Virus record (IMG/VR): IMGVR_UViG_3300044922_000479
Location: 1 to 61,782 of that record
Length of the DNA: 61,782 bases
Source: a virus
Direction: 5' to 3' (one strand)
A program made the translations under genes and the position numbers. Positions within the stretch are counted from its first letter, which is position 1; the number at the start of each line of letters is the position of its first letter. The notes under the pieces are model-generated. The model ran no database searches. It had not been told where the DNA came from and worked only from the letters and a program-made list of their open reading frames with translations. Shown here in pieces: positions 1 through 61,782 of this stretch.

Positions 1-127
1 TTCACCCCAAAAGTGAAACCGGCACATCACAAATTGATAGCGAATATTTAGCGGCCGTTTTTGATAGCGTCCCGCGTGGTGGCCAAGCTTGGACATATTC
101 GCATTTTGCGGCCGAGGCGCTCCCGCT
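1..127. repeat. Terminal direct repeat, left copy (circular overlap)
   Basis: Bases 1-127 are identical to 61656-61782. A 127-base exact overlap at both ends is what a de Bruijn assembler run at k=127 leaves on a circular contig. An open reading frame continues in frame through the overlap, which supports a genuinely circular or circularly permuted molecule rather than a physical terminal repeat. One copy should be removed, giving about 61,655 bp. Confidence 0.93.
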
Positions 128-596
128 CCCTCAGCCAAATAAAACAGTAATAAATGCGAGCTGTGACACAACGGCCGAAGCAGTGCGCGCCGTAGAATTA
201 GGCCGTCCCGCTGTGTATGCGGCGCCCCTAGAATCGGCCGATCAGTGGCCACAAAAAATTCACAATGTGACGTTCGCGCGCTGCCCTGCAGAATTGGCCG
301 ACAATTTTAGTTGTCAGCAGTGCGGCGGCGGCCGGCCATTGTGCGCGCGTGGTGCGCGTGATTTTGTTGTTGTTTTTGTTGCTCATGGCACCGGAAAGAA
401 AAAAGTGGGAACTAATGCGGCCGGCGGCTGCTATGCTGCGAGCGGACCGACGGCGATTCAATGGCACAACACGAGAAAAAACGGCGCTGCTAATGATGCT
501 GCAGCGCTTCGCGAATTTGTGCGGACTCTCCCGCATGGTTCTTTTTTGCGCCACCATATCGCCGGCGATTGTGGGCGGGAATTGGGGGCCCCGTGA
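1..596 (+). CDS. C-terminal part of join-spanning Cys-rich phage protein (DUF7227-like)
   Basis: This is the larger part of a gene that starts at 61547 and crosses the circular join. Spliced together it gives 234 aa; codon 38 begins at base 3 and the stop is at 594-596. Visible motifs are CPTSC (31-35), a TYSHF segment (~80), CP plus CxxC plus C (131-151), VAHGTGKKK (163-171), GCYAASGP (179-186) and RHHIAGD (~221-227). From memory these are the motifs of a widespread phage family of Cys-rich, probably metal-binding proteins of unknown function (DUF7227-like). In the members I recall, the GCYA and RHxxAGD segments follow the first CPxxC, whereas here they are at the C-terminus. It sits among small early genes with the shared AGAAAGGATAG leader. 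No function is assigned. Confidence 0.75.
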   Translation, partial: HPKSETGTSQIDSEYLAAVFDSVPRGGQAWTYSHFAAEALPLPQPNKTVINASCDTTAEAVRAVELGRPAVYAAPLESADQWPQKIHNVTFARCPAELADNFSCQQCGGGRPLCARGARDFVVVFVAHGTGKKKVGTNAAGGCYAASGPTAIQWHNTRKNGAANDAAALREFVRTLPHGSFLRHHIAGDCGRELGAP

Positions 597-703
597 TAAT
601 TGGAATAATCGTAATTTTGGTTTTGATATGGTGGTTTTTGGATAATTATGGATAACCCCTAGAAAATAAATTGTAAAAACGTAAAGAAAACGTAAAAATG
701 CAC

Positions 704-734
704 TACAATTCAAGCACTGGCAAAAACAGCCGGT
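704..734 (+). promoter_or_regulatory. Promoter and 5' hairpin ahead of the DUF932 gene
   Basis: A -10-like TACAAT lies at 704-709, with no convincing -35. Near the expected start, ACTGGC (716-721) and GCCGGT (729-734) can pair in RNA with one G-U pair and a 7-nt loop. The AATTCAAGCACTGG stretch just here is shared with the promoter at 3142. The AGAAAGGATAG leader follows and then the ATG at 762. Bases 597-703 are AT-rich and hold nothing else that I can identify. Confidence 0.45.
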
Positions 735-761
735 TTTTATCAACTCAGAAAGGATAGCGTA

Positions 762-1718
762 ATGGCCCACATGATCGACACAACAACAGGAACAGCAGCA
801 ATAGCTTATTCAGGGTTAGCCCCTTGGCATAAGTTAGGGCAGCAATTAACAGCAGGCGCGACAATTCAGGAATGGACACAGCAAGCCGGCTTAGCTTATG
901 ACGTATTAGAAAGCCCCGTTTTATTTAACACACCGGCCACCAGTGCCCCCCAAGCTTGGCCAGATAGAAAGGTTTTGCATAGAAGCGATACAGGCGCGCC
1001 CTTGGCTGTAGTTTCACAAGGTTATAACGTGGTGCAGCCCTCGGAAGTTATGGGGTTTTTTAGTAAGTTGGTAGACCTTGGCGGGTTCACAATGGAAACT
1101 GCGGGCGCGCTAAGTTACGGCCGGAGGGTTTGGGCACTGGCTAAAGTGAGCGAAGGGGCCGACATTGTAGAAGGCGACACAGTGCGCCCTTATGTTTTGC
1201 TTGGCACGTCATACGATGGAACCATGGCCACAATAGCCAAGTTCACCAGTGTGCGCGTGGTATGCAATAACACCATCACTGCAGCAGTGAATAACAGTGA
1301 ATCGCAAATTAGGGTTTTGCATTCTGAGCGCTTTAACGCGGACGACGTCCGGCTTCAACTTGGCATTGTCGCGAACCAGTGGGAGCGCTTTCTAGTGCAA
1401 TCCCGCAAATTGGCGGGCGAAAAAATGACCAGTGAAGAGGCCGATTCATTCGTGACTGAATTATTGAAGCCCTATCACACCGGCAAAATTGAAATTAAAG
1501 ATAGCCGAGCATTTAAGCGAATCATTGAATTATTCAACGGGCGCGCTATCGGTTCCGATATTCAGGGCGTGGCCGGCACGCGGTGGGCGGCCTTAAATGC
1601 GGTCACTGAATTAGTTGATCATGAGCGCGGGCGCTCAGATAACACGCGCATGGAATCGGCTTGGTTTGGAACGGGAGCAGCGCTTAAGAATAGGGCCTTA
1701 GAATTGCTCTCGGCTTAA
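762..1718 (+). CDS. DUF932 / TIGR03299-type phage-plasmid protein
   Basis: This 318-aa protein begins MAHMIDTTTGTAAIAYSGLAPWHKLG, the usual opening of the DUF932 (TIGR03299, 'phage/plasmid-like') family. It continues with the typical SQGYNVVQPSEVMGFF, GRRVWALAKV and SVRVVCNNTITAA blocks. The length is normal for the family. The biochemical role is unknown; members occur on phages and plasmids and some are expressed early. The start is fixed by the AGAAAGGATAG leader ending 5 nt before the ATG. It has its own promoter-like region and is followed by a hairpin at 1728, so it is probably transcribed as a single unit. Confidence 0.88.
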   Translation: MAHMIDTTTGTAAIAYSGLAPWHKLGQQLTAGATIQEWTQQAGLAYDVLESPVLFNTPATSAPQAWPDRKVLHRSDTGAPLAVVSQGYNVVQPSEVMGFFSKLVDLGGFTMETAGALSYGRRVWALAKVSEGADIVEGDTVRPYVLLGTSYDGTMATIAKFTSVRVVCNNTITAAVNNSESQIRVLHSERFNADDVRLQLGIVANQWERFLVQSRKLAGEKMTSEEADSFVTELLKPYHTGKIEIKDSRAFKRIIELFNGRAIGSDIQGVAGTRWAALNAVTELVDHERGRSDNTRMESAWFGTGAALKNRALELLSA

Positions 1719-1727
1719 CCATAAAAC

Positions 1728-1756
1728 GGGAGGGGCGATATTATATCGCTTTTCCC
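1728..1756 (+). terminator. Hairpin downstream of DUF932 gene
   Basis: The 13-nt arms 1728-1740 and 1744-1756 pair in RNA around a UUA loop. Three consecutive pairs are G-U, so the structure is RNA-specific. There is no long U tract after it, so it may stabilise the transcript end rather than terminate by itself. Confidence 0.45.
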
Positions 1757-1856
1757 TCTGTAGGGTTATGCAAAAAATGCATAAAGTGGCCGGTAAAGTA
1801 AACCCTATAAACTAGGCCCTTGGCCCCTCGCGCTCGCCGTCCTAATCGTGGCCCTT

Positions 1857-1892
1857 GGCCCGCGTCGCTTGCGTCGCGGGCCTTGGTTTTTG
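1857..1892 (+). terminator. Probable intrinsic terminator
   Basis: GGCCCGCG (1857-1864) pairs perfectly with CGCGGGCC (1875-1882) across a 10-nt loop, followed by TTGGTTTTTGTT. A second GC-rich inverted segment followed by GGGGTTTTT lies at about 1899-1927, so there may be two terminators in tandem. Confidence 0.5.
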
Positions 1893-1970
1893 TTCTTTGG
1901 GCCTTGGCCCATGGCCCGCGGGGTTTTTCGCTCTGCTGCCTGTTTTGTTTTTTGATTTTTTCCCTTGTTA

Positions 1971-1999
1971 GGTGGTGGCGGGGGTGGGTGGGCCCGCTG
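1971..1999 (+). repeat. 29-bp G-rich direct repeat, copy 1
   Basis: This 29-base sequence recurs exactly at 3712-3740. It has the G runs GG-GG-GGGGG-GGG-GGG, so the + strand could fold as a G-quadruplex. It is preceded by a pyrimidine-rich tract and, further upstream, a GGCCCATGGCCC element, as is copy 2. Function unknown. Confidence 0.85.
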
Positions 2000-2019
2000 A
2001 TCTTTTTTTGTTTTATTTG

Positions 2020-2047
2020 TTGCAAATTGCTGGCGCAGTGCTATAAT
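2020..2047 (+). promoter_or_regulatory. Sigma-70-like promoter with extended -10
   Basis: TTGCAA (2020-2025), a 16-nt spacer, then TATAAT (2042-2047) preceded by TGC, which is an extended -10. The AGAAAGGATAG leader and the ATG at 2076 follow directly. Confidence 0.75.
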
Positions 2048-2075
2048 TCAGTCTCAACTTAGAAAGGATAGAGAG

Positions 2076-2576
2076 ATGACAAACGATCAATTACAGCAAT
2101 TTGCCGATGGCCTAATAAAACAGTATCGGTATGAAATTGTCCGCGATGGTGACTGGTGGCACGGGACCGATGAATATTCGTTCAATATCCACTGCCCCGA
2201 TGATGATGGATGGTTCAGGATCAATGTTTATAAAGTTGACCCAGTTACGGGCATGGACAATTGTGATCATTGGATTGACTTAGCCCCTGTTCACTTGGGT
2301 GACCACAATCCTGACTGCATTATTCAAATGAGGCATGACCTGATCAAACTGGGTTACGCGATCCCCGCATCTAAAACGTTCAGCAATTACGATACTTTGG
2401 ATGATCGCCTTTTCGTTACTGCCGAAGAATTGGAAGGCGCAACATTTGGCGACGATCCCGCTGATCCCGACGATCACCCGTTTTGCTTTCTTCAATTGAA
2501 AGACGGCCGGTCCCTGTATTTTGTAGGGGCGGATTTAGACTTTATTTATAAATTAAAGATTGTACAAACAGAGTAA
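2076..2576 (+). CDS. Acidic protein of unknown function
   Basis: A 166-aa protein that I do not recognise. It is rich in Asp, Trp and His (for example DGDWWHGTDEYSFNIHCPDD near the N-terminus) with an acidic stretch GDDPADPDDHP around residues 128-138. No membrane segment or signal peptide is visible. The start is supported by the promoter at 2020-2047 and a leader ending just before the ATG. It is the first of three small genes, each with its own promoter, that lie between the two copies of the 29-bp G-rich repeat. Confidence 0.75.
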   Translation: MTNDQLQQFADGLIKQYRYEIVRDGDWWHGTDEYSFNIHCPDDDGWFRINVYKVDPVTGMDNCDHWIDLAPVHLGDHNPDCIIQMRHDLIKLGYAIPASKTFSNYDTLDDRLFVTAEELEGATFGDDPADPDDHPFCFLQLKDGRSLYFVGADLDFIYKLKIVQTE

Positions 2577-2615
2577 AACAGTGCTATAATTCAACTGTCT
2601 AATCGGCCGATTAGA
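2561..2615 (+). promoter_or_regulatory. Extended -10 promoter with perfect palindrome at the start site
   Basis: TGCTATAAT (2582-2590) is an extended -10; the -35 is weak (TGTACA at 2561-2566). An 18-nt perfect palindrome, centred on CGGCCG (2598-2615), begins where transcription would start, so the mRNA would begin with a hairpin, or the site could be an operator. The leader AGAAAGAAGAG precedes the ATG at 2643. Confidence 0.65.
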
Positions 2616-2642
2616 TACAACCTAGAAAGAAGAGAGAACGCA

Positions 2643-3134
2643 ATGACAAACCCAGTAACACCCTTCCGCAATGACATGTTCGGTTCACGTGGCATGGACA
2701 TTCAAGAAGCATTGAATTATTGTGAAACCCTGATCAATACTTTAAGCCAGTCTGATCAGATCGGCATGCGCACTGCATTTGGTGTTCTATTGAACACCAT
2801 TGAAAAAGCAGTGACCCAGTCACAGGGCCCGAGCCCCGAAAGAATCGCAGTGACCCAACTGATCAGTTCCATTATCAATGAGCAATTGAATGTCACGATG
2901 AATGACGTGGATGAACAGATTAGCAACTGGATGAACAGTAATCTAAAAGAGCGGATCATGGACATCATGGCCGACGACGACATCGATGACCAGATCAGCA
3001 ATTGGATGTCAAACAATTTCGACATCACAGATTACAACGTGGATGACGCAATAGAGTCATGGGCCGATAACAACCTAGACGAAAAGATTCAAGACGCAAT
3101 AAGTAATATTGAATTTAGTGTCACAGTTAAATAA
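2643..3134 (+). CDS. Acidic repeat protein of unknown function
   Basis: A 163-aa acidic protein. The C-terminal half contains three related units beginning VDEQISNWMNSN, IDDQISNWMSNN and VDDAIESWADNN (about residues 90-142), so it appears to be built by duplication of a short helical unit with a conserved Trp. No family is recognised and no membrane segment is visible. It has its own promoter and AGAAAGAAGAG leader. The highly acidic composition is compatible with a small host-interacting or DNA-mimic protein, but that is only a guess. Confidence 0.72.
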   Translation: MTNPVTPFRNDMFGSRGMDIQEALNYCETLINTLSQSDQIGMRTAFGVLLNTIEKAVTQSQGPSPERIAVTQLISSIINEQLNVTMNDVDEQISNWMNSNLKERIMDIMADDDIDDQISNWMSNNFDITDYNVDDAIESWADNNLDEKIQDAISNIEFSVTVK

Positions 3135-3174
3135 TCCGTGATATAATTCAAGCACTGGACCAGCCGGTCCAGTG
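3119..3174 (+). promoter_or_regulatory. Promoter with 5'-terminal 9-bp hairpin
   Basis: TGTCAC (3119-3124), a 17-nt spacer, then TATAAT (3142-3147) with an upstream TGA forming an extended -10. CACTGGACC (3153-3161) and GGTCCAGTG (3166-3174) form a perfect 9-bp stem with an AGCC loop, starting where transcription is expected to begin. The leader AGAAAGAAGAG and ATG at 3199 follow. Confidence 0.72.
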
Positions 3175-3198
3175 AAACCTTAAGAAAGAAGAGAGATC

Positions 3199-3516
3199 AT
3201 GAAATCAGTAAAGACAATCGTAATCGACAATAATCGTTTTGCATTACCTGACGGAATGTCAGCCAAAGACATTCAGTCACTGGCCGGATTCCTCTGCTCA
3301 CTGACAACCTTGGGCACTGAATACAATTACGACGCAAGCGAATACGTTTACTATGACAATGGCGGTGTAAGCATTCGGGTCAGTGAGTGCGAAGTACTGG
3401 CCAAGGCCGAGGCCCGTGATCTGGGTGACCAGAGTCGCGAACGCTATCAGGCCAGACGCGACGCAGAAGAAAGAGCAAAGGCCGGTGACCTAGTCGGCCT
3501 ACACGTGAACCAGTAA
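3199..3516 (+). CDS. Small protein of unknown function
   Basis: A 105-aa protein with no recognised family. The N-terminus is a predicted alpha/beta region; the C-terminal third is rich in Arg, Glu and Ala (about residues 70-97) and probably forms a long helix. It has its own promoter, hairpin and leader. It is the last gene before the palindrome cluster and the terminator at 3565. Confidence 0.7.
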   Translation: MKSVKTIVIDNNRFALPDGMSAKDIQSLAGFLCSLTTLGTEYNYDASEYVYYDNGGVSIRVSECEVLAKAEARDLGDQSRERYQARRDAEERAKAGDLVGLHVNQ

Positions 3517-3523
3517 GCGCTGG

Positions 3524-3551
3524 TCTAGGTTGTATGTACATACAACCTAGA
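3524..3551. repeat. 28-nt perfect palindrome
   Basis: The sequence reads the same on both strands over 28 bases, centred on TGT|ACA. Its right arm, TACAACCTAGA, also occurs just before the 2643 gene (2616-2626). There is no T tract, so it is not a simple terminator. It could be a cruciform, a protein-binding dyad or a strong RNA hairpin. Confidence 0.85.
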
Positions 3552-3564
3552 AATCACAAACCCG

Positions 3565-3591
3565 AAGGCAGCCGAAGTGGCTGCCTTTTTT
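3565..3591 (+). terminator. Intrinsic terminator of the early region
   Basis: AAGGCAGCC and GGCTGCCTT form a perfect 9-bp stem with a GAAGT loop, followed directly by a T run. This is a textbook rho-independent terminator ending the early transcripts ahead of the late genes. Confidence 0.9.
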
Positions 3592-3598
3592 ATTGGCC

Positions 3599-3646
3599 GA
3601 TACTCTACCCTACAGGGTAGAGTATCACAGGGCCCATGGGCCCTGT
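3599..3646. repeat. Two adjoining inverted repeats
   Basis: Bases 3599-3626 form a 13-bp stem with only 2 nt between the arms. Bases 3627-3646 are a 20-nt perfect palindrome centred on CCATGG. They abut each other without a gap. No T tract follows either, which argues against simple terminators. Confidence 0.85.
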
Positions 3647-3711
3647 AGCCTTACCATACTATCCTTACGCGCGCCTTACGCTTCTCTCTTTTCTTTTATT
3701 TCTTCCCTCAT

Positions 3712-3740
3712 GGTGGTGGCGGGGGTGGGTGGGCCCGCTG
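3712..3740 (+). repeat. 29-bp G-rich direct repeat, copy 2
   Basis: Identical to 1971-1999. It is again preceded by a pyrimidine-rich tract and a GGCCCATGG-type palindrome, so the larger element is duplicated, though with divergent sequence between the conserved parts. Confidence 0.85.
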
Positions 3741-3883
3741 TTACCTCTTGTCTGCGTATAGGGATGACTTTAGTTAGAGGGGGAGGGCCATAAACAGCCC
3801 GTCAAGCGCAGCCGAAACCTTCGCCCTGTTTCTGCCAAATTTCAAAGCTTTTTAAACTTGGCCTCCCCAAAAGACCCCCCTTG

Positions 3884-3912
3884 TTGTTTTAAATGCAATC
3901 AGGGGTTATATT
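3884..3912 (+). promoter_or_regulatory. Candidate late promoter for terL
   Basis: TTGTTT (3884-3889), a 17-nt spacer, then TATATT (3907-3912), 25 nt before the terL start. It is a moderate match to the sigma-70 consensus. Confidence 0.4.
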
Positions 3913-3936
3913 TATGCAAATTTCAAAACGTGGCCC

Positions 3937-5406
3937 ATGATCCCTACAAAACCAGACGATGTCCAAGAAGAACAGCTACGCCTAGAGCTACGCTTAAAAC
4001 TCTTAGAGGCACAGGAGCGTGCAACCACTGACTTCCTGTCTTTCTGCCAGTACGTCTGGCCCGAGATGCTTGTCGGGGAGCACCACAAACGAATCGCCAA
4101 AGCCCTTGACCGTGTCATTTCTGGCGAGTGCAAACGCCTGATGATCGCGATGCCTCCCCGTCATGGTAAGTCCCAGCTTGGGAGTTATCTGTTTCCAGCA
4201 TATCTGATGGGCCGCAACCCTGACACCAAACTCATTGTCGGCTCCCACACCGCGGAGCTTGCTCAACGCTTCGGTAGGATGATCCGTAACCTTGTCGATG
4301 ACGAGAAGTACAAAGAGTTGTTTCCAAAAATGGCCCTGTCCGTGGACAGTAAAGCGGCGGGAAGATGGAACACGGCCCAAGGCGGTGAAGCGTTCTTCAT
4401 TGGTAAGGGCGGTGCGATGACGGGCCGTGGTGGTAATGTTGTCGTGCTGGATGATATTTTGGACGAGCAGGATGCTGTGTCTGAAACTGCGATGGAGAAC
4501 ACGTGGGAGTGGTACACGTCCGGTCCTCGCCAGCGTCTGCAGCCGGGCGGCGCGATCATCGTAATTAATACGCGTTGGAAGACAGACGATCTGTCTGGCC
4601 GCTTGCTCAAGCAGCAAGGCTATTTAAAGTCTGACCAGTGGGAGGTCTTGGAGTTTCCTGCTATTCTGCCGTCCGGTAAACCTTTGTGGCCTGATTATTG
4701 GAGCCTTGATGAGTTAGAAAAGGTGAAGGTTTCCATTGGCCTGAAGAAATGGAACGCCCAGTGGCAGCAGCAGCCAACGAATGATGAGGGTGCGATTCTG
4801 AAGCGTAACTGGTGGCGCAAGTGGAAATACGATGATCCACCAGAGTGTGAGTATCTGATTCAGGTGTACGATACGGCGTACTCAAAAAAAGAGACTGCTG
4901 ACTTTTCTGTCATCTCAACGTGGGGCGTGTTCTATCCTGATGCGGACTCGGGTGCGAATCTGATGCTCTTGAACGTGCGCAAAGGCCGGTGGGACTTTCC
5001 TGAACTCAAACGGATGGCCAAAGATGAATACATGTATTGGCAGCCTGATAATGTTTTGATTGAAGCCAAGGCTACCGGCACACCGCTGCAGCAGGAACTA
5101 CGGAAGATGGGCATTCCTGTCACAATGTTCTCGCCCGGTGGTCGTAAGTCAGGACAAGATAAGGTCAGCCGCGCCAATGCTGTTGCTCCGCTCTTAGAGT
5201 CCGGCATGATCTGGTACCCTGAAGGTAAGGAGTGGGCCGAGGACCTTGTAGAGGAATGCGCGGCTTTTCCTAATGGGAACAATGACGACCAAGTGGATAC
5301 CGCGGTGATGGCTTGGACGAGATTTAGGGCGGGCAACTTTATTGCGTTGGAGTCTGACGATAACGAAGAGACAGAGCCCGACACAAGCCCTGTTGAGTAT
5401 TATTGA
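3937..5406 (+). CDS. terL: Terminase large subunit
   Basis: This 489-aa protein is the ATPase-nuclease motor that packages DNA into the prohead. The ATPase half shows a Walker-A-like PPRHGKS (73-79), a Walker B VVVLDDILDE (D172-D173) and the NTRW coupling motif (~211). The RNase-H-fold nuclease half shows YDTAYS (D312), LIEAKATG (E376) and NDDQVD (around 450-454) for metal binding. It matches TIGR01630-type phage terminases in length and order. The ribosome-binding site is weak; the next upstream ATG (3914) runs into a stop, which fixes this start. It is the first late gene. Confidence 0.96.
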   Translation: MIPTKPDDVQEEQLRLELRLKLLEAQERATTDFLSFCQYVWPEMLVGEHHKRIAKALDRVISGECKRLMIAMPPRHGKSQLGSYLFPAYLMGRNPDTKLIVGSHTAELAQRFGRMIRNLVDDEKYKELFPKMALSVDSKAAGRWNTAQGGEAFFIGKGGAMTGRGGNVVVLDDILDEQDAVSETAMENTWEWYTSGPRQRLQPGGAIIVINTRWKTDDLSGRLLKQQGYLKSDQWEVLEFPAILPSGKPLWPDYWSLDELEKVKVSIGLKKWNAQWQQQPTNDEGAILKRNWWRKWKYDDPPECEYLIQVYDTAYSKKETADFSVISTWGVFYPDADSGANLMLLNVRKGRWDFPELKRMAKDEYMYWQPDNVLIEAKATGTPLQQELRKMGIPVTMFSPGGRKSGQDKVSRANAVAPLLESGMIWYPEGKEWAEDLVEECAAFPNGNNDDQVDTAVMAWTRFRAGNFIALESDDNEETEPDTSPVEYY

Positions 5407-5452
5407 AATGCCGCATAAAATGTCTTGAATATTTGATCAAGGACCTCGGACC

Positions 5453-8400
5453 ATGGCCGCTCAAAGCAATGCACCACAGACTTTTGAAGAGATAGTTGCT
5501 GCTGTTAAGCAAGCGGAGAGCCGCGGCAAGCGTTACAAGGATGACGGTAAAACTCTGACCACTAGTCCTAAGGGTGCCCTTGGTGAAATGCAGGTCATGC
5601 CCAAGACCATTACAGATCCCGGCTTTGGCGTTACCCCTGCAAAATCATCATCTCCTGACGAAATTGCAAGGGTTGGTCGGGATTACTTGCAGGCCATGCT
5701 TAGCAAGTACGGCGATACAGAAAAAGCTTTGGTTGCTTATAACTGGGGCCCCGGCGCTACAGATAAATGGTTAGCTTCTGGCGCAAAGCCTGAGGCCCTG
5801 CCAGCGGAAACCAGAACGTATGTTCAGCGCGTCAAGGGACTTTTGGGCAAGGATGTTCCACGTGAAACAATGGCAAAGAAGGAACGTGAACCGTTGCCCC
5901 CGTCCCTGCCTCCCATGGCCCAAGCAGAACCAAAAGCGGCAACAGTAGCAATGGCCAGATCAACCGCAAGCGGCAAGAACTTGCCGGACATCAAATCTTT
6001 GCCGCCCAGTTATCAGGCTGCTTTTGCTTTAGCGGCTTTGGCTGATGCGCAGGACGAAGAGGATGATCGGGTTTTTAACGAAAACAAACAGACAGAAACG
6101 GAAACCTTTTTTGCCAGCTACAAGCCTGTCAATAAGTTAGCCTCTCTTGATTTAAGCGTTGAGCCTGTGATGATGGCGGACGGTGGTGAGGTAACGGAGC
6201 GCAAGGACGAGCCGTTTTTTGATGCGGCGTCGAGAACTTTTGTAGATGTTATGACGGGCCGCCGCACACCTATTACTGAAAAAGATTTCACGGCCAAGGA
6301 ACAGATGGCGATGATGGATGCTGTCAGGCGTAGTCAAGCCAGAGGCGGCAAGGGCCGCGTGGATTACGAAGATTATCCGTCTGGCAAGGACATCGGTCCG
6401 GGGTACGTGGACATTAGGAATACGCTAGGTGGTTTCCAATACAAGCAAAGCCCTGATGGCGCTACCATTATTTCTGACAGGTACGATTTCCACGGCCCGC
6501 GGGTCGCGGAATACGAGAAGATGGGCAGTGGCGAGAAGGTTTTGAAGTCTGCGAAGAATGCTTTGACGGAATTTGTGACCAAGGGTTTTAGCCCTAGGGA
6601 TTTGGCTGGGGAATTGGGCAGAGCGTATGTGGGCAGTAAGGGCCCAGAAGTCAATATTCGCATTCCTGTCAATCGTGCAGAGGGGAGTCCTGAAGAAGGT
6701 GAGCGTTTAACCCCGCAGCAGATTGAAAGAATCGCGGAGCGTGATGCAGCAGAGCGTGAAGCGGCAAGTAATGCTGCTTTTATTGCGCAGAAGTCTGGTA
6801 TTGGTCGCAAGGCGGGCAATATTTCCAATGCTTTGAACACTGGCACAGCCTACCCAGCGATTGTGGCGGGCATCAATGATGTGCCCTACGATCTTGCTGG
6901 TTTGCCTGTTGACTTGACAACCATGGCGATGCGTCCTTTTGGCTATAGCAACCAGAAGCCAATGCTGGGTAGCGAGTACCTGAAGGAAAAGGCGACGGAA
7001 GCCGGCATTCGCAAGCCCATGACCGAGGACCCAACACTCAAAGGTTTCCATTACCTTGGTGAGTTTGGCGCAGGAATGATGGCTCCCGGCAAGATCATTG
7101 AAGGTGCACAGGCTTTGAAGGTCGCAGCAAAGGATGCGTTGGCTGGTTTTAAAGCAGGCAGAGCCGAGAAGCCCGGAATGACGGACTTGATGACGGGTCA
7201 GCGCGTAGAAGCACCAACAAGAACGGCTGCTCAAGAAGAAGCCGAGCAGCGCGCTATTAATGCGGTGTTTGATAACATTGAAGGCGTCAATCAACAACAG
7301 ATTGCAGCGGACGTAGCGGCGGGAAGACTGCCACAATCTCTTGCTCCAAGGCCCGCGTTACTTCAAGCAGAACAAAACATTGCCAGATTACCCGCAAATG
7401 CGCAAGAACAGTTACGTTTGTTTGAAGAAACCGCACGGGCTCGTCCTTTTGCAATCAGGCGTCAAGGCCCTGCACCAGAGATAGTACAGCCACCGCCCAC
7501 CACGGTTGCAATTACACAGCCTGCAACGCAGTTGCCACCACCTCCACCTTTTGTTGCACCTCCCGTAAGTGCGGAGTTCCCTTTTGTTGGACGCTTAGAC
7601 GAATTTGCAGCGGGCATGAAGGGTCCTGCACAGAAGGAGCAGTTGATCAATCAGGTTAAGGGCAAGTTCCGTGAGCAGGATGTTGCGCGCCTTGAAGAAG
7701 CGTTGGCTGGATTGGGGCCAAAAGATAAAGTAACGCCAGCCCTGTTGCAACAAGCGTTGGCAAATACGTACTCGCCAAGCCGTTATCGCGCGGCGGAGAT
7801 ACCTACAACAGGTTCTATGTATGACGCTTCAGATAACGTTTTCTACCCAGACAAAAAGATAACAGGGTCAATGAATTTGTATTTAAAAGAAACGCCTGAA
7901 ATGTTGGCCAGTATGGAGGAGGTGGCAGGGCTTAAAAAAGGAATAAGCGATGTTCTTTATGGCACAGCTAATCCTGAAAAAATTAAAAATTTAAATGCGG
8001 TTATAGAAAACAGCCCACTTGCCGCAACGATACCGGAGTTGGGCGTGATGAAGCAACGCTTTGAAAATGCTCTTCCTGCAATTACAAAGTTTAGCAAAAT
8101 GCAAGACGAGGTAAGTGATATCCGAAACTTGCTTCTTTTCCCAATTTCATACAGAAAAGAAGGCTTTGATTATTTTGGGGAACTTGATCGTCGAGTAGCG
8201 CTTGCAACAGAAGGGATGCCTTCTGGTTTTGCAAGACAAATAGCGCAAAATAATTTAAGAATAACGGAAGAGCCAAAACTGGTACAGGAGTTGATGCAAA
8301 AAGGGTCCGATAAATTAGTGGCTCTTGGTGGTGACCCAATAGATGTCACTGCGTTTATGCAAAGAAATGGGCTACTTGACGCCCCAGTAATGCAAGAGAA

Positions 8401-9289
8401 TGGATTGCTTAAGCCCAGAAAAGACAGTGTTGCTTTAATGGCTTCAAGTGATGACGTGCTAAAAACGCAATGGAAAGAAAACACTGACCCTATTGAAAAA
8501 GGGATTCAAGCTGGCTTAGATAGAATTAGATCAAAATTAAAAGATGACAACAGCAAGCTAGAAGAGGCCTTGCAGCCATATACAGGTTATGCGGGCAGGC
8601 ATCGTAATGTTACTGCTGGTGAAAATATGCCAGTTGGTTTTTCTCGGTTTACAGAACATGCTGTTGACATGAATGGCCAGCAGTTAAAGGGTCGTCACGT
8701 GCATGAATTGCAGTCAGACCTTTCTAGGGACATGAAGGACTTAGGTCCTAAAGGTGGTTCGTTAGAAAAAGATCAAGCAGAATTAGCAACGTTGAAAAGC
8801 AAGCTTGCAGAGGTTGATGAACTTGATCCTACCCAGAAGATAGAAAAAGCAAAGCTGGATAAACGAGTTGATGCATTGGAAAGACGAATTTCATTAACAG
8901 CACCGGGAAAATATTCTTTGGAGCAGCCTTTTGCTAATTTTGAAACGAATCCTACAGTGCGGATGCAGTTGTTGATCAAAAACGCAATTCAGTCCACAAT
9001 GCGTGCAGGCCAAGACTTTGTTACATTCCCCGGCAAAGAGTCAGATAAATCAAAACTGTACGAAAAACTTTTGCCAAACTTAAAACAAGCCGTCAAAGAT
9101 TTAGGCGGAGAAAAAGCCGGATTTGAGATTAAACCTATTACACTGCCAAATCCCGGTGGAACTGAACCAACTGTTTGGGGCGTGGTTTGGTCACCTGAGA
9201 CTGCAACCAAGACCTTGGAGAAGGGCATTCCATTCAAAAAGGGTGGAATGGTTGAGCGCAAAAACGACGATAACCGCAGATATCTGTAA
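5453..9289 (+). CDS. Lytic transglycosylase / polyvalent internal virion protein
   Basis: This 1278-aa protein starts with a soluble lytic transglycosylase (SLT) domain at about residues 10-110: QAESRG with catalytic Glu22, GALGEMQVMPKT, and AYNWGPGATDKWL. It would cut peptidoglycan during DNA entry. The long middle is Ala/Pro/Gln-rich. The C-terminal region (~1070-1260) holds HELQSD and a following helical segment (MQLLIKNAIQST...) resembling domains of large phage 'polyvalent proteins'. Two 'GG' motifs occur: MADGGEV (~240) and FKKGGMVERK at the very end. Its position between terL and portal is unusual for an ejection protein. The function of the middle is unknown. Confidence 0.85.
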   Translation: MAAQSNAPQTFEEIVAAVKQAESRGKRYKDDGKTLTTSPKGALGEMQVMPKTITDPGFGVTPAKSSSPDEIARVGRDYLQAMLSKYGDTEKALVAYNWGPGATDKWLASGAKPEALPAETRTYVQRVKGLLGKDVPRETMAKKEREPLPPSLPPMAQAEPKAATVAMARSTASGKNLPDIKSLPPSYQAAFALAALADAQDEEDDRVFNENKQTETETFFASYKPVNKLASLDLSVEPVMMADGGEVTERKDEPFFDAASRTFVDVMTGRRTPITEKDFTAKEQMAMMDAVRRSQARGGKGRVDYEDYPSGKDIGPGYVDIRNTLGGFQYKQSPDGATIISDRYDFHGPRVAEYEKMGSGEKVLKSAKNALTEFVTKGFSPRDLAGELGRAYVGSKGPEVNIRIPVNRAEGSPEEGERLTPQQIERIAERDAAEREAASNAAFIAQKSGIGRKAGNISNALNTGTAYPAIVAGINDVPYDLAGLPVDLTTMAMRPFGYSNQKPMLGSEYLKEKATEAGIRKPMTEDPTLKGFHYLGEFGAGMMAPGKIIEGAQALKVAAKDALAGFKAGRAEKPGMTDLMTGQRVEAPTRTAAQEEAEQRAINAVFDNIEGVNQQQIAADVAAGRLPQSLAPRPALLQAEQNIARLPANAQEQLRLFEETARARPFAIRRQGPAPEIVQPPPTTVAITQPATQLPPPPPFVAPPVSAEFPFVGRLDEFAAGMKGPAQKEQLINQVKGKFREQDVARLEEALAGLGPKDKVTPALLQQALANTYSPSRYRAAEIPTTGSMYDASDNVFYPDKKITGSMNLYLKETPEMLASMEEVAGLKKGISDVLYGTANPEKIKNLNAVIENSPLAATIPELGVMKQRFENALPAITKFSKMQDEVSDIRNLLLFPISYRKEGFDYFGELDRRVALATEGMPSGFARQIAQNNLRITEEPKLVQELMQKGSDKLVALGGDPIDVTAFMQRNGLLDAPVMQENGLLKPRKDSVALMASSDDVLKTQWKENTDPIEKGIQAGLDRIRSKLKDDNSKLEEALQPYTGYAGRHRNVTAGENMPVGFSRFTEHAVDMNGQQLKGRHVHELQSDLSRDMKDLGPKGGSLEKDQAELATLKSKLAEVDELDPTQKIEKAKLDKRVDALERRISLTAPGKYSLEQPFANFETNPTVRMQLLIKNAIQSTMRAGQDFVTFPGKESDKSKLYEKLLPNLKQAVKDLGGEKAGFEIKPITLPNPGGTEPTVWGVVWSPETATKTLEKGIPFKKGGMVERKNDDNRRYL

Positions 9290-9298
9290 GGACACAAC

Positions 9299-11683
9299 AT
9301 GCCAATTGAAAAGAACATGACAATCGACGACTTGCCCGGTGGCGATGTCGCCATTGAGATGGAAGACGAGCTACCTTCGGATATTGACATTGAGTTTGAC
9401 GCAGAAACCGGTGCGGTGGTCGTGAATATTGGCGCAGAAGACGACGATGTTGCCTATGACAGCAACTTAGCCGAGGTCATTGAGCCTGATGTCTTGCAGC
9501 TTATCTCTTCTGACTTGATGTCGCTGTTTGATGCTGACAAATCTTCACGCAAGGAGTGGGAAGAGCAGTACAGCAAGGGCATGAAGATGCTGGGCTTTAC
9601 GTTTGAAGAGCGTACCAAGCCGTTCAAGGGCGCGTGCGGCGTGCAGCATCCTCTGTTGACAGAGAGTATTGTTCAGTTCCAAGCCCAAGCGCTCAAGGAA
9701 TTGATGCCCGCGGGCGGCCCCGTGCGCACGCAAGTGCTGGGCAAAGAGACACGTGAGAAGTTGATGCAAGCGGACCGCGTGCGTGACTTCATGAACTACC
9801 AAATCACAACAGTGATGGAAGAGTACACCCCTGATTTTGACCAGTTGCTGTTCTATGTTGGCTTTGGTGGCTCGGCATTCAAGAAAGTTTATTACGACGA
9901 GACCAAGGGCCGCATGGTAAGCGCTTTGGTGCTGCCAGATAATCTGTATATACCGTATACAGGCTCATCGGTAATGAGCGAATGCCAGCGGATCACGCAC
10001 CGCGTTCCGATGTCCACCAACGATTACCGCAAAGCAGTAATCCGTGGTCAGTACTTGGATACAGCGCAGATGACGACTGCTGCAGAGACGGGCCAGAGCA
10101 TTATCAAGAAGGAAACAGACCGCACTACAGGTGTTGATCCTACTGGTGTGGAAGAAGAAATCTGTTTGCTGGAGTTCTTGGTTGATCTGGATATCCGCGG
10201 CTTTGAGCACAAGGATGAGGACGGCGAAGAGACAGGCATTAAGCTGCCTTACATCGTCACGATTGACGAGATCTCTCAGTCTGTTGTGGGTGTGCGCCGT
10301 AATTGGAAAGAGGGCGATCCTCTGTTTGCACGCAAGCAGTACTACGTGCATTACTTGCTTGTGCAGGGCCCCGGAGCGTATGGCTTGGGCTTTTTGCACT
10401 TGGTTGGTGGTCTTACAAAGACTGCTACTTCTGCACTGCAGCAATTGGTTGACGCTGGAACGCTGGCTAACTTGCCTGCAGGCTTTAAAGCCAAGGGCGC
10501 GCGCATTGCAAACGACGATACACCTTTGTCGCCCGGCGAGTTCCGCGACATGGACGCTGGTGGTGCAGAGTTGTCTGCATCCTTGTTGCCATTGCCATAC
10601 AAAGAGCCAAGCCAGACCTTGTTTGCGCTGCTTGGTTTCTGCGTAGATGCTGGTCGCCGTTTGGCAAGCATCACCGACATGCAAGTTGGTGACAGCAACC
10701 AGAATGCTGCTGTTGGAACGACGATTGCATTGCTTGAAAAAGGCAGTGCGGTCATGTCTGCAATTCACAAGCGTTTGCACTACAGCCAGCGCATGGAATT
10801 TCAATTGCTGGCCAAGGGTTTTGCAGACTATTTGCCTGCTGAGTACCCATACGATGTGCCCGGCGAGAGTCGCAGAATCAAGGCACGTGACTTTGATGAC
10901 CGCATCGATGTCTTGCCTGTTTCTGATCCCAACATCTTCTCTGTTGCCCAGCGTATCACGATGGCGCAGACGCAGTTGCAACTGGCTCAAAGCGCACCGC
11001 AGATGCACAACATGTATGAGGCCTATCGCCGCATGTATGAAGCCATTGGTGTGCGTGATATCGACACCATCTTGAACACACAGCAGGTAGATAAGCCAAA
11101 GGATCCTGCAAGCGAGAACGCACAGGCGCTCGATGGCTCACCACTCAAAGCTTTTGCCGGCCAGCAGCACGATGCACACATTCTGACCCATATCTTATTT
11201 GGTATGAGCCCGATGATGCAGGGTATGCCTAACGTGGCGGTTACTTTGCAGAAGCACATCTTTGATCACATCCGCTTGAAGGCGGAAGAAGAAGTGGAAG
11301 CAGAATTGTTCCAGCAGTACGGCACAGACCCTGACCAACTTATCTCATCTTTGCAGCGTGAGGCGATGATTGCAATCAAAGTTGCGCAAGGTTTCCAAGA
11401 GGTCAAGGCTTTGCAGAACCAATTGATGGGCCCACAGACCGATCCACTGGTTGAATTGAAGAAACAAGAGCTTGGACAGAGCGCTCAGCGCGATCAGGCT
11501 AAGCTGCAGATAGACCAACAGCGCCTTGGCCTTGATCAACAGAAGGAACAAGCTGACGTTCAGTTTGATACTGCACGTTTAGCACTGCAACAACAGGCTG
11601 CTGCACAGAAGAATTCTCAAGATGCAATCCGAAATGCCCAACAAGGAGCAAAAAATGCAAACCAAAGCAGCAAAAAAGGCTAA
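9299..11683 (+). CDS. Portal protein
   Basis: A 794-aa protein forming the ring at the unique capsid vertex through which DNA is packaged and ejected. Evidence is its position next to terL and before the scaffold and capsid, its length (close to the P22 portal) and blocks typical of aquatic podovirus portals: KGACGVQHPLLTESIVQFQAQALKEL, VGFGGSAFKKVYYD, LPDNLYIPYTGSS. The N-terminal ~60 residues are very acidic. The C-terminal ~110 residues are Gln-rich and helical, consistent with a P22-like barrel extension. The coding end overlaps the small gene at 11655. Confidence 0.9.
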   Translation: MPIEKNMTIDDLPGGDVAIEMEDELPSDIDIEFDAETGAVVVNIGAEDDDVAYDSNLAEVIEPDVLQLISSDLMSLFDADKSSRKEWEEQYSKGMKMLGFTFEERTKPFKGACGVQHPLLTESIVQFQAQALKELMPAGGPVRTQVLGKETREKLMQADRVRDFMNYQITTVMEEYTPDFDQLLFYVGFGGSAFKKVYYDETKGRMVSALVLPDNLYIPYTGSSVMSECQRITHRVPMSTNDYRKAVIRGQYLDTAQMTTAAETGQSIIKKETDRTTGVDPTGVEEEICLLEFLVDLDIRGFEHKDEDGEETGIKLPYIVTIDEISQSVVGVRRNWKEGDPLFARKQYYVHYLLVQGPGAYGLGFLHLVGGLTKTATSALQQLVDAGTLANLPAGFKAKGARIANDDTPLSPGEFRDMDAGGAELSASLLPLPYKEPSQTLFALLGFCVDAGRRLASITDMQVGDSNQNAAVGTTIALLEKGSAVMSAIHKRLHYSQRMEFQLLAKGFADYLPAEYPYDVPGESRRIKARDFDDRIDVLPVSDPNIFSVAQRITMAQTQLQLAQSAPQMHNMYEAYRRMYEAIGVRDIDTILNTQQVDKPKDPASENAQALDGSPLKAFAGQQHDAHILTHILFGMSPMMQGMPNVAVTLQKHIFDHIRLKAEEEVEAELFQQYGTDPDQLISSLQREAMIAIKVAQGFQEVKALQNQLMGPQTDPLVELKKQELGQSAQRDQAKLQIDQQRLGLDQQKEQADVQFDTARLALQQQAAAQKNSQDAIRNAQQGAKNANQSSKKG

Positions 11684-11798
11684 AAAAGCGCCCAAGGAGA
11701 TGTCCGGAGCGCCAAAAAGTGTAAAAACACCACAAAATGACCCACGCGTAACGTATGTTTACCGAAAAGATGCATTCAAAAAGGTAAAATTAGCGTAA
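11655..11798 (+). CDS. Small lysine-rich protein
   Basis: A 47-aa, very basic protein (MQTKAAKKAKKAPKEM...) that overlaps the last codons of the portal gene in another frame. A perfect AAGGAG lies 6 nt before its ATG, inside the portal coding sequence. No family is recognised. The composition suggests nucleic-acid contact or a small virion component. Confidence 0.65.
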   Translation: MQTKAAKKAKKAPKEMSGAPKSVKTPQNDPRVTYVYRKDAFKKVKLA

Positions 11799-11864
11799 AA
11801 GTGTGCATAATGGGCACGTAACCTTCGGACAGGGGTCTATCTGTCTGCTTCATTGGAGTTATCC

Positions 11865-12050
11865 ATGCTTGAATTTGCAGAGAAAGTTATATTTGCCATT
11901 CGCAGGCTTGAAAACGAAACTAAAGACTTCGTTAGCAGCGGCAATGTCAAATCGATGGAGCAGTACAAACATTTGATGGGCCGGTTAGAGGGTTATGCGT
12001 TTGTTCAGGAAGCCATACAGGATGTCTTGAACAAGAACTCTGATCTATAA
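11865..12050 (+). CDS. Small helical protein between portal and co-chaperonin
   Basis: A 61-aa protein, MLEFAEKVIFAIRRLENE..., predicted to be all helical. I chose the ATG at 11865, which has GGAG 7 nt upstream, over an in-frame TTG at 11853. Similar small proteins occur at this position in related aquatic phages. Its role is unknown. The 66 bases before it hold a -10-like CATAAT (~11806) and a GGGTCTATCTG segment resembling one at about 15517. Confidence 0.68.
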   Translation: MLEFAEKVIFAIRRLENETKDFVSSGNVKSMEQYKHLMGRLEGYAFVQEAIQDVLNKNSDL

Positions 12051-12062
12051 AGGACCAAACAG

Positions 12063-12521
12063 ATGGAAATGACTGCATTAGAGAAGCGATGGGCTGAGGA
12101 AGCGGTTGAAAAAGCCGCCTTTGAAGCCGCTCTTGCTGAGGCTGCCAAGATTGAAGAGGCAGAAGAAGAGCAACGCATCGAAAACATCAGGGAACACCTT
12201 CCACAGCCCACAGGTTGGCGGATTGTTGTTTTGCCCTACAGAGGCGCTAAGAAAACCAAGGGCGGCATTGAATTAGCCGAAGAAACCTTGGAACGACAGC
12301 AACTCACTACCACTTGCGCATACGTTTTGGCCGTTGGCCCACTCGCTTACAAAGACACCGACAAGTTTCCGGACGGTCCTTGGTGTAAAGAAGGCGATTG
12401 GATCATTTTTGGTCGGTACGCTGGCGCACGTATGGGCATTGATGGCGGAGAGATCCGTATTCTCAATGATGACGAAATTCTGGCCCGCGTTAAGGACCCA
12501 GAAGACATTCTGCACATGTAA
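12063..12521 (+). CDS. GroES-like co-chaperonin
   Basis: A 152-aa protein. After a charged helical N-terminus (~1-45) comes a Cpn10/GroES-like domain: PTGWRIVVLPYRG, a mobile-loop-like TKGGIELAEETLERQQ, AYVLAVGPLAYKD, CKEGDWIIFGRYAGARM and EIRILNDDEILARV. GroES caps GroEL. A phage-encoded version placed beside portal, scaffold and capsid genes probably adapts host GroEL to fold the capsid protein, as T4 gp31 does. That role is inferred from family and position. Confidence 0.88.
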   Translation: MEMTALEKRWAEEAVEKAAFEAALAEAAKIEEAEEEQRIENIREHLPQPTGWRIVVLPYRGAKKTKGGIELAEETLERQQLTTTCAYVLAVGPLAYKDTDKFPDGPWCKEGDWIIFGRYAGARMGIDGGEIRILNDDEILARVKDPEDILHM

Positions 12522-12529
12522 GGAAGCAT

Positions 12530-13447
12530 ATGACACAAGTAATGAACGATTCGCAGCTTGAGTTTGACCTTGGGGCAGATGAAAAGGCTACAGATGTAAC
12601 CTTTGACAGACCTGAGGGCGACGAGAGTCCTGCGGCACCTGAACCAGAAGCTAATATTTTCCAAAAGCCTGAACAAGATTCTGCTCCTAAAAATGAATTG
12701 GATGAGGTTAGTGAAGGTGTTCAAAAACGCATCTCTAAACTCACCGCGCGCATGCGCGAGGCCGAGCGCCGTGAGCAGGCAGCCCTTGAGTACGCTAAAG
12801 GACTGCAGAACCAAACGCAGAACCTCCAGCAAAAGCTTGTACAGACGGATTACAGCCGCTTAAACGAAGCTAAAACACGTTTGGAGACCCAACAGGTACA
12901 GTTGCGCCAAATTATTGCCAAAGCGCGTGAAGAGAACGACATTAACACTGAGTTGGAAGCGCAAGAGCGCTTGTCTGCCTTGGTGGGTGAGCAGCGTCAA
13001 GTAGCAGGTTGGTTGCAGTCGCAGCAAGAAGCGGTTGAACAACATCGCAATGCACCAGTACAGCAAGCACCTGCTGCGCAACCTCAACGTCCTGTCCCTA
13101 GCCCTCGTGCAGAGGAGTGGGCAGAGCAAAACTCGTGGTTTGGACAAGACCGCGTGATGACTTATGCTGCGTGGGGCATACACCAAACACTTGTTGAACA
13201 AGAAGGTGTTGACCCAAGTTCAGATGAGTACTATACTGAACTTGACAAACGAGTTAGGAATACTTTTCCAGACAAGTTTAAAGACCAATCCAGACAACAG
13301 CGTTCCGCGCCTGCTGTTGCCCCTGCCGCCCGTAGTTCGGGAATAAATAGTGCGCGCCGTACTGTCCGGCTTTCGCCGAGTCAGGTTGCTATAGCAAAAA
13401 AACTGGGCGTTCCTCTTGAAGAGTATGCCAAGTATGTTAAGGAGTGA
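12530..13447 (+). CDS. Scaffolding protein (probable)
   Basis: A 305-aa, highly charged protein. It has an acidic, disordered N-terminus (~1-65), a long coiled coil (~65-170), a Gln/Pro/Ala-rich linker (~170-190) and a basic C-terminus. The order portal, chaperonin, this gene, capsid is the usual place for a scaffold, which organises capsid assembly and then leaves. The C-terminal ~25 residues (SPSQVAIAKKLGVPLEEYAK...) match a motif also found twice in the 55002 gene and once in the 57332 gene. There is no protease motif. Confidence 0.78.
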   Translation: MTQVMNDSQLEFDLGADEKATDVTFDRPEGDESPAAPEPEANIFQKPEQDSAPKNELDEVSEGVQKRISKLTARMREAERREQAALEYAKGLQNQTQNLQQKLVQTDYSRLNEAKTRLETQQVQLRQIIAKAREENDINTELEAQERLSALVGEQRQVAGWLQSQQEAVEQHRNAPVQQAPAAQPQRPVPSPRAEEWAEQNSWFGQDRVMTYAAWGIHQTLVEQEGVDPSSDEYYTELDKRVRNTFPDKFKDQSRQQRSAPAVAPAARSSGINSARRTVRLSPSQVAIAKKLGVPLEEYAKYVKE

Positions 13448-13451
13448 AACA

Positions 13452-13916
13452 ATGACTAAAGTTACTATCGACAAAGCCCCCCGCGCAACCCGCGATACGG
13501 AAAAGCGTCGCCGTCCTTGGACCCCTCCTTCACGTCTTGACGCGCCTCCTGCCCCCGAAGGGTTTAAGCATCGTTGGATCCGTGCCGAAGTGAATGGCCA
13601 TCTGGATAAACAAAACGTCTACGGACGTCTTCGTGAGGGCTATGAACTAGTCCGCCTTGAAGAGTTGCCAGAAGAATATCAAGGCATGATGCCTACCGTT
13701 GATGACGGTAAGCATGCTGGAGTTGTTTCTGTAGGTGGACTTTTGCTTGCAAGAGTTCCCGATGAGACGATTGCAGAGCGCAACGAGTATTACCGCCGTA
13801 AGGCTCAGGAACAGTTACACGCTGTTGACAACGAGATGATGCGAGAAAACGCTCACTCTACAATGCGAATTCAGGCTCCCGAGAGGAGCTCGCGCACAAC
13901 ATTCCGTCAACAATAA
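13452..13916 (+). CDS. Hypothetical protein between scaffold and capsid genes
   Basis: A 154-aa basic protein. The start is the ATG at 13452, preceded by AAGGAG with 7-nt spacing; the scaffold stop lies just before it. The N-terminus is rich in Arg and Pro (RRRPWTPPSRLDAPPAPEGF), followed by HRWIRAEVNG and a compact segment ending in helical, charged residues. Proteins of this type are common just upstream of capsid genes in aquatic phages, but I know of no assigned function. It may be a minor head component. Confidence 0.75.
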   Translation: MTKVTIDKAPRATRDTEKRRRPWTPPSRLDAPPAPEGFKHRWIRAEVNGHLDKQNVYGRLREGYELVRLEELPEEYQGMMPTVDDGKHAGVVSVGGLLLARVPDETIAERNEYYRRKAQEQLHAVDNEMMRENAHSTMRIQAPERSSRTTFRQQ

Positions 13917-13950
13917 AACGTTGATTCTTTAATTTTTGTAGGAGCTACAA

Positions 13951-14532
13951 ATGGCAAACGTAAATAAGCCTTTTGGCCTGCGTCCCATTGGTAACCTATC
14001 TGCTACTGGAGCCCAGAAGCAGTATGGCTATCAAATTGCGGATAACCAAGCCGGAGCAATTTTCCAAGGCGATTTAGTTGTCGTATACGACGGCTACATC
14101 ATTAAGTATGACGCATCCACGCACACCGCCCCCACAGGCGTGTTCAACGGTTGCCAATACTATGACCCAACCCGTGCGGGCAAGCCCACATGGAAAAACT
14201 TCTACCCCGGTAGTGTTGATATCACTTCAGGCATCATTGCTTGCGAAGTGTTAGATGATCCTAACCAACTGTTCTTGATCCAAGCTGCGGGCACTATTGC
14301 TCAAGCTGATATCGGTAAGAATGCTGATCCTACTGCTTCCACAACTGGTAGCACTGTGACTGGTATTTCTAACGGTACATTGGGAACACCCGCGAAGACT
14401 GCTGCATTGACTATGAAAATTGTTGGTTTGAGCGATCAGCCTGACAATGAATTGGGTCAATACGCTGTGGTTGTTGTTAAACTTAATCAACACCAGTACG
14501 GTAGTACAGGCGTTGCTGCTGACGGAGCATAA
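13951..14532 (+). CDS. Putative capsid decoration / head protein
   Basis: A 193-aa protein starting MANVNKPFGLRPIGNL, an opening typical of small beta-rich head proteins encoded next to phage capsid genes. It is rich in Gly, Thr and Ala, with little charge and no membrane segment. It ends 2 nt before the capsid gene, so the two are probably co-translated. Decoration of the capsid surface is inferred from position and composition. Confidence 0.65.
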   Translation: MANVNKPFGLRPIGNLSATGAQKQYGYQIADNQAGAIFQGDLVVVYDGYIIKYDASTHTAPTGVFNGCQYYDPTRAGKPTWKNFYPGSVDITSGIIACEVLDDPNQLFLIQAAGTIAQADIGKNADPTASTTGSTVTGISNGTLGTPAKTAALTMKIVGLSDQPDNELGQYAVVVVKLNQHQYGSTGVAADGA

Positions 14533-14534
14533 TC

Positions 14535-15446
14535 ATGGCTATTACACGTTCCCAACTAGTAAAAGAACTTGAGCCCGGCTTGAACGCATTGTTCGGCTTA
14601 GAGTACAAGCGTTACGAAAACGAGCACGAGCAGATCTTCTCTATCGAGACTTCTGACCGTGCATTTGAAGAAGAGGTCATGTTGACTGGCTTCGGTTCTG
14701 CTCCAGTGAAAACTGAGGGTGCCGGCGTTCAGTACGACACAGCACTGGAATCCTTCACAGCCCGCTACACACACGAAACCGTTGCTATGGCTTTCGCGTT
14801 GACAGAGGAAGCTGTGGAAGATAACTTGTATGACCGCTTGTCAGGTCGTTATACCAAGGCTATGGCTCGTTCAATGAGCTTCACAAAGCAAGTAAAAGCT
14901 GCTTCTGTGTTGAACAACGGTTTCACTGGCGGCAACTATGCCGGCGGCGACGGCGTTGCATTGTTCGCAACCAACCACCCAACTGCTTTGTCTTCCAACT
15001 ATGCAAACACTCCCGCAGTGCCTGCAGACTTGAACGAGACATCGTTGGAGCAAGCCTTGATTGACATCGCAGCGTTTATCGACGAGCGTGGCTTGAAGGT
15101 CGCTTTGACTGGCCGCAAGATGATTGTTCCTAAGGAACTGCAGTTCACTGCAGAGCGCCTGATGAAGAGCACTTTGCGTACTGGCACTGCTGACAATGAT
15201 GTCAACGCCATCAAGTCTATGGGCATGCTCCCAGAAGGCTACTCTGTCAACCACTATCTGACAGACGTCAACGCTTGGTTCATCATCACTGATGCACCTA
15301 ACGGCTTGAAAATGTTCGAGCGCTCACCTATCAAGACAGCCTTTGAAGGCGACTTTGACACAGGTAACGTTCGTTACAAGGCTCGTGAGCGTTACAGCTT
15401 CGGCTGGTCTGACCCACGTGGCGCTTACGGTTCGCCCGGCGCATAA
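14535..15446 (+). CDS. Major capsid protein
   Basis: A 303-aa protein with the features of an HK97-fold/Mu-gpT-like major capsid protein: MAITRSQLVKELEPGLNALFGLEY, a bacteriophage-type segment YTHETVAMAFALTEEAVEDN, FATNHPTALSS, and a C-terminal TGNVRYKARERYSFGWSDPRGAYGSPGA, a common ending of this family. No N-terminal prodomain or delta region is visible. A strong terminator follows at 15467, so the gene probably ends a high-level transcript. Confidence 0.92.
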   Translation: MAITRSQLVKELEPGLNALFGLEYKRYENEHEQIFSIETSDRAFEEEVMLTGFGSAPVKTEGAGVQYDTALESFTARYTHETVAMAFALTEEAVEDNLYDRLSGRYTKAMARSMSFTKQVKAASVLNNGFTGGNYAGGDGVALFATNHPTALSSNYANTPAVPADLNETSLEQALIDIAAFIDERGLKVALTGRKMIVPKELQFTAERLMKSTLRTGTADNDVNAIKSMGMLPEGYSVNHYLTDVNAWFIITDAPNGLKMFERSPIKTAFEGDFDTGNVRYKARERYSFGWSDPRGAYGSPGA

Positions 15447-15463
15447 TATTTCTTCGGAAATAT
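15446..15463 (+). other. UUCG-tetraloop hairpin at the capsid stop codon
   Basis: ATATTTC and GAAATAT form a 7-bp stem closed by a TTCG loop; the first base belongs to the stop codon. UUCG loops are unusually stable and are often found at mRNA 3' ends. The terminator lies 3 nt further on. Confidence 0.6.
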
Positions 15464-15466
15464 GTG

Positions 15467-15493
15467 AAGGGGGCCTTGTGCCCCCTTTTCTTT
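15467..15493 (+). terminator. Intrinsic terminator after major capsid gene
   Basis: AAGGGGGC and GCCCCCTT form an 8-bp stem with a CTTGT loop, followed by TTCTTTT. The rest of the gap to 15594 holds an AT-rich segment with TATATT (~15500) and a GGGTCTATCCGG segment, possibly a new promoter region, but I cannot place one confidently. Confidence 0.85.
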
Positions 15494-15593
15494 TGTTGTA
15501 TATTGCATTTACTCCGGGTCTATCCGGTGCATCAAACAGTCCCGGCTGACGACATACAGATTGATGCGCCTAACTTGTATGTAAGGAAAAATC

Positions 15594-16097
15594 ATGGCAT
15601 CTACCACGTTTAATGGACCAGTTCGTTCCGAGAATGGCTTCCAGTCCATCACAAAAAGCGCTACCACTGGCGCAGTCACTGTCAACGCTACGTTTGGCGC
15701 TGCTACTAGCATAACAAGCTTGGTTTACAGAAATGAAAACCATCCTACAACTGCTGCGATTAACGCTACGGCTGTAGCTACTGCAGCAGAAGTTGCAACT
15801 GGCTACATCACTTCTACGTCAGCCGCCTCTACAACCATCACGTTGCCTACAGGCACATTGTTGGGTGCGGCAATTGGTGCTACTCGCGGTACCGTGTTGG
15901 AGTTGTATGTTGACAACACCGCTGGCGCAAGCACAGTCACTATGGCTGTTGCAACCAACGGTATTTTGTCTAGCGCTGCTGCTGATACAGCAGGCAGCTT
16001 TGGTGACTTGACAATTGCATCAGGTGCAACTGGCCTTGCCCGTTTCACTATCATGTTCTCCAGCGCAACGGCCTACGTGTTCACCCGTACTGCTTAA
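15594..16097 (+). CDS. Structural protein of unknown role (head fibre/decoration-like)
   Basis: A 167-aa protein dominated by Ala, Thr, Ser and Gly with almost no charge (MASTTFNGPVRSENGFQSI...), typical of beta-structured phage surface proteins. FNGPVRSENGF-type starts are common in capsid-adjacent proteins of marine and freshwater phages. It follows the capsid terminator and has AAGGAAAAATC before the ATG. No enzymatic motif is visible. Confidence 0.65.
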   Translation: MASTTFNGPVRSENGFQSITKSATTGAVTVNATFGAATSITSLVYRNENHPTTAAINATAVATAAEVATGYITSTSAASTTITLPTGTLLGAAIGATRGTVLELYVDNTAGASTVTMAVATNGILSSAAADTAGSFGDLTIASGATGLARFTIMFSSATAYVFTRTA

Positions 16098-16105
16098 TTG
16101 ATCTA

Positions 16106-16121
16106 GGGGGCCAAGGCCCCC
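16106..16121 (+). terminator. GC hairpin after the 15594 gene
   Basis: GGGGGCC and GGCCCCC form a 7-bp stem across AA, followed by GTTTAC. The core resembles the hairpin after the capsid gene, but the T tract is poor, so termination would be weak. Confidence 0.4.
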
Positions 16122-16140
16122 GTTTACAAGGAGATTAATT

Positions 16141-16434
16141 ATGGGTTTTCAATATGACGTAAAAGCGAAGACGATGGCTACTACTGCTGCCACCGGCATT
16201 GGTCAGCCTCGCGCGCGTATCAAAGCAGTCTACTTTGTTGCGGGGACCGCGGGCTACATTTCTTTTACAGATGGTGGCTCGGGCGGTGTAGAACGACTCC
16301 GTATTGCTGCTCCGGCCAGCACGGCAGGAAACGGCTCTACCTCTGTTTTAATTCCCGGAGACGGAATTGTCTTTTTAGATGATCCCTATTTAACAATCAG
16401 TGGCCCTACCTCGGTCACATTCTTCTACGGATAA
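16141..16434 (+). CDS. Small structural protein, function unknown
   Basis: A 97-aa protein with good AAGGAG 9 nt upstream of the ATG. It is Gly/Ala/Thr-rich and beta-predicted (RIKAVYFVAGTAGYISFTDG, then LRIAAPAST and SVLIPGDGIVF). It probably belongs to the virion, like its neighbours. I do not recognise a family. Confidence 0.6.
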   Translation: MGFQYDVKAKTMATTAATGIGQPRARIKAVYFVAGTAGYISFTDGGSGGVERLRIAAPASTAGNGSTSVLIPGDGIVFLDDPYLTISGPTSVTFFYG

Positions 16435-16444
16435 GGAGTCCAAA

Positions 16445-16627
16445 ATGGGACGAGCAGCAAAAATGGCAGATGATCAGTACCAAGGCGAAGTTCAGCCCGG
16501 TGCACAGAAACAAGACATGGCTAAAGGTGGCGCTAAGCAGACCCCTCGCAAAACAGTGGCTCCTTCTGGCTCCACTACCCCGCGTGGTGTAGGGTTGGCC
16601 CGTAACAAGCCCTGCAAAATGTATTGA
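16445..16627 (+). CDS. Small basic protein with GG and GVG-AR motifs
   Basis: A 60-aa protein. The ATG at 16445 has AAGGAGTCC upstream; an in-frame start further up overlaps the previous gene and lacks a ribosome-binding site. It contains MAKGGAKQ and ends RGVGLARNKPCKMY, very like the end of the 17131 gene (RGVGAARARTAMIY). It is basic and probably disordered. Such tails recur in aquatic phage virion regions; the role is unknown. Confidence 0.68.
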   Translation: MGRAAKMADDQYQGEVQPGAQKQDMAKGGAKQTPRKTVAPSGSTTPRGVGLARNKPCKMY

Positions 16628-16628
16628 A

Positions 16629-16883
16629 ATGGCTAAGTCTCCTGCTTGGCAGCGGAAAGAGGGCAAAAGTGCCAGTGGCGGATTAAACGCCAAGGGCCGT
16701 GCTTCTTACAACAAGGCCAATCCGGGTAAACCCGGATTAAAGGCTCCGCAGCCAGAGGGAGGTCCTCGCAAAGATTCATTCTGTGCCCGTATGGAAGGCA
16801 TGCGAAAGAAGAATACAAGCGAGAAGACAGCCAAGGATCCAAATAGCAGGATTAATAAGAGCTTACGGAAGTGGAAGTGCTAA
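16629..16883 (+). CDS. Small basic phage protein (DUF6321-like)
   Basis: An 84-aa, strongly basic protein with SGGLNAKGRASYNKANPG, KAPQPEGGPRKDSFCARM and MRKKNTSEKTAKDPNSRINK. These are hallmark strings of a small conserved phage protein family that I recall as DUF6321. It is encoded in the same spot, between capsid and neck genes, in many phages. It could bind DNA or act in assembly; nothing definite is known to me. It starts 1 nt after the previous stop. Confidence 0.75.
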   Translation: MAKSPAWQRKEGKSASGGLNAKGRASYNKANPGKPGLKAPQPEGGPRKDSFCARMEGMRKKNTSEKTAKDPNSRINKSLRKWKC

Positions 16884-17126
16884 ATGGAAGGCGTTGTTTG
16901 GAACATGATCCTGACGGCAGGCGTAGGATTTGTAGGATGGGTTCTGCGCGATAAAGCAGCAGAAATAAACCGTCTACAGATCTTGATTAATCGCACCCGC
17001 GAAGAAATTGCCAAGGAATATGTGACCAAAGCCGAAGTGCATGCAGACATCAACCGTGTTTTGGATAGACTAGACCGGTTGGATGAGAAGTTAGATCGTT
17101 TAATGGCAACAACTTTAAAAGGATAG
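16884..17126 (+). CDS. Small membrane-anchored coiled-coil protein
   Basis: An 80-aa protein. Residues 4-22 (VVWNMILTAGVGFVGWVL) form one hydrophobic segment, followed by a heptad-patterned helix to the end (INRLQILINRTREEIA..., LDRLDRLDEKLDRLM). This is a membrane anchor plus coiled coil. It lies in the virion block rather than the lysis block. It could be a minor virion or ejection component or an accessory lysis protein. Confidence 0.65.
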   Translation: MEGVVWNMILTAGVGFVGWVLRDKAAEINRLQILINRTREEIAKEYVTKAEVHADINRVLDRLDRLDEKLDRLMATTLKG

Positions 17127-17130
17127 CAAG

Positions 17131-17328
17131 ATGAACTACAAACACGGCGGACTCGCAAAAAAAGGCGAAGGCATTGCTAAAAAGGGCTTTGCTAAAGGCG
17201 GCATGGTTGCAGGCGTAAGCCAATCACAGGGTAAAACCTTGAACCAAAACGTTAAGAAAATGGAAGGTGACAAAGTTGCCGTCCGTGGTGTTGGCGCAGC
17301 CCGTGCCCGCACAGCAATGATCTACTGA
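17131..17328 (+). CDS. Small Lys/Gly-rich protein with GG motifs
   Basis: A 65-aa basic protein: MNYKHGGLAKKGEG, then GFAKGGMVAGV, and a C-terminal RGVGAARARTAMIY. The GG motifs match those in the large proteins at 5453 and 34015 and the small one at 16445. A ribosome-binding sequence AAAGGATAGCAAG precedes the ATG. The repeated motif suggests a common virion partner, but the role is unknown. Confidence 0.65.
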   Translation: MNYKHGGLAKKGEGIAKKGFAKGGMVAGVSQSQGKTLNQNVKKMEGDKVAVRGVGAARARTAMIY

Positions 17329-17329
17329 T

Positions 17330-18007
17330 ATGGCTGTTTCCGGCGTATCCGATTTTGATCTGCAGTTTGACGACCTCATAGCTGAGGCGTATGAGCGCTG
17401 CGGTATTGAGGTGCGCGACGGTTACGACATGAAGACGGCGCTTCGCTCCGTCAACTTGATTTTTGCAGAGTGGGCCAACCGTGGTCTTAATCTGTGGACG
17501 ATTGAGCAGCGCCAGCAGGTGCTGACTCCCGGTGTGTATGAGTATGACCTACCCGCAGACACGATTGACGGCCTCTCAGCCGTGATTCGGACCAATGCAG
17601 GCCAGTCTACCCAGCAGGACATCACAATCGACCGTATAGGCCGCGCTGAGTGGCTGCATGTGCCTAACAAGTTGACCCAGTCACGTCCTGCGCAGTACTA
17701 CATTCAACGCACAGTGCCGGCCAAGGTGTTTTTGTACCCAGCACCGGATGCAACGCAGACTTGGACGTTTGTCTACTATGCGATTCGCCGCATGGATAAC
17801 GCGGGCGGTTTTACTAACACTGCTGACATCTCTTTCCGATTCTTGCCTTGTTTAGCGGCAGCGTTGGCGTACTATTTGGCTGTCAAGAAAGCCCCTGACC
17901 GTGTCATGCTGCTCAAGCAAATGTACGAAGAAGAGTTTATGCGTGCAGCAGCAGAAGACCGTGAGCGCTCGGGCTTCTTTGTGGTACCTACGTATACACA
18001 GAGGTAA
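17330..18007 (+). CDS. P22 gp4-like head completion / tail adaptor protein
   Basis: A 225-aa protein with blocks seen in P22 gp4-like adaptors: FDDLIAEAYERCGIEVRDGYDMKTALRSVNLIFAEWANRGLNLW near the N-terminus and FRFLPCLAAALAYYLAVKKAPDR...YEEEFMRAAAEDRERS near the C-terminus. Such proteins bind beneath the portal to close the head and receive the tail. It starts almost at the previous stop and is followed 3 nt later by the next gene, consistent with one late operon. Confidence 0.8.
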   Translation: MAVSGVSDFDLQFDDLIAEAYERCGIEVRDGYDMKTALRSVNLIFAEWANRGLNLWTIEQRQQVLTPGVYEYDLPADTIDGLSAVIRTNAGQSTQQDITIDRIGRAEWLHVPNKLTQSRPAQYYIQRTVPAKVFLYPAPDATQTWTFVYYAIRRMDNAGGFTNTADISFRFLPCLAAALAYYLAVKKAPDRVMLLKQMYEEEFMRAAAEDRERSGFFVVPTYTQR

Positions 18008-18010
18008 CCC

Positions 18011-18340
18011 ATGGCCTATGTATCAGGCAAATTTGCAATTGCGCTGTGCGACAGGTGTGGCCAACGGTACAAACTCAATACGCTTACCAAGGAATGGACA
18101 GGCTTTAAGACCTGCCCTGAGTGCTATGAGCCCAAGCACCCACAACTTGAGCCAAAGCGTTCAATAAATGAGCCACAAGCCTTGCAACAACCTCGTCCAG
18201 AGAGTAGACTTGGGGTTACCGTCTACGTCGGGTTCACGGCTGATACTTCGTTTGCTAGTATCGGAATGATGCCGATGCCTTATGCCAAACCACTGACTGC
18301 TCAAGCAGTCCTTGGAACAGTCACAACGAGCATCACATGA
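18011..18340 (+). CDS. Zinc-ribbon phage protein
   Basis: A 109-aa protein with an N-terminal zinc ribbon: CDRCG (13-17) and CPEC (36-39). The surrounding text, KFAIALCDRCGQRYKL..EWTGFKTCPECYEPKHPQLEP, is highly typical of a small phage protein encoded among neck genes. The C-terminal half is Pro/Gln-rich and probably disordered. It overlaps the next gene by 4 nt (ATGA), so translation is coupled. It probably binds zinc; its exact role in the virion is unknown. Confidence 0.78.
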   Translation: MAYVSGKFAIALCDRCGQRYKLNTLTKEWTGFKTCPECYEPKHPQLEPKRSINEPQALQQPRPESRLGVTVYVGFTADTSFASIGMMPMPYAKPLTAQAVLGTVTTSIT

Positions 18341-19179
18341 CATACACCGAATTAAAAGCTGCCATCATTGCTTACACCGAAAATCAGGGGTTTACGGCCA
18401 CTGATTTAGCCACGTTTACAAAGCAGGCAGAGCAGCGCATTTACAATTCGGTTCAGATTGCCAATTTGCGCAAGAACGTTACGGGAGTCTTGTCTTCCGG
18501 CAACAAATATTTGGCTTGCCCTAACGATTATCTATCCAGCTATTCACTGGCTGTTTATCCATTTGTCAGCACGACTGCAACAGGTACTGCTGGTCAATCA
18601 ACAATTGTTGTAGCCAGCGCCTCGGGTATTGTTGTGGGTCAATATGCTGCTGGAACAGGTATTGGCACAGAAGCGGTAGTGACACTGATTGTGGGCACCA
18701 CTATCACACTGAGTGTGGCCAATAGTGGCACCGTGTCAGGAGCAGTGACGTTCCAAGGCGATTACACGTACTTGTTGAACAAGGATGTAAACTTTATTCG
18801 TGAGGTGTATCCTAATCCGCGTGATATAGCAATCCCTAAGTATTACGCTATCTTTGGCCCACAGTCCGCAAATGACGCTGAGTTGTCGTTCATTTTAGGA
18901 CCAACGCCTGATGCAAATTACTACGCTGAGTTGCATTACTACTACTATCCACCATCCATTGTGACTGCGGAAACAACGTGGCTGGGCGATAACTTTGACT
19001 CTGCACTTTTGTATGGTTGCTTGGTGGAAGCCTACACATACATGAAGGGCGAGCAGGATATGATGGTTTTGTACGATACCAAGTACAAAGAAGCACTGAT
19101 GCTCTTGAAGAACTTGGGTGATGGTAAGCAACGTGGTGACGCTTATCGCGACGGTCAACTTAAACTGCCTGTGAGGTAA
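18337..19179 (+). CDS. Neck / tail adaptor-like structural protein
   Basis: A 280-aa protein beginning MTYTELKAAIIAYTENQGF..FTKQAEQRIYN, an opening shared by phage adaptor-like virion proteins. An inserted Gly/Thr/Val-rich stretch of ~60 residues (about 85-145) looks like an Ig-like or beta-sandwich insertion. The C-terminal half resumes the core (VNFIREVYPNPRD, AELHYYYYPPSIV, LYGCLVEAYTYMKGE). It forms an operon with the zinc-ribbon protein (4-nt overlap). Confidence 0.72.
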   Translation: MTYTELKAAIIAYTENQGFTATDLATFTKQAEQRIYNSVQIANLRKNVTGVLSSGNKYLACPNDYLSSYSLAVYPFVSTTATGTAGQSTIVVASASGIVVGQYAAGTGIGTEAVVTLIVGTTITLSVANSGTVSGAVTFQGDYTYLLNKDVNFIREVYPNPRDIAIPKYYAIFGPQSANDAELSFILGPTPDANYYAELHYYYYPPSIVTAETTWLGDNFDSALLYGCLVEAYTYMKGEQDMMVLYDTKYKEALMLLKNLGDGKQRGDAYRDGQLKLPVR

Positions 19180-19182
19180 TAG

Positions 19183-19599
19183 ATGATTACAGCAGGACTT
19201 ACCGATAGTTTTAAGCAGCAGTTATTGCTGGGTGTGCATGATTTTGCAACGGATACGTTTCGTATTGCGTTGTATACGTCTTCTGCTACGCTAGGTCCCA
19301 ATACAACTATCTACAGCAGCACAAATGAGGTATCTGGAACAGGATACACCGCACCGGGTCTGGTTTTAACAAATATCACTATCCTTCTCTCACAAGGGGT
19401 GGCATATGTTAGTTTTGACAATCCTGCATGGGTAGGCGCAACATTTACCACGCGTGGAGCATTGATTTATAACGCTACCAAGGCGGGGAAATCAGTTGGC
19501 GTGCTTAATTTTGGTGTGGATCAGACCATGTTAGGCCAATCTTTTACCATTCAACTTCCGACAAACAATCCGGAAAACGCATTAATCCGCATCTCTTAA
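19183..19599 (+). CDS. Small beta-rich virion protein
   Basis: A 138-aa protein, MITAGLTDSFKQQLLLGVHDF..., with predicted beta strands throughout and no charge clusters. This start and the 'RIALYTSSATLGPNTTIYSS' block are common in phage virion proteins of unknown placement. It begins 3 nt after the previous stop. Probably a tail- or fibre-associated protein. Confidence 0.65.
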   Translation: MITAGLTDSFKQQLLLGVHDFATDTFRIALYTSSATLGPNTTIYSSTNEVSGTGYTAPGLVLTNITILLSQGVAYVSFDNPAWVGATFTTRGALIYNATKAGKSVGVLNFGVDQTMLGQSFTIQLPTNNPENALIRIS

Positions 19600-19609
19600 G
19601 GAGCCTCAC

Positions 19610-20173
19610 ATGAGCTTGGACAAAATCACCGCTACCGACCAAGTAGCCGCAATTACAAAATACAATACCATGCCTTCTGATGAGATGGCTATACACGGTA
19701 CATACCATGCTGTTTGCTACGGCGCTGATGGGCAAGTCAAATGGGAAGCCCCTATTGAAAACTTGGTAACGACTGTCGGTAAGAACTTGACCTTGGATAC
19801 TATCCTTGGCAACTCAGCCGCTGGTGCAGTTGTGATGGGTCTAAAGGGTGTGGGTACTGCTAACGTTGCAGACACACAAGCTTCTCACGCAAGCTGGTTA
19901 GAAGTGGGTGGCACTAACGCTCCTGCTTATTCTGGCAACCGTCCTACACCATCATTTAGCTCAGCCGCCGCTGCAAGCAAGGCTACGTCTTCTGCCGTGT
20001 CATTCTCTATGACCAGCACAGGTACTGTGGCGGGTTGTTTTATCAACATTGGCGGTAGCGCAACTAAAGATTCAACCACTGGCACATTGTTCTCTGCGGG
20101 TGATTTCTCTAGTTCTAAGGCTGTTGTTAATGGCGACACAATTGCGGTCACGTACCAGTTAACATTGACTTGA
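19610..20173 (+). CDS. Putative tail / structural protein
   Basis: A 187-aa protein, MSLDKITATDQVAAITKYNTMPS..., with AAGGAGCCTCAC upstream. It is rich in Ser, Thr, Ala and Gly and beta-predicted. The middle (TTVGKNLTLDTILGNSAA..VMGLKGVGT) resembles segments found in tail-associated phage proteins. No catalytic motif. Assignment to the virion is by composition and operon context. Confidence 0.62.
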   Translation: MSLDKITATDQVAAITKYNTMPSDEMAIHGTYHAVCYGADGQVKWEAPIENLVTTVGKNLTLDTILGNSAAGAVVMGLKGVGTANVADTQASHASWLEVGGTNAPAYSGNRPTPSFSSAAAASKATSSAVSFSMTSTGTVAGCFINIGGSATKDSTTGTLFSAGDFSSSKAVVNGDTIAVTYQLTLT

Positions 20174-20174
20174 T

Positions 20175-21011
20175 ATGGCGTTAGCTTGGGGTGACGGCGC
20201 ATGGGGTGATAACGCATGGGGCGGGGGGGAGACTTTTCCTGTCAGCGTTACTGAAACTACCGCATTAGCCGAATCCCAAGCTGCTGGGTTATTGATTGAT
20301 GTAAGTATTACCGAGTCGTTGACTGGTGGTACGTCTTGGGGTCAAGACGCTTGGGGTTCTGGTTCTTGGAGTGGCACATCAGGCATTCAGGATGTTCAGA
20401 CTGTAGCTTTGACAATGAATGTGGCAGTAGATGAGTCTGCTGCTATTGCTGAAGCCCAGTCTGCTACTGCGGTGTTTGCGGGGGCTGTAACGGAAACTGC
20501 TGCTATTGCTGAGGTAAATGAAGCAATAACCAGCTACAACGTCAGTGTGGCGGATAGCCAGACCATTACGGATGAGGAGGCAGCGCAGACAAGTTACAAC
20601 GAAAGCGTGTCGGAGTCAATGAGTATTGCGGATGTAGAGACAGCGGTTGCTACATTCTTGGGTGATATATCGGAGTCGATTGCAATAGCAGAAGCACAGG
20701 TGGCTGTGCTGATTATGACCATCAATGAGTCGATGGGTATTGCAGAAGGAACGACTGTAGGAACGTATTACCAAGAGTTTTTGACTGAGTCTGCGGCAAT
20801 TACGGATACAAATACGGGTGGTGCAAACTACCGAGTAAGCCAGACGGAAACGATGGCTATAACGGAAACAAATGGTGGACGCTTTTTGTGGGAAATTATT
20901 GATGACACACAGGGCGTTACATGGCAAAATATCAGCAATCCACAAACACCGGGCTGGTCGGATGTTGATACAACTGAATCGCCCGGTTGGACACAAATTT
21001 CTACACAGTAG
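20175..21011 (+). CDS. Repeat-built structural protein
   Basis: A 278-aa acidic protein. It opens with Trp/Gly repeats (GDGAWGDNAWGGG; repeated as GQDAWGSGSWSG). It then has about eight imperfect ~22-residue units of the form 'VSxTExxAIAExxxAxxxY' (about residues 25-235), and ends with Trp-rich pieces (VTWQNISNPQTPGWSD, SPGWTQIS). It starts 1 nt after the previous stop. The regular repeats suggest an elongated fibre or an appendage shaft. I recognise no enzymatic domain. Confidence 0.68.
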   Translation: MALAWGDGAWGDNAWGGGETFPVSVTETTALAESQAAGLLIDVSITESLTGGTSWGQDAWGSGSWSGTSGIQDVQTVALTMNVAVDESAAIAEAQSATAVFAGAVTETAAIAEVNEAITSYNVSVADSQTITDEEAAQTSYNESVSESMSIADVETAVATFLGDISESIAIAEAQVAVLIMTINESMGIAEGTTVGTYYQEFLTESAAITDTNTGGANYRVSQTETMAITETNGGRFLWEIIDDTQGVTWQNISNPQTPGWSDVDTTESPGWTQISTQ

Positions 21012-21020
21012 GAGCAATAA

Positions 21021-21836
21021 ATGGCAAAGACATCCCTTATAGGTCTAACCCTCCCGGCAACAGGCACGTTGTCCGGTCAGTGGGGCGACACAGTCAACAA
21101 CGCCATTTCCCAGATTGTGGACGTTGCGGTAGCGGGTACACAGACAATTACTGTTGATACAGACATTGATTTGGCGGTTACAGAGGGTACATACGCAAGC
21201 ACGGGCCTAACAGCCAATAGCTCTCAGTACGCTGTTCTTCTATGCACGGGCGCGCGTACAGCACTGCGCTTCATTAACACCCCCAAGCAGTCTAAGACCT
21301 ACGTTGTCATCAACGATACGACAGGCGGCTTTGCGGTAACAGTTCGTGGTGGCCCTTCAACTCCTACAACGGGCGTAACGGTAGCGGCTGGTACTCGTGC
21401 AATCATTGCTTGGAACGGTACAGACTTTGTTAATGTGGGCGGTGGTTCTGCGGCAGGTTCCAATACACAGGTTCAGTTCAATAGCTCTGGTTCATTTGGT
21501 GCTTCTGCTAACCTGACGTTTGACGGTACAACGCTGACAGCCAACGACATCATTGATTCTTCACTGACAGCCAGCAAGCCTGTATTCACAAACGGCAGTA
21601 AGAACTTGGTGTCTACTGGAACTTTGGGTGTGGATCAAGGCGGTACAGGTTTAACCACTTTGACTGCTAACAACGTTATTCTGGGTAACGGCGCATCCAA
21701 CCCAACTTTTGTAGCCCCCGGCACAAACGGTAATGTTTTGGTGTCTAACGGCACTACGTGGACATCTGCTGCACCTGCGGCATCTGGTGTATCTCAAGCG
21801 AGAGCAACGGCTATCGCAATGGTCTTTGGCTTTTAA
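21021..21836 (+). CDS. Putative tail fibre / appendage protein
   Basis: A 271-aa protein. The N-terminal part, MAKTSLIGLTLPATGTLSGQWGDTVN, is a common virion-attachment-like start in aquatic phage fibre proteins. The rest is Gly/Thr/Asn-rich with beta-helix-like patterns (TLGVDQGGTGLTTLTANNVILGNG, a frequent tail-fibre string). AGGAGCAATAA precedes the ATG. It lies directly upstream of the repeat fibres. A role as a fibre or fibre connector is inferred. Confidence 0.72.
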   Translation: MAKTSLIGLTLPATGTLSGQWGDTVNNAISQIVDVAVAGTQTITVDTDIDLAVTEGTYASTGLTANSSQYAVLLCTGARTALRFINTPKQSKTYVVINDTTGGFAVTVRGGPSTPTTGVTVAAGTRAIIAWNGTDFVNVGGGSAAGSNTQVQFNSSGSFGASANLTFDGTTLTANDIIDSSLTASKPVFTNGSKNLVSTGTLGVDQGGTGLTTLTANNVILGNGASNPTFVAPGTNGNVLVSNGTTWTSAAPAASGVSQARATAIAMVFGF

Positions 21837-21845
21837 GGAACTATC

Positions 21846-22241
21846 ATGGCAAATCCAAATCTTTTCGCCGCGACCACAGCGTCAGGCACAACTACATACC
21901 TCACACCTAGCGCAACAACCGCAGTGGTTTTGGTTCCTAACGCCGCTTCTAGCGGTCAGGTCTTCAAGATCAACAACATTGTTGCGGCTAACGTGAACGG
22001 TTCTGCGGCAGTGGATACTACTGTAGCTATCTACACAAACGGCGCGGTAGCTCAAGGCTCTGCTCCTAGTGGCGGTACAGCGTACCCCATCGTGTCTACT
22101 GTGTCTGTACCTGCTGATGCTTCTTTGATCGTAACGGACAAGACTACAGCCTTGTATTTGATGGAAGGCTCATCAATTATTGTTACTTCCGGTACAGCCA
22201 GCGGCATCACATACAGTATTTCATACGAAGTAATTTCCTAA
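21846..22241 (+). CDS. Small beta-rich structural protein
   Basis: A 131-aa protein, MANPNLFAATTASGTTTYLTPS..., beta-predicted, with alternating small hydrophobics and Thr/Ser. Similar short proteins accompany fibre genes in related phages. The region upstream has AAGGAACTATC. No motif is recognised. It is probably a fibre-associated or decoration protein. Confidence 0.62.
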   Translation: MANPNLFAATTASGTTTYLTPSATTAVVLVPNAASSGQVFKINNIVAANVNGSAAVDTTVAIYTNGAVAQGSAPSGGTAYPIVSTVSVPADASLIVTDKTTALYLMEGSSIIVTSGTASGITYSISYEVIS

Positions 22242-22255
22242 TTTAGGAGGGCATC

Positions 22256-24337
22256 ATGCCAATGCGTCCTCCTGCTGGGTTTATCTCAGCCTTTTATGAT
22301 CCGCTGAACAATCCTAATGCGCCAACCATTGGGACGGCGTCACCTGACGATCAATCTGCATCTGTTGCATTTACTGCGCCAACTAATGTGGGTGGTTCGG
22401 CTATTACATCGTACACAGCCATCTCAACGCCGGGTTCTTTTATTGGCACAGCCGCATCGTCTCCTGTTACGGTGTCTGGGCTGACTAATGGTTCATCGTA
22501 CACATTTGCTGTATGGGCAACAAATACTTATGGGCCAAGCGCATTTAGCGCGTCAAGCGGCAGTGTAATCCCCGCTATACAGCCTTATGGTTTGTTTGTG
22601 GGTAGCGATGGTGGTTCAAATGTTGTAAACAGAATCAACATATCTACAACTGGAAATGCTACGGATTTTGGGGATAGTTTGATTGGTAGGGATGGCCCCG
22701 GTGCTTGTTCCTCTAGCACTCGCGGTCTTGTGGCTGGTGGTTACAACTACCCATCAGGAAACCAAAATTCTATTGAGTACTACACATTTTCGTCACCCGG
22801 CAATGCCACGGATTTTGGCGATTTAACTACTGGCAAAAACGGATTAGCTGGATGCTCAAATGCGGTGCGCGGAATGTTTGGTGGCGGTACTATTGACAGA
22901 AATGCAATTGAGTATGTAACTATTCAGTCTTTAGGGAATGCCATAGATTTTGGTGATTTAACTCGTGGCGCATATTATATTTCGGCGCTATCTTCATCTA
23001 CCCGAGGTGTTTGGGGTGGGGGTAATGGCCCTTTAACTAACATTATTGATTATGTAACCATAGCTTCTACTGGGAATGCCTCAGATTTTGGTGATCTGTT
23101 ATTGGAAACTACTACTTTGGCAGGGTGCGCTTCTGCTACTAGAGGTTTATTTGGCGGTGGCAGTTCTAACTCTGTGGTTTATAACATCATCCAATATATT
23201 ACGATTGCGTCGACAGGCAACGCCATAGACTTTGGTGATCTTTCAAGCACAATCAATGGCCTTGCGGCTTGTGCATCTGATACTAGAGGTATTTTTGCTG
23301 GCGGTTTTGACCACATAGCTGGCGATAGAACCAACGTTATCCAGTACGTCACAATTGCTTCTACAGGGAACACGGCAGATTTTGGCGATCTTACGAATGC
23401 ACCAAACAACTTTGCAGGCTGCTCATCAGGAGCCGCCGCTGTCCAACCAACACCAACAAGTTCTGCTATGGCAGTATTTTTAGGTGGTGACACAAGCGCA
23501 TCCCAACAGTCCATGCAGTATATAAATATTGCTTCTACTGGAAATGCGTATATGTGGGGGCAGTTATCTAATACACAGACTAATTGGGCTGGATGTGGCT
23601 CTAGCACTACAGGTGTTGCTGGTGGTGGAACCATTAGTGGAACAAGAACAAACGTCATTCAATACTTTACTTACGCCACCCAAAGTGGGACTGCTACATT
23701 TGGAAACTTGTCGCAGTCTCGTACTAATTTGGCGGCGTTATCAAATGACACTCGCGGTGTTTTTGCGGGAGGTGATATTCCGGGAAATGTTTCTGCTGTA
23801 ATGGATTATGTAACTATTGCATCCACTGGAAATGCAACTTCGTTTGGTAACTTACTTAGTGTTGTTTTTAGAGAGGCTGGCTGTGCATCATCCACTAGAG
23901 GAATATTTAGTGGGGGCAACAATAATAGTACCACCATCAACGTAATTCAATACATTACCATTGCAACAACTGGCAACGCAACCGACTTTGGCGACTTAAC
24001 TGTGGCTCGTCAATATCTAGCCGCTTGCTCGTCTTCTACCAGAGCTTTATTTGCGGGTGGCGAAAGCGCCGTTACCAATGTAATTGACTACGTTACTATT
24101 GCCTCCACTGGTAATGCAACTGACTTTGGTGATTTAACGGTTGCACGAGTTCAATTGTCTGGCGCTTCTTCATCCACAAGAGGTGTATTTGCTGGCGGCG
24201 CTGACTCATCTGGCCCAAATACCAATATTTTGGATTACGTTACGATTGCCTCCGCAGGAAATGCTACCGATTTTGGTGATCTGTCTGGCGCTTATGTAAA
24301 TATGGCGGCTTGTTCTAACGCCCACGGAGGTATCTAA
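22256..24337 (+). CDS. Fibre-like protein A: FN3 plus 6+6 propeller-type repeats
   Basis: A 693-aa protein. Residues ~15-110 form a fibronectin type III domain (SPDDQSASVAFTAPTNVGGSAIT..GLTNGSSYTFAVWATN). Then come twelve ~45-50-residue units of the form 'RGxFxGG...NVIxYVTIASTGNATDFGDLT..R..LAGCSSS'. They split into six and six by a linker, AVQPTPTS, near residue 405. Each half begins with the GG strand and ends in a CSN..HGG-type cap, as expected if terminal strands close a beta-propeller. These proteins are probable receptor-binding fibres. Confidence 0.78.
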   Translation: MPMRPPAGFISAFYDPLNNPNAPTIGTASPDDQSASVAFTAPTNVGGSAITSYTAISTPGSFIGTAASSPVTVSGLTNGSSYTFAVWATNTYGPSAFSASSGSVIPAIQPYGLFVGSDGGSNVVNRINISTTGNATDFGDSLIGRDGPGACSSSTRGLVAGGYNYPSGNQNSIEYYTFSSPGNATDFGDLTTGKNGLAGCSNAVRGMFGGGTIDRNAIEYVTIQSLGNAIDFGDLTRGAYYISALSSSTRGVWGGGNGPLTNIIDYVTIASTGNASDFGDLLLETTTLAGCASATRGLFGGGSSNSVVYNIIQYITIASTGNAIDFGDLSSTINGLAACASDTRGIFAGGFDHIAGDRTNVIQYVTIASTGNTADFGDLTNAPNNFAGCSSGAAAVQPTPTSSAMAVFLGGDTSASQQSMQYINIASTGNAYMWGQLSNTQTNWAGCGSSTTGVAGGGTISGTRTNVIQYFTYATQSGTATFGNLSQSRTNLAALSNDTRGVFAGGDIPGNVSAVMDYVTIASTGNATSFGNLLSVVFREAGCASSTRGIFSGGNNNSTTINVIQYITIATTGNATDFGDLTVARQYLAACSSSTRALFAGGESAVTNVIDYVTIASTGNATDFGDLTVARVQLSGASSSTRGVFAGGADSSGPNTNILDYVTIASAGNATDFGDLSGAYVNMAACSNAHGGI

Positions 24338-25270
24338 ATGCCAAGCTATTCAGGGGTATGGACACTCACTGCTCAGTACCAAGCCAAGGGTGCGGGGAAT
24401 TGGCCTTTGCCGCCTTTGACGGGGGACATTGGTCTAATTGCTGGTGGAAACCAAAACGCAATTAACTACATCACGATAACTGCAACGGGTAACTCTACAG
24501 ATTTTGGCGATCTACTTGCGTCCACTAGCGTTTTAGCGGCTTGCTCCTCTTCTACAAGGGGTGTGTTTGGTGGTGGTGAAACTGGATCAAGAACAAACGT
24601 TATTCAATATGTCACCATTGCTAGTGTTGGTAACGCTACGGATTTTGGAGACTTAACCGCTGCTAAAGGGTATCTTGCTGGGTGTTCAAATAGTACGCGA
24701 GGTTTATTTGGGGGCGGTGATGCTACCACTAATATTATTTCTTACATTACTATCGCCACTACTGGTAATGCAACATCATTTGGTGATTTGACACTTGCAA
24801 GATATTCTGTTGGTGGCCTTGCCTCAAGTACACGCGGCGTGTTTTTTGGTGGGGACAACACTGGCGAACGTAATATTATTGATTATGTGACTATTGCTTC
24901 AACTGGAAACGCTACCGATTTTGGCGACCTACTAACACCTGAAGAACGAGTTCAGGGTTGTGCAAGTTCAACCAGAGGAGTAATGGCTGGCGGTCAATCA
25001 CCAACGTCAAACGTTATTCAATACATCACAATTGCTTCCACAGGAAATGCAACGGATTTTGGTGATTTAACTGTGGCAAGAAACTACACGCCGGGGGCTT
25101 CAAATTCAACACGTGGAGTTTTTTGCGGTGGTAATGATGGCGGCAGTGGGTTAAATGTTATGGACTACATTACTATTGATTCAACTGGTAATGCCACTGA
25201 TTTTGGTGATTTACCCAATACAGATTTTGCCCAACCAGCCGCCTGCTCTAACTCTCACGGGGGTCTATAA
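24338..25270 (+). CDS. Fibre-like protein B: single set of six repeats
   Basis: A 310-aa protein starting immediately after protein A. A short N-terminal segment with SGVWTLTAQYQAKG (~5-18) precedes six repeats of the same family as in proteins A and C (GNSTDFGDL, GNATDFGDL, GNATSFGDL and so on), ending CSNSHGGL. It is a single-module paralogue. One set of six is consistent with one six-bladed propeller. Probably a virion surface protein for host recognition. Confidence 0.77.
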   Translation: MPSYSGVWTLTAQYQAKGAGNWPLPPLTGDIGLIAGGNQNAINYITITATGNSTDFGDLLASTSVLAACSSSTRGVFGGGETGSRTNVIQYVTIASVGNATDFGDLTAAKGYLAGCSNSTRGLFGGGDATTNIISYITIATTGNATSFGDLTLARYSVGGLASSTRGVFFGGDNTGERNIIDYVTIASTGNATDFGDLLTPEERVQGCASSTRGVMAGGQSPTSNVIQYITIASTGNATDFGDLTVARNYTPGASNSTRGVFCGGNDGGSGLNVMDYITIDSTGNATDFGDLPNTDFAQPAACSNSHGGL

Positions 25271-25272
25271 AA

Positions 25273-27198
25273 ATGGCAATCTCTTCATGGAACGCGGGCA
25301 TCATCAGACCCGTACCCGTAGCTCCTGCTGGGCCGTATCAAGACGGAGCGGCTCCCGGTGTGTGGACGCTGGCTCAAGTAGCCTTTTGGAATCAACAAGG
25401 GTTGTGGCCCACGGCTGGTAATCTTGCGCCTATTGGTTTGTTTGGTGGTGGAACACCAGATTCGTCAGCGGTATACAACACAATTGATAGGGTCGTAATA
25501 TCTTCTGCGGGTAACGCTACTGACTTTGGTGACCTTACGGTTGCAAGATTTGGCACTGGGTCTTGTTCGTCAAATACGCGAGGGCTTTGGGGTGGCGGCA
25601 CAAATTCTGTTGGTTCGGCAGTTAACGTAATTGATTACGTTACTATTTCCACGGCTGGTAATGCTACGGATTTTGGCGATTTAACAGTAGCTCGTGGATA
25701 TCAACTTGGTGGTTTTTCAAATTACGTTCGCGGGTGTTTTGCAGGCGGTAGTGGGCCTTCTAACGTAATTGATTACGTAACAATTGCTTCTGCTGGAAAC
25801 GCTACGGATTTTGGTGATTTAACATTTGCGGCTCAAGGCGCGGCGGCTTGTGCCTCGACAACTCGTGGTGTTATTGGCGGTGGCTATGACTCTGCACAGC
25901 GAAACGTAATTCAGTACATCACTATTGCTTCAACGGGTAATGCCACAGATTTTGGCGATTTAATACAAGTTAATTATTACTTAGCTGGATGCGCTTCGGA
26001 AACTCGTGGAGTGTTTAGTGGCGGTCAAACAACGTCAGGCGTTGTTATAAATGTAATCCAATATATCACTATTGCCACTACTGGCAATGCAACAGACTTT
26101 GGTGATTTATTAGGTACAAACTCCGTATTGGGCGCTTGCGCTTCTTCTACTAGAGGGGTTATGGGTGGCGGTTATTATAATGCCACAACCTCAAACGTCG
26201 TAGAGTACATCACCATTGCGTCTACCGGCAATGCAACTGATTTTGGTGATCTAACTCAGGCTAGGTATTTTGTGTCAGGGCTTTCTTCTGCCGCCGAAGC
26301 TGTCCAGCCCACACCAACAAGTGCGGCTATAGCTATTTTTGCTGGTGGTTACAACTCGGCAAGCGAGTACGTCAGCTTAATTGACTACGTCAATATTGCC
26401 ACCACAGGTAACGCATATATGTTTGGCGACTTGATTGCGCCAATGGGATTTTTAAATAGAAGCGGATGTGCTAGTAGCACTCGCGGCATCATTGCTGGCG
26501 GTTTTAATTCAGTTACCACTAACAATGTAATACAGTACATTACATTTGCATCTTTTGGCAACGCATTAGATTTTGGTGACTTGACTGGCAATAATTATAT
26601 AACTGCGGGGTGTAACTCAAGCACCAGAGGATTGTTTGGTGGTGGCTCTAGTGGGCCAACAAATGTTATTCAATACGTCACCATTGCTTCTGTTGGCAAC
26701 GCTACAGATTTTGGCGATCTTACTCTTGCACGAGGGGGGCTTGGTGGTTGTTCATCTTCCACCAGAGGTGTGTTTGGCGCGGGCTATGATGGAGCAGGTG
26801 TAAACGTAATTGATTACGTCACTATCGCAACCACTGGCAACGCTACTGACTTTGGTGACACGGTTATTGCAGGCTATAACATAACAGCGTTTTCAAATTC
26901 AACTAGAGGAATTTGGGCGGGTGGGACTGACAGCGGTGGAACCGCCGTTAATATTATCCAATACGTCACTATCGCTACAACAGGAAACACTACTGATTTT
27001 GGTGACTTAATTACAGATGCATCAATTTTGGCTTCTGGAAGTTCTGCTACAACAGGGGTTATTGGTGGTGGTAGTGGCACAATTAACGTCATCCAATATG
27101 TCACCATTGCTTCAACAGGCAACTCAATAGATTTTGGCGATCTTACTCAAGGACGAGCAAGTCTTGCTGGTTGTTCTAACTCCAATGGTGGTTTATAG
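25273..27198 (+). CDS. Fibre-like protein C: 6+6 propeller-type repeats
   Basis: A 641-aa protein with an N-terminal segment, GVWTLAQVAFWNQQGLWP (~30-48), resembling that of protein B. Twelve repeats follow, divided six and six by AVQPTPTS near residue 345, as in protein A, with the first post-linker repeat degenerate (GNAYMFGDL). It ends CSNSNGGL. Unlike protein A it lacks the FN3 domain. Three adjacent paralogues point to duplication followed by divergence of receptor-binding modules. Confidence 0.77.
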   Translation: MAISSWNAGIIRPVPVAPAGPYQDGAAPGVWTLAQVAFWNQQGLWPTAGNLAPIGLFGGGTPDSSAVYNTIDRVVISSAGNATDFGDLTVARFGTGSCSSNTRGLWGGGTNSVGSAVNVIDYVTISTAGNATDFGDLTVARGYQLGGFSNYVRGCFAGGSGPSNVIDYVTIASAGNATDFGDLTFAAQGAAACASTTRGVIGGGYDSAQRNVIQYITIASTGNATDFGDLIQVNYYLAGCASETRGVFSGGQTTSGVVINVIQYITIATTGNATDFGDLLGTNSVLGACASSTRGVMGGGYYNATTSNVVEYITIASTGNATDFGDLTQARYFVSGLSSAAEAVQPTPTSAAIAIFAGGYNSASEYVSLIDYVNIATTGNAYMFGDLIAPMGFLNRSGCASSTRGIIAGGFNSVTTNNVIQYITFASFGNALDFGDLTGNNYITAGCNSSTRGLFGGGSSGPTNVIQYVTIASVGNATDFGDLTLARGGLGGCSSSTRGVFGAGYDGAGVNVIDYVTIATTGNATDFGDTVIAGYNITAFSNSTRGIWAGGTDSGGTAVNIIQYVTIATTGNTTDFGDLITDASILASGSSATTGVIGGGSGTINVIQYVTIASTGNSIDFGDLTQGRASLAGCSNSNGGL

Positions 27199-27225
27199 TA
27201 CAAGTCCCAACAACAGGAGAACCAA

Positions 27226-28044
27226 TTGAACGACCTAATCATCAGCAACATCAACACGGCTTTAACCACTGTAAAGCCTGAGTACAACGTCATGTTGAGC
27301 AACATTGACGCTAAGATGCCAGCGGTGGTGCGTGACACCAGCAACTTCCACAAGAGCCATTCGCAGTTCATGCAGGTGACCTTGGACGTTACTGCCATCA
27401 CCCCAATCCGTAGCATAAAACATACACTTGCTGAAATTGATCGTACACGCGCCGCTTTGCAAGAAGCCTACATCAACATGCGTAAAAAGCAGGTTGAGAT
27501 GAAGAAGAAACAGGCCCAACTAGAAGCCTGCACTGACGCACTTGACCGTGAGTTGTTTGAGATTGAGATTCTTGAACTAGGCTCACACCTTGACGGCACA
27601 CAGAACGCAGTCAATGGCGCTATCCGCAAGATGAACTTCATGGTCAACCAACACGCCCAGTTGCTGGAAGCTGTTGGCAAGAACGAGATCACCGAAGAAG
27701 ACTACGAGAAGGAAGAGTCCCGCTATCACATCATGACCTGTATGAAGCAGGCTTTAAACGCGGCACGTTCACGCAGTGGCATGATTGACGAAGGCAACCT
27801 AATCTATTTGTTTGACTTGGGTATTAACGCCGCTCAAGCGCAGGCCGAGGTGTTTGCCTACCTGAACATGGAGAACCAGCTTATTTCCAACGGCAACGCA
27901 CCGACGCACGAGATGACCATGCGCTGGTTAGAAGCTTGTGCTGACAAGTGGGAGAAAGACCCTGAGACATTTGCCGCCCGCCGTGGCTTCTCTGTCTTTG
28001 ATCCTACGTCTTTGACCAACACACCGCAGTTGGAAAACAAATAA
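27226..28044 (+). CDS. Coiled-coil phage protein of unknown function (TTG start)
   Basis: A 272-aa protein. The TTG at 27226 is the chosen start because AGGAGA lies 5 nt before it; the first in-frame ATG is 66 nt further on without a good ribosome-binding site. The middle is a strong coiled coil (about 75-125: INMRKKQVEMKKKQAQLEACTDAL). It overlaps the glycosyltransferase gene by 1 nt (TAATG), implying coupling. The protein lies between fibres and the glycosyltransferase. I do not recognise a family with known function. Confidence 0.75.
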   Translation: MNDLIISNINTALTTVKPEYNVMLSNIDAKMPAVVRDTSNFHKSHSQFMQVTLDVTAITPIRSIKHTLAEIDRTRAALQEAYINMRKKQVEMKKKQAQLEACTDALDRELFEIEILELGSHLDGTQNAVNGAIRKMNFMVNQHAQLLEAVGKNEITEEDYEKEESRYHIMTCMKQALNAARSRSGMIDEGNLIYLFDLGINAAQAQAEVFAYLNMENQLISNGNAPTHEMTMRWLEACADKWEKDPETFAARRGFSVFDPTSLTNTPQLENK

Positions 28045-28754
28045 TGCACCTAGTCGTCGGCACACCGTGTTTCGGGGGGATGATGTGTACTGAGTACACA
28101 GAGTCCCTGCTGGCGCTCAAGGAGGCCTGCTTGGTTAACAACATCAAGCTAACGTGCATATTCCTTGGGAACGAAAGCTTAGTGCAACGTGGCAGAAACA
28201 CCATCGCGCACCACTTCATGCAGATGCAGGATGCAACCCACCTAATCTTTATTGACGCTGACCAGAAGTTCGTGGCAAACGACATTGCCCGAATGATTAA
28301 GGCTGATAAAGGTATTGTGGGTGGGCCAGTCCCTATGAAGGGAATTAACTGGGATAGGGTTCGTCAGGGCGCTGTTTTGAACCATCCTGCCCTGCACAAG
28401 CTGACTGGCATTTTTAATTTAAACAAGCTGGACGGTCACGAGATGATTAGCTCAGACTTGCCGTTTCAGGTAAAGCATATTGGCACAGGATTTATGTTGA
28501 TCCGCCGGGATGTTTTTGAGAAACTACAGCCTCATGTGGGCTGGTATGACAACGGGGGTGTAACCATCCCCAAAGGCGAGAAGGTGTACGACTACTTCAA
28601 GGTACAGAACTACGACCACGAGCTTCTGTCTGAGGACTACAACTTCTGCCACCTGTACCGTGAGCATGGTGGAACCGTCTGGGCCGCACCTTGGTGCGAA
28701 CTCGGGCATTTTGGCGCATATTTATTTAGCGGGCAGTACGCCCAAGGAGCATGA
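28044..28754 (+). CDS. GT-A-type glycosyltransferase, copy 1
   Basis: A 236-aa protein with a Rossmann-like GT-A fold: MHLVVGTPCFGG at the N-terminus, QRGRNTIAHHF, then FIDADQKF (a DXD-type motif binding metal and nucleotide sugar), GGPVPMKG, IGTGFMLIRRDVF and SEDYNFCHLYREHGG. A paralogue is encoded at 56156-56893 with the same blocks in the same order. It may modify phage DNA, virion proteins or host surface sugars. Position next to fibre and lysis genes does not decide between them. Confidence 0.82.
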   Translation: MHLVVGTPCFGGMMCTEYTESLLALKEACLVNNIKLTCIFLGNESLVQRGRNTIAHHFMQMQDATHLIFIDADQKFVANDIARMIKADKGIVGGPVPMKGINWDRVRQGAVLNHPALHKLTGIFNLNKLDGHEMISSDLPFQVKHIGTGFMLIRRDVFEKLQPHVGWYDNGGVTIPKGEKVYDYFKVQNYDHELLSEDYNFCHLYREHGGTVWAAPWCELGHFGAYLFSGQYAQGA

Positions 28755-28756
28755 AA

Positions 28757-29098
28757 ATGGCACATCGCATGATGAAGTATCGTTTAGCCGCTGACGGCAC
28801 AGTCCCTACATTCCTCTGCCTACACGCTGAAGGCGTTGGTGGTGTGTTTGTGGTTGCTGACCCTAACACCCCTAGCCCCCGTGATATGGTCATGGTCGGC
28901 ATCTCTGAAACCGATGACATAGGTGATGCTGAAGCTATCGCAACTAAAGCTGATCTGTTGGCGTATTTGACAACAGTCGGTGCAAGCTGGACACAGCCTG
29001 ACCCAGCACAGCCCAACAATCCAGAAGCTACTATTCCTTTTGATCCTTCAGCCGCTGCTGACTGGGCATGGGGTCGCTTGGATGCACTGAACGCATAA
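28757..29098 (+). CDS. Small virion-region protein, function unknown
   Basis: A 113-aa protein. The ATG at 28757 sits 7 nt after AAGGAG; the ATG at 28751 overlaps the previous stop but is only 1 nt from that site. The N-terminal half is beta-predicted (MMKYRLAADGTVPTFLCLHAEGVGGVFVV); the C-terminus is Pro/Ala-rich and ends DWAWGRLDALNA. No family is recognised. It lies between the glycosyltransferase and lysis genes. Confidence 0.62.
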   Translation: MAHRMMKYRLAADGTVPTFLCLHAEGVGGVFVVADPNTPSPRDMVMVGISETDDIGDAEAIATKADLLAYLTTVGASWTQPDPAQPNNPEATIPFDPSAAADWAWGRLDALNA

Positions 29099-29100
29099 TC

Positions 29101-29193
29101 ATGTGGGACTGGGCTGAAGCATTTATTGCGGCGGCCTGTATAGTGGCCTTCGTCATCTATGGCACGTACATCATTGCATGGAGTATGGTGTGA
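29101..29193 (+). CDS. 30-aa single-span membrane microprotein
   Basis: MWDWAEAFIAAACIVAFVIY followed by GTYIIAWSMV: almost entirely one membrane helix. It starts 2 nt after the previous stop and ends 3 nt before the next ATG, so it fits tightly in the operon. Situated at the head of the lysis cassette, it could be a small holin-like or antiholin-like protein. It is too short to assign with confidence. Confidence 0.5.
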   Translation: MWDWAEAFIAAACIVAFVIYGTYIIAWSMV

Positions 29194-29196
29194 TAA

Positions 29197-29484
29197 ATGC
29201 GTTGGCTCATACTGTTACTGCTGTTGGGGCTAGTTGGAGCCGTAGCCAAGAACGGCTGTCATGTGCGCGAGTTCTGGTCAATTGCTTGGACAATCCACAA
29301 CCCGTCCGAGCGCCATCAGCAGATGTCTATGTGGCTAACAAACAATGCACAGCACTGTCGATCTCAAGATTATGTGGTGATGTGGAACAACTTGTCAGAG
29401 TGGGCTGGCGCGGCGGATTCGGCAGAACTCAGAACTAAAGTCATACATGGATACAAAGATGCACTTGAGCGAGAGAAGAAATGA
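29197..29484 (+). CDS. Signal-anchored protein in lysis cassette
   Basis: A 95-aa protein with a strong N-terminal hydrophobic helix (RWLILLLLLGLVGAVA, 2-17), then a soluble periplasm-facing type region with Trp and two Cys (Cys21, and CRS ~54), ending in a charged helix. No canonical lipobox is visible (KNGC), so it is probably a signal-anchor or cleaved signal protein. It overlaps the next gene by 4 nt. A role in lysis, such as a spanin-like component, is possible but unproven. Confidence 0.65.
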   Translation: MRWLILLLLLGLVGAVAKNGCHVREFWSIAWTIHNPSERHQQMSMWLTNNAQHCRSQDYVVMWNNLSEWAGAADSAELRTKVIHGYKDALEREKK

Positions 29485-29720
29485 AGATCAGCTACGACAA
29501 GTGGTATCCGATTGTCCAGCCTCAAACCAATGTGCAGACAGAAGCGTTTGCAAAACGGGTGGAAAGGCTTGACGCTGAACGTGCTTTAAACACACAAATA
29601 GCGCAACAGGTAAAGAAGTTTCACCAGTACGAGTATGAGATTTATGAATACAGGATGCGGCAGATCACAATAAACATTGACATCACAAACCTTAAACGCG
29701 AGATTGACAAACTTGTATGA
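29481..29720 (+). CDS. Small helical protein in lysis cassette
   Basis: A 79-aa charged protein, helical and coiled-coil-like from residue 20 to the end (AFAKRVERLDAERALNTQIAQQV...). It has no membrane segment. It overlaps both neighbours by 4 nt (ATGA junctions), so it is translated with the membrane genes around it. I do not recognise a family. Confidence 0.62.
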   Translation: MKISYDKWYPIVQPQTNVQTEAFAKRVERLDAERALNTQIAQQVKKFHQYEYEIYEYRMRQITINIDITNLKREIDKLV

Positions 29721-29998
29721 CCAGAAAGCCGATACCCAGACCGGTCAAGAAACCTCAGATAGAAACAAAGGAGAAGCTGACGCTGTGGGTCACCCTCATG
29801 GTAAGCACAACCCTATGTATCTCCGTGTTGGCAATGGTGGTCAGCTTTATGTTGGGTCTGTGGGCCAAGGAAGTGGACAACGCCGAGATTTTCAAGATGA
29901 TTTCACCCGCTTTTTCTACTCTTATCGGCGGCATGATTGGGTTCCTGTCTGGTATCAAACTCATGCAGAATGATGAGAAATCTAAATGTAAGGACTAA
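29717..29998 (+). CDS. Holin candidate with two membrane segments
   Basis: A 93-aa protein with a basic N-terminus, two hydrophobic segments (about 25-49, LWVTLMVSTTLCISVLAMVV..., and 62-80, ISPAFSTLIGGMIGFLSGI) and a basic, Lys-rich tail, a class II holin-like arrangement. It lies just before a second, 3TM-type holin candidate and the endolysin. One of the two may be an antiholin or accessory membrane protein. Confidence 0.65.
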   Translation: MTRKPIPRPVKKPQIETKEKLTLWVTLMVSTTLCISVLAMVVSFMLGLWAKEVDNAEIFKMISPAFSTLIGGMIGFLSGIKLMQNDEKSKCKD

Positions 29999-30000
29999 CG

Positions 30001-30504
30001 ATGCTTTCACTCATATCAACCCTTGGCGGCCTGCTCATATCAGGCTTACCAAAGCTTCTAGACTTCTTCCAAAACAAGGCAGATCAGAAGCATGAGTTGG
30101 CGCTTGCCCGTGTCCAGATGGAGCTACAGCTTCAGATGCTGGCTCAAGGCTATGCGGCCCAAGCCCAGATAGAAGAGATTCGCACCGACCAGATTGCTAT
30201 GGAAACAGACGCACAGATGACTGTAGCGGCCTACGACCACGACAAGAAAATCATGGAAGAAGCCAGCCGCTGGGTGGTCAACTTTGTAGGGACTGTGCGC
30301 CCGATGGTCACTTACATCTTTGTTTTGGAACTCTGCGCTATCAATGCTTGGATGGCTTATTACATTTACAGCCGTCCCGCTTTGGTTACAAGCATGGATG
30401 ACTTGGTTCGTTTGACTGATATTCTGTTCAGCACTGACGAAATGGCAATGCTTGGAGGCATCATTGGCTTCTGGTTTGGCTCACGTAGCTGGAGCAAGAA
30501 ATGA
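30001..30504 (+). CDS. Holin of the GTA 3TM type (probable)
   Basis: A 167-aa protein. An N-terminal amphipathic or membrane segment (~1-20) is followed by a long helix, then RWVVNFVGTVRPMVTYIFVLELCAINAWMAYYIY (~92-125, membrane) and a final segment, EMAMLGGIIGFWFGSRSWSKK. The 'VRP..TY' block and the final hydrophobic segment resemble the GTA_holin_3TM family, used to release particles by opening the inner membrane. It overlaps the endolysin gene by 4 nt. Confidence 0.78.
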   Translation: MLSLISTLGGLLISGLPKLLDFFQNKADQKHELALARVQMELQLQMLAQGYAAQAQIEEIRTDQIAMETDAQMTVAAYDHDKKIMEEASRWVVNFVGTVRPMVTYIFVLELCAINAWMAYYIYSRPALVTSMDDLVRLTDILFSTDEMAMLGGIIGFWFGSRSWSKK

Positions 30505-31007
30505 AACTGGGCAAAGCTGGCGCTGATTTGATGCACCAGTGGGAGGGGTATCGCACTAAGCCGTACCTTTGCCCGGCCCATATCTGGACAATTGGCTATG
30601 GTCATGTGCTGTACCAAGACCAGATTCGCCTACCCGTAGTCAGAGTAGAGGGTAAAGACACCCCCATGATTCGTAAAGAGATGCCATTAAAGCCGGAGGA
30701 CAACCGTGTCTGGACTAAAGAAGAGATCGAGAAACTATTCACAGATGATGTCGTCCCTACTGAACGTGGTGTTCTACGACTTGCTCCCGCTTTATCTGGT
30801 CGTCAAGGCGCTTTTGACGCGTGTGTCAGCTTTGCCTTCAACGCCGGAGTGGGGGCTTTTCAGCGCTCTTCTATTCGGATGAAAATAAACCGTGGTGATT
30901 GGGAAGGCGCAGCCGATGCGCTCTTGCTGTATTGCATGGCTGGTGGCAAAATACTACTAGGGCTAAAAAAGCGCAGGGACGCTGAAAAAGCACTGTTTTT
31001 ATCCTAG
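30501..31007 (+). CDS. Endolysin, glycoside hydrolase family 24 lysozyme
   Basis: A 168-aa lysozyme that cuts the glycan strands of peptidoglycan at lysis. The catalytic signature is Glu15 (HQWEGYR), Cys24 (PYLCPAH) and Thr30 (WTIGYGH). The spacing equals T4 lysozyme E11-D20-T26, with Cys replacing Asp, a variant found in other phage GH24 enzymes. A later block, FDACVSFAFNAGVGAFQRSS, is also typical. No signal-anchor is present, so export relies on the holin encoded just upstream. Confidence 0.92.
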   Translation: MKLGKAGADLMHQWEGYRTKPYLCPAHIWTIGYGHVLYQDQIRLPVVRVEGKDTPMIRKEMPLKPEDNRVWTKEEIEKLFTDDVVPTERGVLRLAPALSGRQGAFDACVSFAFNAGVGAFQRSSIRMKINRGDWEGAADALLLYCMAGGKILLGLKKRRDAEKALFLS

Positions 31008-31015
31008 GACAACCG

Positions 31016-33118
31016 ATGCCATTACAAAAAATTCTTCTGAAGCCGGGCGTCAACCGGGAGAATACTCGTTACACAAACGAGGGCGGGTGGTATCAGTCCG
31101 ACAAAGTACGTTTCCGTCAAGGCACGCCTGAAAAGATTGGTGGCTGGGCACGTATATCTGTTTCTAGCTTCTTGGGTGTCTGCCGTTCTTTGTGGAACTG
31201 GATCACGCTTGCCAACCTTAACCTGTTGGGCGTAGGTACGAACCTCAAGTTTTACCTTGAAAACGGCGGTAACTATTACGACATCACCCCTATTCGGGCG
31301 GCTGCTGTACTTAGCAATCCATTTACGACTGTAAACTTAAGCACTACCGTTACTGTAACGGATGTAGCCCATGGCGCAGTTACTGGAGATTTTGTAACGT
31401 TTAGCAACGTGGCAACGGTTGGTGGTTTGGATTTAAACAACCAATATCAACTCACTGTCATTGATGCTGACACATATACGATCACGACTTCCGCAGCAAC
31501 ATCAGGAGCCACGGGCGGCGGTACAACTGTTCAAGCTGTCTATCAAATTAACACCGGTTTAGCTGCCGAAGTCCCATTGACAGGCTGGGGCGCAGGCGCG
31601 TGGAACGCGGGCAGTTGGGGCTTTGGTGGAACATCTACCGCTGCTCTTCGCTTATGGAGCCAGAGCAACTTTGGTGAAGACTTAATTCTGGGCTTTCGCG
31701 GTGGTCCTTTGTACTATTGGGATGCCTCGTTTGGCTTGGCCCCCGCATCTTTCACCGTGACAATTGCTTCCCCCGCCGTTGTAACATCCACCGTAAGCCT
31801 GCTAGATAACACCCCTGTTATTTTGACCAACACCGGATATCCTTCTGCGCTGCCCACGGGTCTGGTAGTAGGTACAACGTATTACGTAAAAAGCTCTACT
31901 GGAACAACTTTTAATTTATCTGCTACGCCCGGTGGTGCAGCCATTACCACAACAGGAACCCAGTCTGGGACTCATTACATTCTTCCAAATGCTATTCCTG
32001 TAACATCTTTGGCTGGCGCGTCAGATGTTCCATTGATGCAAAACTTATTGTTTGTGTCGGATGTCAGCCGATTTGTGTTTTGCTTTGGTACAAATGATCC
32101 ACTTTCCGCAACCCCCTCAACACAGGACCCCATGCTTATCCGCTGGTCGGATCAAGAGTCTGTAGTGGATTGGACCCCAACGGCTACAAACCAAGCCGGC
32201 AGTGTGCGCTTGTCGCACGGCACGCAAATCATTACAGCTATTCAAACCCGTCAGGAAATTGTCGTTTGGACGGATTCCACCGTGTATTCACTGCAGTACC
32301 TTGGTCCTCCTTTTGTATGGGGCGTTCAGTTGTTGGGAGACAACATCTCGATCCTTGGTCAAAACGCCGTGGCCCAAGCGTCTGGTGTGGTGTACTGGAT
32401 GGGAACGGACAAGTTCTATTCCTACGATGGTCGTATCAATACATTGAATTGCGACTTACGTAAATATGTCTACCAAGATATTAATTTACAGCAAAATCAA
32501 CAATGTTTTGCTGGGACCAACGAAGGTTTTAACGAAGTCTGGTGGTTCTATTGCTCTGCAAATAGCACGGAAATTGATAGGTACGTCATATATAACTACC
32601 TTGAAAACACATGGTATTACGGCACAATGAACCGCACTGCATGGTTGGACTCTGGACTAAGGGATTACCCTATTGCTGCTAATCCACTAACAGTTACGAC
32701 AAGTAATATTGTTAATCATGAATTTGGCAACGACGACAATGCTACGGGCACGCCGGTTGCAATTGATGCGTATATTTCATCAGCGGAGTTTGATATTGGG
32801 GATGGTAATAACTTTGCTTTTGTTTGGCGCATGTTGCCTGATTTAAGCTTCTCGGGTTCTGATGCGAGTCCTACGCCGCAGCTTACGATGACGCTTTATC
32901 CAATGCAAAACTCGGGGTCCGGCACAGGAACTCCTGTTGCTGCAAACGTCGATAAACTGACAGGCGCGCAGTATGTAATTACTGAAGGCTTTACTGGTCA
33001 GGTGTATACACGAGTGCGCGGCCGTCAGATGATTTTAAAAGTGGGCTCTAACCAGCTTGGCACATCATGGCAGCTTGGTGCAACGCGTATTGATATCCGT
33101 CAGGATGGCAGACGATGA
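31016..33118 (+). CDS. P22 gp10-like DNA stabilisation / tail protein
   Basis: A 700-aa beta-rich protein. The opening MPLQKILLKPGVNRENTRYTNEGGWYQSDKVRFRQGTPEKIGGW and the ending RMILKVGSNQLGTSWQLGATRIDIRQDGRR are typical of P22 gp10-like 'packaged DNA stabilisation' proteins in aquatic podoviruses. Between residues ~95 and 180 and again at ~240-325 are Thr/Val-rich segments that look like inserted Ig-like domains. It probably forms part of the tail hub below the gp4-like adaptor. It overlaps the next gene by 4 nt. Confidence 0.8.
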   Translation: MPLQKILLKPGVNRENTRYTNEGGWYQSDKVRFRQGTPEKIGGWARISVSSFLGVCRSLWNWITLANLNLLGVGTNLKFYLENGGNYYDITPIRAAAVLSNPFTTVNLSTTVTVTDVAHGAVTGDFVTFSNVATVGGLDLNNQYQLTVIDADTYTITTSAATSGATGGGTTVQAVYQINTGLAAEVPLTGWGAGAWNAGSWGFGGTSTAALRLWSQSNFGEDLILGFRGGPLYYWDASFGLAPASFTVTIASPAVVTSTVSLLDNTPVILTNTGYPSALPTGLVVGTTYYVKSSTGTTFNLSATPGGAAITTTGTQSGTHYILPNAIPVTSLAGASDVPLMQNLLFVSDVSRFVFCFGTNDPLSATPSTQDPMLIRWSDQESVVDWTPTATNQAGSVRLSHGTQIITAIQTRQEIVVWTDSTVYSLQYLGPPFVWGVQLLGDNISILGQNAVAQASGVVYWMGTDKFYSYDGRINTLNCDLRKYVYQDINLQQNQQCFAGTNEGFNEVWWFYCSANSTEIDRYVIYNYLENTWYYGTMNRTAWLDSGLRDYPIAANPLTVTTSNIVNHEFGNDDNATGTPVAIDAYISSAEFDIGDGNNFAFVWRMLPDLSFSGSDASPTPQLTMTLYPMQNSGSGTGTPVAANVDKLTGAQYVITEGFTGQVYTRVRGRQMILKVGSNQLGTSWQLGATRIDIRQDGRR

Positions 33119-33978
33119 GTTATATCATTACGTCTGAATCAGAGCTTAGCCGGATTGCGGCCCCTAGTTTGCCGTTGGCTACGCCGCAATACAGCCAACA
33201 ATACATTGACCAACTAAACAATGTCCTGCGTTTATATTTTAACCGGCTGGATAACTTCCTGTCGCAGCTAAATACTTCATCTGGCGGTGCTGGGATACGT
33301 TTGCCGTATGGAGCATTTCAAGACACGGCTTACACCACGCTCAATGGCGGGATTAACAACTCAGTCACTACAATTACTGTGGTCAGCACTGCAGGATTCC
33401 CAACGGCTGGAGAGGTTCGTATTGCGTCTGAAGTCATTACATACACAGGTACAACACCCACAACCTTTACAGGATGTACCCGTGGCGCAAGAGGTTCAGC
33501 TAACGTAGCACATTCCACTGGCGTAGCAGTAACTAAGATTCAGTCACCTGTAGCAAACACCGCAGTGCCGATGTACCTAAATACAACGGATTTTAGTAAT
33601 ACCGTAAGTATTGTAGACACCACTAAGATCACAGCGGTCAACGCGGGTATCTACAATCTGCAATGGTCAGGCCAGTTCAATAACTCAGATACGGCTGAAC
33701 ATGACCTTTCGGTTTGGCTTCGTATTAACGGTACAGATGTTGTTGGGTCTACTGGTTTTGTAGCGGTCATAGGCAGTCACGGCGGTATTGACGGGCACAG
33801 TATTGTTGGCTGGAACTACTACATTCAACTAAACGCAGGGCAGTACGTAGAGATTTGGTGGTCTACAACTAACGAAAAGCTAACGCTTGAATGCTATGGC
33901 CCACAAACCGGCCCAACTCGCCCATCAACTGCTTCTGTCGTAGCTACACTTTCATTTGTGTCGGCGTTGCCAACGTAA
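33115..33978 (+). CDS. Virion protein with C-terminal jelly-roll-like domain
   Basis: A 287-aa protein. The N-terminal ~60 residues are helical (YSQQYIDQLNNVLRLYFNRLDNFLSQL), a usual attachment segment of phage tail proteins. The centre (TTITVVSTAGFPTAGEVRIASEVITYTG..TGCTRGARGS) is a recurring phage structural module. The C-terminal ~140 residues look like a C1q/TNF-type jelly roll (AGIYNLQWSGQF, GWNYYIQLNAGQYVEIWWS). Probably a tail appendage or head fibre. Starts at an ATGA overlap with the gp10-like gene. Confidence 0.72.
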   Translation: MSYIITSESELSRIAAPSLPLATPQYSQQYIDQLNNVLRLYFNRLDNFLSQLNTSSGGAGIRLPYGAFQDTAYTTLNGGINNSVTTITVVSTAGFPTAGEVRIASEVITYTGTTPTTFTGCTRGARGSANVAHSTGVAVTKIQSPVANTAVPMYLNTTDFSNTVSIVDTTKITAVNAGIYNLQWSGQFNNSDTAEHDLSVWLRINGTDVVGSTGFVAVIGSHGGIDGHSIVGWNYYIQLNAGQYVEIWWSTTNEKLTLECYGPQTGPTRPSTASVVATLSFVSALPT

Positions 33979-34014
33979 TACAATCAAACAAACCTTTTCC
34001 CCCAAGGAATCAAC

Positions 34015-37000
34015 ATGGCCACAGCACCTCAAGCCGCAATGGAAATGCCCCAAGAAGCAGGCGCAAATCCCTTTGCTGACCCCAATACGATGGCGGTCTA
34101 TGATCAGATGCGTCAAACCGTGTCTCCAAAGGAGTTCGGCGACCAGATGTTGGAAGGTGCTGCGCAGACTGCTCCTGAGGAAGTTGCTGCGTTCAGGTCT
34201 GCGTTAGAACAAATTGAGATGCCTCCAGAGGCGCTTGACTTGCTCAACAACATGGTTGATGAGATTCTGGCCAACCCAGAGCAATATGACCAGATCCGTG
34301 CCAAGTACAAAGAGATGGGCGCGCCTGACGAAATCTTGCCAGAGCAGTTTGACCCCCAGTTCTTCTCTGCATTGAACATGGCCGTGGACCAGATGATTGG
34401 CGCGCCTAGCGGTGAGCAAGCGTTTGCCAAAGGCGGTATTGCTGAGCTATCTCCCGTATCCAAAGCTATTGCCGGCTATGGCCGCAACGGCGACACCATG
34501 CTTGCCCACATTACGCCTGCCGAAGCGCGCATGCTGCGTCGCAAGGGCGGTAGCGGCACAATCAACCCTAAGACAGGCCTACCAGAGTTTTTTAATTTGT
34601 TTAAAGAAATTGGTAATGCATTTAAGGCAGTTGGTAAAGCTGTCAAGAGTTTTGCAAGCAGCACCGTGGGCCGTATTGTTACAACCGTTGCCCTCGGTTT
34701 CTTCTTAGGCCCTGCCGCAGCTAGTTTCATGGGTGTAACCTCTGCTGCCGGTGTTGCTGCCGTAAGCGGTTTTGTCGGTAGCGCAGGCGCTACATTGGCT
34801 GGTGGTGGCAATCTTAGCCAAGCTTTGAAAGCAGGTGCAGTTGGTGGTTTAACTGCTGGTGTAACGGCAGGTGCGACGGGTGCTTTTAGCGGCACAGACG
34901 CTTTTGCTTCTGGCAGCTATTCTGGCGCAGGCTTGACACCTATGGAGGCATTGCAGGGCCAAGCGGACAAGTTTACTGGGATGTTTAAGTCCCCTCCTTT
35001 CCCGCAGTACACGGCTCAGGGGGCATTGACAGATAACATTACGACAAACGCAACCCGCGACGCATATGCTGGGGAGTTATATAAGACCAACCCTGAGGCG
35101 TTTTACAATCCCCCTGCAGAGCCCACTATTGCAGGGGATTCAATTGCGGCTAAAAAAGTGACATTGGGCGGCGGCCCTGTCACCCAATCAGTGACTCCCG
35201 GCGGCGCAACGGTTACTCAGAACGCTACAGGGTTTGACTACACTGAAAACAACCCATTACTTACGCCAGAACAACGGACCGCGGGCCTTAGTGCTGACCC
35301 TACGCGAACTTTTGGTGCAGCCCCCTCTGCCAGTGCAACTACTGCTGCAACAGGGAACACAATTGCGCCACCTATTCAGCAGACTCCTACAATTGGGACG
35401 GGCCCATACAATACCCCCGGCGTATTAGATTCAGCATCACAAGCCGGCAAAGGTATTTTGCAGATGCTGCCCGGCACAGAAGGTACGTTCTCAGAGGGTT
35501 ATGAGAACTTTACAAAAGGTGCAGGCAACTTGCTCAGTCCCGGCCCTTCGTCCGCGGAAGTTACTGCACGTGCCAAGGACATCTTGGGCTCAGATACCAC
35601 AGGGAAAATGACCTATGCGGATGCTTTAAAGGCAGCCAAGACAGAGGGCCCCGGTTTCTTGCGCTCTTATGGCCCTGCTACGGCTTTAGGTATTGGCGCA
35701 ATCGGTGCTTTTGGCGGCTTTAGCCCCTCTAAAGTGCCTGAGTCCAGCATGCGTAAAACCTTGATGGGGGGCCCCGGATCAGCACAAGACTTGCTGAAGA
35801 ACGATCCTAGCCGCTTCTACATCCAAGGGTTGCCCGGCGTGCAGTATTACAGCGGTTCTGTGATGAAGCCGCCCGGCATGGCCACAGGTGGTGAAGTACA
35901 GCATTTTGCTGATGGTGGCGTTTCTGATCAAGTTGTTGCTGATTGGTGGGCAGAAAACAGCGGCAAAGGTTATTCTGACGCTTACATCGCTGATTTGATG
36001 GATGAATTCAGCGTAACTCCAGAGCAGTTTGCTCGCTCTATTGGCGCAAACGAAGCGACTGCTGCAGATATTGCAGATCGCTACACCGCTGTTCCCGAGA
36101 ACATTACGTTCCGTGACGACAGCGGATACGACTCACAGACCATTGACGCTGTCAGGCAAGCGGATGGTACCTACCTTGGCAACAATGGTCAGGTATACGA
36201 CAGCGGTGGCACTCCCATAACTCCCGGAACAGGGGGCGGAGGCACTACCGTTGTTACAGATGGCGGTGGCGGTGGCGGTGGCGGTGGCGGAACAACCCGT
36301 TCTGCTGCAGACCAAGCCATTTGGAACTATTTTGCAAACAACACAAGTTTGACGGATGAGCAAATCGTCGGTGCAATTAAGTCAAACAATTGGACGTTAG
36401 AAGACATTGCGCGGGTCACCGGAACACCTGACCGTCTGTATGAGTACTACCAACGATTTGGAAGAGTGGGGTCTACGACAAGCACTAGCACTAGCACTAG
36501 CACTAGCACCAATACGAGCATTATTAGAACCACTAACACCAGCACTTCAACTAGTACAAGTACAAGCACAGGGGTAAAGACAGGGACAAGCACCGGAACA
36601 GGAACATTAACTTCCATCTCTGCGCCTTGGTTCATTAACCCACAGACCTTTGCTCAAGGTACTGCAGGCGTTACTGTTCCTTCGTCTACGCTACGTCCTG
36701 CCGGCCTTCCAACAGATGCTACATCTCGTGCCATTCAAGGCGATCTGCTAGCAGCCGGGCCTACTGCTTCTGATGCAAGAATGCAGCAATTCATGGATAC
36801 ACAAGGGTACGATCCCCGCCAAGTTGCGTATGCCATAAACGCCGGCGTTCCAGAGATTCAAAACCGCTACTATGCGGCTAAAAACGCAGGCATTTTGGGC
36901 GCTGCAGCACCTGCAACAACTACCTTAAACCAGCCTTACAATACCACGGCAGGTATCACACAATTGCTGTCACCTACGGGTCCTTTGGGCGAGTTCAGCA

Positions 37001-37464
37001 CCCGTACAGCAACTCCCGTGACGCCGGTGCTTCCTGTAACACCTACTGCAACAGCGCTGCCAAACGTTTCGTTTAACAGAACGGATATTCAACAACGCAT
37101 GCCTAATCTACAAATGGGTAACGCAGGGACACCTTTAAGTGTTCTTGCCGGCCAACCCACTACGTATGGTGTCACAGGCTATACCGATGCTTACTCACCT
37201 TTTGCAACTCCGGCCCCCGGAGCTAAATTAATGAACATGGGTGGTATTGCAGGTTTGGCTCAGGGAGGTTATCCTCGACGTACCGGTCAAATTGATGGCC
37301 CGGGGACCGCGACCTCTGATTCAATCCCTGCAATGCTGTCTGACGGCGAATTCGTAATGACTGCCAAAGCCGTTCGCGGTGCAGGCAAAGGCGACAGGCG
37401 AGCAGGCGCAAAACGCATGTATGCGCTGATGCATCAACTTGAAAAGAACGCAGCAAGAGGTTAA
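34015..37464 (+). CDS. Large Gly/Thr-rich virion or ejection protein
   Basis: A 1149-aa protein with low-complexity parts: FAKGGIAEL (~141), a hydrophobic Ala/Gly stretch around residues 220-300 (VALGFFLGPAAASFMGVTSAAG), a poly-Gly run (~755), and a Ser/Thr repeat (~820-860). GG motifs recur at ~625-640 (MATGGEVQHFADGGV) and near the end (MGGIAGLAQGGY). The last ~70 residues, GPGTATSDSIPAMLSDGEFVMTAKAV..., are a string very common in aquatic phage virion proteins. The hydrophobic region suggests membrane interaction during DNA ejection. Confidence 0.75.
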   Translation: MATAPQAAMEMPQEAGANPFADPNTMAVYDQMRQTVSPKEFGDQMLEGAAQTAPEEVAAFRSALEQIEMPPEALDLLNNMVDEILANPEQYDQIRAKYKEMGAPDEILPEQFDPQFFSALNMAVDQMIGAPSGEQAFAKGGIAELSPVSKAIAGYGRNGDTMLAHITPAEARMLRRKGGSGTINPKTGLPEFFNLFKEIGNAFKAVGKAVKSFASSTVGRIVTTVALGFFLGPAAASFMGVTSAAGVAAVSGFVGSAGATLAGGGNLSQALKAGAVGGLTAGVTAGATGAFSGTDAFASGSYSGAGLTPMEALQGQADKFTGMFKSPPFPQYTAQGALTDNITTNATRDAYAGELYKTNPEAFYNPPAEPTIAGDSIAAKKVTLGGGPVTQSVTPGGATVTQNATGFDYTENNPLLTPEQRTAGLSADPTRTFGAAPSASATTAATGNTIAPPIQQTPTIGTGPYNTPGVLDSASQAGKGILQMLPGTEGTFSEGYENFTKGAGNLLSPGPSSAEVTARAKDILGSDTTGKMTYADALKAAKTEGPGFLRSYGPATALGIGAIGAFGGFSPSKVPESSMRKTLMGGPGSAQDLLKNDPSRFYIQGLPGVQYYSGSVMKPPGMATGGEVQHFADGGVSDQVVADWWAENSGKGYSDAYIADLMDEFSVTPEQFARSIGANEATAADIADRYTAVPENITFRDDSGYDSQTIDAVRQADGTYLGNNGQVYDSGGTPITPGTGGGGTTVVTDGGGGGGGGGGTTRSAADQAIWNYFANNTSLTDEQIVGAIKSNNWTLEDIARVTGTPDRLYEYYQRFGRVGSTTSTSTSTSTSTNTSIIRTTNTSTSTSTSTSTGVKTGTSTGTGTLTSISAPWFINPQTFAQGTAGVTVPSSTLRPAGLPTDATSRAIQGDLLAAGPTASDARMQQFMDTQGYDPRQVAYAINAGVPEIQNRYYAAKNAGILGAAAPATTTLNQPYNTTAGITQLLSPTGPLGEFSTRTATPVTPVLPVTPTATALPNVSFNRTDIQQRMPNLQMGNAGTPLSVLAGQPTTYGVTGYTDAYSPFATPAPGAKLMNMGGIAGLAQGGYPRRTGQIDGPGTATSDSIPAMLSDGEFVMTAKAVRGAGKGDRRAGAKRMYALMHQLEKNAARG
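36475..36510 (+). repeat. Hexanucleotide microsatellite coding for Ser-Thr
   Basis: Tandem AGCACT units encode an alternating Ser-Thr stretch in the 34015 gene; a more degenerate stretch continues to about 36600. Slippage here could vary the length of the protein in frame, since the unit is 6 nt. Confidence 0.7.
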
Positions 37465-37466
37465 AC

Positions 37467-38576
37467 ATGGCAGACGCATCAATTTCTACCCAAGAACAGA
37501 TAGTCCGGGAAGCCCCGGAAATCGAAGCACAAAAGCTGGCGCTACTACAAAGCGCCAAGGCTCAAGTAGACGCAACCAACCTTGCTGCTCAGCAAGGTAA
37601 TTTCCTGACTCCAAACTATCAGATTGCGGGCATGACCCAAAATCAGATGGATGCCATCCGTGGTGGCGAGGCAGGTATTGGTGCGTACCAGCCGTATCTC
37701 TCTAACGCTGCTCGGCAGTTGGTTGGAGGTCAGCAAACCACAGGTGCTGCTGTTGATGTTTTAAGAGGTGCGGACACGCGCGCTCAATTTGGAGCAGCGC
37801 AGGGTTTAACAGGGCTCGCGGCTCAAGGGACTTTGAACGCGGCGCAACCTATTGGGCAGGCTCAAATCTCCCAGTACATGAACCCGTACATGAATATTGC
37901 TTTGCAGCAGCAATTAGATGAGATGAATCGTCAGGCCCAGATTCAAGGGCAGGGACTGCAAGCACAAGCTACAAAGGCTGGTGCTTTTGGTGGTACCCGT
38001 GAGGGCATTCAACGTGCTGAATTAGGTCGTAATTTGTCTCAAACACAGAACCAAGCGATTGCTAATGCAATGCAACAAGGTTATGGTCAAGCGTTGTCTA
38101 CTGCACAGCAGCAACAGCAAGCGCAGATGGCTGGATATAACCAATTAGGCAATCTTGGTCAAGGAATTGGATCATTGGCCCAAGGTCAATTTGGTGTTGG
38201 CGCGCAGATGGCTCAGGGTCTTGGCTCATTGGGCATGCAACAAGGCAATTTGGGCACACAAGCTGCGGCTTTGGGTCAGTCTGCACAGGGCATGGGTCAG
38301 CAGGACATCAACTTCTTGTACAACTTGGGTGCAATGCAGCAAAAGCAGACACAGGGCGAGTTGGATGCTCAGCGTCAAAACCAGTTGCAGCAGAACATGC
38401 AGCCTTATCAGCAGTTGGGCTTCTTGTCCGACATCTACAAAGGCGCGCCATCTACGCAGATGGGCGTAACCACTGCTGCTGCCCCCACTCCAAGCCCCTT
38501 CCAGCAAATCGCTGGTTTAGGCACAGGTATTTTGTCTACAGCAGCGGCAGCAAAGACCGCTGGTGGACTGTTTTAA
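37467..38576 (+). CDS. Gln-rich virion / ejection protein
   Basis: A 369-aa protein, very rich in Gln, Ala and Gly. Recognisable blocks include SQYMNPYMNIALQQQLDEMNRQA and ATKAGAFGGTREGIQRAELGRNL, which recur in putative internal virion proteins of aquatic podoviruses. A hydrophobic tail, GLGTGILSTAAAAKTAGGLF, closes the protein. It starts 2 nt after the previous stop. Probably one of the proteins carried inside the head and ejected with DNA, like P22 gp7/gp16/gp20, though there is no sequence match to these that I can see. Confidence 0.7.
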   Translation: MADASISTQEQIVREAPEIEAQKLALLQSAKAQVDATNLAAQQGNFLTPNYQIAGMTQNQMDAIRGGEAGIGAYQPYLSNAARQLVGGQQTTGAAVDVLRGADTRAQFGAAQGLTGLAAQGTLNAAQPIGQAQISQYMNPYMNIALQQQLDEMNRQAQIQGQGLQAQATKAGAFGGTREGIQRAELGRNLSQTQNQAIANAMQQGYGQALSTAQQQQQAQMAGYNQLGNLGQGIGSLAQGQFGVGAQMAQGLGSLGMQQGNLGTQAAALGQSAQGMGQQDINFLYNLGAMQQKQTQGELDAQRQNQLQQNMQPYQQLGFLSDIYKGAPSTQMGVTTAAAPTPSPFQQIAGLGTGILSTAAAAKTAGGLF

Positions 38577-38585
38577 GGACGCATC

Positions 38586-40952
38586 ATGAAGAATGAGATT
38601 TTGAAGCGCGCCATGTTTGCGATGCCTCTGTCAAAAGAGTCACGTAACAGCGGCATCATGGCTGGGTTTGAAGATGAAATGCCCGAAGAGATGCCTGAGG
38701 AGCCAGAGAGCGACATGCCTCAGATGGCCCGCACGCCTCAGAATCCTGAAATCTTAATGAACACACTGCGCGGGGACATGCGTTCTACCAATGCACGTGT
38801 ACAAGAATTAGCCCAGATGGTTGGTGAGCAAGCAGCACAAGAAACACCCCCAGAAGTTCTTGCTTTGTTGCAAGCACAACTGGCCGCTCCTCAAGGCGGT
38901 ATCGGTGCTTTGCCACAGGGCCAAGGCATGGCTCCTCCGCCCATGGCCCCCGAAGCAGGGATGCCTCCTCAAGGAGGTATTCCGATGCCACAAGGCATGG
39001 AGGGCGCGGGCCCTTTTCCGCAGGGCGGGGCTGAGCAGGCTCCGCCCACACCTGATGGCATGCCCCCAATCACGGCGGCTGCAGGCGCGTTCATTACACC
39101 GTTCACACGTGCTGCCCAGTTCATGGGTGACAAGGCCGCTCAATACGGCCCTGCAGTAAATCAATACTTGGGCAACCTGACCATGCGCGCTCAGCCTACG
39201 GTTCAGCGTGTCACAGGCGGTAGTCCTCCTATGCCTTTGTCTGTGCAAGGACGAGAGACTTTGGTCCAAGGGCCTGCCGGCACGATTGTTGAAGGTGTGG
39301 GCACAAAGATGGCCCCTTACACTTCAATGGGTCCTTTGATGAGCCCTACGTTTACTGAAGGCCTGAAGATGGGTGTGCAGCGTACTGCGCAGGAATACCC
39401 ACGCGTGGCAGAAGCCTTGTCCCGCATATCTCCTGCTTTAGCTTTTGGCACCGGTGCATTGGCCTCACTTCCTTTTATGAAGGATTCCAGCACGCCGATG
39501 TCTCCTGAGCAAAAGGCTTCTTACGACGACAAGATGGCACAACTTGCGGCGATTGACCAAGTACCTTCTTCTCGTACTCAACAAGCGGCACCGCCTCCTG
39601 TGGCACCGGCTGCTACAACAGAAGCAGAGCAAGCAGCAATCGACGAGCGCCAACTAGCCGCGCCTGCCAAAGTTGATACTGATCCGTTAGGCACTTTCAT
39701 TGACCAAAAGATGAAACTGTTTAATGAGCGTGAACTTAAAGCAGGCGTCAAAGAAAAAACCCGCGCAGAACGGATCAAGGAAGGCTACGCCGAGTTATCG
39801 CCGTTGTTCTCTGAGATCTTGGGCAGTGACAAAGAAGACATGAAGACGAATGCGCTTTTGTTGCTGGCTGATGCTGGCTTCAAATTGGCGTCTAGCCGTC
39901 AGCCTACCCTTGCGATGGCTGCAAGTGAAGCAGCTTCTGGTTTGCCAAAAGGCTTTATGGCGCTTATTGCACAGTCTAAGGACCGTGATCTTAAGATTAA
40001 ATCTGCTGCTTTGTCACAGGCGTTTAGCGATGTTCAGGAGCAGGACAAGTACGCTCAGCAGCTTAAGGTGAAGCTGCTGGATGGCGATATACGAATTATG
40101 TTGGAGATGGCTAAAAAAGGAGGCGCAATCGTTGAAGACGGTGGTGCAGGTTTGCGTGTTGCTAAAACCAAAGATGGTAGCTTCTTAGGTGTATCAATTG
40201 ATCCAAAAGATCCGACTGTTCAGTCTGCGTTGTCCAGCCGTAATACGTTGCGCGACACTGATAACCCGTTTGTCGAGAACCGCGGACAAGCGCCAGCTAC
40301 TGTGGAAACAGATAAAGCAGCGCGTGGTAAGCTCACCGCAGAGTTGCGGGCGCTGGACAATAACTTAAAAACCTTGGAAAACCTTAAAGGAACATATGCA
40401 CAGCTTTACAGCCCCGGCACATGGTTCCAAGACAAGGTCAACAATTTACTTGTGCCAGTTTCTGGCGGATTGATTCGTCCTGATATAGATCAAGCGGATG
40501 CTGCACAGCGAATTCAAACCGGCATGAATGGTTTGATGAAGAACCTTGCAGCGTCAGGCGACTCAGGACGTGTTGCAGTGCAGGAACAGGAATGGGCACG
40601 CCAGACAGCAGAAAACATTTCTAACCCCTCCGCCTTCTTCCAGAATAAAGAGTTGGCCGCAAAAGGTTTTGTTTCGTTAGAAGCGGGCATACGTAATGCT
40701 CGTCAACAGCTTTTGACTCAGCTAGGATATGAAAACAACGACTATGTGATGCGCACTCCAAATACCGGCACGCAGAATGACCCGTTTGTGATCCCTGCAG
40801 ATAAAGACAGCCAACGCATCATGTTCAACTTCCTTGGTAGTACCATCGGTAAGATGCAAGATCCAAAAGCAATGGTGTATGTCAAAATGCCTAACAACAC
40901 GATCCAACAATTCAATCCTACTCAATTGCGTGGCCTGATAGGAAACCAATAA
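38586..40952 (+). CDS. Large Pro/Gln/Met-rich internal virion protein
   Basis: A 788-aa protein. The N-terminal ~180 residues are acidic then Pro/Gly/Met-rich (EEMPEEPESDMPQM; repeated 'PQGG' and 'PPM' pieces) and probably disordered. The rest is mainly helical, with a hydrophobic segment around 280-300 (LAFGTGALASLPFM). It overlaps the next gene by 1 nt (TAATG). It lies in the block of large proteins after the gp10-like gene, the position of ejection proteins in short-tailed phages. No enzymatic motif found. Confidence 0.68.
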   Translation: MKNEILKRAMFAMPLSKESRNSGIMAGFEDEMPEEMPEEPESDMPQMARTPQNPEILMNTLRGDMRSTNARVQELAQMVGEQAAQETPPEVLALLQAQLAAPQGGIGALPQGQGMAPPPMAPEAGMPPQGGIPMPQGMEGAGPFPQGGAEQAPPTPDGMPPITAAAGAFITPFTRAAQFMGDKAAQYGPAVNQYLGNLTMRAQPTVQRVTGGSPPMPLSVQGRETLVQGPAGTIVEGVGTKMAPYTSMGPLMSPTFTEGLKMGVQRTAQEYPRVAEALSRISPALAFGTGALASLPFMKDSSTPMSPEQKASYDDKMAQLAAIDQVPSSRTQQAAPPPVAPAATTEAEQAAIDERQLAAPAKVDTDPLGTFIDQKMKLFNERELKAGVKEKTRAERIKEGYAELSPLFSEILGSDKEDMKTNALLLLADAGFKLASSRQPTLAMAASEAASGLPKGFMALIAQSKDRDLKIKSAALSQAFSDVQEQDKYAQQLKVKLLDGDIRIMLEMAKKGGAIVEDGGAGLRVAKTKDGSFLGVSIDPKDPTVQSALSSRNTLRDTDNPFVENRGQAPATVETDKAARGKLTAELRALDNNLKTLENLKGTYAQLYSPGTWFQDKVNNLLVPVSGGLIRPDIDQADAAQRIQTGMNGLMKNLAASGDSGRVAVQEQEWARQTAENISNPSAFFQNKELAAKGFVSLEAGIRNARQQLLTQLGYENNDYVMRTPNTGTQNDPFVIPADKDSQRIMFNFLGSTIGKMQDPKAMVYVKMPNNTIQQFNPTQLRGLIGNQ

Positions 40953-43900
40953 TGCCAACCTTGATGAATTCCCGTGGTGAGATGGTGGACCTGACAACCG
41001 GGGAGGTTGTCGGTCGTGCTGAGGGCGTTCCTACTGCAACCACTGACCCCCGAGCCGGTGGCCCGGCTGCACCGGATGTTCAAACACAAGGTGGGGACCG
41101 CGTTAACGGCCTGCTCAACAATCTTTCATGGGGCTTTAACTCGGCCCTTTTTGCTATTCCTGATGCTGCTCAGCGCCTAATCGGCAAGGGCATGGGAATG
41201 GATGAGAAACAAGTTTTCCAGTTCACCAATCTCTTCAACAAAGGCGTACAAGCCCCAAGAAACGTTGAAGAGCGCTACGCCCGCGCTGTAGGCGAAGGCG
41301 TTGGTGGAACCATGCCCTTCACTGGCATTCTTGCCTATGCAGGGTCTGTTAGACCGCTTGTCTCTGCGGCTGCGCCCGCGACAGGCATACTTAAAGGAAT
41401 TGCAAATGATGCTATCAAATATGTTCAACAAAGTCCGAGAACGGCTGCAGCACTGGACATCGCGTTTGGTGCAGGGTACGAAGGACTTCGTCAAACGGTT
41501 AAAGAAACAGTAGACGACAGCAACCCCTACAAGAAGATTTATGAAGAGTTGCTTCCTGCAGCCGCATTCATCGGTCTTCCTGTAGCTGCTGCAAACTTAC
41601 CTTCTGTAAAAGGTTTCAAGTTTATGTCGGACAAAATCAAGGGCGCTTCTAGCGGCCTTGGTGAGATTGAAAGAGAAACGCTTGAGGGCTTGCCCGGCAT
41701 GTACAAACTGCCTATCATCAACGTGATTCCAAACATGCTGATGAAGCGTGCTGAGAGCAAGTTGGCACAGGTGTTTGGCCCTATCTCCGAGAGCCCCGAA
41801 GCACAGCAAGCATTGAAGCAACTTGAAGCTGCATTGGCTGATCCCCGCGTTGCAAACGCGGGCTTCATGTTTGATGCTGCAGAGAAGACAATGTATTCCC
41901 CCTTGGTGCAGCGCAAAGCAGAACTTCTGCAGCAGCTTGGCCCCAAGGAATTGGAAATTACTAAAGAGCGCATCAACAAAAACCAGCAAGCGCTGGACAG
42001 TTTGTTTGCAAGCTTCTCTCCAGAAGCACGCAAGCCAATTCAAGAAGCGTTTACCGCGGCCCAAGCAGATCGTCAGCAGTTCTTTGAGAGCTTATTGAAG
42101 AGCCAAAAGGACCTGACAGACGCGGAAGTAATGTCGATCTCCGAGCGCCTCGGCCCGCAGGACGTTAACCTCTTAAACGACGAGTTGCGGGGTGTGCTGA
42201 TGTCCCGCATGGAGATGGATGCCAAAGCACGCGGTGATATTCTGCGCCGCATGGGCCTGAAGCAAGCGGTATCGCCAGAAGGCTTGCCGATGCCTACACG
42301 TGATCAAGGCAAATCATTATTTCCTGCCCGTGATATTGAAGAGGCGGCCAAGGAACTAATTGCCAAATACACGCCTGAGCGTCCCTCTGCAAGTCTTCAA
42401 GTGCCTGAGCCTATTCGTTTGCTGCAAAAGTTTGTGCGCACACAGGAAATTGCTCGGCAAAAACTAGAGGCGGACACGCTAGCTCAGTTGACAGAACAGA
42501 CGCTTAATGACCAGCTTCAAAGTTTAGGTAAATTAATTGATCCAAAAACCTTGTCAACAATCAGTGAGGATTTGATAAAAGCGGTTCAAGGGCAGGCAAA
42601 AGCTGGGAAAAAACAAGCAGGCTTTGGAGAACTGCTTCCTCCTCCAGATGCCAAGGGAAATATTACGATTCGTAATCTGGGCGGCCCCGGACGCAACATT
42701 ACGATTAATCCTACACAGCTTCGTGCAGATGCAGCACGTATTGCTGAGGCCAACACGGCTGTTGATTTGAACTTGCCAGAGGCGCTTGACTACTTACAGT
42801 CCGCCATGCGTTTTCGCAACCAGTCTGTGATCAATTACAACGGCTCAATGAAGCGCGGCAGCAGTCGCATTCAAGATGCACAGCGCTATATCGATACAGG
42901 CAACGCAGTCTACAAGGACATTGAAGGCCTTGTGCTGAATAACGTGCCACGGATCAAGCAAGAATATGACGGCATGAAAATGGTCTTAGAAGACTATGCT
43001 GCTGCTTACGAAAAGAATCTGCCACTGCTTCTGACACAAAAGACCCGTGGCGGCGATGAGTTCCTCTTGCCTAACGAGCGCTTGCTCCAGACTGCTTTTT
43101 CTACTGCTGACAATTTAAAACAGTTGCAACTTGCTGTCAGTGGATCCCCTCAGGCTAACTCACTTTTAGAGCGCGGAACAATCGACTGGCTGCGCAGTAA
43201 AAACGTTGTCGATGCTGATGGCTTGATTGATCCCAAAAAGATTCGCCAAGTTCTGGACAAGAACAAAAACATCGTTGAAGCCCTGCCTGCTAACTTGCAG
43301 ATGAAGTTGCAAGACGAAGTGAAGTTTGCCGACGATTACGTCAAGCGCATGGGCGAGATCGACATGCGCCGAGTCAATGCCAAGGACCAAGAGCTTGACA
43401 GCTTGCTTGCCAAGGCTACCCGCCCCGGTGCTGACCCCTCACAAACACTGCAAACTGCCCTGCGTGATCCTGCAACCATGAGCACTTTGGTTCGCGGAAT
43501 TGAAAAAGACCCAGAGATGTTGGCTGCTCTGCGCCGCTCTGTGTTTGATGTGGCAACTGGTGGTGCCCAAAAAGGTGGCGCGCTCAAGTCGTTTATCGAC
43601 AACAACGAAGCATCGCTCAAAGTCCTGTTCAAAAATACAGCGCACTTGGACGACCTCAAAACCTTGGCCGATTTGCAGCGCCGTGTGAATGCCTTTGCTG
43701 ATGTGACCGGACAGATCCCTGCGTTTGAATCGACAGATCAAGCTATGAAGCGTTTATTTGGCGCGGGTATCCAGTTCCTCACAACCACGGCCCGCGAGGC
43801 CGCTGTGGGCCGTATAAATCCATCCACGGGTGCTCTGGCAGTCATGCTGCGTATGGCTGGTGGTCTGGAGAACCAGATTTATCAGCGCATCTTCACAAGA

Positions 43901-44326
43901 GCGCTGGAAGACGCCGAGTTTGCCAAGCGGATCACGCATGTGGGCACGCCGGCTGAAGCCAAGAAGCTTGCCGGGGAGTTGGAGAAGATTGGTATTCCAA
44001 GGTCTGCGTATCTTCCTGAAAATATTACCCGTGCCGCGGTGCAAACAACTGCGCAAGCAGCGATGGGTGATCAGCCAGAAGACATTGGCAATCTAGGCAG
44101 CCTGCCCGTGGTTCCCGGCACAAGCGCCCAGAAGATGCTGAAAGCCATGCCGCCTGCTCCACCTACACGTGGAACAAACTTCAACCCACGTCTGCCAACA
44201 GCGCCTGCTGCGGCTCCCGGTGGCGCGCCCAACATTCAACTGATGTATCCTGCGATGTTCCCGAACGACCCGATCAGTGGATTGCTGCAGCAGCGCCAAG
44301 CTCAGGTTCAGGCCCCAAGACAATAA
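40952..44326 (+). CDS. Large helical internal virion protein
   Basis: A 1124-aa, mostly helical protein with many charged residues and few recognisable motifs. The N-terminal ~210 residues include hydrophobic Gly/Ala-rich stretches (LAYAGSVRPLVSAAAPATGILKG; AAFIGLPVAAANLPSV) that could interact with membranes. The remainder looks like long coiled helices. The C-terminal ~80 residues are Pro/Ala-rich. It is the largest member of the ejection-protein block. Function is inferred only from size, position and composition. Confidence 0.68.
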   Translation: MPTLMNSRGEMVDLTTGEVVGRAEGVPTATTDPRAGGPAAPDVQTQGGDRVNGLLNNLSWGFNSALFAIPDAAQRLIGKGMGMDEKQVFQFTNLFNKGVQAPRNVEERYARAVGEGVGGTMPFTGILAYAGSVRPLVSAAAPATGILKGIANDAIKYVQQSPRTAAALDIAFGAGYEGLRQTVKETVDDSNPYKKIYEELLPAAAFIGLPVAAANLPSVKGFKFMSDKIKGASSGLGEIERETLEGLPGMYKLPIINVIPNMLMKRAESKLAQVFGPISESPEAQQALKQLEAALADPRVANAGFMFDAAEKTMYSPLVQRKAELLQQLGPKELEITKERINKNQQALDSLFASFSPEARKPIQEAFTAAQADRQQFFESLLKSQKDLTDAEVMSISERLGPQDVNLLNDELRGVLMSRMEMDAKARGDILRRMGLKQAVSPEGLPMPTRDQGKSLFPARDIEEAAKELIAKYTPERPSASLQVPEPIRLLQKFVRTQEIARQKLEADTLAQLTEQTLNDQLQSLGKLIDPKTLSTISEDLIKAVQGQAKAGKKQAGFGELLPPPDAKGNITIRNLGGPGRNITINPTQLRADAARIAEANTAVDLNLPEALDYLQSAMRFRNQSVINYNGSMKRGSSRIQDAQRYIDTGNAVYKDIEGLVLNNVPRIKQEYDGMKMVLEDYAAAYEKNLPLLLTQKTRGGDEFLLPNERLLQTAFSTADNLKQLQLAVSGSPQANSLLERGTIDWLRSKNVVDADGLIDPKKIRQVLDKNKNIVEALPANLQMKLQDEVKFADDYVKRMGEIDMRRVNAKDQELDSLLAKATRPGADPSQTLQTALRDPATMSTLVRGIEKDPEMLAALRRSVFDVATGGAQKGGALKSFIDNNEASLKVLFKNTAHLDDLKTLADLQRRVNAFADVTGQIPAFESTDQAMKRLFGAGIQFLTTTAREAAVGRINPSTGALAVMLRMAGGLENQIYQRIFTRALEDAEFAKRITHVGTPAEAKKLAGELEKIGIPRSAYLPENITRAAVQTTAQAAMGDQPEDIGNLGSLPVVPGTSAQKMLKAMPPAPPTRGTNFNPRLPTAPAAAPGGAPNIQLMYPAMFPNDPISGLLQQRQAQVQAPRQ

Positions 44327-44338
44327 CGGAGTTACGAC

Positions 44339-44710
44339 ATGGAAATGATTGGACGACTGGTAGCCACGATGTTCTTGAGCCGAGAAGTGGCTCATCGTGC
44401 GCACTTGGCCGTAACAGGCACAGGCAGCTTTGCCAAGCACAGCGCCTTGGGTGAGTTTTATCCTGCGGTGGGTGATCACGGCGACACCATCACAGAAGCC
44501 TACCAAGGCCGCCACGGCATCATTGAAATCCCTTACCTTAAATACGAGGACGAGGGCGACATCATCAAATGCCTTGAGAAGTACATGGACGACATTGAAA
44601 AGCTGCGCTACAACGCAGTGGACAAGTCGGATACAGTGATTCAAAATATGATTGACGATGCACTTGCAACGTACTTAAGCACCCTTTACAAATTGAGGCA
44701 CCTGAAATGA
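44339..44710 (+). CDS. DUF5856-like, ferritin/Dps-like phage protein
   Basis: A 123-aa all-helical protein: MEMIGRLVATMFLSREVAHRAHLAVTGTGSFAKHSALGEFYPAVGDHGDTITEAYQGRHG. The pattern of early His residues, 'FAKHSALGEFY..GD..DTITEAYQG' and a C-terminal 'IDDALATYLSTLYKLRHLK' agrees with the DUF5856 family, which resembles Dps/ferritin helical bundles. It may bind DNA or metal. It ends in an ATGA overlap with the next small gene. Confidence 0.7.
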   Translation: MEMIGRLVATMFLSREVAHRAHLAVTGTGSFAKHSALGEFYPAVGDHGDTITEAYQGRHGIIEIPYLKYEDEGDIIKCLEKYMDDIEKLRYNAVDKSDTVIQNMIDDALATYLSTLYKLRHLK

Positions 44711-44865
44711 AAAAAGAAGTCTGGGAAAAACCCCGTCCTAAGTCTTTGGGGGCACCCAAGAAGCTAAGCCCGGCTAAAAAATCCGCTGCTAAGGCCGAAG
44801 CAAAACGCAAAGGCCAAGTTTATCCTTCTTTGGTGGCAAACATGCGAGCAGCAAAGTCAAAATGA
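44707..44865 (+). CDS. Small Lys/Ala-rich basic protein
   Basis: A 52-aa protein, MKKEVWEKPRPKSLGAPKKL then SPAKKSAAKAEAKRKGQ, reminiscent of histone-H1 tails. It starts inside the stop of the DUF5856-like gene (ATGA). A nucleic-acid-binding or virion role is plausible. The last codons (NMRAAKSK) are repeated as NMRAARAK at the end of a 15-codon frame at 44862-44909 that overlaps its stop. Confidence 0.62.
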   Translation: MKKEVWEKPRPKSLGAPKKLSPAKKSAAKAEAKRKGQVYPSLVANMRAAKSK

Positions 44866-44959
44866 CCGAATTTCCAGTTGACAACATGCGCGCAGCACGC
44901 GCAAAATGACATGGGATTTCCTGCAGTTGTCTAAGGCTCTCCTCCTTTGACAATCCTTA

Positions 44960-44992
44960 AGCCCCGAGGCTCACGCTTCGGGGCTATTTTTT
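44960..44992 (+). terminator. Strong intrinsic terminator ending the late operon
   Basis: AGCCCCGAGGC and GCTTCGGGGCT form an 11-bp stem (one G-U) with a TCAC loop, followed by A and six T. It closes the rightward late transcript. The last codons and stop of the opposite-strand nuclease gene (44971) lie inside this hairpin. Confidence 0.92.
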
Positions 44993-45672
44993 AGGAAGCT
45001 TTCAACCCTGCGCATCCACATGTCCTTGTAGTTGTCAAACTCCCGGCCACAGGTCACAAACTCCTGTGTCTCGCCGTTCTGAGCAACCATCATGATCACC
45101 CCTTGTTCAATCTTGGTTCCATGTGATACATCGTGCGCCAAGGCATACGCCGCAAGCTGCACAAAGTAGTCTTCAATCCACTTGCGCTGCTTCATTTTGT
45201 TGGTCTGCTTGAAGTCAATAATTGCAGAGTGATCTTTGTACACACCAATGCAGTCTGACGTGCCGGCATACTTCTCGGGATAATACAGCGGTATCTCTGT
45301 GCCCCACACCTCGTTCACGTGCGGCATGAACGTTTCAATCAGCTTGTAGCCCATCCAATAACCCTTGACCGCGAGCCACGTGCGGGGTGTCTCCAGCGGC
45401 CTGTTCAAGAGCAGTCTTTCCACAACGCTGTGCATGTGCGTGCCCACATTGGCAGCATCATTTCTGATCTTCTCCGCTTCGTCCTGACCAACCCTCGCGG
45501 CCCACGCATCGAGGTGTGATTTGTCTTTTGTGCCTGACAGGATGGTTGTCACGCTTGGCACGGCCGGCTGACCTTCTAGCGTGTAGGTGCGCCCCTGCTC
45601 GGAGTCGATGCGGACCAGTTTAGGGTAGACGTATTTCTTGCGGATTGGGACGAGTTGCATCATTTGATCCAT
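44971..45672 (-). CDS. PD-(D/E)XK nuclease, RecB/Cas4-like
   Basis: A 233-aa nuclease. Motifs: PSVTTILSG, GTHMHSVVERLL (helix with His of RecB-type nucleases), GTSDCIGVYKDHSAIIDFKQTNK (catalytic Asp, then D-x-K in place of E-x-K), and YFVQLAAYALAH (the QxxxY motif). Such enzymes process DNA ends in replication or recombination, or degrade host DNA. Its 5' end overlaps the SNF2 helicase stop by 13 nt, so the two are co-translated and probably act together. It ends within the opposing terminator hairpin. Confidence 0.87.
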   Translation of the reverse strand: MDQMMQLVPIRKKYVYPKLVRIDSEQGRTYTLEGQPAVPSVTTILSGTKDKSHLDAWAARVGQDEAEKIRNDAANVGTHMHSVVERLLLNRPLETPRTWLAVKGYWMGYKLIETFMPHVNEVWGTEIPLYYPEKYAGTSDCIGVYKDHSAIIDFKQTNKMKQRKWIEDYFVQLAAYALAHDVSHGTKIEQGVIMMVAQNGETQEFVTCGREFDNYKDMWMRRVESFLKNSPEA

Positions 45673-47111
45673 TCTTTGATTTCTTCGCCAAGCACAGCGC
45701 TTGCGATATTGATTTTGTTGCGCAGCGCCTTGACGATGTGTTCGTCCACTGTGTTAGGAGAGACAAAGTCGATGTAGGTCACCTTGTCTGTCTGCCCGAT
45801 ACGGTGCGCCCTGTCCTCTGACTGCAGGCGCTTTTCCAAGTCAAAGCTATTGCTGTAGTAAATCACAGTCTTTGCCTCTGTCAAGGTAATGCCGTAGCCG
45901 CCAGTGCTTGGATTGCCAACAAAGAAACGCAAGTCAGAAGCGGGGTCCTGAAACTTTGTCACGATGTCTTGGCGCTCTTCGGCTTCTGTGTCGCCGTAGT
46001 ATGTAGCTACAGACGTCATGCCGTATTCCTTTTGGATGGCTAAACGGATGTTCTCAATGTCCCTGCGGTAGTTGGCCCAAATGATTACTTTCCCACTACA
46101 TTCTTCAAGAGTAGCAAGCAATTCGTTCACACGATTACTTGGAATATCAATCTGCTGCCCATCGTCAAGCTTCACGTGGCCACAGCAAATCTGATGCAGC
46201 CGCATGATCTGAGTCAACGCATTGTTGGTGGACATCAAGTTGCCTTCAACCATGGCAAGCGCCATCAGCTTCATCTGGTTGTAGTAGGTGGTCTGCTCCT
46301 TGGTGAGTTCAATCTCACGCCGGACAAACACTTTGTCCGGCAGGTCCAAGCATTCGTCCTTGGTCACGCGGAATGAAAAGCGATTGAGCTTTTGCTGCAA
46401 CTCATCCAAATGTCTGTAGCCCACGATCTGCTTGAACGTGTGCGTGGGCATCTTGCGCTCAACCAGAATGGCGTAGCGTGCTTGGAACGCGTAGTAGCTG
46501 TAGCTGTTGAGGCACTCAGGGCCTAAGAATTCACACTGACTGTACAGATCCAGAGGTGACTTAGTCACAGGGGAGCCCGTTGCAATACGCCTGTATCGCG
46601 CATCACGGGCCACTTTGATAATGCTCTTGGTGCGCTTAGCGGATGGGGTCTTGATGGTGGTGCTTTCATCAACTGCCATGAATGCATTTGTCACTCTGAG
46701 GAATGTGCGCGCATGGGCTACACCCTTCTCTGTGCTGAACGCTTCAATGTTCATGATCAGAATGCGCATGGTGTCCACGGCATTCATCATCTTGTCCATC
46801 TCCTCACGCTCTGCTTTGCGTGGTGTAGGCGACCAACAAGCCACCGTTGTAGGAACGTGCTCTGGCATATGCTTTGGCAATTCGGATGTATACCAGTTGC
46901 GGTAAACGCCCTTTGGCGCTACGATGAGCATAGAGTTGATCTTGCCCTTGTCGTATAGCATGGCTGCGTTGTTGATGAGCATAAAGCTCTTACCCGTTCC
47001 CATCTCTGCAAACAGTGCAACTTCTTTGTCCTCCCAGAAACGCTGCAGAAATGCAGCCTGATGGACGAACGGTTGGTTCTTAAATGGGTATTGATTTAAA
47101 AAATAATCCAT
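45660..47111 (-). CDS. SNF2-type superfamily 2 helicase / ATPase
   Basis: A 483-aa protein with HQAAFLQRFWE, Walker A AEMGTGKS (35-42), a Walker B variant MAVDESTTIK, motif III ATGSPVTKSPLDL, and the C-terminal lobe ending in SEDRAHRIGQTDKVTYIDFV, the SNF2 signature (motif VI). It is an ATP-driven DNA translocase. It is the first gene of a two-gene leftward operon with the RecB-like nuclease. A role in replication restart or recombination is inferred. Confidence 0.9.
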   Translation of the reverse strand: MDYFLNQYPFKNQPFVHQAAFLQRFWEDKEVALFAEMGTGKSFMLINNAAMLYDKGKINSMLIVAPKGVYRNWYTSELPKHMPEHVPTTVACWSPTPRKAEREEMDKMMNAVDTMRILIMNIEAFSTEKGVAHARTFLRVTNAFMAVDESTTIKTPSAKRTKSIIKVARDARYRRIATGSPVTKSPLDLYSQCEFLGPECLNSYSYYAFQARYAILVERKMPTHTFKQIVGYRHLDELQQKLNRFSFRVTKDECLDLPDKVFVRREIELTKEQTTYYNQMKLMALAMVEGNLMSTNNALTQIMRLHQICCGHVKLDDGQQIDIPSNRVNELLATLEECSGKVIIWANYRRDIENIRLAIQKEYGMTSVATYYGDTEAEERQDIVTKFQDPASDLRFFVGNPSTGGYGITLTEAKTVIYYSNSFDLEKRLQSEDRAHRIGQTDKVTYIDFVSPNTVDEHIVKALRNKINIASAVLGEEIKEWIK

Positions 47112-47140
47112 ATCTTTCTCACTTTCTTTTTAAAAAGGTG

Positions 47141-47201
47141 TTGACACCCCGAAAAGATAGTGTACACTAAAAGCACGTTTAAAGAAAGGATAGCGTAAAA
47201 C
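47141..47201 (+). promoter_or_regulatory. Promoter and leader of the replication operon
   Basis: TTGACA (47141-47146), a 16-nt spacer and TACACT (47163-47168), then AGAAAGGATAG before the ATG at 47202. The -10 lies in the 10-nt palindrome AGTGTACACT, so the same element could serve both divergent operons or bind a dimeric regulator. Confidence 0.78.
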
Positions 47202-47552
47202 ATGTCAACAACTACTGAGCATTTCCCTCTGGTGTACGTCGTACAAGAGATGCCGAATCATGATATTGCAGGGGCAATGAAATTTGGAGACCCAACGGTG
47301 CTATTGCCGTCAAATGTCCAGATTGCATTTTCCACAGTACCGACAGTCAGGCTGCTAAAGCGCAAGCTTCGCAACTTTTCTGATCGTGACTTTCTGCTTT
47401 TAGCCGGAGACCCAGTGGCCATCGGGCTTGCATGCGCAGTTGCTGCAGCATACAACTCAGGCCGTTTTAATGTTTTGAAGTGGGATCGTCGCGAAAAGAT
47501 GTACATCCCAGTTAAAATTGATATCACAGAGAATGGAGAAAGAGATGACTAA
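47202..47552 (+). CDS. Conserved early protein, function unknown
   Basis: A 116-aa protein that I do not assign to a known function. The segment FPLVYVVQEMPNHDIAGAMKFGDPTVLLPSNVQIAFST and the later DFLLLAGDPVAIGLACAVAA..GRFNVLKWDRREKMYIPV resemble a small phage protein that is regularly found first in replication operons. No membrane segment is predicted with confidence; LAGDPVAIGLACAVAAAY is moderately hydrophobic. The start follows the shared AGAAAGGATAG leader. Confidence 0.7.
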   Translation: MSTTTEHFPLVYVVQEMPNHDIAGAMKFGDPTVLLPSNVQIAFSTVPTVRLLKRKLRNFSDRDFLLLAGDPVAIGLACAVAAAYNSGRFNVLKWDRREKMYIPVKIDITENGERDD

Positions 47553-48099
47553 CGTCAATATATTTGAAGAAGATGCAGGCGCACTGCAAGTTAAGAACGA
47601 AGACCTGTCTTCCGTTGGCGCTTTGGCTAAACGAGCCAAGGAGTTGGAAAAGGAAATCGACGACATCGAAGATGTGCTCAAAGAGCGCAAGGAACAACAA
47701 CGCAAGTTGCTTGAAGACACCATCCCCGCGATGCTCTCTGAGCTTGGCATGAAGTCCTTCAAGATGGCTGACGGCAGCCAGATCGACATCAAGCCTTTCT
47801 ACAGTGCAAGCATCAAGGAAGAAAAGCGCGCACAAGCCTACGAGTGGCTGCGCGAAAAGGGCTTTGACGACATTATCAAGAACACAGTGTCAGTGCGGTT
47901 TGGTCGTGGTGAAGACCAACTGTGCGAAGCACTCCTCAATCTACTGCGCGAGCAAAACTACCCAGTTGAGCAAGCACAGAAGATCGAACCCCAGACCTTG
48001 AAAGCTTGGGTTCGCGAAATGGTGGAACGCGGTAGCGAGTTCCCCACAGAGCTTTTCGGCGCATACGTGGGCCAAAAAGCAACTATCAAATCAGCATGA
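47545..48099 (+). CDS. Conserved phage protein upstream of SSB-like gene
   Basis: A 184-aa protein. The start is the ATG at 47545 with GGAG 9 nt upstream. N-terminal coiled coil (about 20-60: LAKRAKELEKEIDDIEDVLKERKEQQRKL), then IPAMLSELGMKSFKMADGSQIDIKPFYSASI and NTVSVRFGRGED, and a C-terminal PQTLKAWVREMVERG..LFGAYVGQKATI. This pattern recurs in phages beside single-strand-binding-like genes. It is likely a replication or recombination accessory protein, but no activity is known to me. Confidence 0.75.
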   Translation: MTNVNIFEEDAGALQVKNEDLSSVGALAKRAKELEKEIDDIEDVLKERKEQQRKLLEDTIPAMLSELGMKSFKMADGSQIDIKPFYSASIKEEKRAQAYEWLREKGFDDIIKNTVSVRFGRGEDQLCEALLNLLREQNYPVEQAQKIEPQTLKAWVREMVERGSEFPTELFGAYVGQKATIKSA

Positions 48100-48116
48100 A
48101 CTAAAGGAAATTTAAA

Positions 48117-48884
48117 ATGGCTAAGAATGAAGTAGCAGTAAAAGAGACCAACGCTTTGGCATTGGCGGGTGACTTTGAGCAGGACGCTCAGAGTGGTTTT
48201 GAGAACATGAGTCAGGACGATTTCGCCCTGCCATTCTTGAAGCTTTTGACCAACACAAGCCCTGAAGTAGGTGAAGTAGATGGCGCGTTGCCCGGCATGG
48301 TCCTCAACAGCGTCACGGGTCAGTTGTATGACGGCAAAAAAGGCCTGTTGGTGTTGCCAGTCGCTTATGTGCGTCAGTACATTGAGTGGGCTCCACGTGG
48401 CTCTGGCTCCGGTGCACCGATGAATATCTATCCGGCAACGTCAGATATTTTAAGCCGCACGCACCGCGAACCGGGCGACAACAAGGACTATCTCGATAAC
48501 GGCAACTACATCGAGAACACAGCAAACCACTACGTGATGATCATTGGTGACTCTGGTATTCCTGAGCCTGCATTGATTACCATGAAGTCAACGCAACTTA
48601 AAAAATCGCGCAAGTGGAACAGCATGATGATGTCCACAAAGATGATGGGAGCCAACGGCCCATTCACTCCTCCGATGTACTCACAGGTGTATCGCCTGAC
48701 GACACAAGCCGAGTCCAACGACAAGGGCAAGTGGTTTGGTTGGGAAGTCGAGAAGATCGGTCCTGTAGAAGACATGAACGCTTACAAAGCGGCCAAGTCC
48801 TTCGCTACCCAAGTCGGCACCGGCGAAGTAAAGGTCAAGCACGAGCACGAGAGCGCCCCAAACGCTAACGACGTCCCGTTCTGA
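48117..48884 (+). CDS. Single-stranded DNA-binding-like protein
   Basis: A 255-aa protein. The body (DFALPFLKLLTNTSPEV..GMVLNSVTGQLYDGKKGLLVLPVAYVRQYIEW) resembles phage proteins annotated as SSB-like. The extreme C-terminus, NANDVPF, is the acidic-plus-Phe tip typical of SSB proteins, which recruits replication partners. It lies in the same operon as primase, helicase and polymerase. DNA binding is inferred from the tip and context; the OB-fold itself cannot be proven by eye. Confidence 0.72.
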   Translation: MAKNEVAVKETNALALAGDFEQDAQSGFENMSQDDFALPFLKLLTNTSPEVGEVDGALPGMVLNSVTGQLYDGKKGLLVLPVAYVRQYIEWAPRGSGSGAPMNIYPATSDILSRTHREPGDNKDYLDNGNYIENTANHYVMIIGDSGIPEPALITMKSTQLKKSRKWNSMMMSTKMMGANGPFTPPMYSQVYRLTTQAESNDKGKWFGWEVEKIGPVEDMNAYKAAKSFATQVGTGEVKVKHEHESAPNANDVPF

Positions 48885-48886
48885 TT

Positions 48887-48949
48887 ACCGGGGGGAAAGT
48901 TTGACAAGGTATGCTTTTCGAAAGCTTGCAGACGACTTGTCATTCCGGT
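48887..48949 (+). other. Nested inverted repeats between SSB-like and primase genes
   Basis: Three nested pairs: ACCGG (48887-48891) with CCGGT (48945-48949), TGACAAG (48902-48908) with CTTGTCA (48936-48942), and GCTTT with AAAGC around TCG (48913-48925). The RNA could fold into one branched structure, 24 nt before the primase ATG. There is no clear terminator tail. Confidence 0.6.
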
Positions 48950-48973
48950 ACCCCCACCTTTATAGAGTGAAGC

Positions 48974-50506
48974 ATGACCGATATAACAAAATTCAAAGCG
49001 ATATTCAGCGGTCTGGATATAGCTTACGGAACCTACCGTATCAAAAAGGAGCGCGGTGATGGCAAGCAGGCAGGACAGGCCACGGTGGTTAGGAAACCGC
49101 CGACTGATGACCTATGGGTACAACACTTGGATGGCGTTGACCCTTCTTTGGGCATCATTCCGATACGTGCGGACAATACTTGTATATGGGGCTGTATCGA
49201 TATTGATCAGTACCCTCTTGACCATAAAGGCTTGGTGGAAAAGGTTGCGCAGCTAAAGCTGCCAATGGTTGTCTGCCGCAGTAAATCTGGAGGAGCACAT
49301 GTCTTCTTATTTTCTAGGGAGCCGGCTCCGGCTCGGGAATTCCAAGAATATCTCAAAAATGCGGCAGCTCTCCTCGGTGAAGCGGGCCGTGAGATTTTTC
49401 CTAAGCAATCCGAGATCTTGGTTGAGCGAGGCGACACCGGAAACTTTCTCAACCTACCGTACTTCGGGGGCGACAATGGTACGCGGTATGCATTCAATGC
49501 CGACGGGTCCGCGGCCACGCTTGAAGAGTTCTATGCGCTCTATGAGGCAGCCGTCCAAGACCTGCCGCTCATTGTTCCAGAGCCGCCGAAGCAAGCGGAG
49601 AGTCCCGTCAAAGATGGTCCGCCTTGCCTACAGGCTTTGTGCGCCCAAGGTTTTCCCGAGGGCACCCGTAATAATGGACTTTTCAACATTGGAGTCTTTC
49701 TTAAGCGCGCATTCCCCGCAGCGTGGGAAGACAAGATGGTGGAGTACAACTTCAAGTATGTATCCCCACCGCTCCCAAACAACGAAGTCCAAATACTTGT
49801 CAAACAGGTTGGCAAGAAAGAATATCTTTACAAGTGCAAAGACGCGCCGCTCAATAGCTTCTGCAACTCCGGCCTATGCCGGACGCGAAAGTTTGGCATC
49901 GGAACAAATGGTCCTGATGCGCCTCAGATAGCAGCCCTGTCCAAATACGCCAGTGAGCCACCCCTGTGGTTCTTGGATGTTAATGGACGCAGAGTAGAAC
50001 TAGATACCGAGAGCCTCTTCACGCAAGTGGCTTTCCAAAAGGCTTGTCTTGAAAAGCTCAACGTGCTGCCGCCCACCTTGCGCAAGCAAGATTGGGAACA
50101 ACTGCTTAATGCCCTTCTCAAAGAGATGGTGGAGACAGAGCAGATCACCGACGCACCAGAGGACACAAGCATCACTGGCCGCTTCATGGATCTGCTTGAA
50201 GAATTCACAACGCACATGCAAGAAGCGATGGACCGCGAAGAGATGCTCATGGGCCGTCCATGGACGGATGTCGATGAAGCGAAAACCTACTTCCGGATCA
50301 AGGACCTCGAAGCACACCTGAAGCGCAACAACTTCATTGGTCTCACCGCTCCCAAGATGGCTCAGCGCCTTCGCGACATGGGTGGCGAGCCGATACCGTT
50401 GTTTCTCAAAGGCCGGACTGTGCGCTGTTGGCGCATACCGCGCTTCCAGAAACAGGACGCACCATTTGAATCACAAACCAAACGCACTACAGGGAGCCCA
50501 TTCTGA
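48974..50506 (+). CDS. Archaeo-eukaryotic (TOTE-like) primase
   Basis: A 510-aa protein. The N-terminal ~200 residues resemble the AEP primase domain found in TOTE elements: CIDIDQYPLDHKGL (catalytic Asp76 and Asp78), VVCRSKSGGAHVFLF (~100-113), EIFPKQ and GNFLNLPYFGGDNGTRYAF. A second region (~205-310) has NNGLFNIGVFLKRAFP and a Cys-rich CNSGLCRTRKFGIG, probably metal binding. It would make primers for the family A polymerase encoded downstream. It overlaps the next gene by 1 nt (TGATG). Confidence 0.85.
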   Translation: MTDITKFKAIFSGLDIAYGTYRIKKERGDGKQAGQATVVRKPPTDDLWVQHLDGVDPSLGIIPIRADNTCIWGCIDIDQYPLDHKGLVEKVAQLKLPMVVCRSKSGGAHVFLFSREPAPAREFQEYLKNAAALLGEAGREIFPKQSEILVERGDTGNFLNLPYFGGDNGTRYAFNADGSAATLEEFYALYEAAVQDLPLIVPEPPKQAESPVKDGPPCLQALCAQGFPEGTRNNGLFNIGVFLKRAFPAAWEDKMVEYNFKYVSPPLPNNEVQILVKQVGKKEYLYKCKDAPLNSFCNSGLCRTRKFGIGTNGPDAPQIAALSKYASEPPLWFLDVNGRRVELDTESLFTQVAFQKACLEKLNVLPPTLRKQDWEQLLNALLKEMVETEQITDAPEDTSITGRFMDLLEEFTTHMQEAMDREEMLMGRPWTDVDEAKTYFRIKDLEAHLKRNNFIGLTAPKMAQRLRDMGGEPIPLFLKGRTVRCWRIPRFQKQDAPFESQTKRTTGSPF

Positions 50507-50757
50507 TGCTAAAAATTGACGGACATGACGATGCTGTTCTTGGCCCTGCAATGATCTGGGGGCAAGGCGGAAACCGTATATCAGTTCTGGTATACGACGC
50601 AGAAGCCATTCGCGCAACGCTCATGCACCGCGATGGCATGGACGCTGAAGAAGCCCGTGAATACATTGAGTTCAACATCGAGGGCGCTTACATGGGCCCT
50701 GACACACCTATCCTTGTCTGGCTCGACGATTTGTGGGACGAGGACTACGATGAGTGA
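50506..50757 (+). CDS. Small acidic protein between primase and helicase
   Basis: An 83-aa acidic protein, MLKIDGHDDAVLGPAMIWGQ..., with a helical DAEEAREYIEFNIEGAYMG and a C-terminal ILVWLDDLWDEDYDE. Proteins of this shape recur beside phage primases, but I know of no function. It is linked to both neighbours by overlaps of 1 and 8 nt, so its stoichiometry is probably tied to the replisome genes. Confidence 0.75.
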   Translation: MLKIDGHDDAVLGPAMIWGQGGNRISVLVYDAEAIRATLMHRDGMDAEEAREYIEFNIEGAYMGPDTPILVWLDDLWDEDYDE

Positions 50758-52249
50758 TATCCGCAAGGTCTTTGGACCTCCGGGCTCAGGCAAGACCACG
50801 TACCTTCTGAACGTGGTTGACCGCGAGTTGGCAGCCGATCTGTCTCCGATGCAGATCGGCTATTTTTCTTTCACCAAGAAAGCCGCAACAGAGGCCAAGG
50901 ACCGAGCGATTGCGAAGTTCCCCGCCCTAAATGCGCGCACCGACTTCCCATATTTCAGAACCCTGCACAGCTTGGCTTTCCATTGCCTTGCCGTCAAGGT
51001 GGACTTCATGATGAAGCCAGAGCATTACCGAGAGTTTGCTGCCGAAGCCGGTATTCAAATGAACGTGGTCCAAGAAGATGATGTGGACATGGCCAAGGCC
51101 GACAACCCCATCCTTAACGAGATCAATCTAGCACGCATCCGCGGAGTAGATCTGCGTGAACACTACAACCAGTGTGGTCTGGACATCGAATGGCATCACT
51201 TTGAGTTTGTCGAAAGATCCTACCGGCACTACAAACGTAGCAAAGAACTACTTGACTTCACTGACCTGCTGGAGATGATTGTGGTGCAGCCCGAGCGCCT
51301 TCCCGCGCTTGAAGTGCTGATTGTTGACGAAGCACAGGATTTGTCCCGTCTGCAATGGCAGCTTGTCGAATCCCTCGCTAAAAAATCGAAACGGGTATTC
51401 CTCGCTGGCGACGACGATCAGGCAGTGTTCACTTGGGCGGGCGCAGATGTCAAGAGCTTCTTGTCATTTGAGGGTCAGATCACAGTCCTTGATCAGTCCT
51501 ACCGCGTCCCATCAATAGTCCACAAGCTTGCCAACAAGGTTGTGGAGCAGATCAAAGAGCGCCAAGAGAAAGAATGGAAGCCCCGCGACTATGAGGGCGC
51601 AGTCAAAACTTACTACCGCTTTGAAGATGTGCCAATTGATGACGGCCAATGGCTCATCATGGGCAGCACCAACTATCTTTTGAACCCTATCCATGAATGG
51701 CTACGGGCCTCTGGAATCCTTTTTGAGCGCTCAGGGGTACCAAGCCTTAGCCTGACCCTTTTAAAAGCCGTACAGGCATGGGAAAAGCTGCGCAAAGGGG
51801 CGTTCCTGTATGGCGATGAGATCAGAAACGTCTACAAATACATTGGCGCTGAATATATAACCAAGGGCTACCGCACTTTTAAGGGCGAGGCGCTTCATGA
51901 ATACAGCATCAAGGACCTGCAGAAAAGCTTTGGCTTGCAGACCGATGCCATCTGGCACGAAGCCTTGTCCCGCATTACCGAAGACAAGCGTTTTTACCTC
52001 ACCGCGGTCCTCAGGCGCGGCACCAAACTGTCAACCATGGGCCGGATTAAACTGTCCACGATTCATGGCGCTAAAGGTGGCGAGGCGGACAATGTGCTGC
52101 TGCTCATGGACCTCTCACCAAGGTTTGCAAAAGAGTACGCAAGTAACGGAGACAACGTTCACCGGCTCTTTTACGTGGGAATAACCCGCGCCAAGCAGAC
52201 ACTTCACCTAGTTTTACCCAAACATATTGAAAAAGGCTTCAAAATATGA
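50750..52249 (+). CDS. UvrD/Rep-like superfamily 1 helicase
   Basis: A 499-aa helicase, start ATG at 50750 (overlapping the previous stop), because Walker A GPPGSGKT then falls at residues 9-16, as in UvrD-like proteins. Other motifs: YFSFTKKAATEAKDRA (Ia), VLIVDEAQDLSRLQW (II), AGDDDQAVFTWAGAD (III), QSYRVP (IV), IHGAKGGEADNVLLL (V), RLFYVGITRAKQTLHLV (VI). It unwinds DNA 3'-to-5'. In the absence of a DnaB-type helicase it may serve replication itself. Confidence 0.93.
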   Translation: MSDIRKVFGPPGSGKTTYLLNVVDRELAADLSPMQIGYFSFTKKAATEAKDRAIAKFPALNARTDFPYFRTLHSLAFHCLAVKVDFMMKPEHYREFAAEAGIQMNVVQEDDVDMAKADNPILNEINLARIRGVDLREHYNQCGLDIEWHHFEFVERSYRHYKRSKELLDFTDLLEMIVVQPERLPALEVLIVDEAQDLSRLQWQLVESLAKKSKRVFLAGDDDQAVFTWAGADVKSFLSFEGQITVLDQSYRVPSIVHKLANKVVEQIKERQEKEWKPRDYEGAVKTYYRFEDVPIDDGQWLIMGSTNYLLNPIHEWLRASGILFERSGVPSLSLTLLKAVQAWEKLRKGAFLYGDEIRNVYKYIGAEYITKGYRTFKGEALHEYSIKDLQKSFGLQTDAIWHEALSRITEDKRFYLTAVLRRGTKLSTMGRIKLSTIHGAKGGEADNVLLLMDLSPRFAKEYASNGDNVHRLFYVGITRAKQTLHLVLPKHIEKGFKI

Positions 52250-54111
52250 AAACAATACCGCTTTTTCCTACGTCCACCGAATGGGTAGCTCCAGAAGTGT
52301 TCCCGAATCTCTCAACAGCGAAAGAAATAGCAATTGATCTCGAAACTTGCGACCCCAATTTGGAATCCATGGGCCCGGGATGGCCTCGGAACGACGGTTT
52401 CGTTGTCGGCTACGCCATTGCCGTCGATGGATGGTCTGGATATTTTCCGGTGGCGCATCAGGGTGGTGGAAATCTGGACAGACGAAGAGTGGAGAGATGG
52501 ATCGCGGACGTACTGGCTTACCCTTCCGATAAGGTTATGCATAACGCCGCCTATGACTTGGGGTGGTTACAAGCAAGTGGTTTTAAGGTCAACGGACGGA
52601 TCGTTGATACCATGCTCGCTGCCCCAATTCTTGACGAAAACCGCTTCAGCTATGCTCTCAACTCCTTGGGATTCGACTATCTCCAAGAAGTCAAGTCAGA
52701 ACAAGGGCTCAAACAAGCCGCTGCGGACTTCGGAGTTCATCCAAAAAAGGAACTTTGGAAACTACCCGCCATGTATGTGGGAGAGTACGCTGAGCAGGAT
52801 GCAGCGCTCACACTGAAACTGTGGCAAGCGTTCAAGATCCGCATGCGTCAGGATGAAGTTGAATCCATCTTCAACCTCGAAACAGAAGCCTTCCCTGTCC
52901 TGCACAACATGACAAGCCGCGGGATCCGCTTTGACCGGACCAAATGTGAGCAGCTAATCGACCAACTCATTGCCCGTGAGAAACAAATCCACAAAGACCT
53001 CAAATCACTTGTCGGATCCAACGTCGATATCTGGGCCGCACAAAGCATCGCCCTAGCTTTTGACAAGCTGCACCTTCCCTACGCCAAGACCGAGAACGGC
53101 CAACCGAGCTTTACAAAAGGTTTCTTGGATGGCTGTGAGCACCCGATTGCCAAGATGATTGTGGAGGCGCGCGAGACCAACAAAACGCACAGCACCTTCC
53201 TGCAACCGTATCTGAACTTCAGCGCCAAGACCGGCCGTATTCATCCGCACGTCAACCAGATGCGCTCAGACGATGGCGGCACCGTTACAGGACGTCTGTC
53301 CATGGCCAACCCGAACCTGCAGCAGGTCCCTGCCCGCCACGAGATCATCGGCCCCATGGTCCGCAGCCTGTTCCTTCCCGAAGATGGTGAGATGTGGGCC
53401 TCAAATGACTTCTCCTCACAGGAGCCGCGCCTGCTTGTGCACTACGCCAATCTGCTCGATTTGCCCGGAGCCGACAAGATGGTGGCAGCCTATCAAGAGA
53501 ACCCCAACACCGACTTTCACCAGATGGTTGCCGACATGGCCGGCATCAAACGTAAAGCTGCCAAGACCATTGGTCTGGGCTTGATGTACGGCATGGGCAA
53601 GAACAAACTGGCAGCGCAGCTTGACCTGAACCTTGACGAAGCTTCCGAGTTGATCGACCAGTTCCACAGGAATGTCCCGTTCCTGAAAGGCACAGTCAAT
53701 GCTGTGATGAAACGAATCGAGCATCCCGCATCAGGCGGATCAATTCGCACCCTTCTTGGACGCAAGTGCCGGTTCCCACTTTGGGAGCCGATGGAGTGGG
53801 GTGTCAATAAAGCGTTGCCTCGTGAACAAGCCGTCATGGAATACGGCCAACGGATCAAGCGCGCAGGCACCTACAAGGGCTTAAATCGTTTGATCCAAGG
53901 GTCAGCCGCTGACCAGACAAAAGCTGCCATGGTTGCGCTTGCTCGGGAGGGGATCATGCCCATGCTGCAAGTTCACGATGAACTGGCGCTGAGTGTTAAG
54001 ACAAGGGAGGAAGCTGAGCGTGCTGCCGAGATCATGGCAACGTGCGTGAACCTACAAGTCCCCAGTCGGTGCGATGTGGAAATCGGACCCAACTGGGGAG
54101 AGGCAAAGTAA
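52246..54111 (+). CDS. DNA polymerase, family A
   Basis: A 621-aa polymerase with a 3'-5' exonuclease domain (DLET at 31-34; VMHNAAYDLGWL ~98-109; YAEQDAALTLKLW ~183-195) and a palm/fingers domain: TVTGRLSMANPNLQQVPAR, motif A SNDFSSQEPRLL, motif B KRKAAKTIGLGLMYG and motif C LQVHDELALSV. It resembles T7-type polymerases in layout but is shorter. It overlaps the helicase gene by 4 nt. Its stop touches the stop of the opposite-strand GIY-YIG gene. Confidence 0.95.
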   Translation: MKTIPLFPTSTEWVAPEVFPNLSTAKEIAIDLETCDPNLESMGPGWPRNDGFVVGYAIAVDGWSGYFPVAHQGGGNLDRRRVERWIADVLAYPSDKVMHNAAYDLGWLQASGFKVNGRIVDTMLAAPILDENRFSYALNSLGFDYLQEVKSEQGLKQAAADFGVHPKKELWKLPAMYVGEYAEQDAALTLKLWQAFKIRMRQDEVESIFNLETEAFPVLHNMTSRGIRFDRTKCEQLIDQLIAREKQIHKDLKSLVGSNVDIWAAQSIALAFDKLHLPYAKTENGQPSFTKGFLDGCEHPIAKMIVEARETNKTHSTFLQPYLNFSAKTGRIHPHVNQMRSDDGGTVTGRLSMANPNLQQVPARHEIIGPMVRSLFLPEDGEMWASNDFSSQEPRLLVHYANLLDLPGADKMVAAYQENPNTDFHQMVADMAGIKRKAAKTIGLGLMYGMGKNKLAAQLDLNLDEASELIDQFHRNVPFLKGTVNAVMKRIEHPASGGSIRTLLGRKCRFPLWEPMEWGVNKALPREQAVMEYGQRIKRAGTYKGLNRLIQGSAADQTKAAMVALAREGIMPMLQVHDELALSVKTREEAERAAEIMATCVNLQVPSRCDVEIGPNWGEAK

Positions 54112-55005
54112 CTATGCGGTCTCAACCTCTTTGAGGTTGACCCAACAGGGCTTGACATAGGTCAGCCTGTTTTCTGCCAACTTGCGCATGTGGCCTTTGC
54201 GGTAATGCGCGCAAGGCGAGCCATGTGCAAAATCACCACGTTGAAGCACTTCAAGGGCCGCGTCCCGCTCACCGACGCCTACCTTAAGACTGTGGAGCAG
54301 CCGAAGCTTGTGCATCATCCTGATACCCGCCATCCCTCCGGCGATGGCATTTAATCCAAGAGGTGTCAGCGTGAACCGCTGCACCGCATCTTCTTCCATC
54401 TCATAAACCTCTTTCAAGGTTTCTGCTGAGCCACAAAGTTGGATGACCGGATGCATTTTGATCTTCTCTTGCAGCAAAAAATGCCACACCGAATGGAACA
54501 GGAAGCCTGTGTTGTTGCGGGCCTTGTCACCATGCTCCGCGAACCGCGTCATGAACCCACGCTTTGTAATTCCAATGTAGCCCCTGCGTAGCGGCTCACT
54601 TGTCTCATCCGTGAACCTCTCGTCCTTGTCACTGATCTTGAACCGGATGTGGTAAATCGCATATTTCTGAATGGGCTGCTTGTCGTAGGCCAAGTACAAA
54701 GGGATGTCTATGCGCATGGCAATGTCCCCACTTATGTCAACTACCTCATCTTCAGTCAGCGGCGGACTAGATAAGGCACATACCATCAACCTTGAACTGC
54801 CGTCACCATCTCTGATAACTGGCTCAGTTAATTGCAGAAACTTAGGTTGCTGCGTTGCCCTGTCCATCCAAAACACAACGCGGACGTGGATACCTTCTTT
54901 GGCATCCACGCCCAACGGGTGCGCCTTGGCTTGTTCCAAGGCGGTCTGAACCTTTTTGCATAATTGCTTGTTTAAGAAGCAATACTCAAGGTTTTTCCAC
55001 TTCAT
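54112..55005 (-). CDS. GIY-YIG nuclease-domain protein
   Basis: A 297-aa protein. Residues ~115-210 carry GIY-YIG features: YAIYHI (115-120), GYIGIT (142-147), Arg154, His158, and Glu in YEMEEDAVQRF (~205), with a later LGLNAIAGGMAG as in some family members. The ~110-residue N-terminus and the C-terminus (YRKGHMRKLAENRLTYVKPCW) are unfamiliar, so it could be a free-standing homing-type endonuclease or a repair/recombination enzyme. It is the last gene of a leftward operon and overlaps its upstream neighbour by 4 nt. Confidence 0.8.
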   Translation of the reverse strand: MKWKNLEYCFLNKQLCKKVQTALEQAKAHPLGVDAKEGIHVRVVFWMDRATQQPKFLQLTEPVIRDGDGSSRLMVCALSSPPLTEDEVVDISGDIAMRIDIPLYLAYDKQPIQKYAIYHIRFKISDKDERFTDETSEPLRRGYIGITKRGFMTRFAEHGDKARNNTGFLFHSVWHFLLQEKIKMHPVIQLCGSAETLKEVYEMEEDAVQRFTLTPLGLNAIAGGMAGIRMMHKLRLLHSLKVGVGERDAALEVLQRGDFAHGSPCAHYRKGHMRKLAENRLTYVKPCWVNLKEVETA

Positions 55006-55736
55006 CTAATCCGCCCTTCGAGGCGGTCTGCTACCAACTTGGCGTAGCCTGCAATATCCAACCAGTGGTCAACCACATCAGGATTGCCGTTCACAATGCG
55101 GCCAATCTTGTGGATGATCATGTCCATGGCCTCGGCCTGATCATGTGCCAACGTCTTGTCACGATTGTTTAAGGCGGCCTGTACAACACGTTTTAGCATC
55201 TGCATCACTTCAGCGCCCTCGATGAATTTGCCGTACTCCACGGCCCGAGCGTCAAGGGTTGCGTCCACTTCGTCTTCATACATCTCGATTCCCGTTAGCT
55301 CAAGCTTTTGGGATTCCTGCGCCCTTTTCTTTTCCAGATCCTCCCCAAACTTATCCAAGGGGATTCCTAGATTATTTGCATATTCCACCTGTTCACGGGT
55401 AAGAATAAAACGTTTAGGGGCTTTGTCACCCAATTGCTCCCTCATCATGTTCAGGCCCTCGACCGCCTGAGCGTATTGCACAGGGTCAATTCCCAACTTG
55501 TCAGCAATCATTTGCTGCTGCTCTGTCAGGATAGGCGCAAACGGAGCAAGGGATGCCAACTGCTCTGACCTCTTGGGGAAGTTAAAGCCGGTCTTCCTCA
55601 TCTTGTTGCGCAGGGCATAGACAGATTGTTTGGTCATGCCAAATCGGTTCGCTACCTCATTGACCGAGGCAGCAGGATTACTCTCCAGAAACGCCTGAGC
55701 GCGTTTGGATTTGGACGGAACTTTACGTTTTTTCAT
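55002..55736 (-). CDS. HTH plus DUF6378-like protein
   Basis: A 244-aa protein. The basic N-terminus (MKKRKVPSKSKRAQAF) leads into a helix-turn-helix (SVNEVANRFGMTKQSVYALRNKM, ~24-46). The middle has two copies of a short motif: ILTEQQQMIADKLGIDPVQYAQAV (~69-92) and ILTREQVEYANNLGIPLDKFGEDL (~110-133). The C-terminal ~80 residues (EYGKFIEGAEVMQMLKRV..AMDMIIHKIGRIVNGNPDVVDHWLDIAGYAKLVADRLEG) match the DUF6378 type of phage proteins. Probably a DNA-binding regulator. AGGAGAG lies 7 nt before the ATG. Confidence 0.8.
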   Translation of the reverse strand: MKKRKVPSKSKRAQAFLESNPAASVNEVANRFGMTKQSVYALRNKMRKTGFNFPKRSEQLASLAPFAPILTEQQQMIADKLGIDPVQYAQAVEGLNMMREQLGDKAPKRFILTREQVEYANNLGIPLDKFGEDLEKKRAQESQKLELTGIEMYEDEVDATLDARAVEYGKFIEGAEVMQMLKRVVQAALNNRDKTLAHDQAEAMDMIIHKIGRIVNGNPDVVDHWLDIAGYAKLVADRLEGRIR

Positions 55737-55796
55737 ATCAGACTCTCCTCATATTGCGATAAATCGCGTTGGTTTGGTTTAGGGAATAACTTTGGG

Positions 55797-56045
55797 TCAA
55801 GTCTTGTGAATGGCCACCACGCCATCAGTTGTTCTTGACTCAAAGGTTTTTGGGGCTGCTCTTGGGGTTGCAGCTTCTTTTGTTGTTTTAAAGACTTCAT
55901 AATATTTCTTAGGCATCGGTGCCTTCTTATCTAATAAATTCCGGAGCCATTCCGCTCCGCCTAGTTGGTTCAAAATCATCCACTGCCGGTCAGACATCCT
56001 CACTTGTCTTCCGATCAGTGGCTCGGGTGGTTTTGGTCTTGGCAT
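55797..56045 (-). CDS. Small DNA-binding-like protein
   Basis: An 82-aa basic protein: LIGRQVRMSDRQWMILNQLGGAEWLRNLLDKKA. This 'MSDxxW..L..LGGAxWLR' text recurs in small phage and plasmid proteins that look like compact ribbon-helix-helix or helical DNA binders. The C-terminal ~35 residues are Thr/Ala/Lys-rich and probably disordered. Its 5' end overlaps the end of the zinc-ribbon gene in another frame. Confidence 0.72.
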   Translation of the reverse strand: MPRPKPPEPLIGRQVRMSDRQWMILNQLGGAEWLRNLLDKKAPMPKKYYEVFKTTKEAATPRAAPKTFESRTTDGVVAIHKT

Positions 56046-56223
56046 GTTGTATCAAATTCCTTGTGGTTACTCGTTTGGTCCAGCAGCAAGCGCAAATCCA
56101 CTTTGCTGCACTCATTTGAATTCCTCCTTCCGGAGGCCGCATTTCTTCGCATTTATTACAAAGTTGTAATTGATGCACTGGTTGTTTGCTGCCCAATTGC
56201 AAGTGTTGATTTGTGAAGCTCAT
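55990..56223 (-). CDS. Small zinc-ribbon protein
   Basis: A 77-aa protein with CNKC (~22-25) and CACC (44-47), flanking MRPPEGGIQMSAAKWI: a four-Cys zinc site. The text resembles small phage proteins containing 'PPEGGIQMSP.KW'. The start is uncertain: the ATG at 56223 overlaps the glycosyltransferase end by 68 nt but keeps both Cys pairs and has GGAAG upstream. The basic C-terminus overlaps the next gene. Confidence 0.65.
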   Translation of the reverse strand: MSFTNQHLQLGSKQPVHQLQLCNKCEEMRPPEGGIQMSAAKWICACCWTKRVTTRNLIQHAKTKTTRATDRKTSEDV

Positions 56224-56893
56224 CTTCCATCTTCTTTCTTAAAAATTCTTGGTAATCCCCTTGGTATTTTCTCACCCCGAAGTGATCACACGTGTAAGCC
56301 ACATCAACAAAGATCTTGAACCCCACGTCCGTTAACTTCTTGCAAAGCTGCACATCCTCAGAAATCAATCCCCCGTCAATGATCTGCAGATCACAGATCA
56401 AGCGCCGAGGCTTGTCCTCAAAGTAGGGTGTCGATTGCTCCCAAACAGCCGTCATGGCCGCACGAGAAAGGCGCAAGAATCCAGTGCCAATGCACTCGAC
56501 CTCTAGCAGGTTTACATATGGGTTCCAGTTGTGTTTCCAAGGGTCCTCAGGGCGCAAGTTATAGCGCTCCTCGTCCACCTTCATCGGAACAGGGACACCC
56601 ACCACGTCCACCGGATGGTCAATCAAATCAAAGAAAGCCTGTGCATCAAAGGATTGGTCCGAATCGATGAAAACAATATCGTCCACCCCCGCGTCATACG
56701 CCTCCCCAAACAGATTGCTTCGGGCCTTCTGCAGCAGCGCCTCATTCATCCAGAAATTAAGATTCAATTCCAGATCAGGCCTTTCCACCGCTGCGCGCTG
56801 AAAGATCACAGCCATCGTGACCGCAAAGTCACAGACAACCTTGCCGTCATAAGACGGGCAAAGAATGGCTACCTTGCGTTTAATCGGGCTCAC
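56156..56893 (-). CDS. GT-A-type glycosyltransferase, copy 2
   Basis: A 245-aa protein with the same ordered blocks as the enzyme at 28044: KVAILCPSYDGKVV, QKARSNLFGEAY, FIDSDQSF (DXD-like), GVPVPMK, IGTGFLRLSRAAM, SEDVQLCKKLTDVG and a final CDHFGVRKYQGDYQEFL. The Asp residues expected for metal and nucleotide-sugar binding are kept. Overall similarity between the copies looks low, so they probably have different substrates. This one is in the leftward operon of small genes and overlaps its upstream gene by 4 nt. Confidence 0.82.
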   Translation of the reverse strand: MSPIKRKVAILCPSYDGKVVCDFAVTMAVIFQRAAVERPDLELNLNFWMNEALLQKARSNLFGEAYDAGVDDIVFIDSDQSFDAQAFFDLIDHPVDVVGVPVPMKVDEERYNLRPEDPWKHNWNPYVNLLEVECIGTGFLRLSRAAMTAVWEQSTPYFEDKPRRLICDLQIIDGGLISEDVQLCKKLTDVGFKIFVDVAYTCDHFGVRKYQGDYQEFLRKKMEDELHKSTLAIGQQTTSASITTL

Positions 56894-57096
56894 GTTTTCA
56901 TATTCCTAATGTATGCAGCAAAACTGCCCGTTGTGTCAGGACCAAAAGCCTTCATCTTCTCAATCTCCTTGGCCACCTCTTCAAGGACCAAGTTACGCTG
57001 TGAGGACAAAACCCAAGGATCTTCCTTAAGCTGCTCAATGACCATCTGGCGCTTACGCCATCCCATGGCCTTCTCCCAAATGCTTAGTTCTTTCAT
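56890..57096 (-). CDS. Small helical protein
   Basis: A 68-aa protein, MKELSIWEKAMGWRKRQMVIE..., helical and charged. DPWVLSSQRNLVLEEVAKEIEKMKAFGPDTTGSFAAYIRNMK is a string I associate with small conserved phage proteins without assigned function. It is joined by ATGA overlaps to the glutaredoxin gene before it and the glycosyltransferase after it. Confidence 0.72.
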   Translation of the reverse strand: MKELSIWEKAMGWRKRQMVIEQLKEDPWVLSSQRNLVLEEVAKEIEKMKAFGPDTTGSFAAYIRNMKT

Positions 57097-57335
57097 GTGT
57101 TCCCCTTCATTTGTTTGAGCGCCGCCTGCAGCCCTGCAAGGCCCCCGACCCGCTGACCGTTGATAAAGATTTGCGGCATCTGGCGCGCCTTCGCATCCTC
57201 CTTCATCAATAGCGCCCTGTTCTCTTCAATGTCCACACTGATCTCCCTGAACGGCAATTCCTGTATCTTCAATACCATCTTTGCTGCCAAGCAGTTAGGG
57301 CAGTTGCTTTTGGTGTACATCAGAATGTCAATCAT
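57093..57335 (-). CDS. Glutaredoxin
   Basis: An 80-aa protein with the thioredoxin-fold order beta-alpha-beta: MIDILMYTKSNCPNC (redox Cys12 and Cys15), then QMPQIFINGQRVGG, where the cis-Pro follows Met and the GG helps bind glutathione. Phage glutaredoxins usually keep ribonucleotide reductase reduced; no such reductase is encoded here, so it probably serves the host enzyme. It overlaps both neighbouring genes by 4 nt. Confidence 0.92.
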   Translation of the reverse strand: MIDILMYTKSNCPNCLAAKMVLKIQELPFREISVDIEENRALLMKEDAKARQMPQIFINGQRVGGLAGLQAALKQMKGNT

Positions 57336-57508
57336 GCTTTGCTCCTGTCAAAAAACCATTTCCACCTGCGCTTCTTTGCAATCAACTCAAGCTGCTTCAA
57401 CGCATACTTCTCCACTGTCATGCCTAACTTCTCAGCAAGCAATACTTCAGAGTAAGACAAATTAATCTTGCCTACCCTGTTCTCATTCCTTACCTTTCTG
57501 ACTCTCAT
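57332..57508 (-). CDS. Small protein with the shared LG-Y motif
   Basis: A 58-aa basic protein. The ATG at 57508 is chosen because GGAGGAG lies 9 nt upstream. The core, INLSYSEVLLAEKLGMTVEKYALKQLEL, matches the motif found at the end of the scaffold protein and twice in the 55002 protein. The C-terminus is Lys/Arg/Trp-rich (KKRRWKWFFDRSK). It overlaps both neighbours. The motif could be a small helical hairpin with a common partner. Confidence 0.72.
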   Translation of the reverse strand: MRVRKVRNENRVGKINLSYSEVLLAEKLGMTVEKYALKQLELIAKKRRWKWFFDRSKA

Positions 57509-57669
57509 CCGTTTTTCTCCTCCGCTAAACTTACACAAGCACCGAACCATGCCATGCCGCAAATCACGGCAATGGGCCAATACAGCCACGCAGGCAAGAA
57601 TTCAACTGCCGCTGAAATAACAAATGGCAAAGTGATGATGTGTAGGTACGCTCTTTGTTTCTTGGTCAT
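57505..57669 (-). CDS. 54-aa two-span membrane protein
   Basis: MTKKQRAYLHIITLPFVISA, then AVEFLPAWLYWPIAVICG and MAWFGACVSLAEEKNG: two hydrophobic segments with a short hinge. GAGGAG lies 8 nt before the ATG. ATGA overlaps link it to the genes on each side, which strongly supports it despite its small size. Function unknown; early membrane proteins of phages often act on the host envelope. Confidence 0.7.
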   Translation of the reverse strand: MTKKQRAYLHIITLPFVISAAVEFLPAWLYWPIAVICGMAWFGACVSLAEEKNG

Positions 57670-57905
57670 TTTTTGGACTCCTCATACGCACTGCACTCTT
57701 CCAACCAAATAGGGTCAAAGTTCCACGGCCAATGGAACCAACCCTTCTGCGCAGCACGTGCATTGCCAGAGATCAAAGCCTTGGGCTCCAAGCATTGGAT
57801 GTGATGGGTCATGGGCAAAGGATCGCGGTTCACGCACTTGTGGCAGTTGGGCTTCCATGGCTGCTCAATCTTTTGAATATCTTCTGGAGTATGTTCACGC
57901 CTCAT
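57666..57905 (-). CDS. Small Cys/Trp-rich protein
   Basis: A 79-aa protein. WKPNCHKCVNRDPLPMTHHIQCLEP and GWFHWPWNFDPIWLEECSAYE hold four or five Cys, so a metal site is likely. The pattern is familiar from small phage proteins, with no known function. The ATG at 57905 is preferred over 57914 because AAGG lies 9-10 nt upstream of it. It overlaps the next small gene by 4 nt. Confidence 0.72.
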   Translation of the reverse strand: MRREHTPEDIQKIEQPWKPNCHKCVNRDPLPMTHHIQCLEPKALISGNARAAQKGWFHWPWNFDPIWLEECSAYEESKK

Positions 57906-58065
57906 GATATGCATCCCTTATCTTCATCCGATCAATCATGGCCTGCATGGGATCCACGTCACCCATCAGCACGTCAAGCAGCAACTTGTCCGTTGCCTGA
58001 TAAGCTTTCTCTGTCTTGCCAAGCTTGTATCCCAACTCAAAAAACATCTTTGGATCTTCAGTCAT
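57895..58065 (-). CDS. 56-aa helical protein
   Basis: MTEDPKMFFELGYKLGKTEK, then AYQATDKLLLDVLMGDVD and PMQAMIDRMKIRDAYHEA: a short, all-helical protein. It starts in an ATGA overlap with the stop of the gene at 58062 and ends 11 nt inside the next gene. This tight overlap on both sides supports it. No family is recognised. Confidence 0.65.
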   Translation of the reverse strand: MTEDPKMFFELGYKLGKTEKAYQATDKLLLDVLMGDVDPMQAMIDRMKIRDAYHEA

Positions 58066-58322
58066 ACAACGTTCCTCATCTCTTCAAAATAAATAGGCGC
58101 ATCCTGCTCTATCCGAAAAATCACATCCGGATGCAAAACCCCGCTCAAGTCCACATTGCTGTTAGGCAAGAACACAGAAATTAACGTCCACACCTCCGGA
58201 TAATCCGGCTCCAGTTTCAAACCAGACAGGGGCTCTACCGACCCAACCTCTGCCGGCTCGTACTCAAAAAAGCACTTAAGCGCCAATCCAAGCTCATCAC
58301 ATTCGTACAGGAATTCGTGCAT
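58062..58322 (-). CDS. Small acidic protein
   Basis: An 86-aa acidic protein, MHEFLYECDELGLALKCFFEY, predicted alpha/beta, ending IFRIEQDAPIYFEEMRNVV. No family known to me. It follows the TM protein gene by 3 nt and overlaps the next by 4 nt, so it belongs to the same leftward transcript. The composition resembles small early phage proteins. Confidence 0.68.
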   Translation of the reverse strand: MHEFLYECDELGLALKCFFEYEPAEVGSVEPLSGLKLEPDYPEVWTLISVFLPNSNVDLSGVLHPDVIFRIEQDAPIYFEEMRNVV

Positions 58323-58325
58323 TTG

Positions 58326-58571
58326 TTACCCCACAGTCAAAATTATTAAAAAAGCCACAATCACCGACCCCAACGTTACAGGCCACAAGGGCACAGGACG
58401 ATGGATCGAGGACCATCCCATCAAGGCTGCCTGAACAAGCTCCTCAGACGATGTCATCTCAGGGGCCTTCGGTTGATACAACAAACCAATCTGCACCTTC
58501 CCAGTGTTGTAGGGCGTCAACCGCTGATTGATGCGGTCAACAGAAATGAAATCATGTGCATTAGTGATCAT
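58326..58571 (-). CDS. C-terminally anchored membrane protein
   Basis: An 81-aa protein with a soluble N-terminus (HDFISVDRINQRLTPYNTG...) and a C-terminal hydrophobic segment (WPVTLGSVIVAFLIILTVG, 63-81). A tail-anchored topology is likely. It overlaps the end of the first gene of the operon by 11 nt. Function unknown. Confidence 0.68.
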   Translation of the reverse strand: MITNAHDFISVDRINQRLTPYNTGKVQIGLLYQPKAPEMTSSEELVQAALMGWSSIHRPVPLWPVTLGSVIVAFLIILTVG

Positions 58572-58809
58572 AAGAAGCTCCCATACCTTTTTTGGCCTTC
58601 ATCGCATCGTTGTATGCATGCTCAAAACCCTCCAAAAACTTGTCCAGAGGTACACTCAATTCTGCTGTCAAAATGGCTGAGGAGACAAGGCACGCGAACC
58701 ACGCCTGCGATGGTTTGGCAAAAGTAGTTGCGCAAAAGTTAAGCAAAGTCTGCGCATTGTCCATGATTTGTCCAATGTCTTTATCCGTATCGTCCGGCTT
58801 TTTAGTCAT
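58561..58809 (-). CDS. First gene of the leftward early operon
   Basis: An 82-aa helical protein, MTKKPDDTDKDIGQIMDNAQ..., with NFCATTFAKPSQAWFACLVSSAI and LDKFLEGFEHAYNDAMKAKKG. No function known. The ATG follows an AGAAAGGATAG leader, the same element used by rightward early genes, and a promoter on this strand lies at 58870-58897. It heads a 12-gene operon ending at 54112. Confidence 0.75.
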   Translation of the reverse strand: MTKKPDDTDKDIGQIMDNAQTLLNFCATTFAKPSQAWFACLVSSAILTAELSVPLDKFLEGFEHAYNDAMKAKKGMGASYDH

Positions 58810-58847
58810 GTCACTATCCTTTCTGTGTTAATGAAGTTGTCCGTCTT

Positions 58848-58897
58848 TTTATCTAAGTGGACAGGGTTATTATCATGCTTTTATCTAGTTAGGTCAA
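58848..58897 (-). promoter_or_regulatory. Leftward early promoter with repeated flanking element
   Basis: Read on the minus strand: TTGACC (58897-58892), a 16-nt spacer, TGATAA (58875-58870). TAGATAAAA occurs in the spacer and again just downstream of the -10, a possible operator pair. The shared leader AGAAAGGATAG precedes the ATG at 58809. Confidence 0.6.
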
Positions 58898-59304
58898 TTA
58901 CTTGGAATGTACTAAATCGTAGGGGTTTTCCCTTGGTTTTGGGGTTTTAGTGTGATGTTTTATTGTACTGGGTGGATATACAGTGTGTTTTGGGGGAGGG
59001 GGATTGGACCGCGGACCGAGGGTCAAAAAGGGTGAAAATGGCTCAAAAAGTAATACTAAGGTTTAGGTGCTATAGACCTTTTAGGGGTAAGGTATGTTTT
59101 TTTTTTTATTTTTGTGAGATTTGGCGTAATAGACGTAATGGTGTAAGAACTGAATGAAATCAATACGTTACGAGCATTCGGCAAATTACGTCTGGAGATT
59201 CGATGTAATATTTCTAGGGGGGCTCCGCGAGATGAATTCTGAAAAAATAAAAACACACTACACCCTCCAAAAGTTCTATAGGGAGCCCTGATTGCTTTTG
59301 TTGG

Positions 59305-59333
59305 TTGACTCTTGGGGCGACACTCGTTATACT
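59305..59333 (+). promoter_or_regulatory. Sigma-70-like promoter of the terS region
   Basis: TTGACT (59305-59310), a 17-nt spacer and TATACT (59328-59333): a near-consensus promoter. The first gene starts 25 nt downstream with GGGAG before its ATG. Confidence 0.78.
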
Positions 59334-59358
59334 CGTGGTAGTTCTTTTACGGGAGTTA

Positions 59359-59577
59359 ATGATGGTACACATTGATCAGGGAATAGCCCTGCCAACCAAT
59401 CGATCCAAATACCCTTTTGGGGAAATGGAAGCGGGCGACAGCATCCTGTTTGGCGTGCGCAAGCAAGCTGAAAGCTGCCGAGTGGCTGCCCTTCGTTTCA
59501 CACGAGTGCATCAGCCCAAATGGGTGTTCACGCTGCGCAAGGTGGACAATGGTTGGCGATTGTGGAGAATCAGCTAA
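59359..59577 (+). CDS. Small DUF7303-like protein
   Basis: A 72-aa protein: MMVHIDQGIALPTNRSKYPFGEMEAGDSILFGV..., then FTRVHQPKWVFTLRKVDNGWRLWRIS. The 'KYPF..M..GDS' start and 'VFTLRKV..G.RLWR' end are the pattern of a small phage family that I recall as DUF7303, function unknown. The ATG at 59359 has GGGAG just upstream; the longer frame would start inside the promoter. The stop overlaps the next ATG (TAATG). Confidence 0.75.
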   Translation: MMVHIDQGIALPTNRSKYPFGEMEAGDSILFGVRKQAESCRVAALRFTRVHQPKWVFTLRKVDNGWRLWRIS

Positions 59578-60245
59578 TGGCCAAGAAAGACGTCTACAAC
59601 GTTCCACCGGTTATGCCGGACAAAGCGCGCAAGCGCATGACCACAGAAGTGGCCCCATTGCGTCAGCAGCGCAGGAAGCTCACGCCTAAGGAATGGACCT
59701 TTGTTACCGAGCTTGTGAGTGGGGACGGGCGGGTGACGATGAAAGAGGCTGCTATTCGGGCCGGATACAAGGCCACCAGCGCTTCTGTGATGGCTTGGAA
59801 GCTTACCCACCCTGACATCAATCCGCACGTTGTAGCGGCCATTCAAGCTTATCGTGCTGAATTGGCGTCCAAGTACAACACGTCCTATGAGCGCCATATG
59901 CGCGATTTGCAGGTTATTCGCGATAAAGCTTTGGATGCCGGTGCATTTGCTGCAGCCGTCCAAGCAGAGTATCGTAGAGGCCAAGCCTTGGGAACGATCT
60001 ATGTGGAGCGCAAAGAGATCCGCCATGGCACGATTGACAGCATGAGCAAGGAAGAAGTGCAGCGCAAGCTTGATGAGCTTAAAAAGCTGTATGGTGGCCC
60101 ACCACCTACCGCCTTGATCGATGCGGACACCGGAGTGGTGATTGAAAGTGCAGCACGTGAAAAAGATCCTGAATTCGATGCCGGAGTGGAGCAGCCTCCG
60201 CTTGACATCTTTGAGCGAGATTTGGGGGGATCAGATGACACCTGA
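59577..60245 (+). CDS. terS: Terminase small subunit (probable)
   Basis: A 222-aa protein. The start at 59577 overlaps the previous stop (TAATG); a longer frame would overlap that gene. Residues ~35-80, LTPKEWTFVTELVSGDGRVTMKEAAIRAGYKATSASVMAWKL, resemble the helix-turn-helix region of Terminase_2-type small subunits, which recognise the packaging site. A helical middle and an acidic, probably disordered C-terminus (EKDPEFDAGVEQPPLDIFERD) follow. It lies about 5.3 kb from terL across the join. The assignment rests on motif and absence of another candidate. Confidence 0.72.
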   Translation: MAKKDVYNVPPVMPDKARKRMTTEVAPLRQQRRKLTPKEWTFVTELVSGDGRVTMKEAAIRAGYKATSASVMAWKLTHPDINPHVVAAIQAYRAELASKYNTSYERHMRDLQVIRDKALDAGAFAAAVQAEYRRGQALGTIYVERKEIRHGTIDSMSKEEVQRKLDELKKLYGGPPPTALIDADTGVVIESAAREKDPEFDAGVEQPPLDIFERDLGGSDDT

Positions 60246-60639
60246 AGCTAGGTTTTCGGCGAGGGTGAAAGCCGGCCTTGTCAACTGCAGCATTGAACGC
60301 ATTGAGAATCGCGTTAACCTTGGCATTCCTGATATGTTGGTGGGTGTCGGGGAATACTTTGTTTTGATGGAATTGAAAGTGGTGGCCAAGGGGTTAAAAG
60401 TTGGGCTGCGTCCCCATCAGATTGCCTTCATGACTCGGCATGCTGCCAAGGACAGGCCTTGTTTCATTCTTGTTCTTGACATGGGTAATACACTACGCCC
60501 CTCGACCATTCGTTTGTATCAGGGGAGCGATGCTATGAAATTGGCTGCAGAGGGCATAAAGCTTGAGCCCTTCAAATGTTGGCCATCGCGTGGCATGCCT
60601 TGGGTGGAACTAGAGGAAACCCTAGGTTTAGTAAAATAA
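60235..60639 (+). CDS. VRR-NUC-like PD-(D/E)XK nuclease
   Basis: A 134-aa protein. The ATG at 60235 has GGGGGGAT just upstream and overlaps the terS stop. The core is NRVNLGIPDMLVGVGEYFVLMELKVV: a PD...ELK nuclease signature (Asp, then Glu and Lys), followed by LRPHQIAFMTRH, a typical QxxF helix of VRR-NUC and Holliday-junction-type nucleases. It probably cleaves branched DNA or nicks DNA during packaging or recombination. Co-expression with terS hints at a link with packaging. Confidence 0.82.
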   Translation: MTPEARFSARVKAGLVNCSIERIENRVNLGIPDMLVGVGEYFVLMELKVVAKGLKVGLRPHQIAFMTRHAAKDRPCFILVLDMGNTLRPSTIRLYQGSDAMKLAAEGIKLEPFKCWPSRGMPWVELEETLGLVK

Positions 60640-60652
60640 ATGTAAAAAAGTG

Positions 60653-60690
60653 TTGCAAGGTGTCAAAACCTTGCTATACTGGCGATGCCG
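60653..60690 (+). promoter_or_regulatory. Extended -10 promoter
   Basis: TTGCAA (60653-60658), a 16-nt spacer, TATACT (60675-60680) preceded by TGC. A short GCCGG/CCGGT inverted repeat lies at the predicted start, and AGAAAGAAGAG comes before the ATG at 60728. Confidence 0.78.
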
Positions 60691-60727
60691 GTGCTTGATC
60701 CGGTTCCTTAGAAAGAAGAGAGCAGAT

Positions 60728-60901
60728 ATGAAATTATCAGTTGATTTACTTGACAACGATGTCAAGTCGGCCGTTGTAAACATCGGCAAAAACAGCGGTT
60801 ACGTTGAGGTGTATCTCAGCGGTGGTGATCTTGTTGTGATCGTCTATGACGCCAAGGGCGACATTGTCCATTCCTTCGATACGCCTTGGGGGAAAAAATG
60901 A
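60728..60901 (+). CDS. Small beta-rich early protein
   Basis: A 57-aa protein, MKLSVDLLDNDVKSAVVNIG..., predicted beta-sheet, ending FDTPWGKK. The ATG at 60728 follows the AGAAAGAAGAG leader; a longer frame would begin inside the promoter. It overlaps the next gene by 4 nt (ATGA). No family is recognised. Confidence 0.7.
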   Translation: MKLSVDLLDNDVKSAVVNIGKNSGYVEVYLSGGDLVVIVYDAKGDIVHSFDTPWGKK

Positions 60902-61278
60902 AAAACTTGTCTTTTGATGATGTGGCTTTTCTTGACGTTTATCAGCATGCCGTTGCTGTTGCGTCGCGTGCTGATGTAGTTCGCTTTTTGTCTGCTGATC
61001 CAGATGAGCGCAGCAGCCGAGAATTTTGCGATTCGATGGACGATGTTTATTCGTCAATTGCTGATGCGCATGAGGTTTGGTTTTGCGCTTTGAAGCATGC
61101 CCGAACAAATAAGGGTATGACAGTTGGCAAATTGTCGGCTGCGCTCGCTAATTTGCCGCGAGATTTGCCCGTTTTGATTTGGGATGCCGGCACCCGTTTA
61201 GGGGTTGCTCATATTGACGATAGCTTTATAGAAGACGAATACCCGCGCCTTGAGTTGAACACCGACCGCGACGATTAA
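60898..61278 (+). CDS. Early protein, function unknown
   Basis: A 126-aa acidic protein. The N-terminal two-thirds is helical (FDDVAFLDVYQHAVAVASRADVV...). The C-terminal third, MTVGKLSAALANLPRDLPVLIWDAGTRLGVAHIDD, resembles the short 'L..L..LP.D.PV' segment found in many small phage proteins. ATG at 60898 with GGGGG upstream overlaps the previous stop. Function unknown. Confidence 0.7.
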   Translation: MKNLSFDDVAFLDVYQHAVAVASRADVVRFLSADPDERSSREFCDSMDDVYSSIADAHEVWFCALKHARTNKGMTVGKLSAALANLPRDLPVLIWDAGTRLGVAHIDDSFIEDEYPRLELNTDRDD

Positions 61279-61295
61279 ACCAGAAAGGATAGAAA

Positions 61296-61541
61296 ATGCC
61301 AATTTATAAATATGACGTGTGCTTTCCCAATTCCCAGAGTGTGATCCGCACCTTCCCTTCCCTTACTCGCGCGCGTGACTTTATGCGCTTTATGTCGGCC
61401 GATGACTTGCCCTTTTTGGTTATGCCATGGGATGAAAACAGCATGCCCTTAATTGTGCGACGCGTGAAAACCCCTAGAAAATATCACACAAAAACGGCCG
61501 TTAAAGTTGATATACTAGGCCCCTCACAACAGAAAGGATAG
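61296..61541 (+). CDS. Small early protein
   Basis: An 81-aa basic protein, MPIYKYDVCFPNSQSVIRTFPSLTRARDFMRFMSADDLPF..., predicted alpha/beta. The leader AGAAAGGATAG is just before the ATG. Its 3' end contains the extended -10 promoter of the next gene. No family recognised. Confidence 0.7.
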   Translation: MPIYKYDVCFPNSQSVIRTFPSLTRARDFMRFMSADDLPFLVMPWDENSMPLIVRRVKTPRKYHTKTAVKVDILGPSQQKG

Positions 61542-61546
61542 AGAAA
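61508..61546 (+). promoter_or_regulatory. Extended -10 promoter and leader of the join-spanning gene
   Basis: TGATATACT (61508-61516) is an extended -10 without a clear -35. AGAAAGGATAG follows, and the ATG is at 61547. The promoter is inside the end of the upstream coding sequence. Confidence 0.55.
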
Positions 61547-61782
61547 ATGTTAAAAACCGTACGTATTAGCGCCAACAGCAAAACCGGCCCAATTGCAGTT
61601 ACTTATCGCAGCGGAGAGCATGAGACATATGGCACGTGCCCGACTAGCTGCAGCCTTCACCCCAAAAGTGAAACCGGCACATCACAAATTGATAGCGAAT
61701 ATTTAGCGGCCGTTTTTGATAGCGTCCCGCGTGGTGGCCAAGCTTGGACATATTCGCATTTTGCGGCCGAGGCGCTCCCGCT
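61547..61782 (+). CDS. N-terminal part of join-spanning Cys-rich phage protein (DUF7227-like)
   Basis: This begins the 234-aa protein that continues at base 1 after removing the 127-base overlap. The opening, MLKTVRISANSKTGPIAVTY, is followed by TCPTSC (30-35). The AGAAAGGATAG leader fixes the start. See the entry at 1-596 for the full description. Confidence 0.75.
   Translation, partial: MLKTVRISANSKTGPIAVTYRSGEHETYGTCPTSCSLHPKSETGTSQIDSEYLAAVFDSVPRGGQAWTYSHFAAEALP
61656..61782. repeat. Terminal direct repeat, right copy (circular overlap)
   Basis: Identical to bases 1-127; it represents the same DNA counted twice in a linearised circle. Confidence 0.93.

Follow-up and report, generated by a model that had tools for sequence, protein, structure and literature searches.

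Three adjoining genes (A, B, and C) of an uncultured aquatic phage (IMG/VR record IMGVR_UViG_3300044922_000479) likely encode host-adhesion fibres or fibre tips, in which slot-specific anchors carry closed six-bladed Kelch-like beta-propellers that are exchanged as whole units. The slot-specific N-terminal anchor would attach each protein to the virion, and would bear a single closed six-bladed Kelch-like propeller in B and two of them in A and C, with each set running from strand b of blade 1 to the strand a that completes this same blade. Variable d-a and b-c loops on the ligand-binding face would contact the receptor, and heads would diversify mainly through the exchange of complete propellers, both between genomes and among the three slots, the breaks falling where anchor meets head and at the linker joining two propellers. 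We infer the virion location and host-receptor binding of A, B, and C from gene context and comparison of related loci, referred to below by L numbers.

Repeat architecture and genome context

Genes A, B, and C adjoin end to end in the ORF list of the window, i.e., the whole stretch of 61,782 nucleotides that was analysed (Table 1). When units were delimited by splitting each protein at the [FW]G[DNQ][LTS] core, exactly 12, 6, and 12 units of ~47 residues were obtained, as the initial annotation had claimed. The first core of A reads GNATDFGDS, and unit spacing in the three proteins is 45–50 aa, except across the linker (58/60 aa). This linker, described beforehand as an AVQPTPTS stretch dividing the 12-unit proteins six and six, indeed lies exactly after unit 6 in both A and C. 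Two other elements of that description had to be amended. The CSN..GG cap proposed to end each block is found at the C-terminal sets only, whereas in A and C the first set terminates ahead of PTPTS with CSSGAAAV and LSSAAEAV, respectively. Similarly, the unit that follows the linker, supposedly "degenerate", is really a shared conserved variant (GNAYMWGQL in A, GNAYMFGDL in C), for which 31 twelve-unit proteins yield the consensus QYVNIATTGNAYxFGDL. On these sequence grounds, the post-linker GNAY-type variant is a marker of the lineage of second sets, not of decay. The fn3 match in the stalk of A has an E-value of 3e-4, below the Pfam cutoff.

Table 1 Features of the three genes (window coordinates) and split propellers in related loci (coordinates within each locus).
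Feature	Position	Strand	Description
Gene A (slot 1)	22256-24337	+	693 aa; anchor/stalk with fn3-like domain, then 12 units as two six-repeat sets
A N-terminal anchor/stalk	22256-22585	+	MPMRPPAGFISA..., fn3-like; conserved, whereas head varies
A first six-repeat set	22586-23431	+	Predicted propeller 1; fold predicted from homology to the B and C models
A inter-set linker	23432-23470	+	AAAVQPTPTSSAM; kept in relatives
A second six-repeat set	23471-24334	+	Predicted propeller 2; first unit carries GNAYMWGQL signature
Predicted ribosome-binding site of B	24326-24340	+	Within coding sequence of A; Gly-Gly codons GGAGGT, stop, abutting ATG
Gene B (slot 2)	24338-25270	+	310 aa; short anchor, then one predicted six-bladed propeller
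B anchor	24338-24427	+	MPSYSGVWTL..NWP
B predicted six-bladed propeller	24428-25267	+	AlphaFold2 and Foldseek
Gene C (slot 3)	25273-27198	+	641 aa; anchor, then two predicted six-repeat propellers
C N-terminal anchor	25273-25431	+	..AGIIRP..GVWTL..GLWP; same anchor type bears other heads in relatives
C first six-repeat set	25432-26292	+	Predicted propeller 1; unit count and AlphaFold2 model
C linker	26293-26331	+	AEAVQPTPTSAAI; unit count and AlphaFold2 model
C second six-repeat set	26332-27195	+	Predicted propeller 2; unit count and AlphaFold2 model
Split propeller, L082	3799-4778
Split propeller, L109	4846-6062
Split propeller, L213	5778-7009
Split propeller, L237	3729-4811
Split propeller, L239	4522-5564
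Split propeller, L288	3703-4790

The three genes are located in a virion structural region, flanked by matches to terminase, portal, capsid, and virion proteins, and are syntenic with a fibre-like region of DSL-LC04, the named phage whose terminase is closest (62.7%). In DSL-LC04, the gene found after a small MANPNI.. ORF carries two Gly_rich_2 stretches on an anchor resembling that of slot 3. Since the propeller repeat was absent from the searched stretches of the named phages with the closest terminases (DSL-LC04, HTVC027P, and 023Pt_psg01), these phages inform synteny, not function. Profile matches to portal and ejection proteins, along with the terminase relatives, indicate that the phage is probably short-tailed. 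An ORF upstream of gene A (20175-21011) contains repeated ES..IAE.. units, to which the N-terminal repeats of the L071 propeller gene (3571-5049) look similar, and an ORF just downstream of gene C (28044-28754) matches phrog_1574 (unknown function, E 2e-37).

Predicted fold

An AlphaFold2 run on B with 48 relatives yielded a model with a mean pLDDT of 92.9, a pTM of 0.89, and 24 strands (6 x 4), which open with strand b of blade 1 (31-36) and close with strand a (300-304). When compared to the PDB with Foldseek, this model matched the closed six-bladed Kelch domains of KLHL12, Keap1, and the designed SAKe6 (E down to 3e-18), with TM-scores of ~0.75–0.79 by query and up to 0.88 by target, at an identity of ~14%. 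The model of C includes 24 strands, a low-confidence linker (342-350), and then another 24 strands, so that C is predicted, judging from strand counts, to form two propellers; its best Foldseek matches span one Kelch domain (TM ~0.9 by target), and the relative placement and orientation of its two heads are not fixed by the model because of a pTM of 0.53. Both proteins were thus modelled with four antiparallel strands per blade in a closed ring, and matched full-length to closed Kelch domains. The models agree with the earlier suggestion that the termini close a six-bladed propeller, as the B set is predicted to start with strand b and end with strand a, as in Kelch domains, and the strand counts correspond neither to seven blades nor to a solenoid. 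A seven-bladed or open-solenoid reading was ruled out from these models together with the unit counts. In KLHL20, blade I is formed by the C-terminal strand A and the N-terminal strands B–D (PMC6720452). Here, units would come in sixes because the C-terminal strand a closes blade 1 of a six-blade set.

At the sequence level, Pfam Kelch repeat profiles had no match in A, B, or C, nor in any of 48 homologues, and a sequence search against solved PDB chains returned no significant match. Membership of the Pfam Kelch sequence family was rejected for lack of such a match, and the propeller heads are instead predicted to fold like Kelch domains while standing outside Kelch sequence families.

Interchangeable heads on conserved anchors

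Among relatives, the three anchor types also bear Gly_rich_2 (PF21722), Lcl_C (PF07603), DUF7483 (PF24299), and ConA/LamG (PF13385) domains, as well as two further repeat heads (KYTY and AYPWS types) with mostly 6 and mostly 7 units, respectively. For instance, slots 1, 2, and 3 carry propeller, Gly-rich, and LamG heads in L214, and 12-unit, Gly-rich, and 12-unit heads in L069. Unannotated AYPWS-type or KYTY-type heads are found on these anchor types in L215, L222, L207, and L204–L206. The proteins combine a conserved N-terminal anchor with a variable, exchangeable distal domain, the arrangement by which phage receptor-binding proteins are recognized. That the anchors accept interchangeable heads is the strongest argument for considering these heads as adhesins rather than fixed parts, and receptor-binding heads that can be exchanged are the best interpretation of the propellers. 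Alternatively, the propellers could represent fixed tail or nozzle parts, or decoration proteins without a role in host recognition: propellers can occur in phage nozzles and other tail parts, and A, B, and C do lie in the structural region. Structural parts are conserved, however, yet here heads diverge or give way to unrelated adhesin-like domains, and the copy number per slot (6 or 12) differs among relatives, which makes this alternative unlikely.

The comparison of related loci places recombination breakpoints at two sites, the junction of anchor and head and the linker between propellers. Slot-1 anchors of relatives show ~80–86% nucleotide identity up to ~nt 300–320, where the set begins. 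Among 12-unit proteins, 14 mosaic pairs associate a closely shared part with a divergent one, although these pairs share loci and thus represent fewer than 14 independent events. The best changepoint was found after unit 6 in 10 pairs and after unit 7 in the other 4, and since the unit-7 segment (71–80% identity in these four pairs) includes the conserved linker, all 14/14 can be read as switching at the linker. Meanwhile, five complete six-unit sets were highly identical across slots (L045/L033, L113/L012, L203/L103, L214/L078, and L276/L064), while their anchors were just 13–46% identical. Together, these linker switches and complete sets common to different genes uphold the initial proposal of an evolution by whole-set exchange. 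Some exchanges look partial, with L084 g1 and L034 g2 having four of six units in common. In a tree of single sets, slots 1–3 are intermixed, making slot a poor guide to head ancestry. The PTPTS-type second sets fall almost entirely (31/32) within one clade of 37 that spans slots 1–3, and linker types other than PTPTS occur in relatives, which is consistent with more than one origin of the doubling.

Loop variability and probable receptor binding

An entropy profile over 1788 internal units displayed peaks at profile positions 3–6 (d-a loop) and 21–27 (b-c loop), with lower values elsewhere. In Kelch complexes, BC loops frame the ligand pocket and DA loops form its floor (PMC7333892, PMC6720452), and the variable d-a and b-c loops are likely receptor contacts in the phage proteins as well. 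A receptor-binding role appears well supported by context, i.e., by swappable heads on conserved stalks and loop-confined variability, and head swapping most likely changes what the phage adheres to. The propellers might otherwise be enzymes acting on the host surface, such as glycan-degrading or galactose-oxidase-like Kelch enzymes, as sialidases or oxidases are known among phage and bacterial propellers (PMC4901313) and weak Foldseek matches to viral proteins annotated as galactose oxidase were obtained. This seems improbable, however: the best fold matches are Kelch domains that serve interaction and not catalysis, conservation is highest at motifs present throughout the repeats (G39, F44, G45) rather than at a single-blade site, and Gly-rich and lectin-like domains can take the place of these heads.

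Copy number among relatives

The repeat profile was run on ORFs of fetched related loci, and unique complete ORFs were tallied. Exactly 6, 12, or 18 units were counted in 310/329 of these ORFs (247, 62, and 1, respectively), although loci were picked as best matches and some are from the same contig or near-identical, so that these counts describe the family and not independent samples. Splitting, fragmentation, or a weak or masked unit within a 12 or a 6 accounts for the 19 remaining ORFs. They include the paired halves of six genes divided as 2+4 or 3+3, two fragments of an interrupted L023 gene that match stretches of one intact L024 gene (100% identity), short or truncated ORFs in L028, L078, and L160, an L230 ORF with 11 counted units taken as 12 with one weak unit, and an L233 ORF containing N bases for which 5 units were counted. 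Apparent 7s were rejected as six units followed by a C-terminal cap matching the first 14–17 repeat-profile positions (strand a), and apparent 11s and 5s turned out to be 12s or 6s in which a single unit is weak. The cap fits unit-profile positions 1 to 14–17 in eight single-set proteins. With 6 or 12 units found again in hundreds of homologues, this count is far from chance. Near-identical tandem repeats are susceptible to both slippage and assembly collapse, and truncated ORFs were seen (L078, L160), but it is highly improbable that the sixes reflect either process rather than a structural rule given the tally above and an internal control: in simple-pattern counts, each of the alternative repeat heads carried by these anchor types has a characteristic number, mostly 6 units in KYTY heads and mostly 7 in AYPWS heads.

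Larger arrangements were also observed. A single 933-aa ORF in L286 (4731-7532) encodes 18 units, arranged as three complete sets that each possess a cap and a leader. On a Porticoccaceae MAG contig (L233, 782-7786), six tandem propeller genes differ in their N-termini; five have six units, and the sixth (3144-4307) includes masked bases and scores five units.

Putative embedded translation signals and split propellers

Within the codon-usage set of 297 genes, the terminal Gly-Gly was encoded as GGAGGN in 71% of the 221 genes with an ATG overlapping or abutting the stop, a positional test that includes some chance ATGs. The corresponding frequency was 12% for the 76 genes without such an ATG, and 16% for internal Gly-Gly pairs. 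In the window, A ends with GGAGGTATCTAA followed by ATG, and B ends with GGGGGTCTATAA followed by AAATG, while C, the last gene, uses GGTGGT, with a separate AGGAG preceding the next start. Judging from this codon usage, a ribosome-binding site for the next gene appears to be embedded in the terminal Gly-Gly codons.

In six loci (Table 1), the propeller is encoded by two coupled ORFs, the division falling in the b-c loop directly after the Gly-Gly strand. The stop and start of the two ORFs overlap by one base or abut, and the halves total six units (2+4 or 3+3). L082 and L109 have the second half in common (63% identity), and their anchors differ. We tentatively propose, as a possibility somewhat short of likely, a three-slot docking system with standard anchors, different closed adhesin heads, propellers passing from slot to slot as sealed units, Gly-Gly codons serving as ribosome-binding sites, and fusion or splitting in multiples of six. 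If true, 6+6 and 6+6+6 proteins would be fusions, and 2+4 or 3+3 chains would reassemble one propeller from two coupled genes.

Relation to known systems and significance

The predicted heads resemble the Kelch propellers of Keap1, KLHL12, KLHL20, and the designed SAKe6 in their six blades of four strands, in the Gly-Gly ending strand b, in the C-terminal strand a in blade 1, and in their variable b-c and d-a loops. They differ from these in showing no family sequence match, with ~14% identity, and in belonging to a phage protein on a stalk-like anchor in which propellers are doubled or tripled per chain. Among phage receptor-binding proteins, propellers are described for Gp45 of the S. aureus phage phi11, PRD1 P2, and PhiKZ gp131C in the excerpt of PMC4901313, where, as here, a beta-propeller is the presumed receptor-binding domain. 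Blade number differs, with five blades in phi11 and seven in PhiKZ gp131C versus six here, and tandem duplication of a whole propeller, present in our data set, was not found for the phi11, PRD1, and PhiKZ proteins within that excerpt. The same fold is predicted for Kelch-motif phage proteins in BFVD, from Burkholderia phage BcepSaruman (only 20% identity), Synechococcus phage S-SKS1, and an uncultured Caudovirales (A0A6J7WZC1, 38% identical over the alignment). These are uncharacterised, and neither the six-set rule nor slot exchange was found described for them.

Tail fibres and tailspikes similarly combine a conserved N-terminus with a shuffled receptor-binding C-terminus (PMC10684548), i.e., a conserved anchor and a recombining head. 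Unlike in these modular proteins, the unit exchanged here would be one closed propeller, and exchange occurs among three neighbouring genes as well as between the first and second propeller positions in proteins with two heads. A non-exhaustive search of the open-access literature (titles and abstracts) on six-bladed propeller receptor-binding proteins of phages returned no description of this cassette.

Taken together, this indicates that, in natural phage populations, selection and recombination act on the complete propeller and not on single blades. The related loci make up a large natural collection of aquatic-phage proteins whose fixed anchors bear exchangeable heads, with which it becomes testable which loops set receptor choice, whether the two heads of a fibre may recognize different receptors, and whether split propellers would reassemble.
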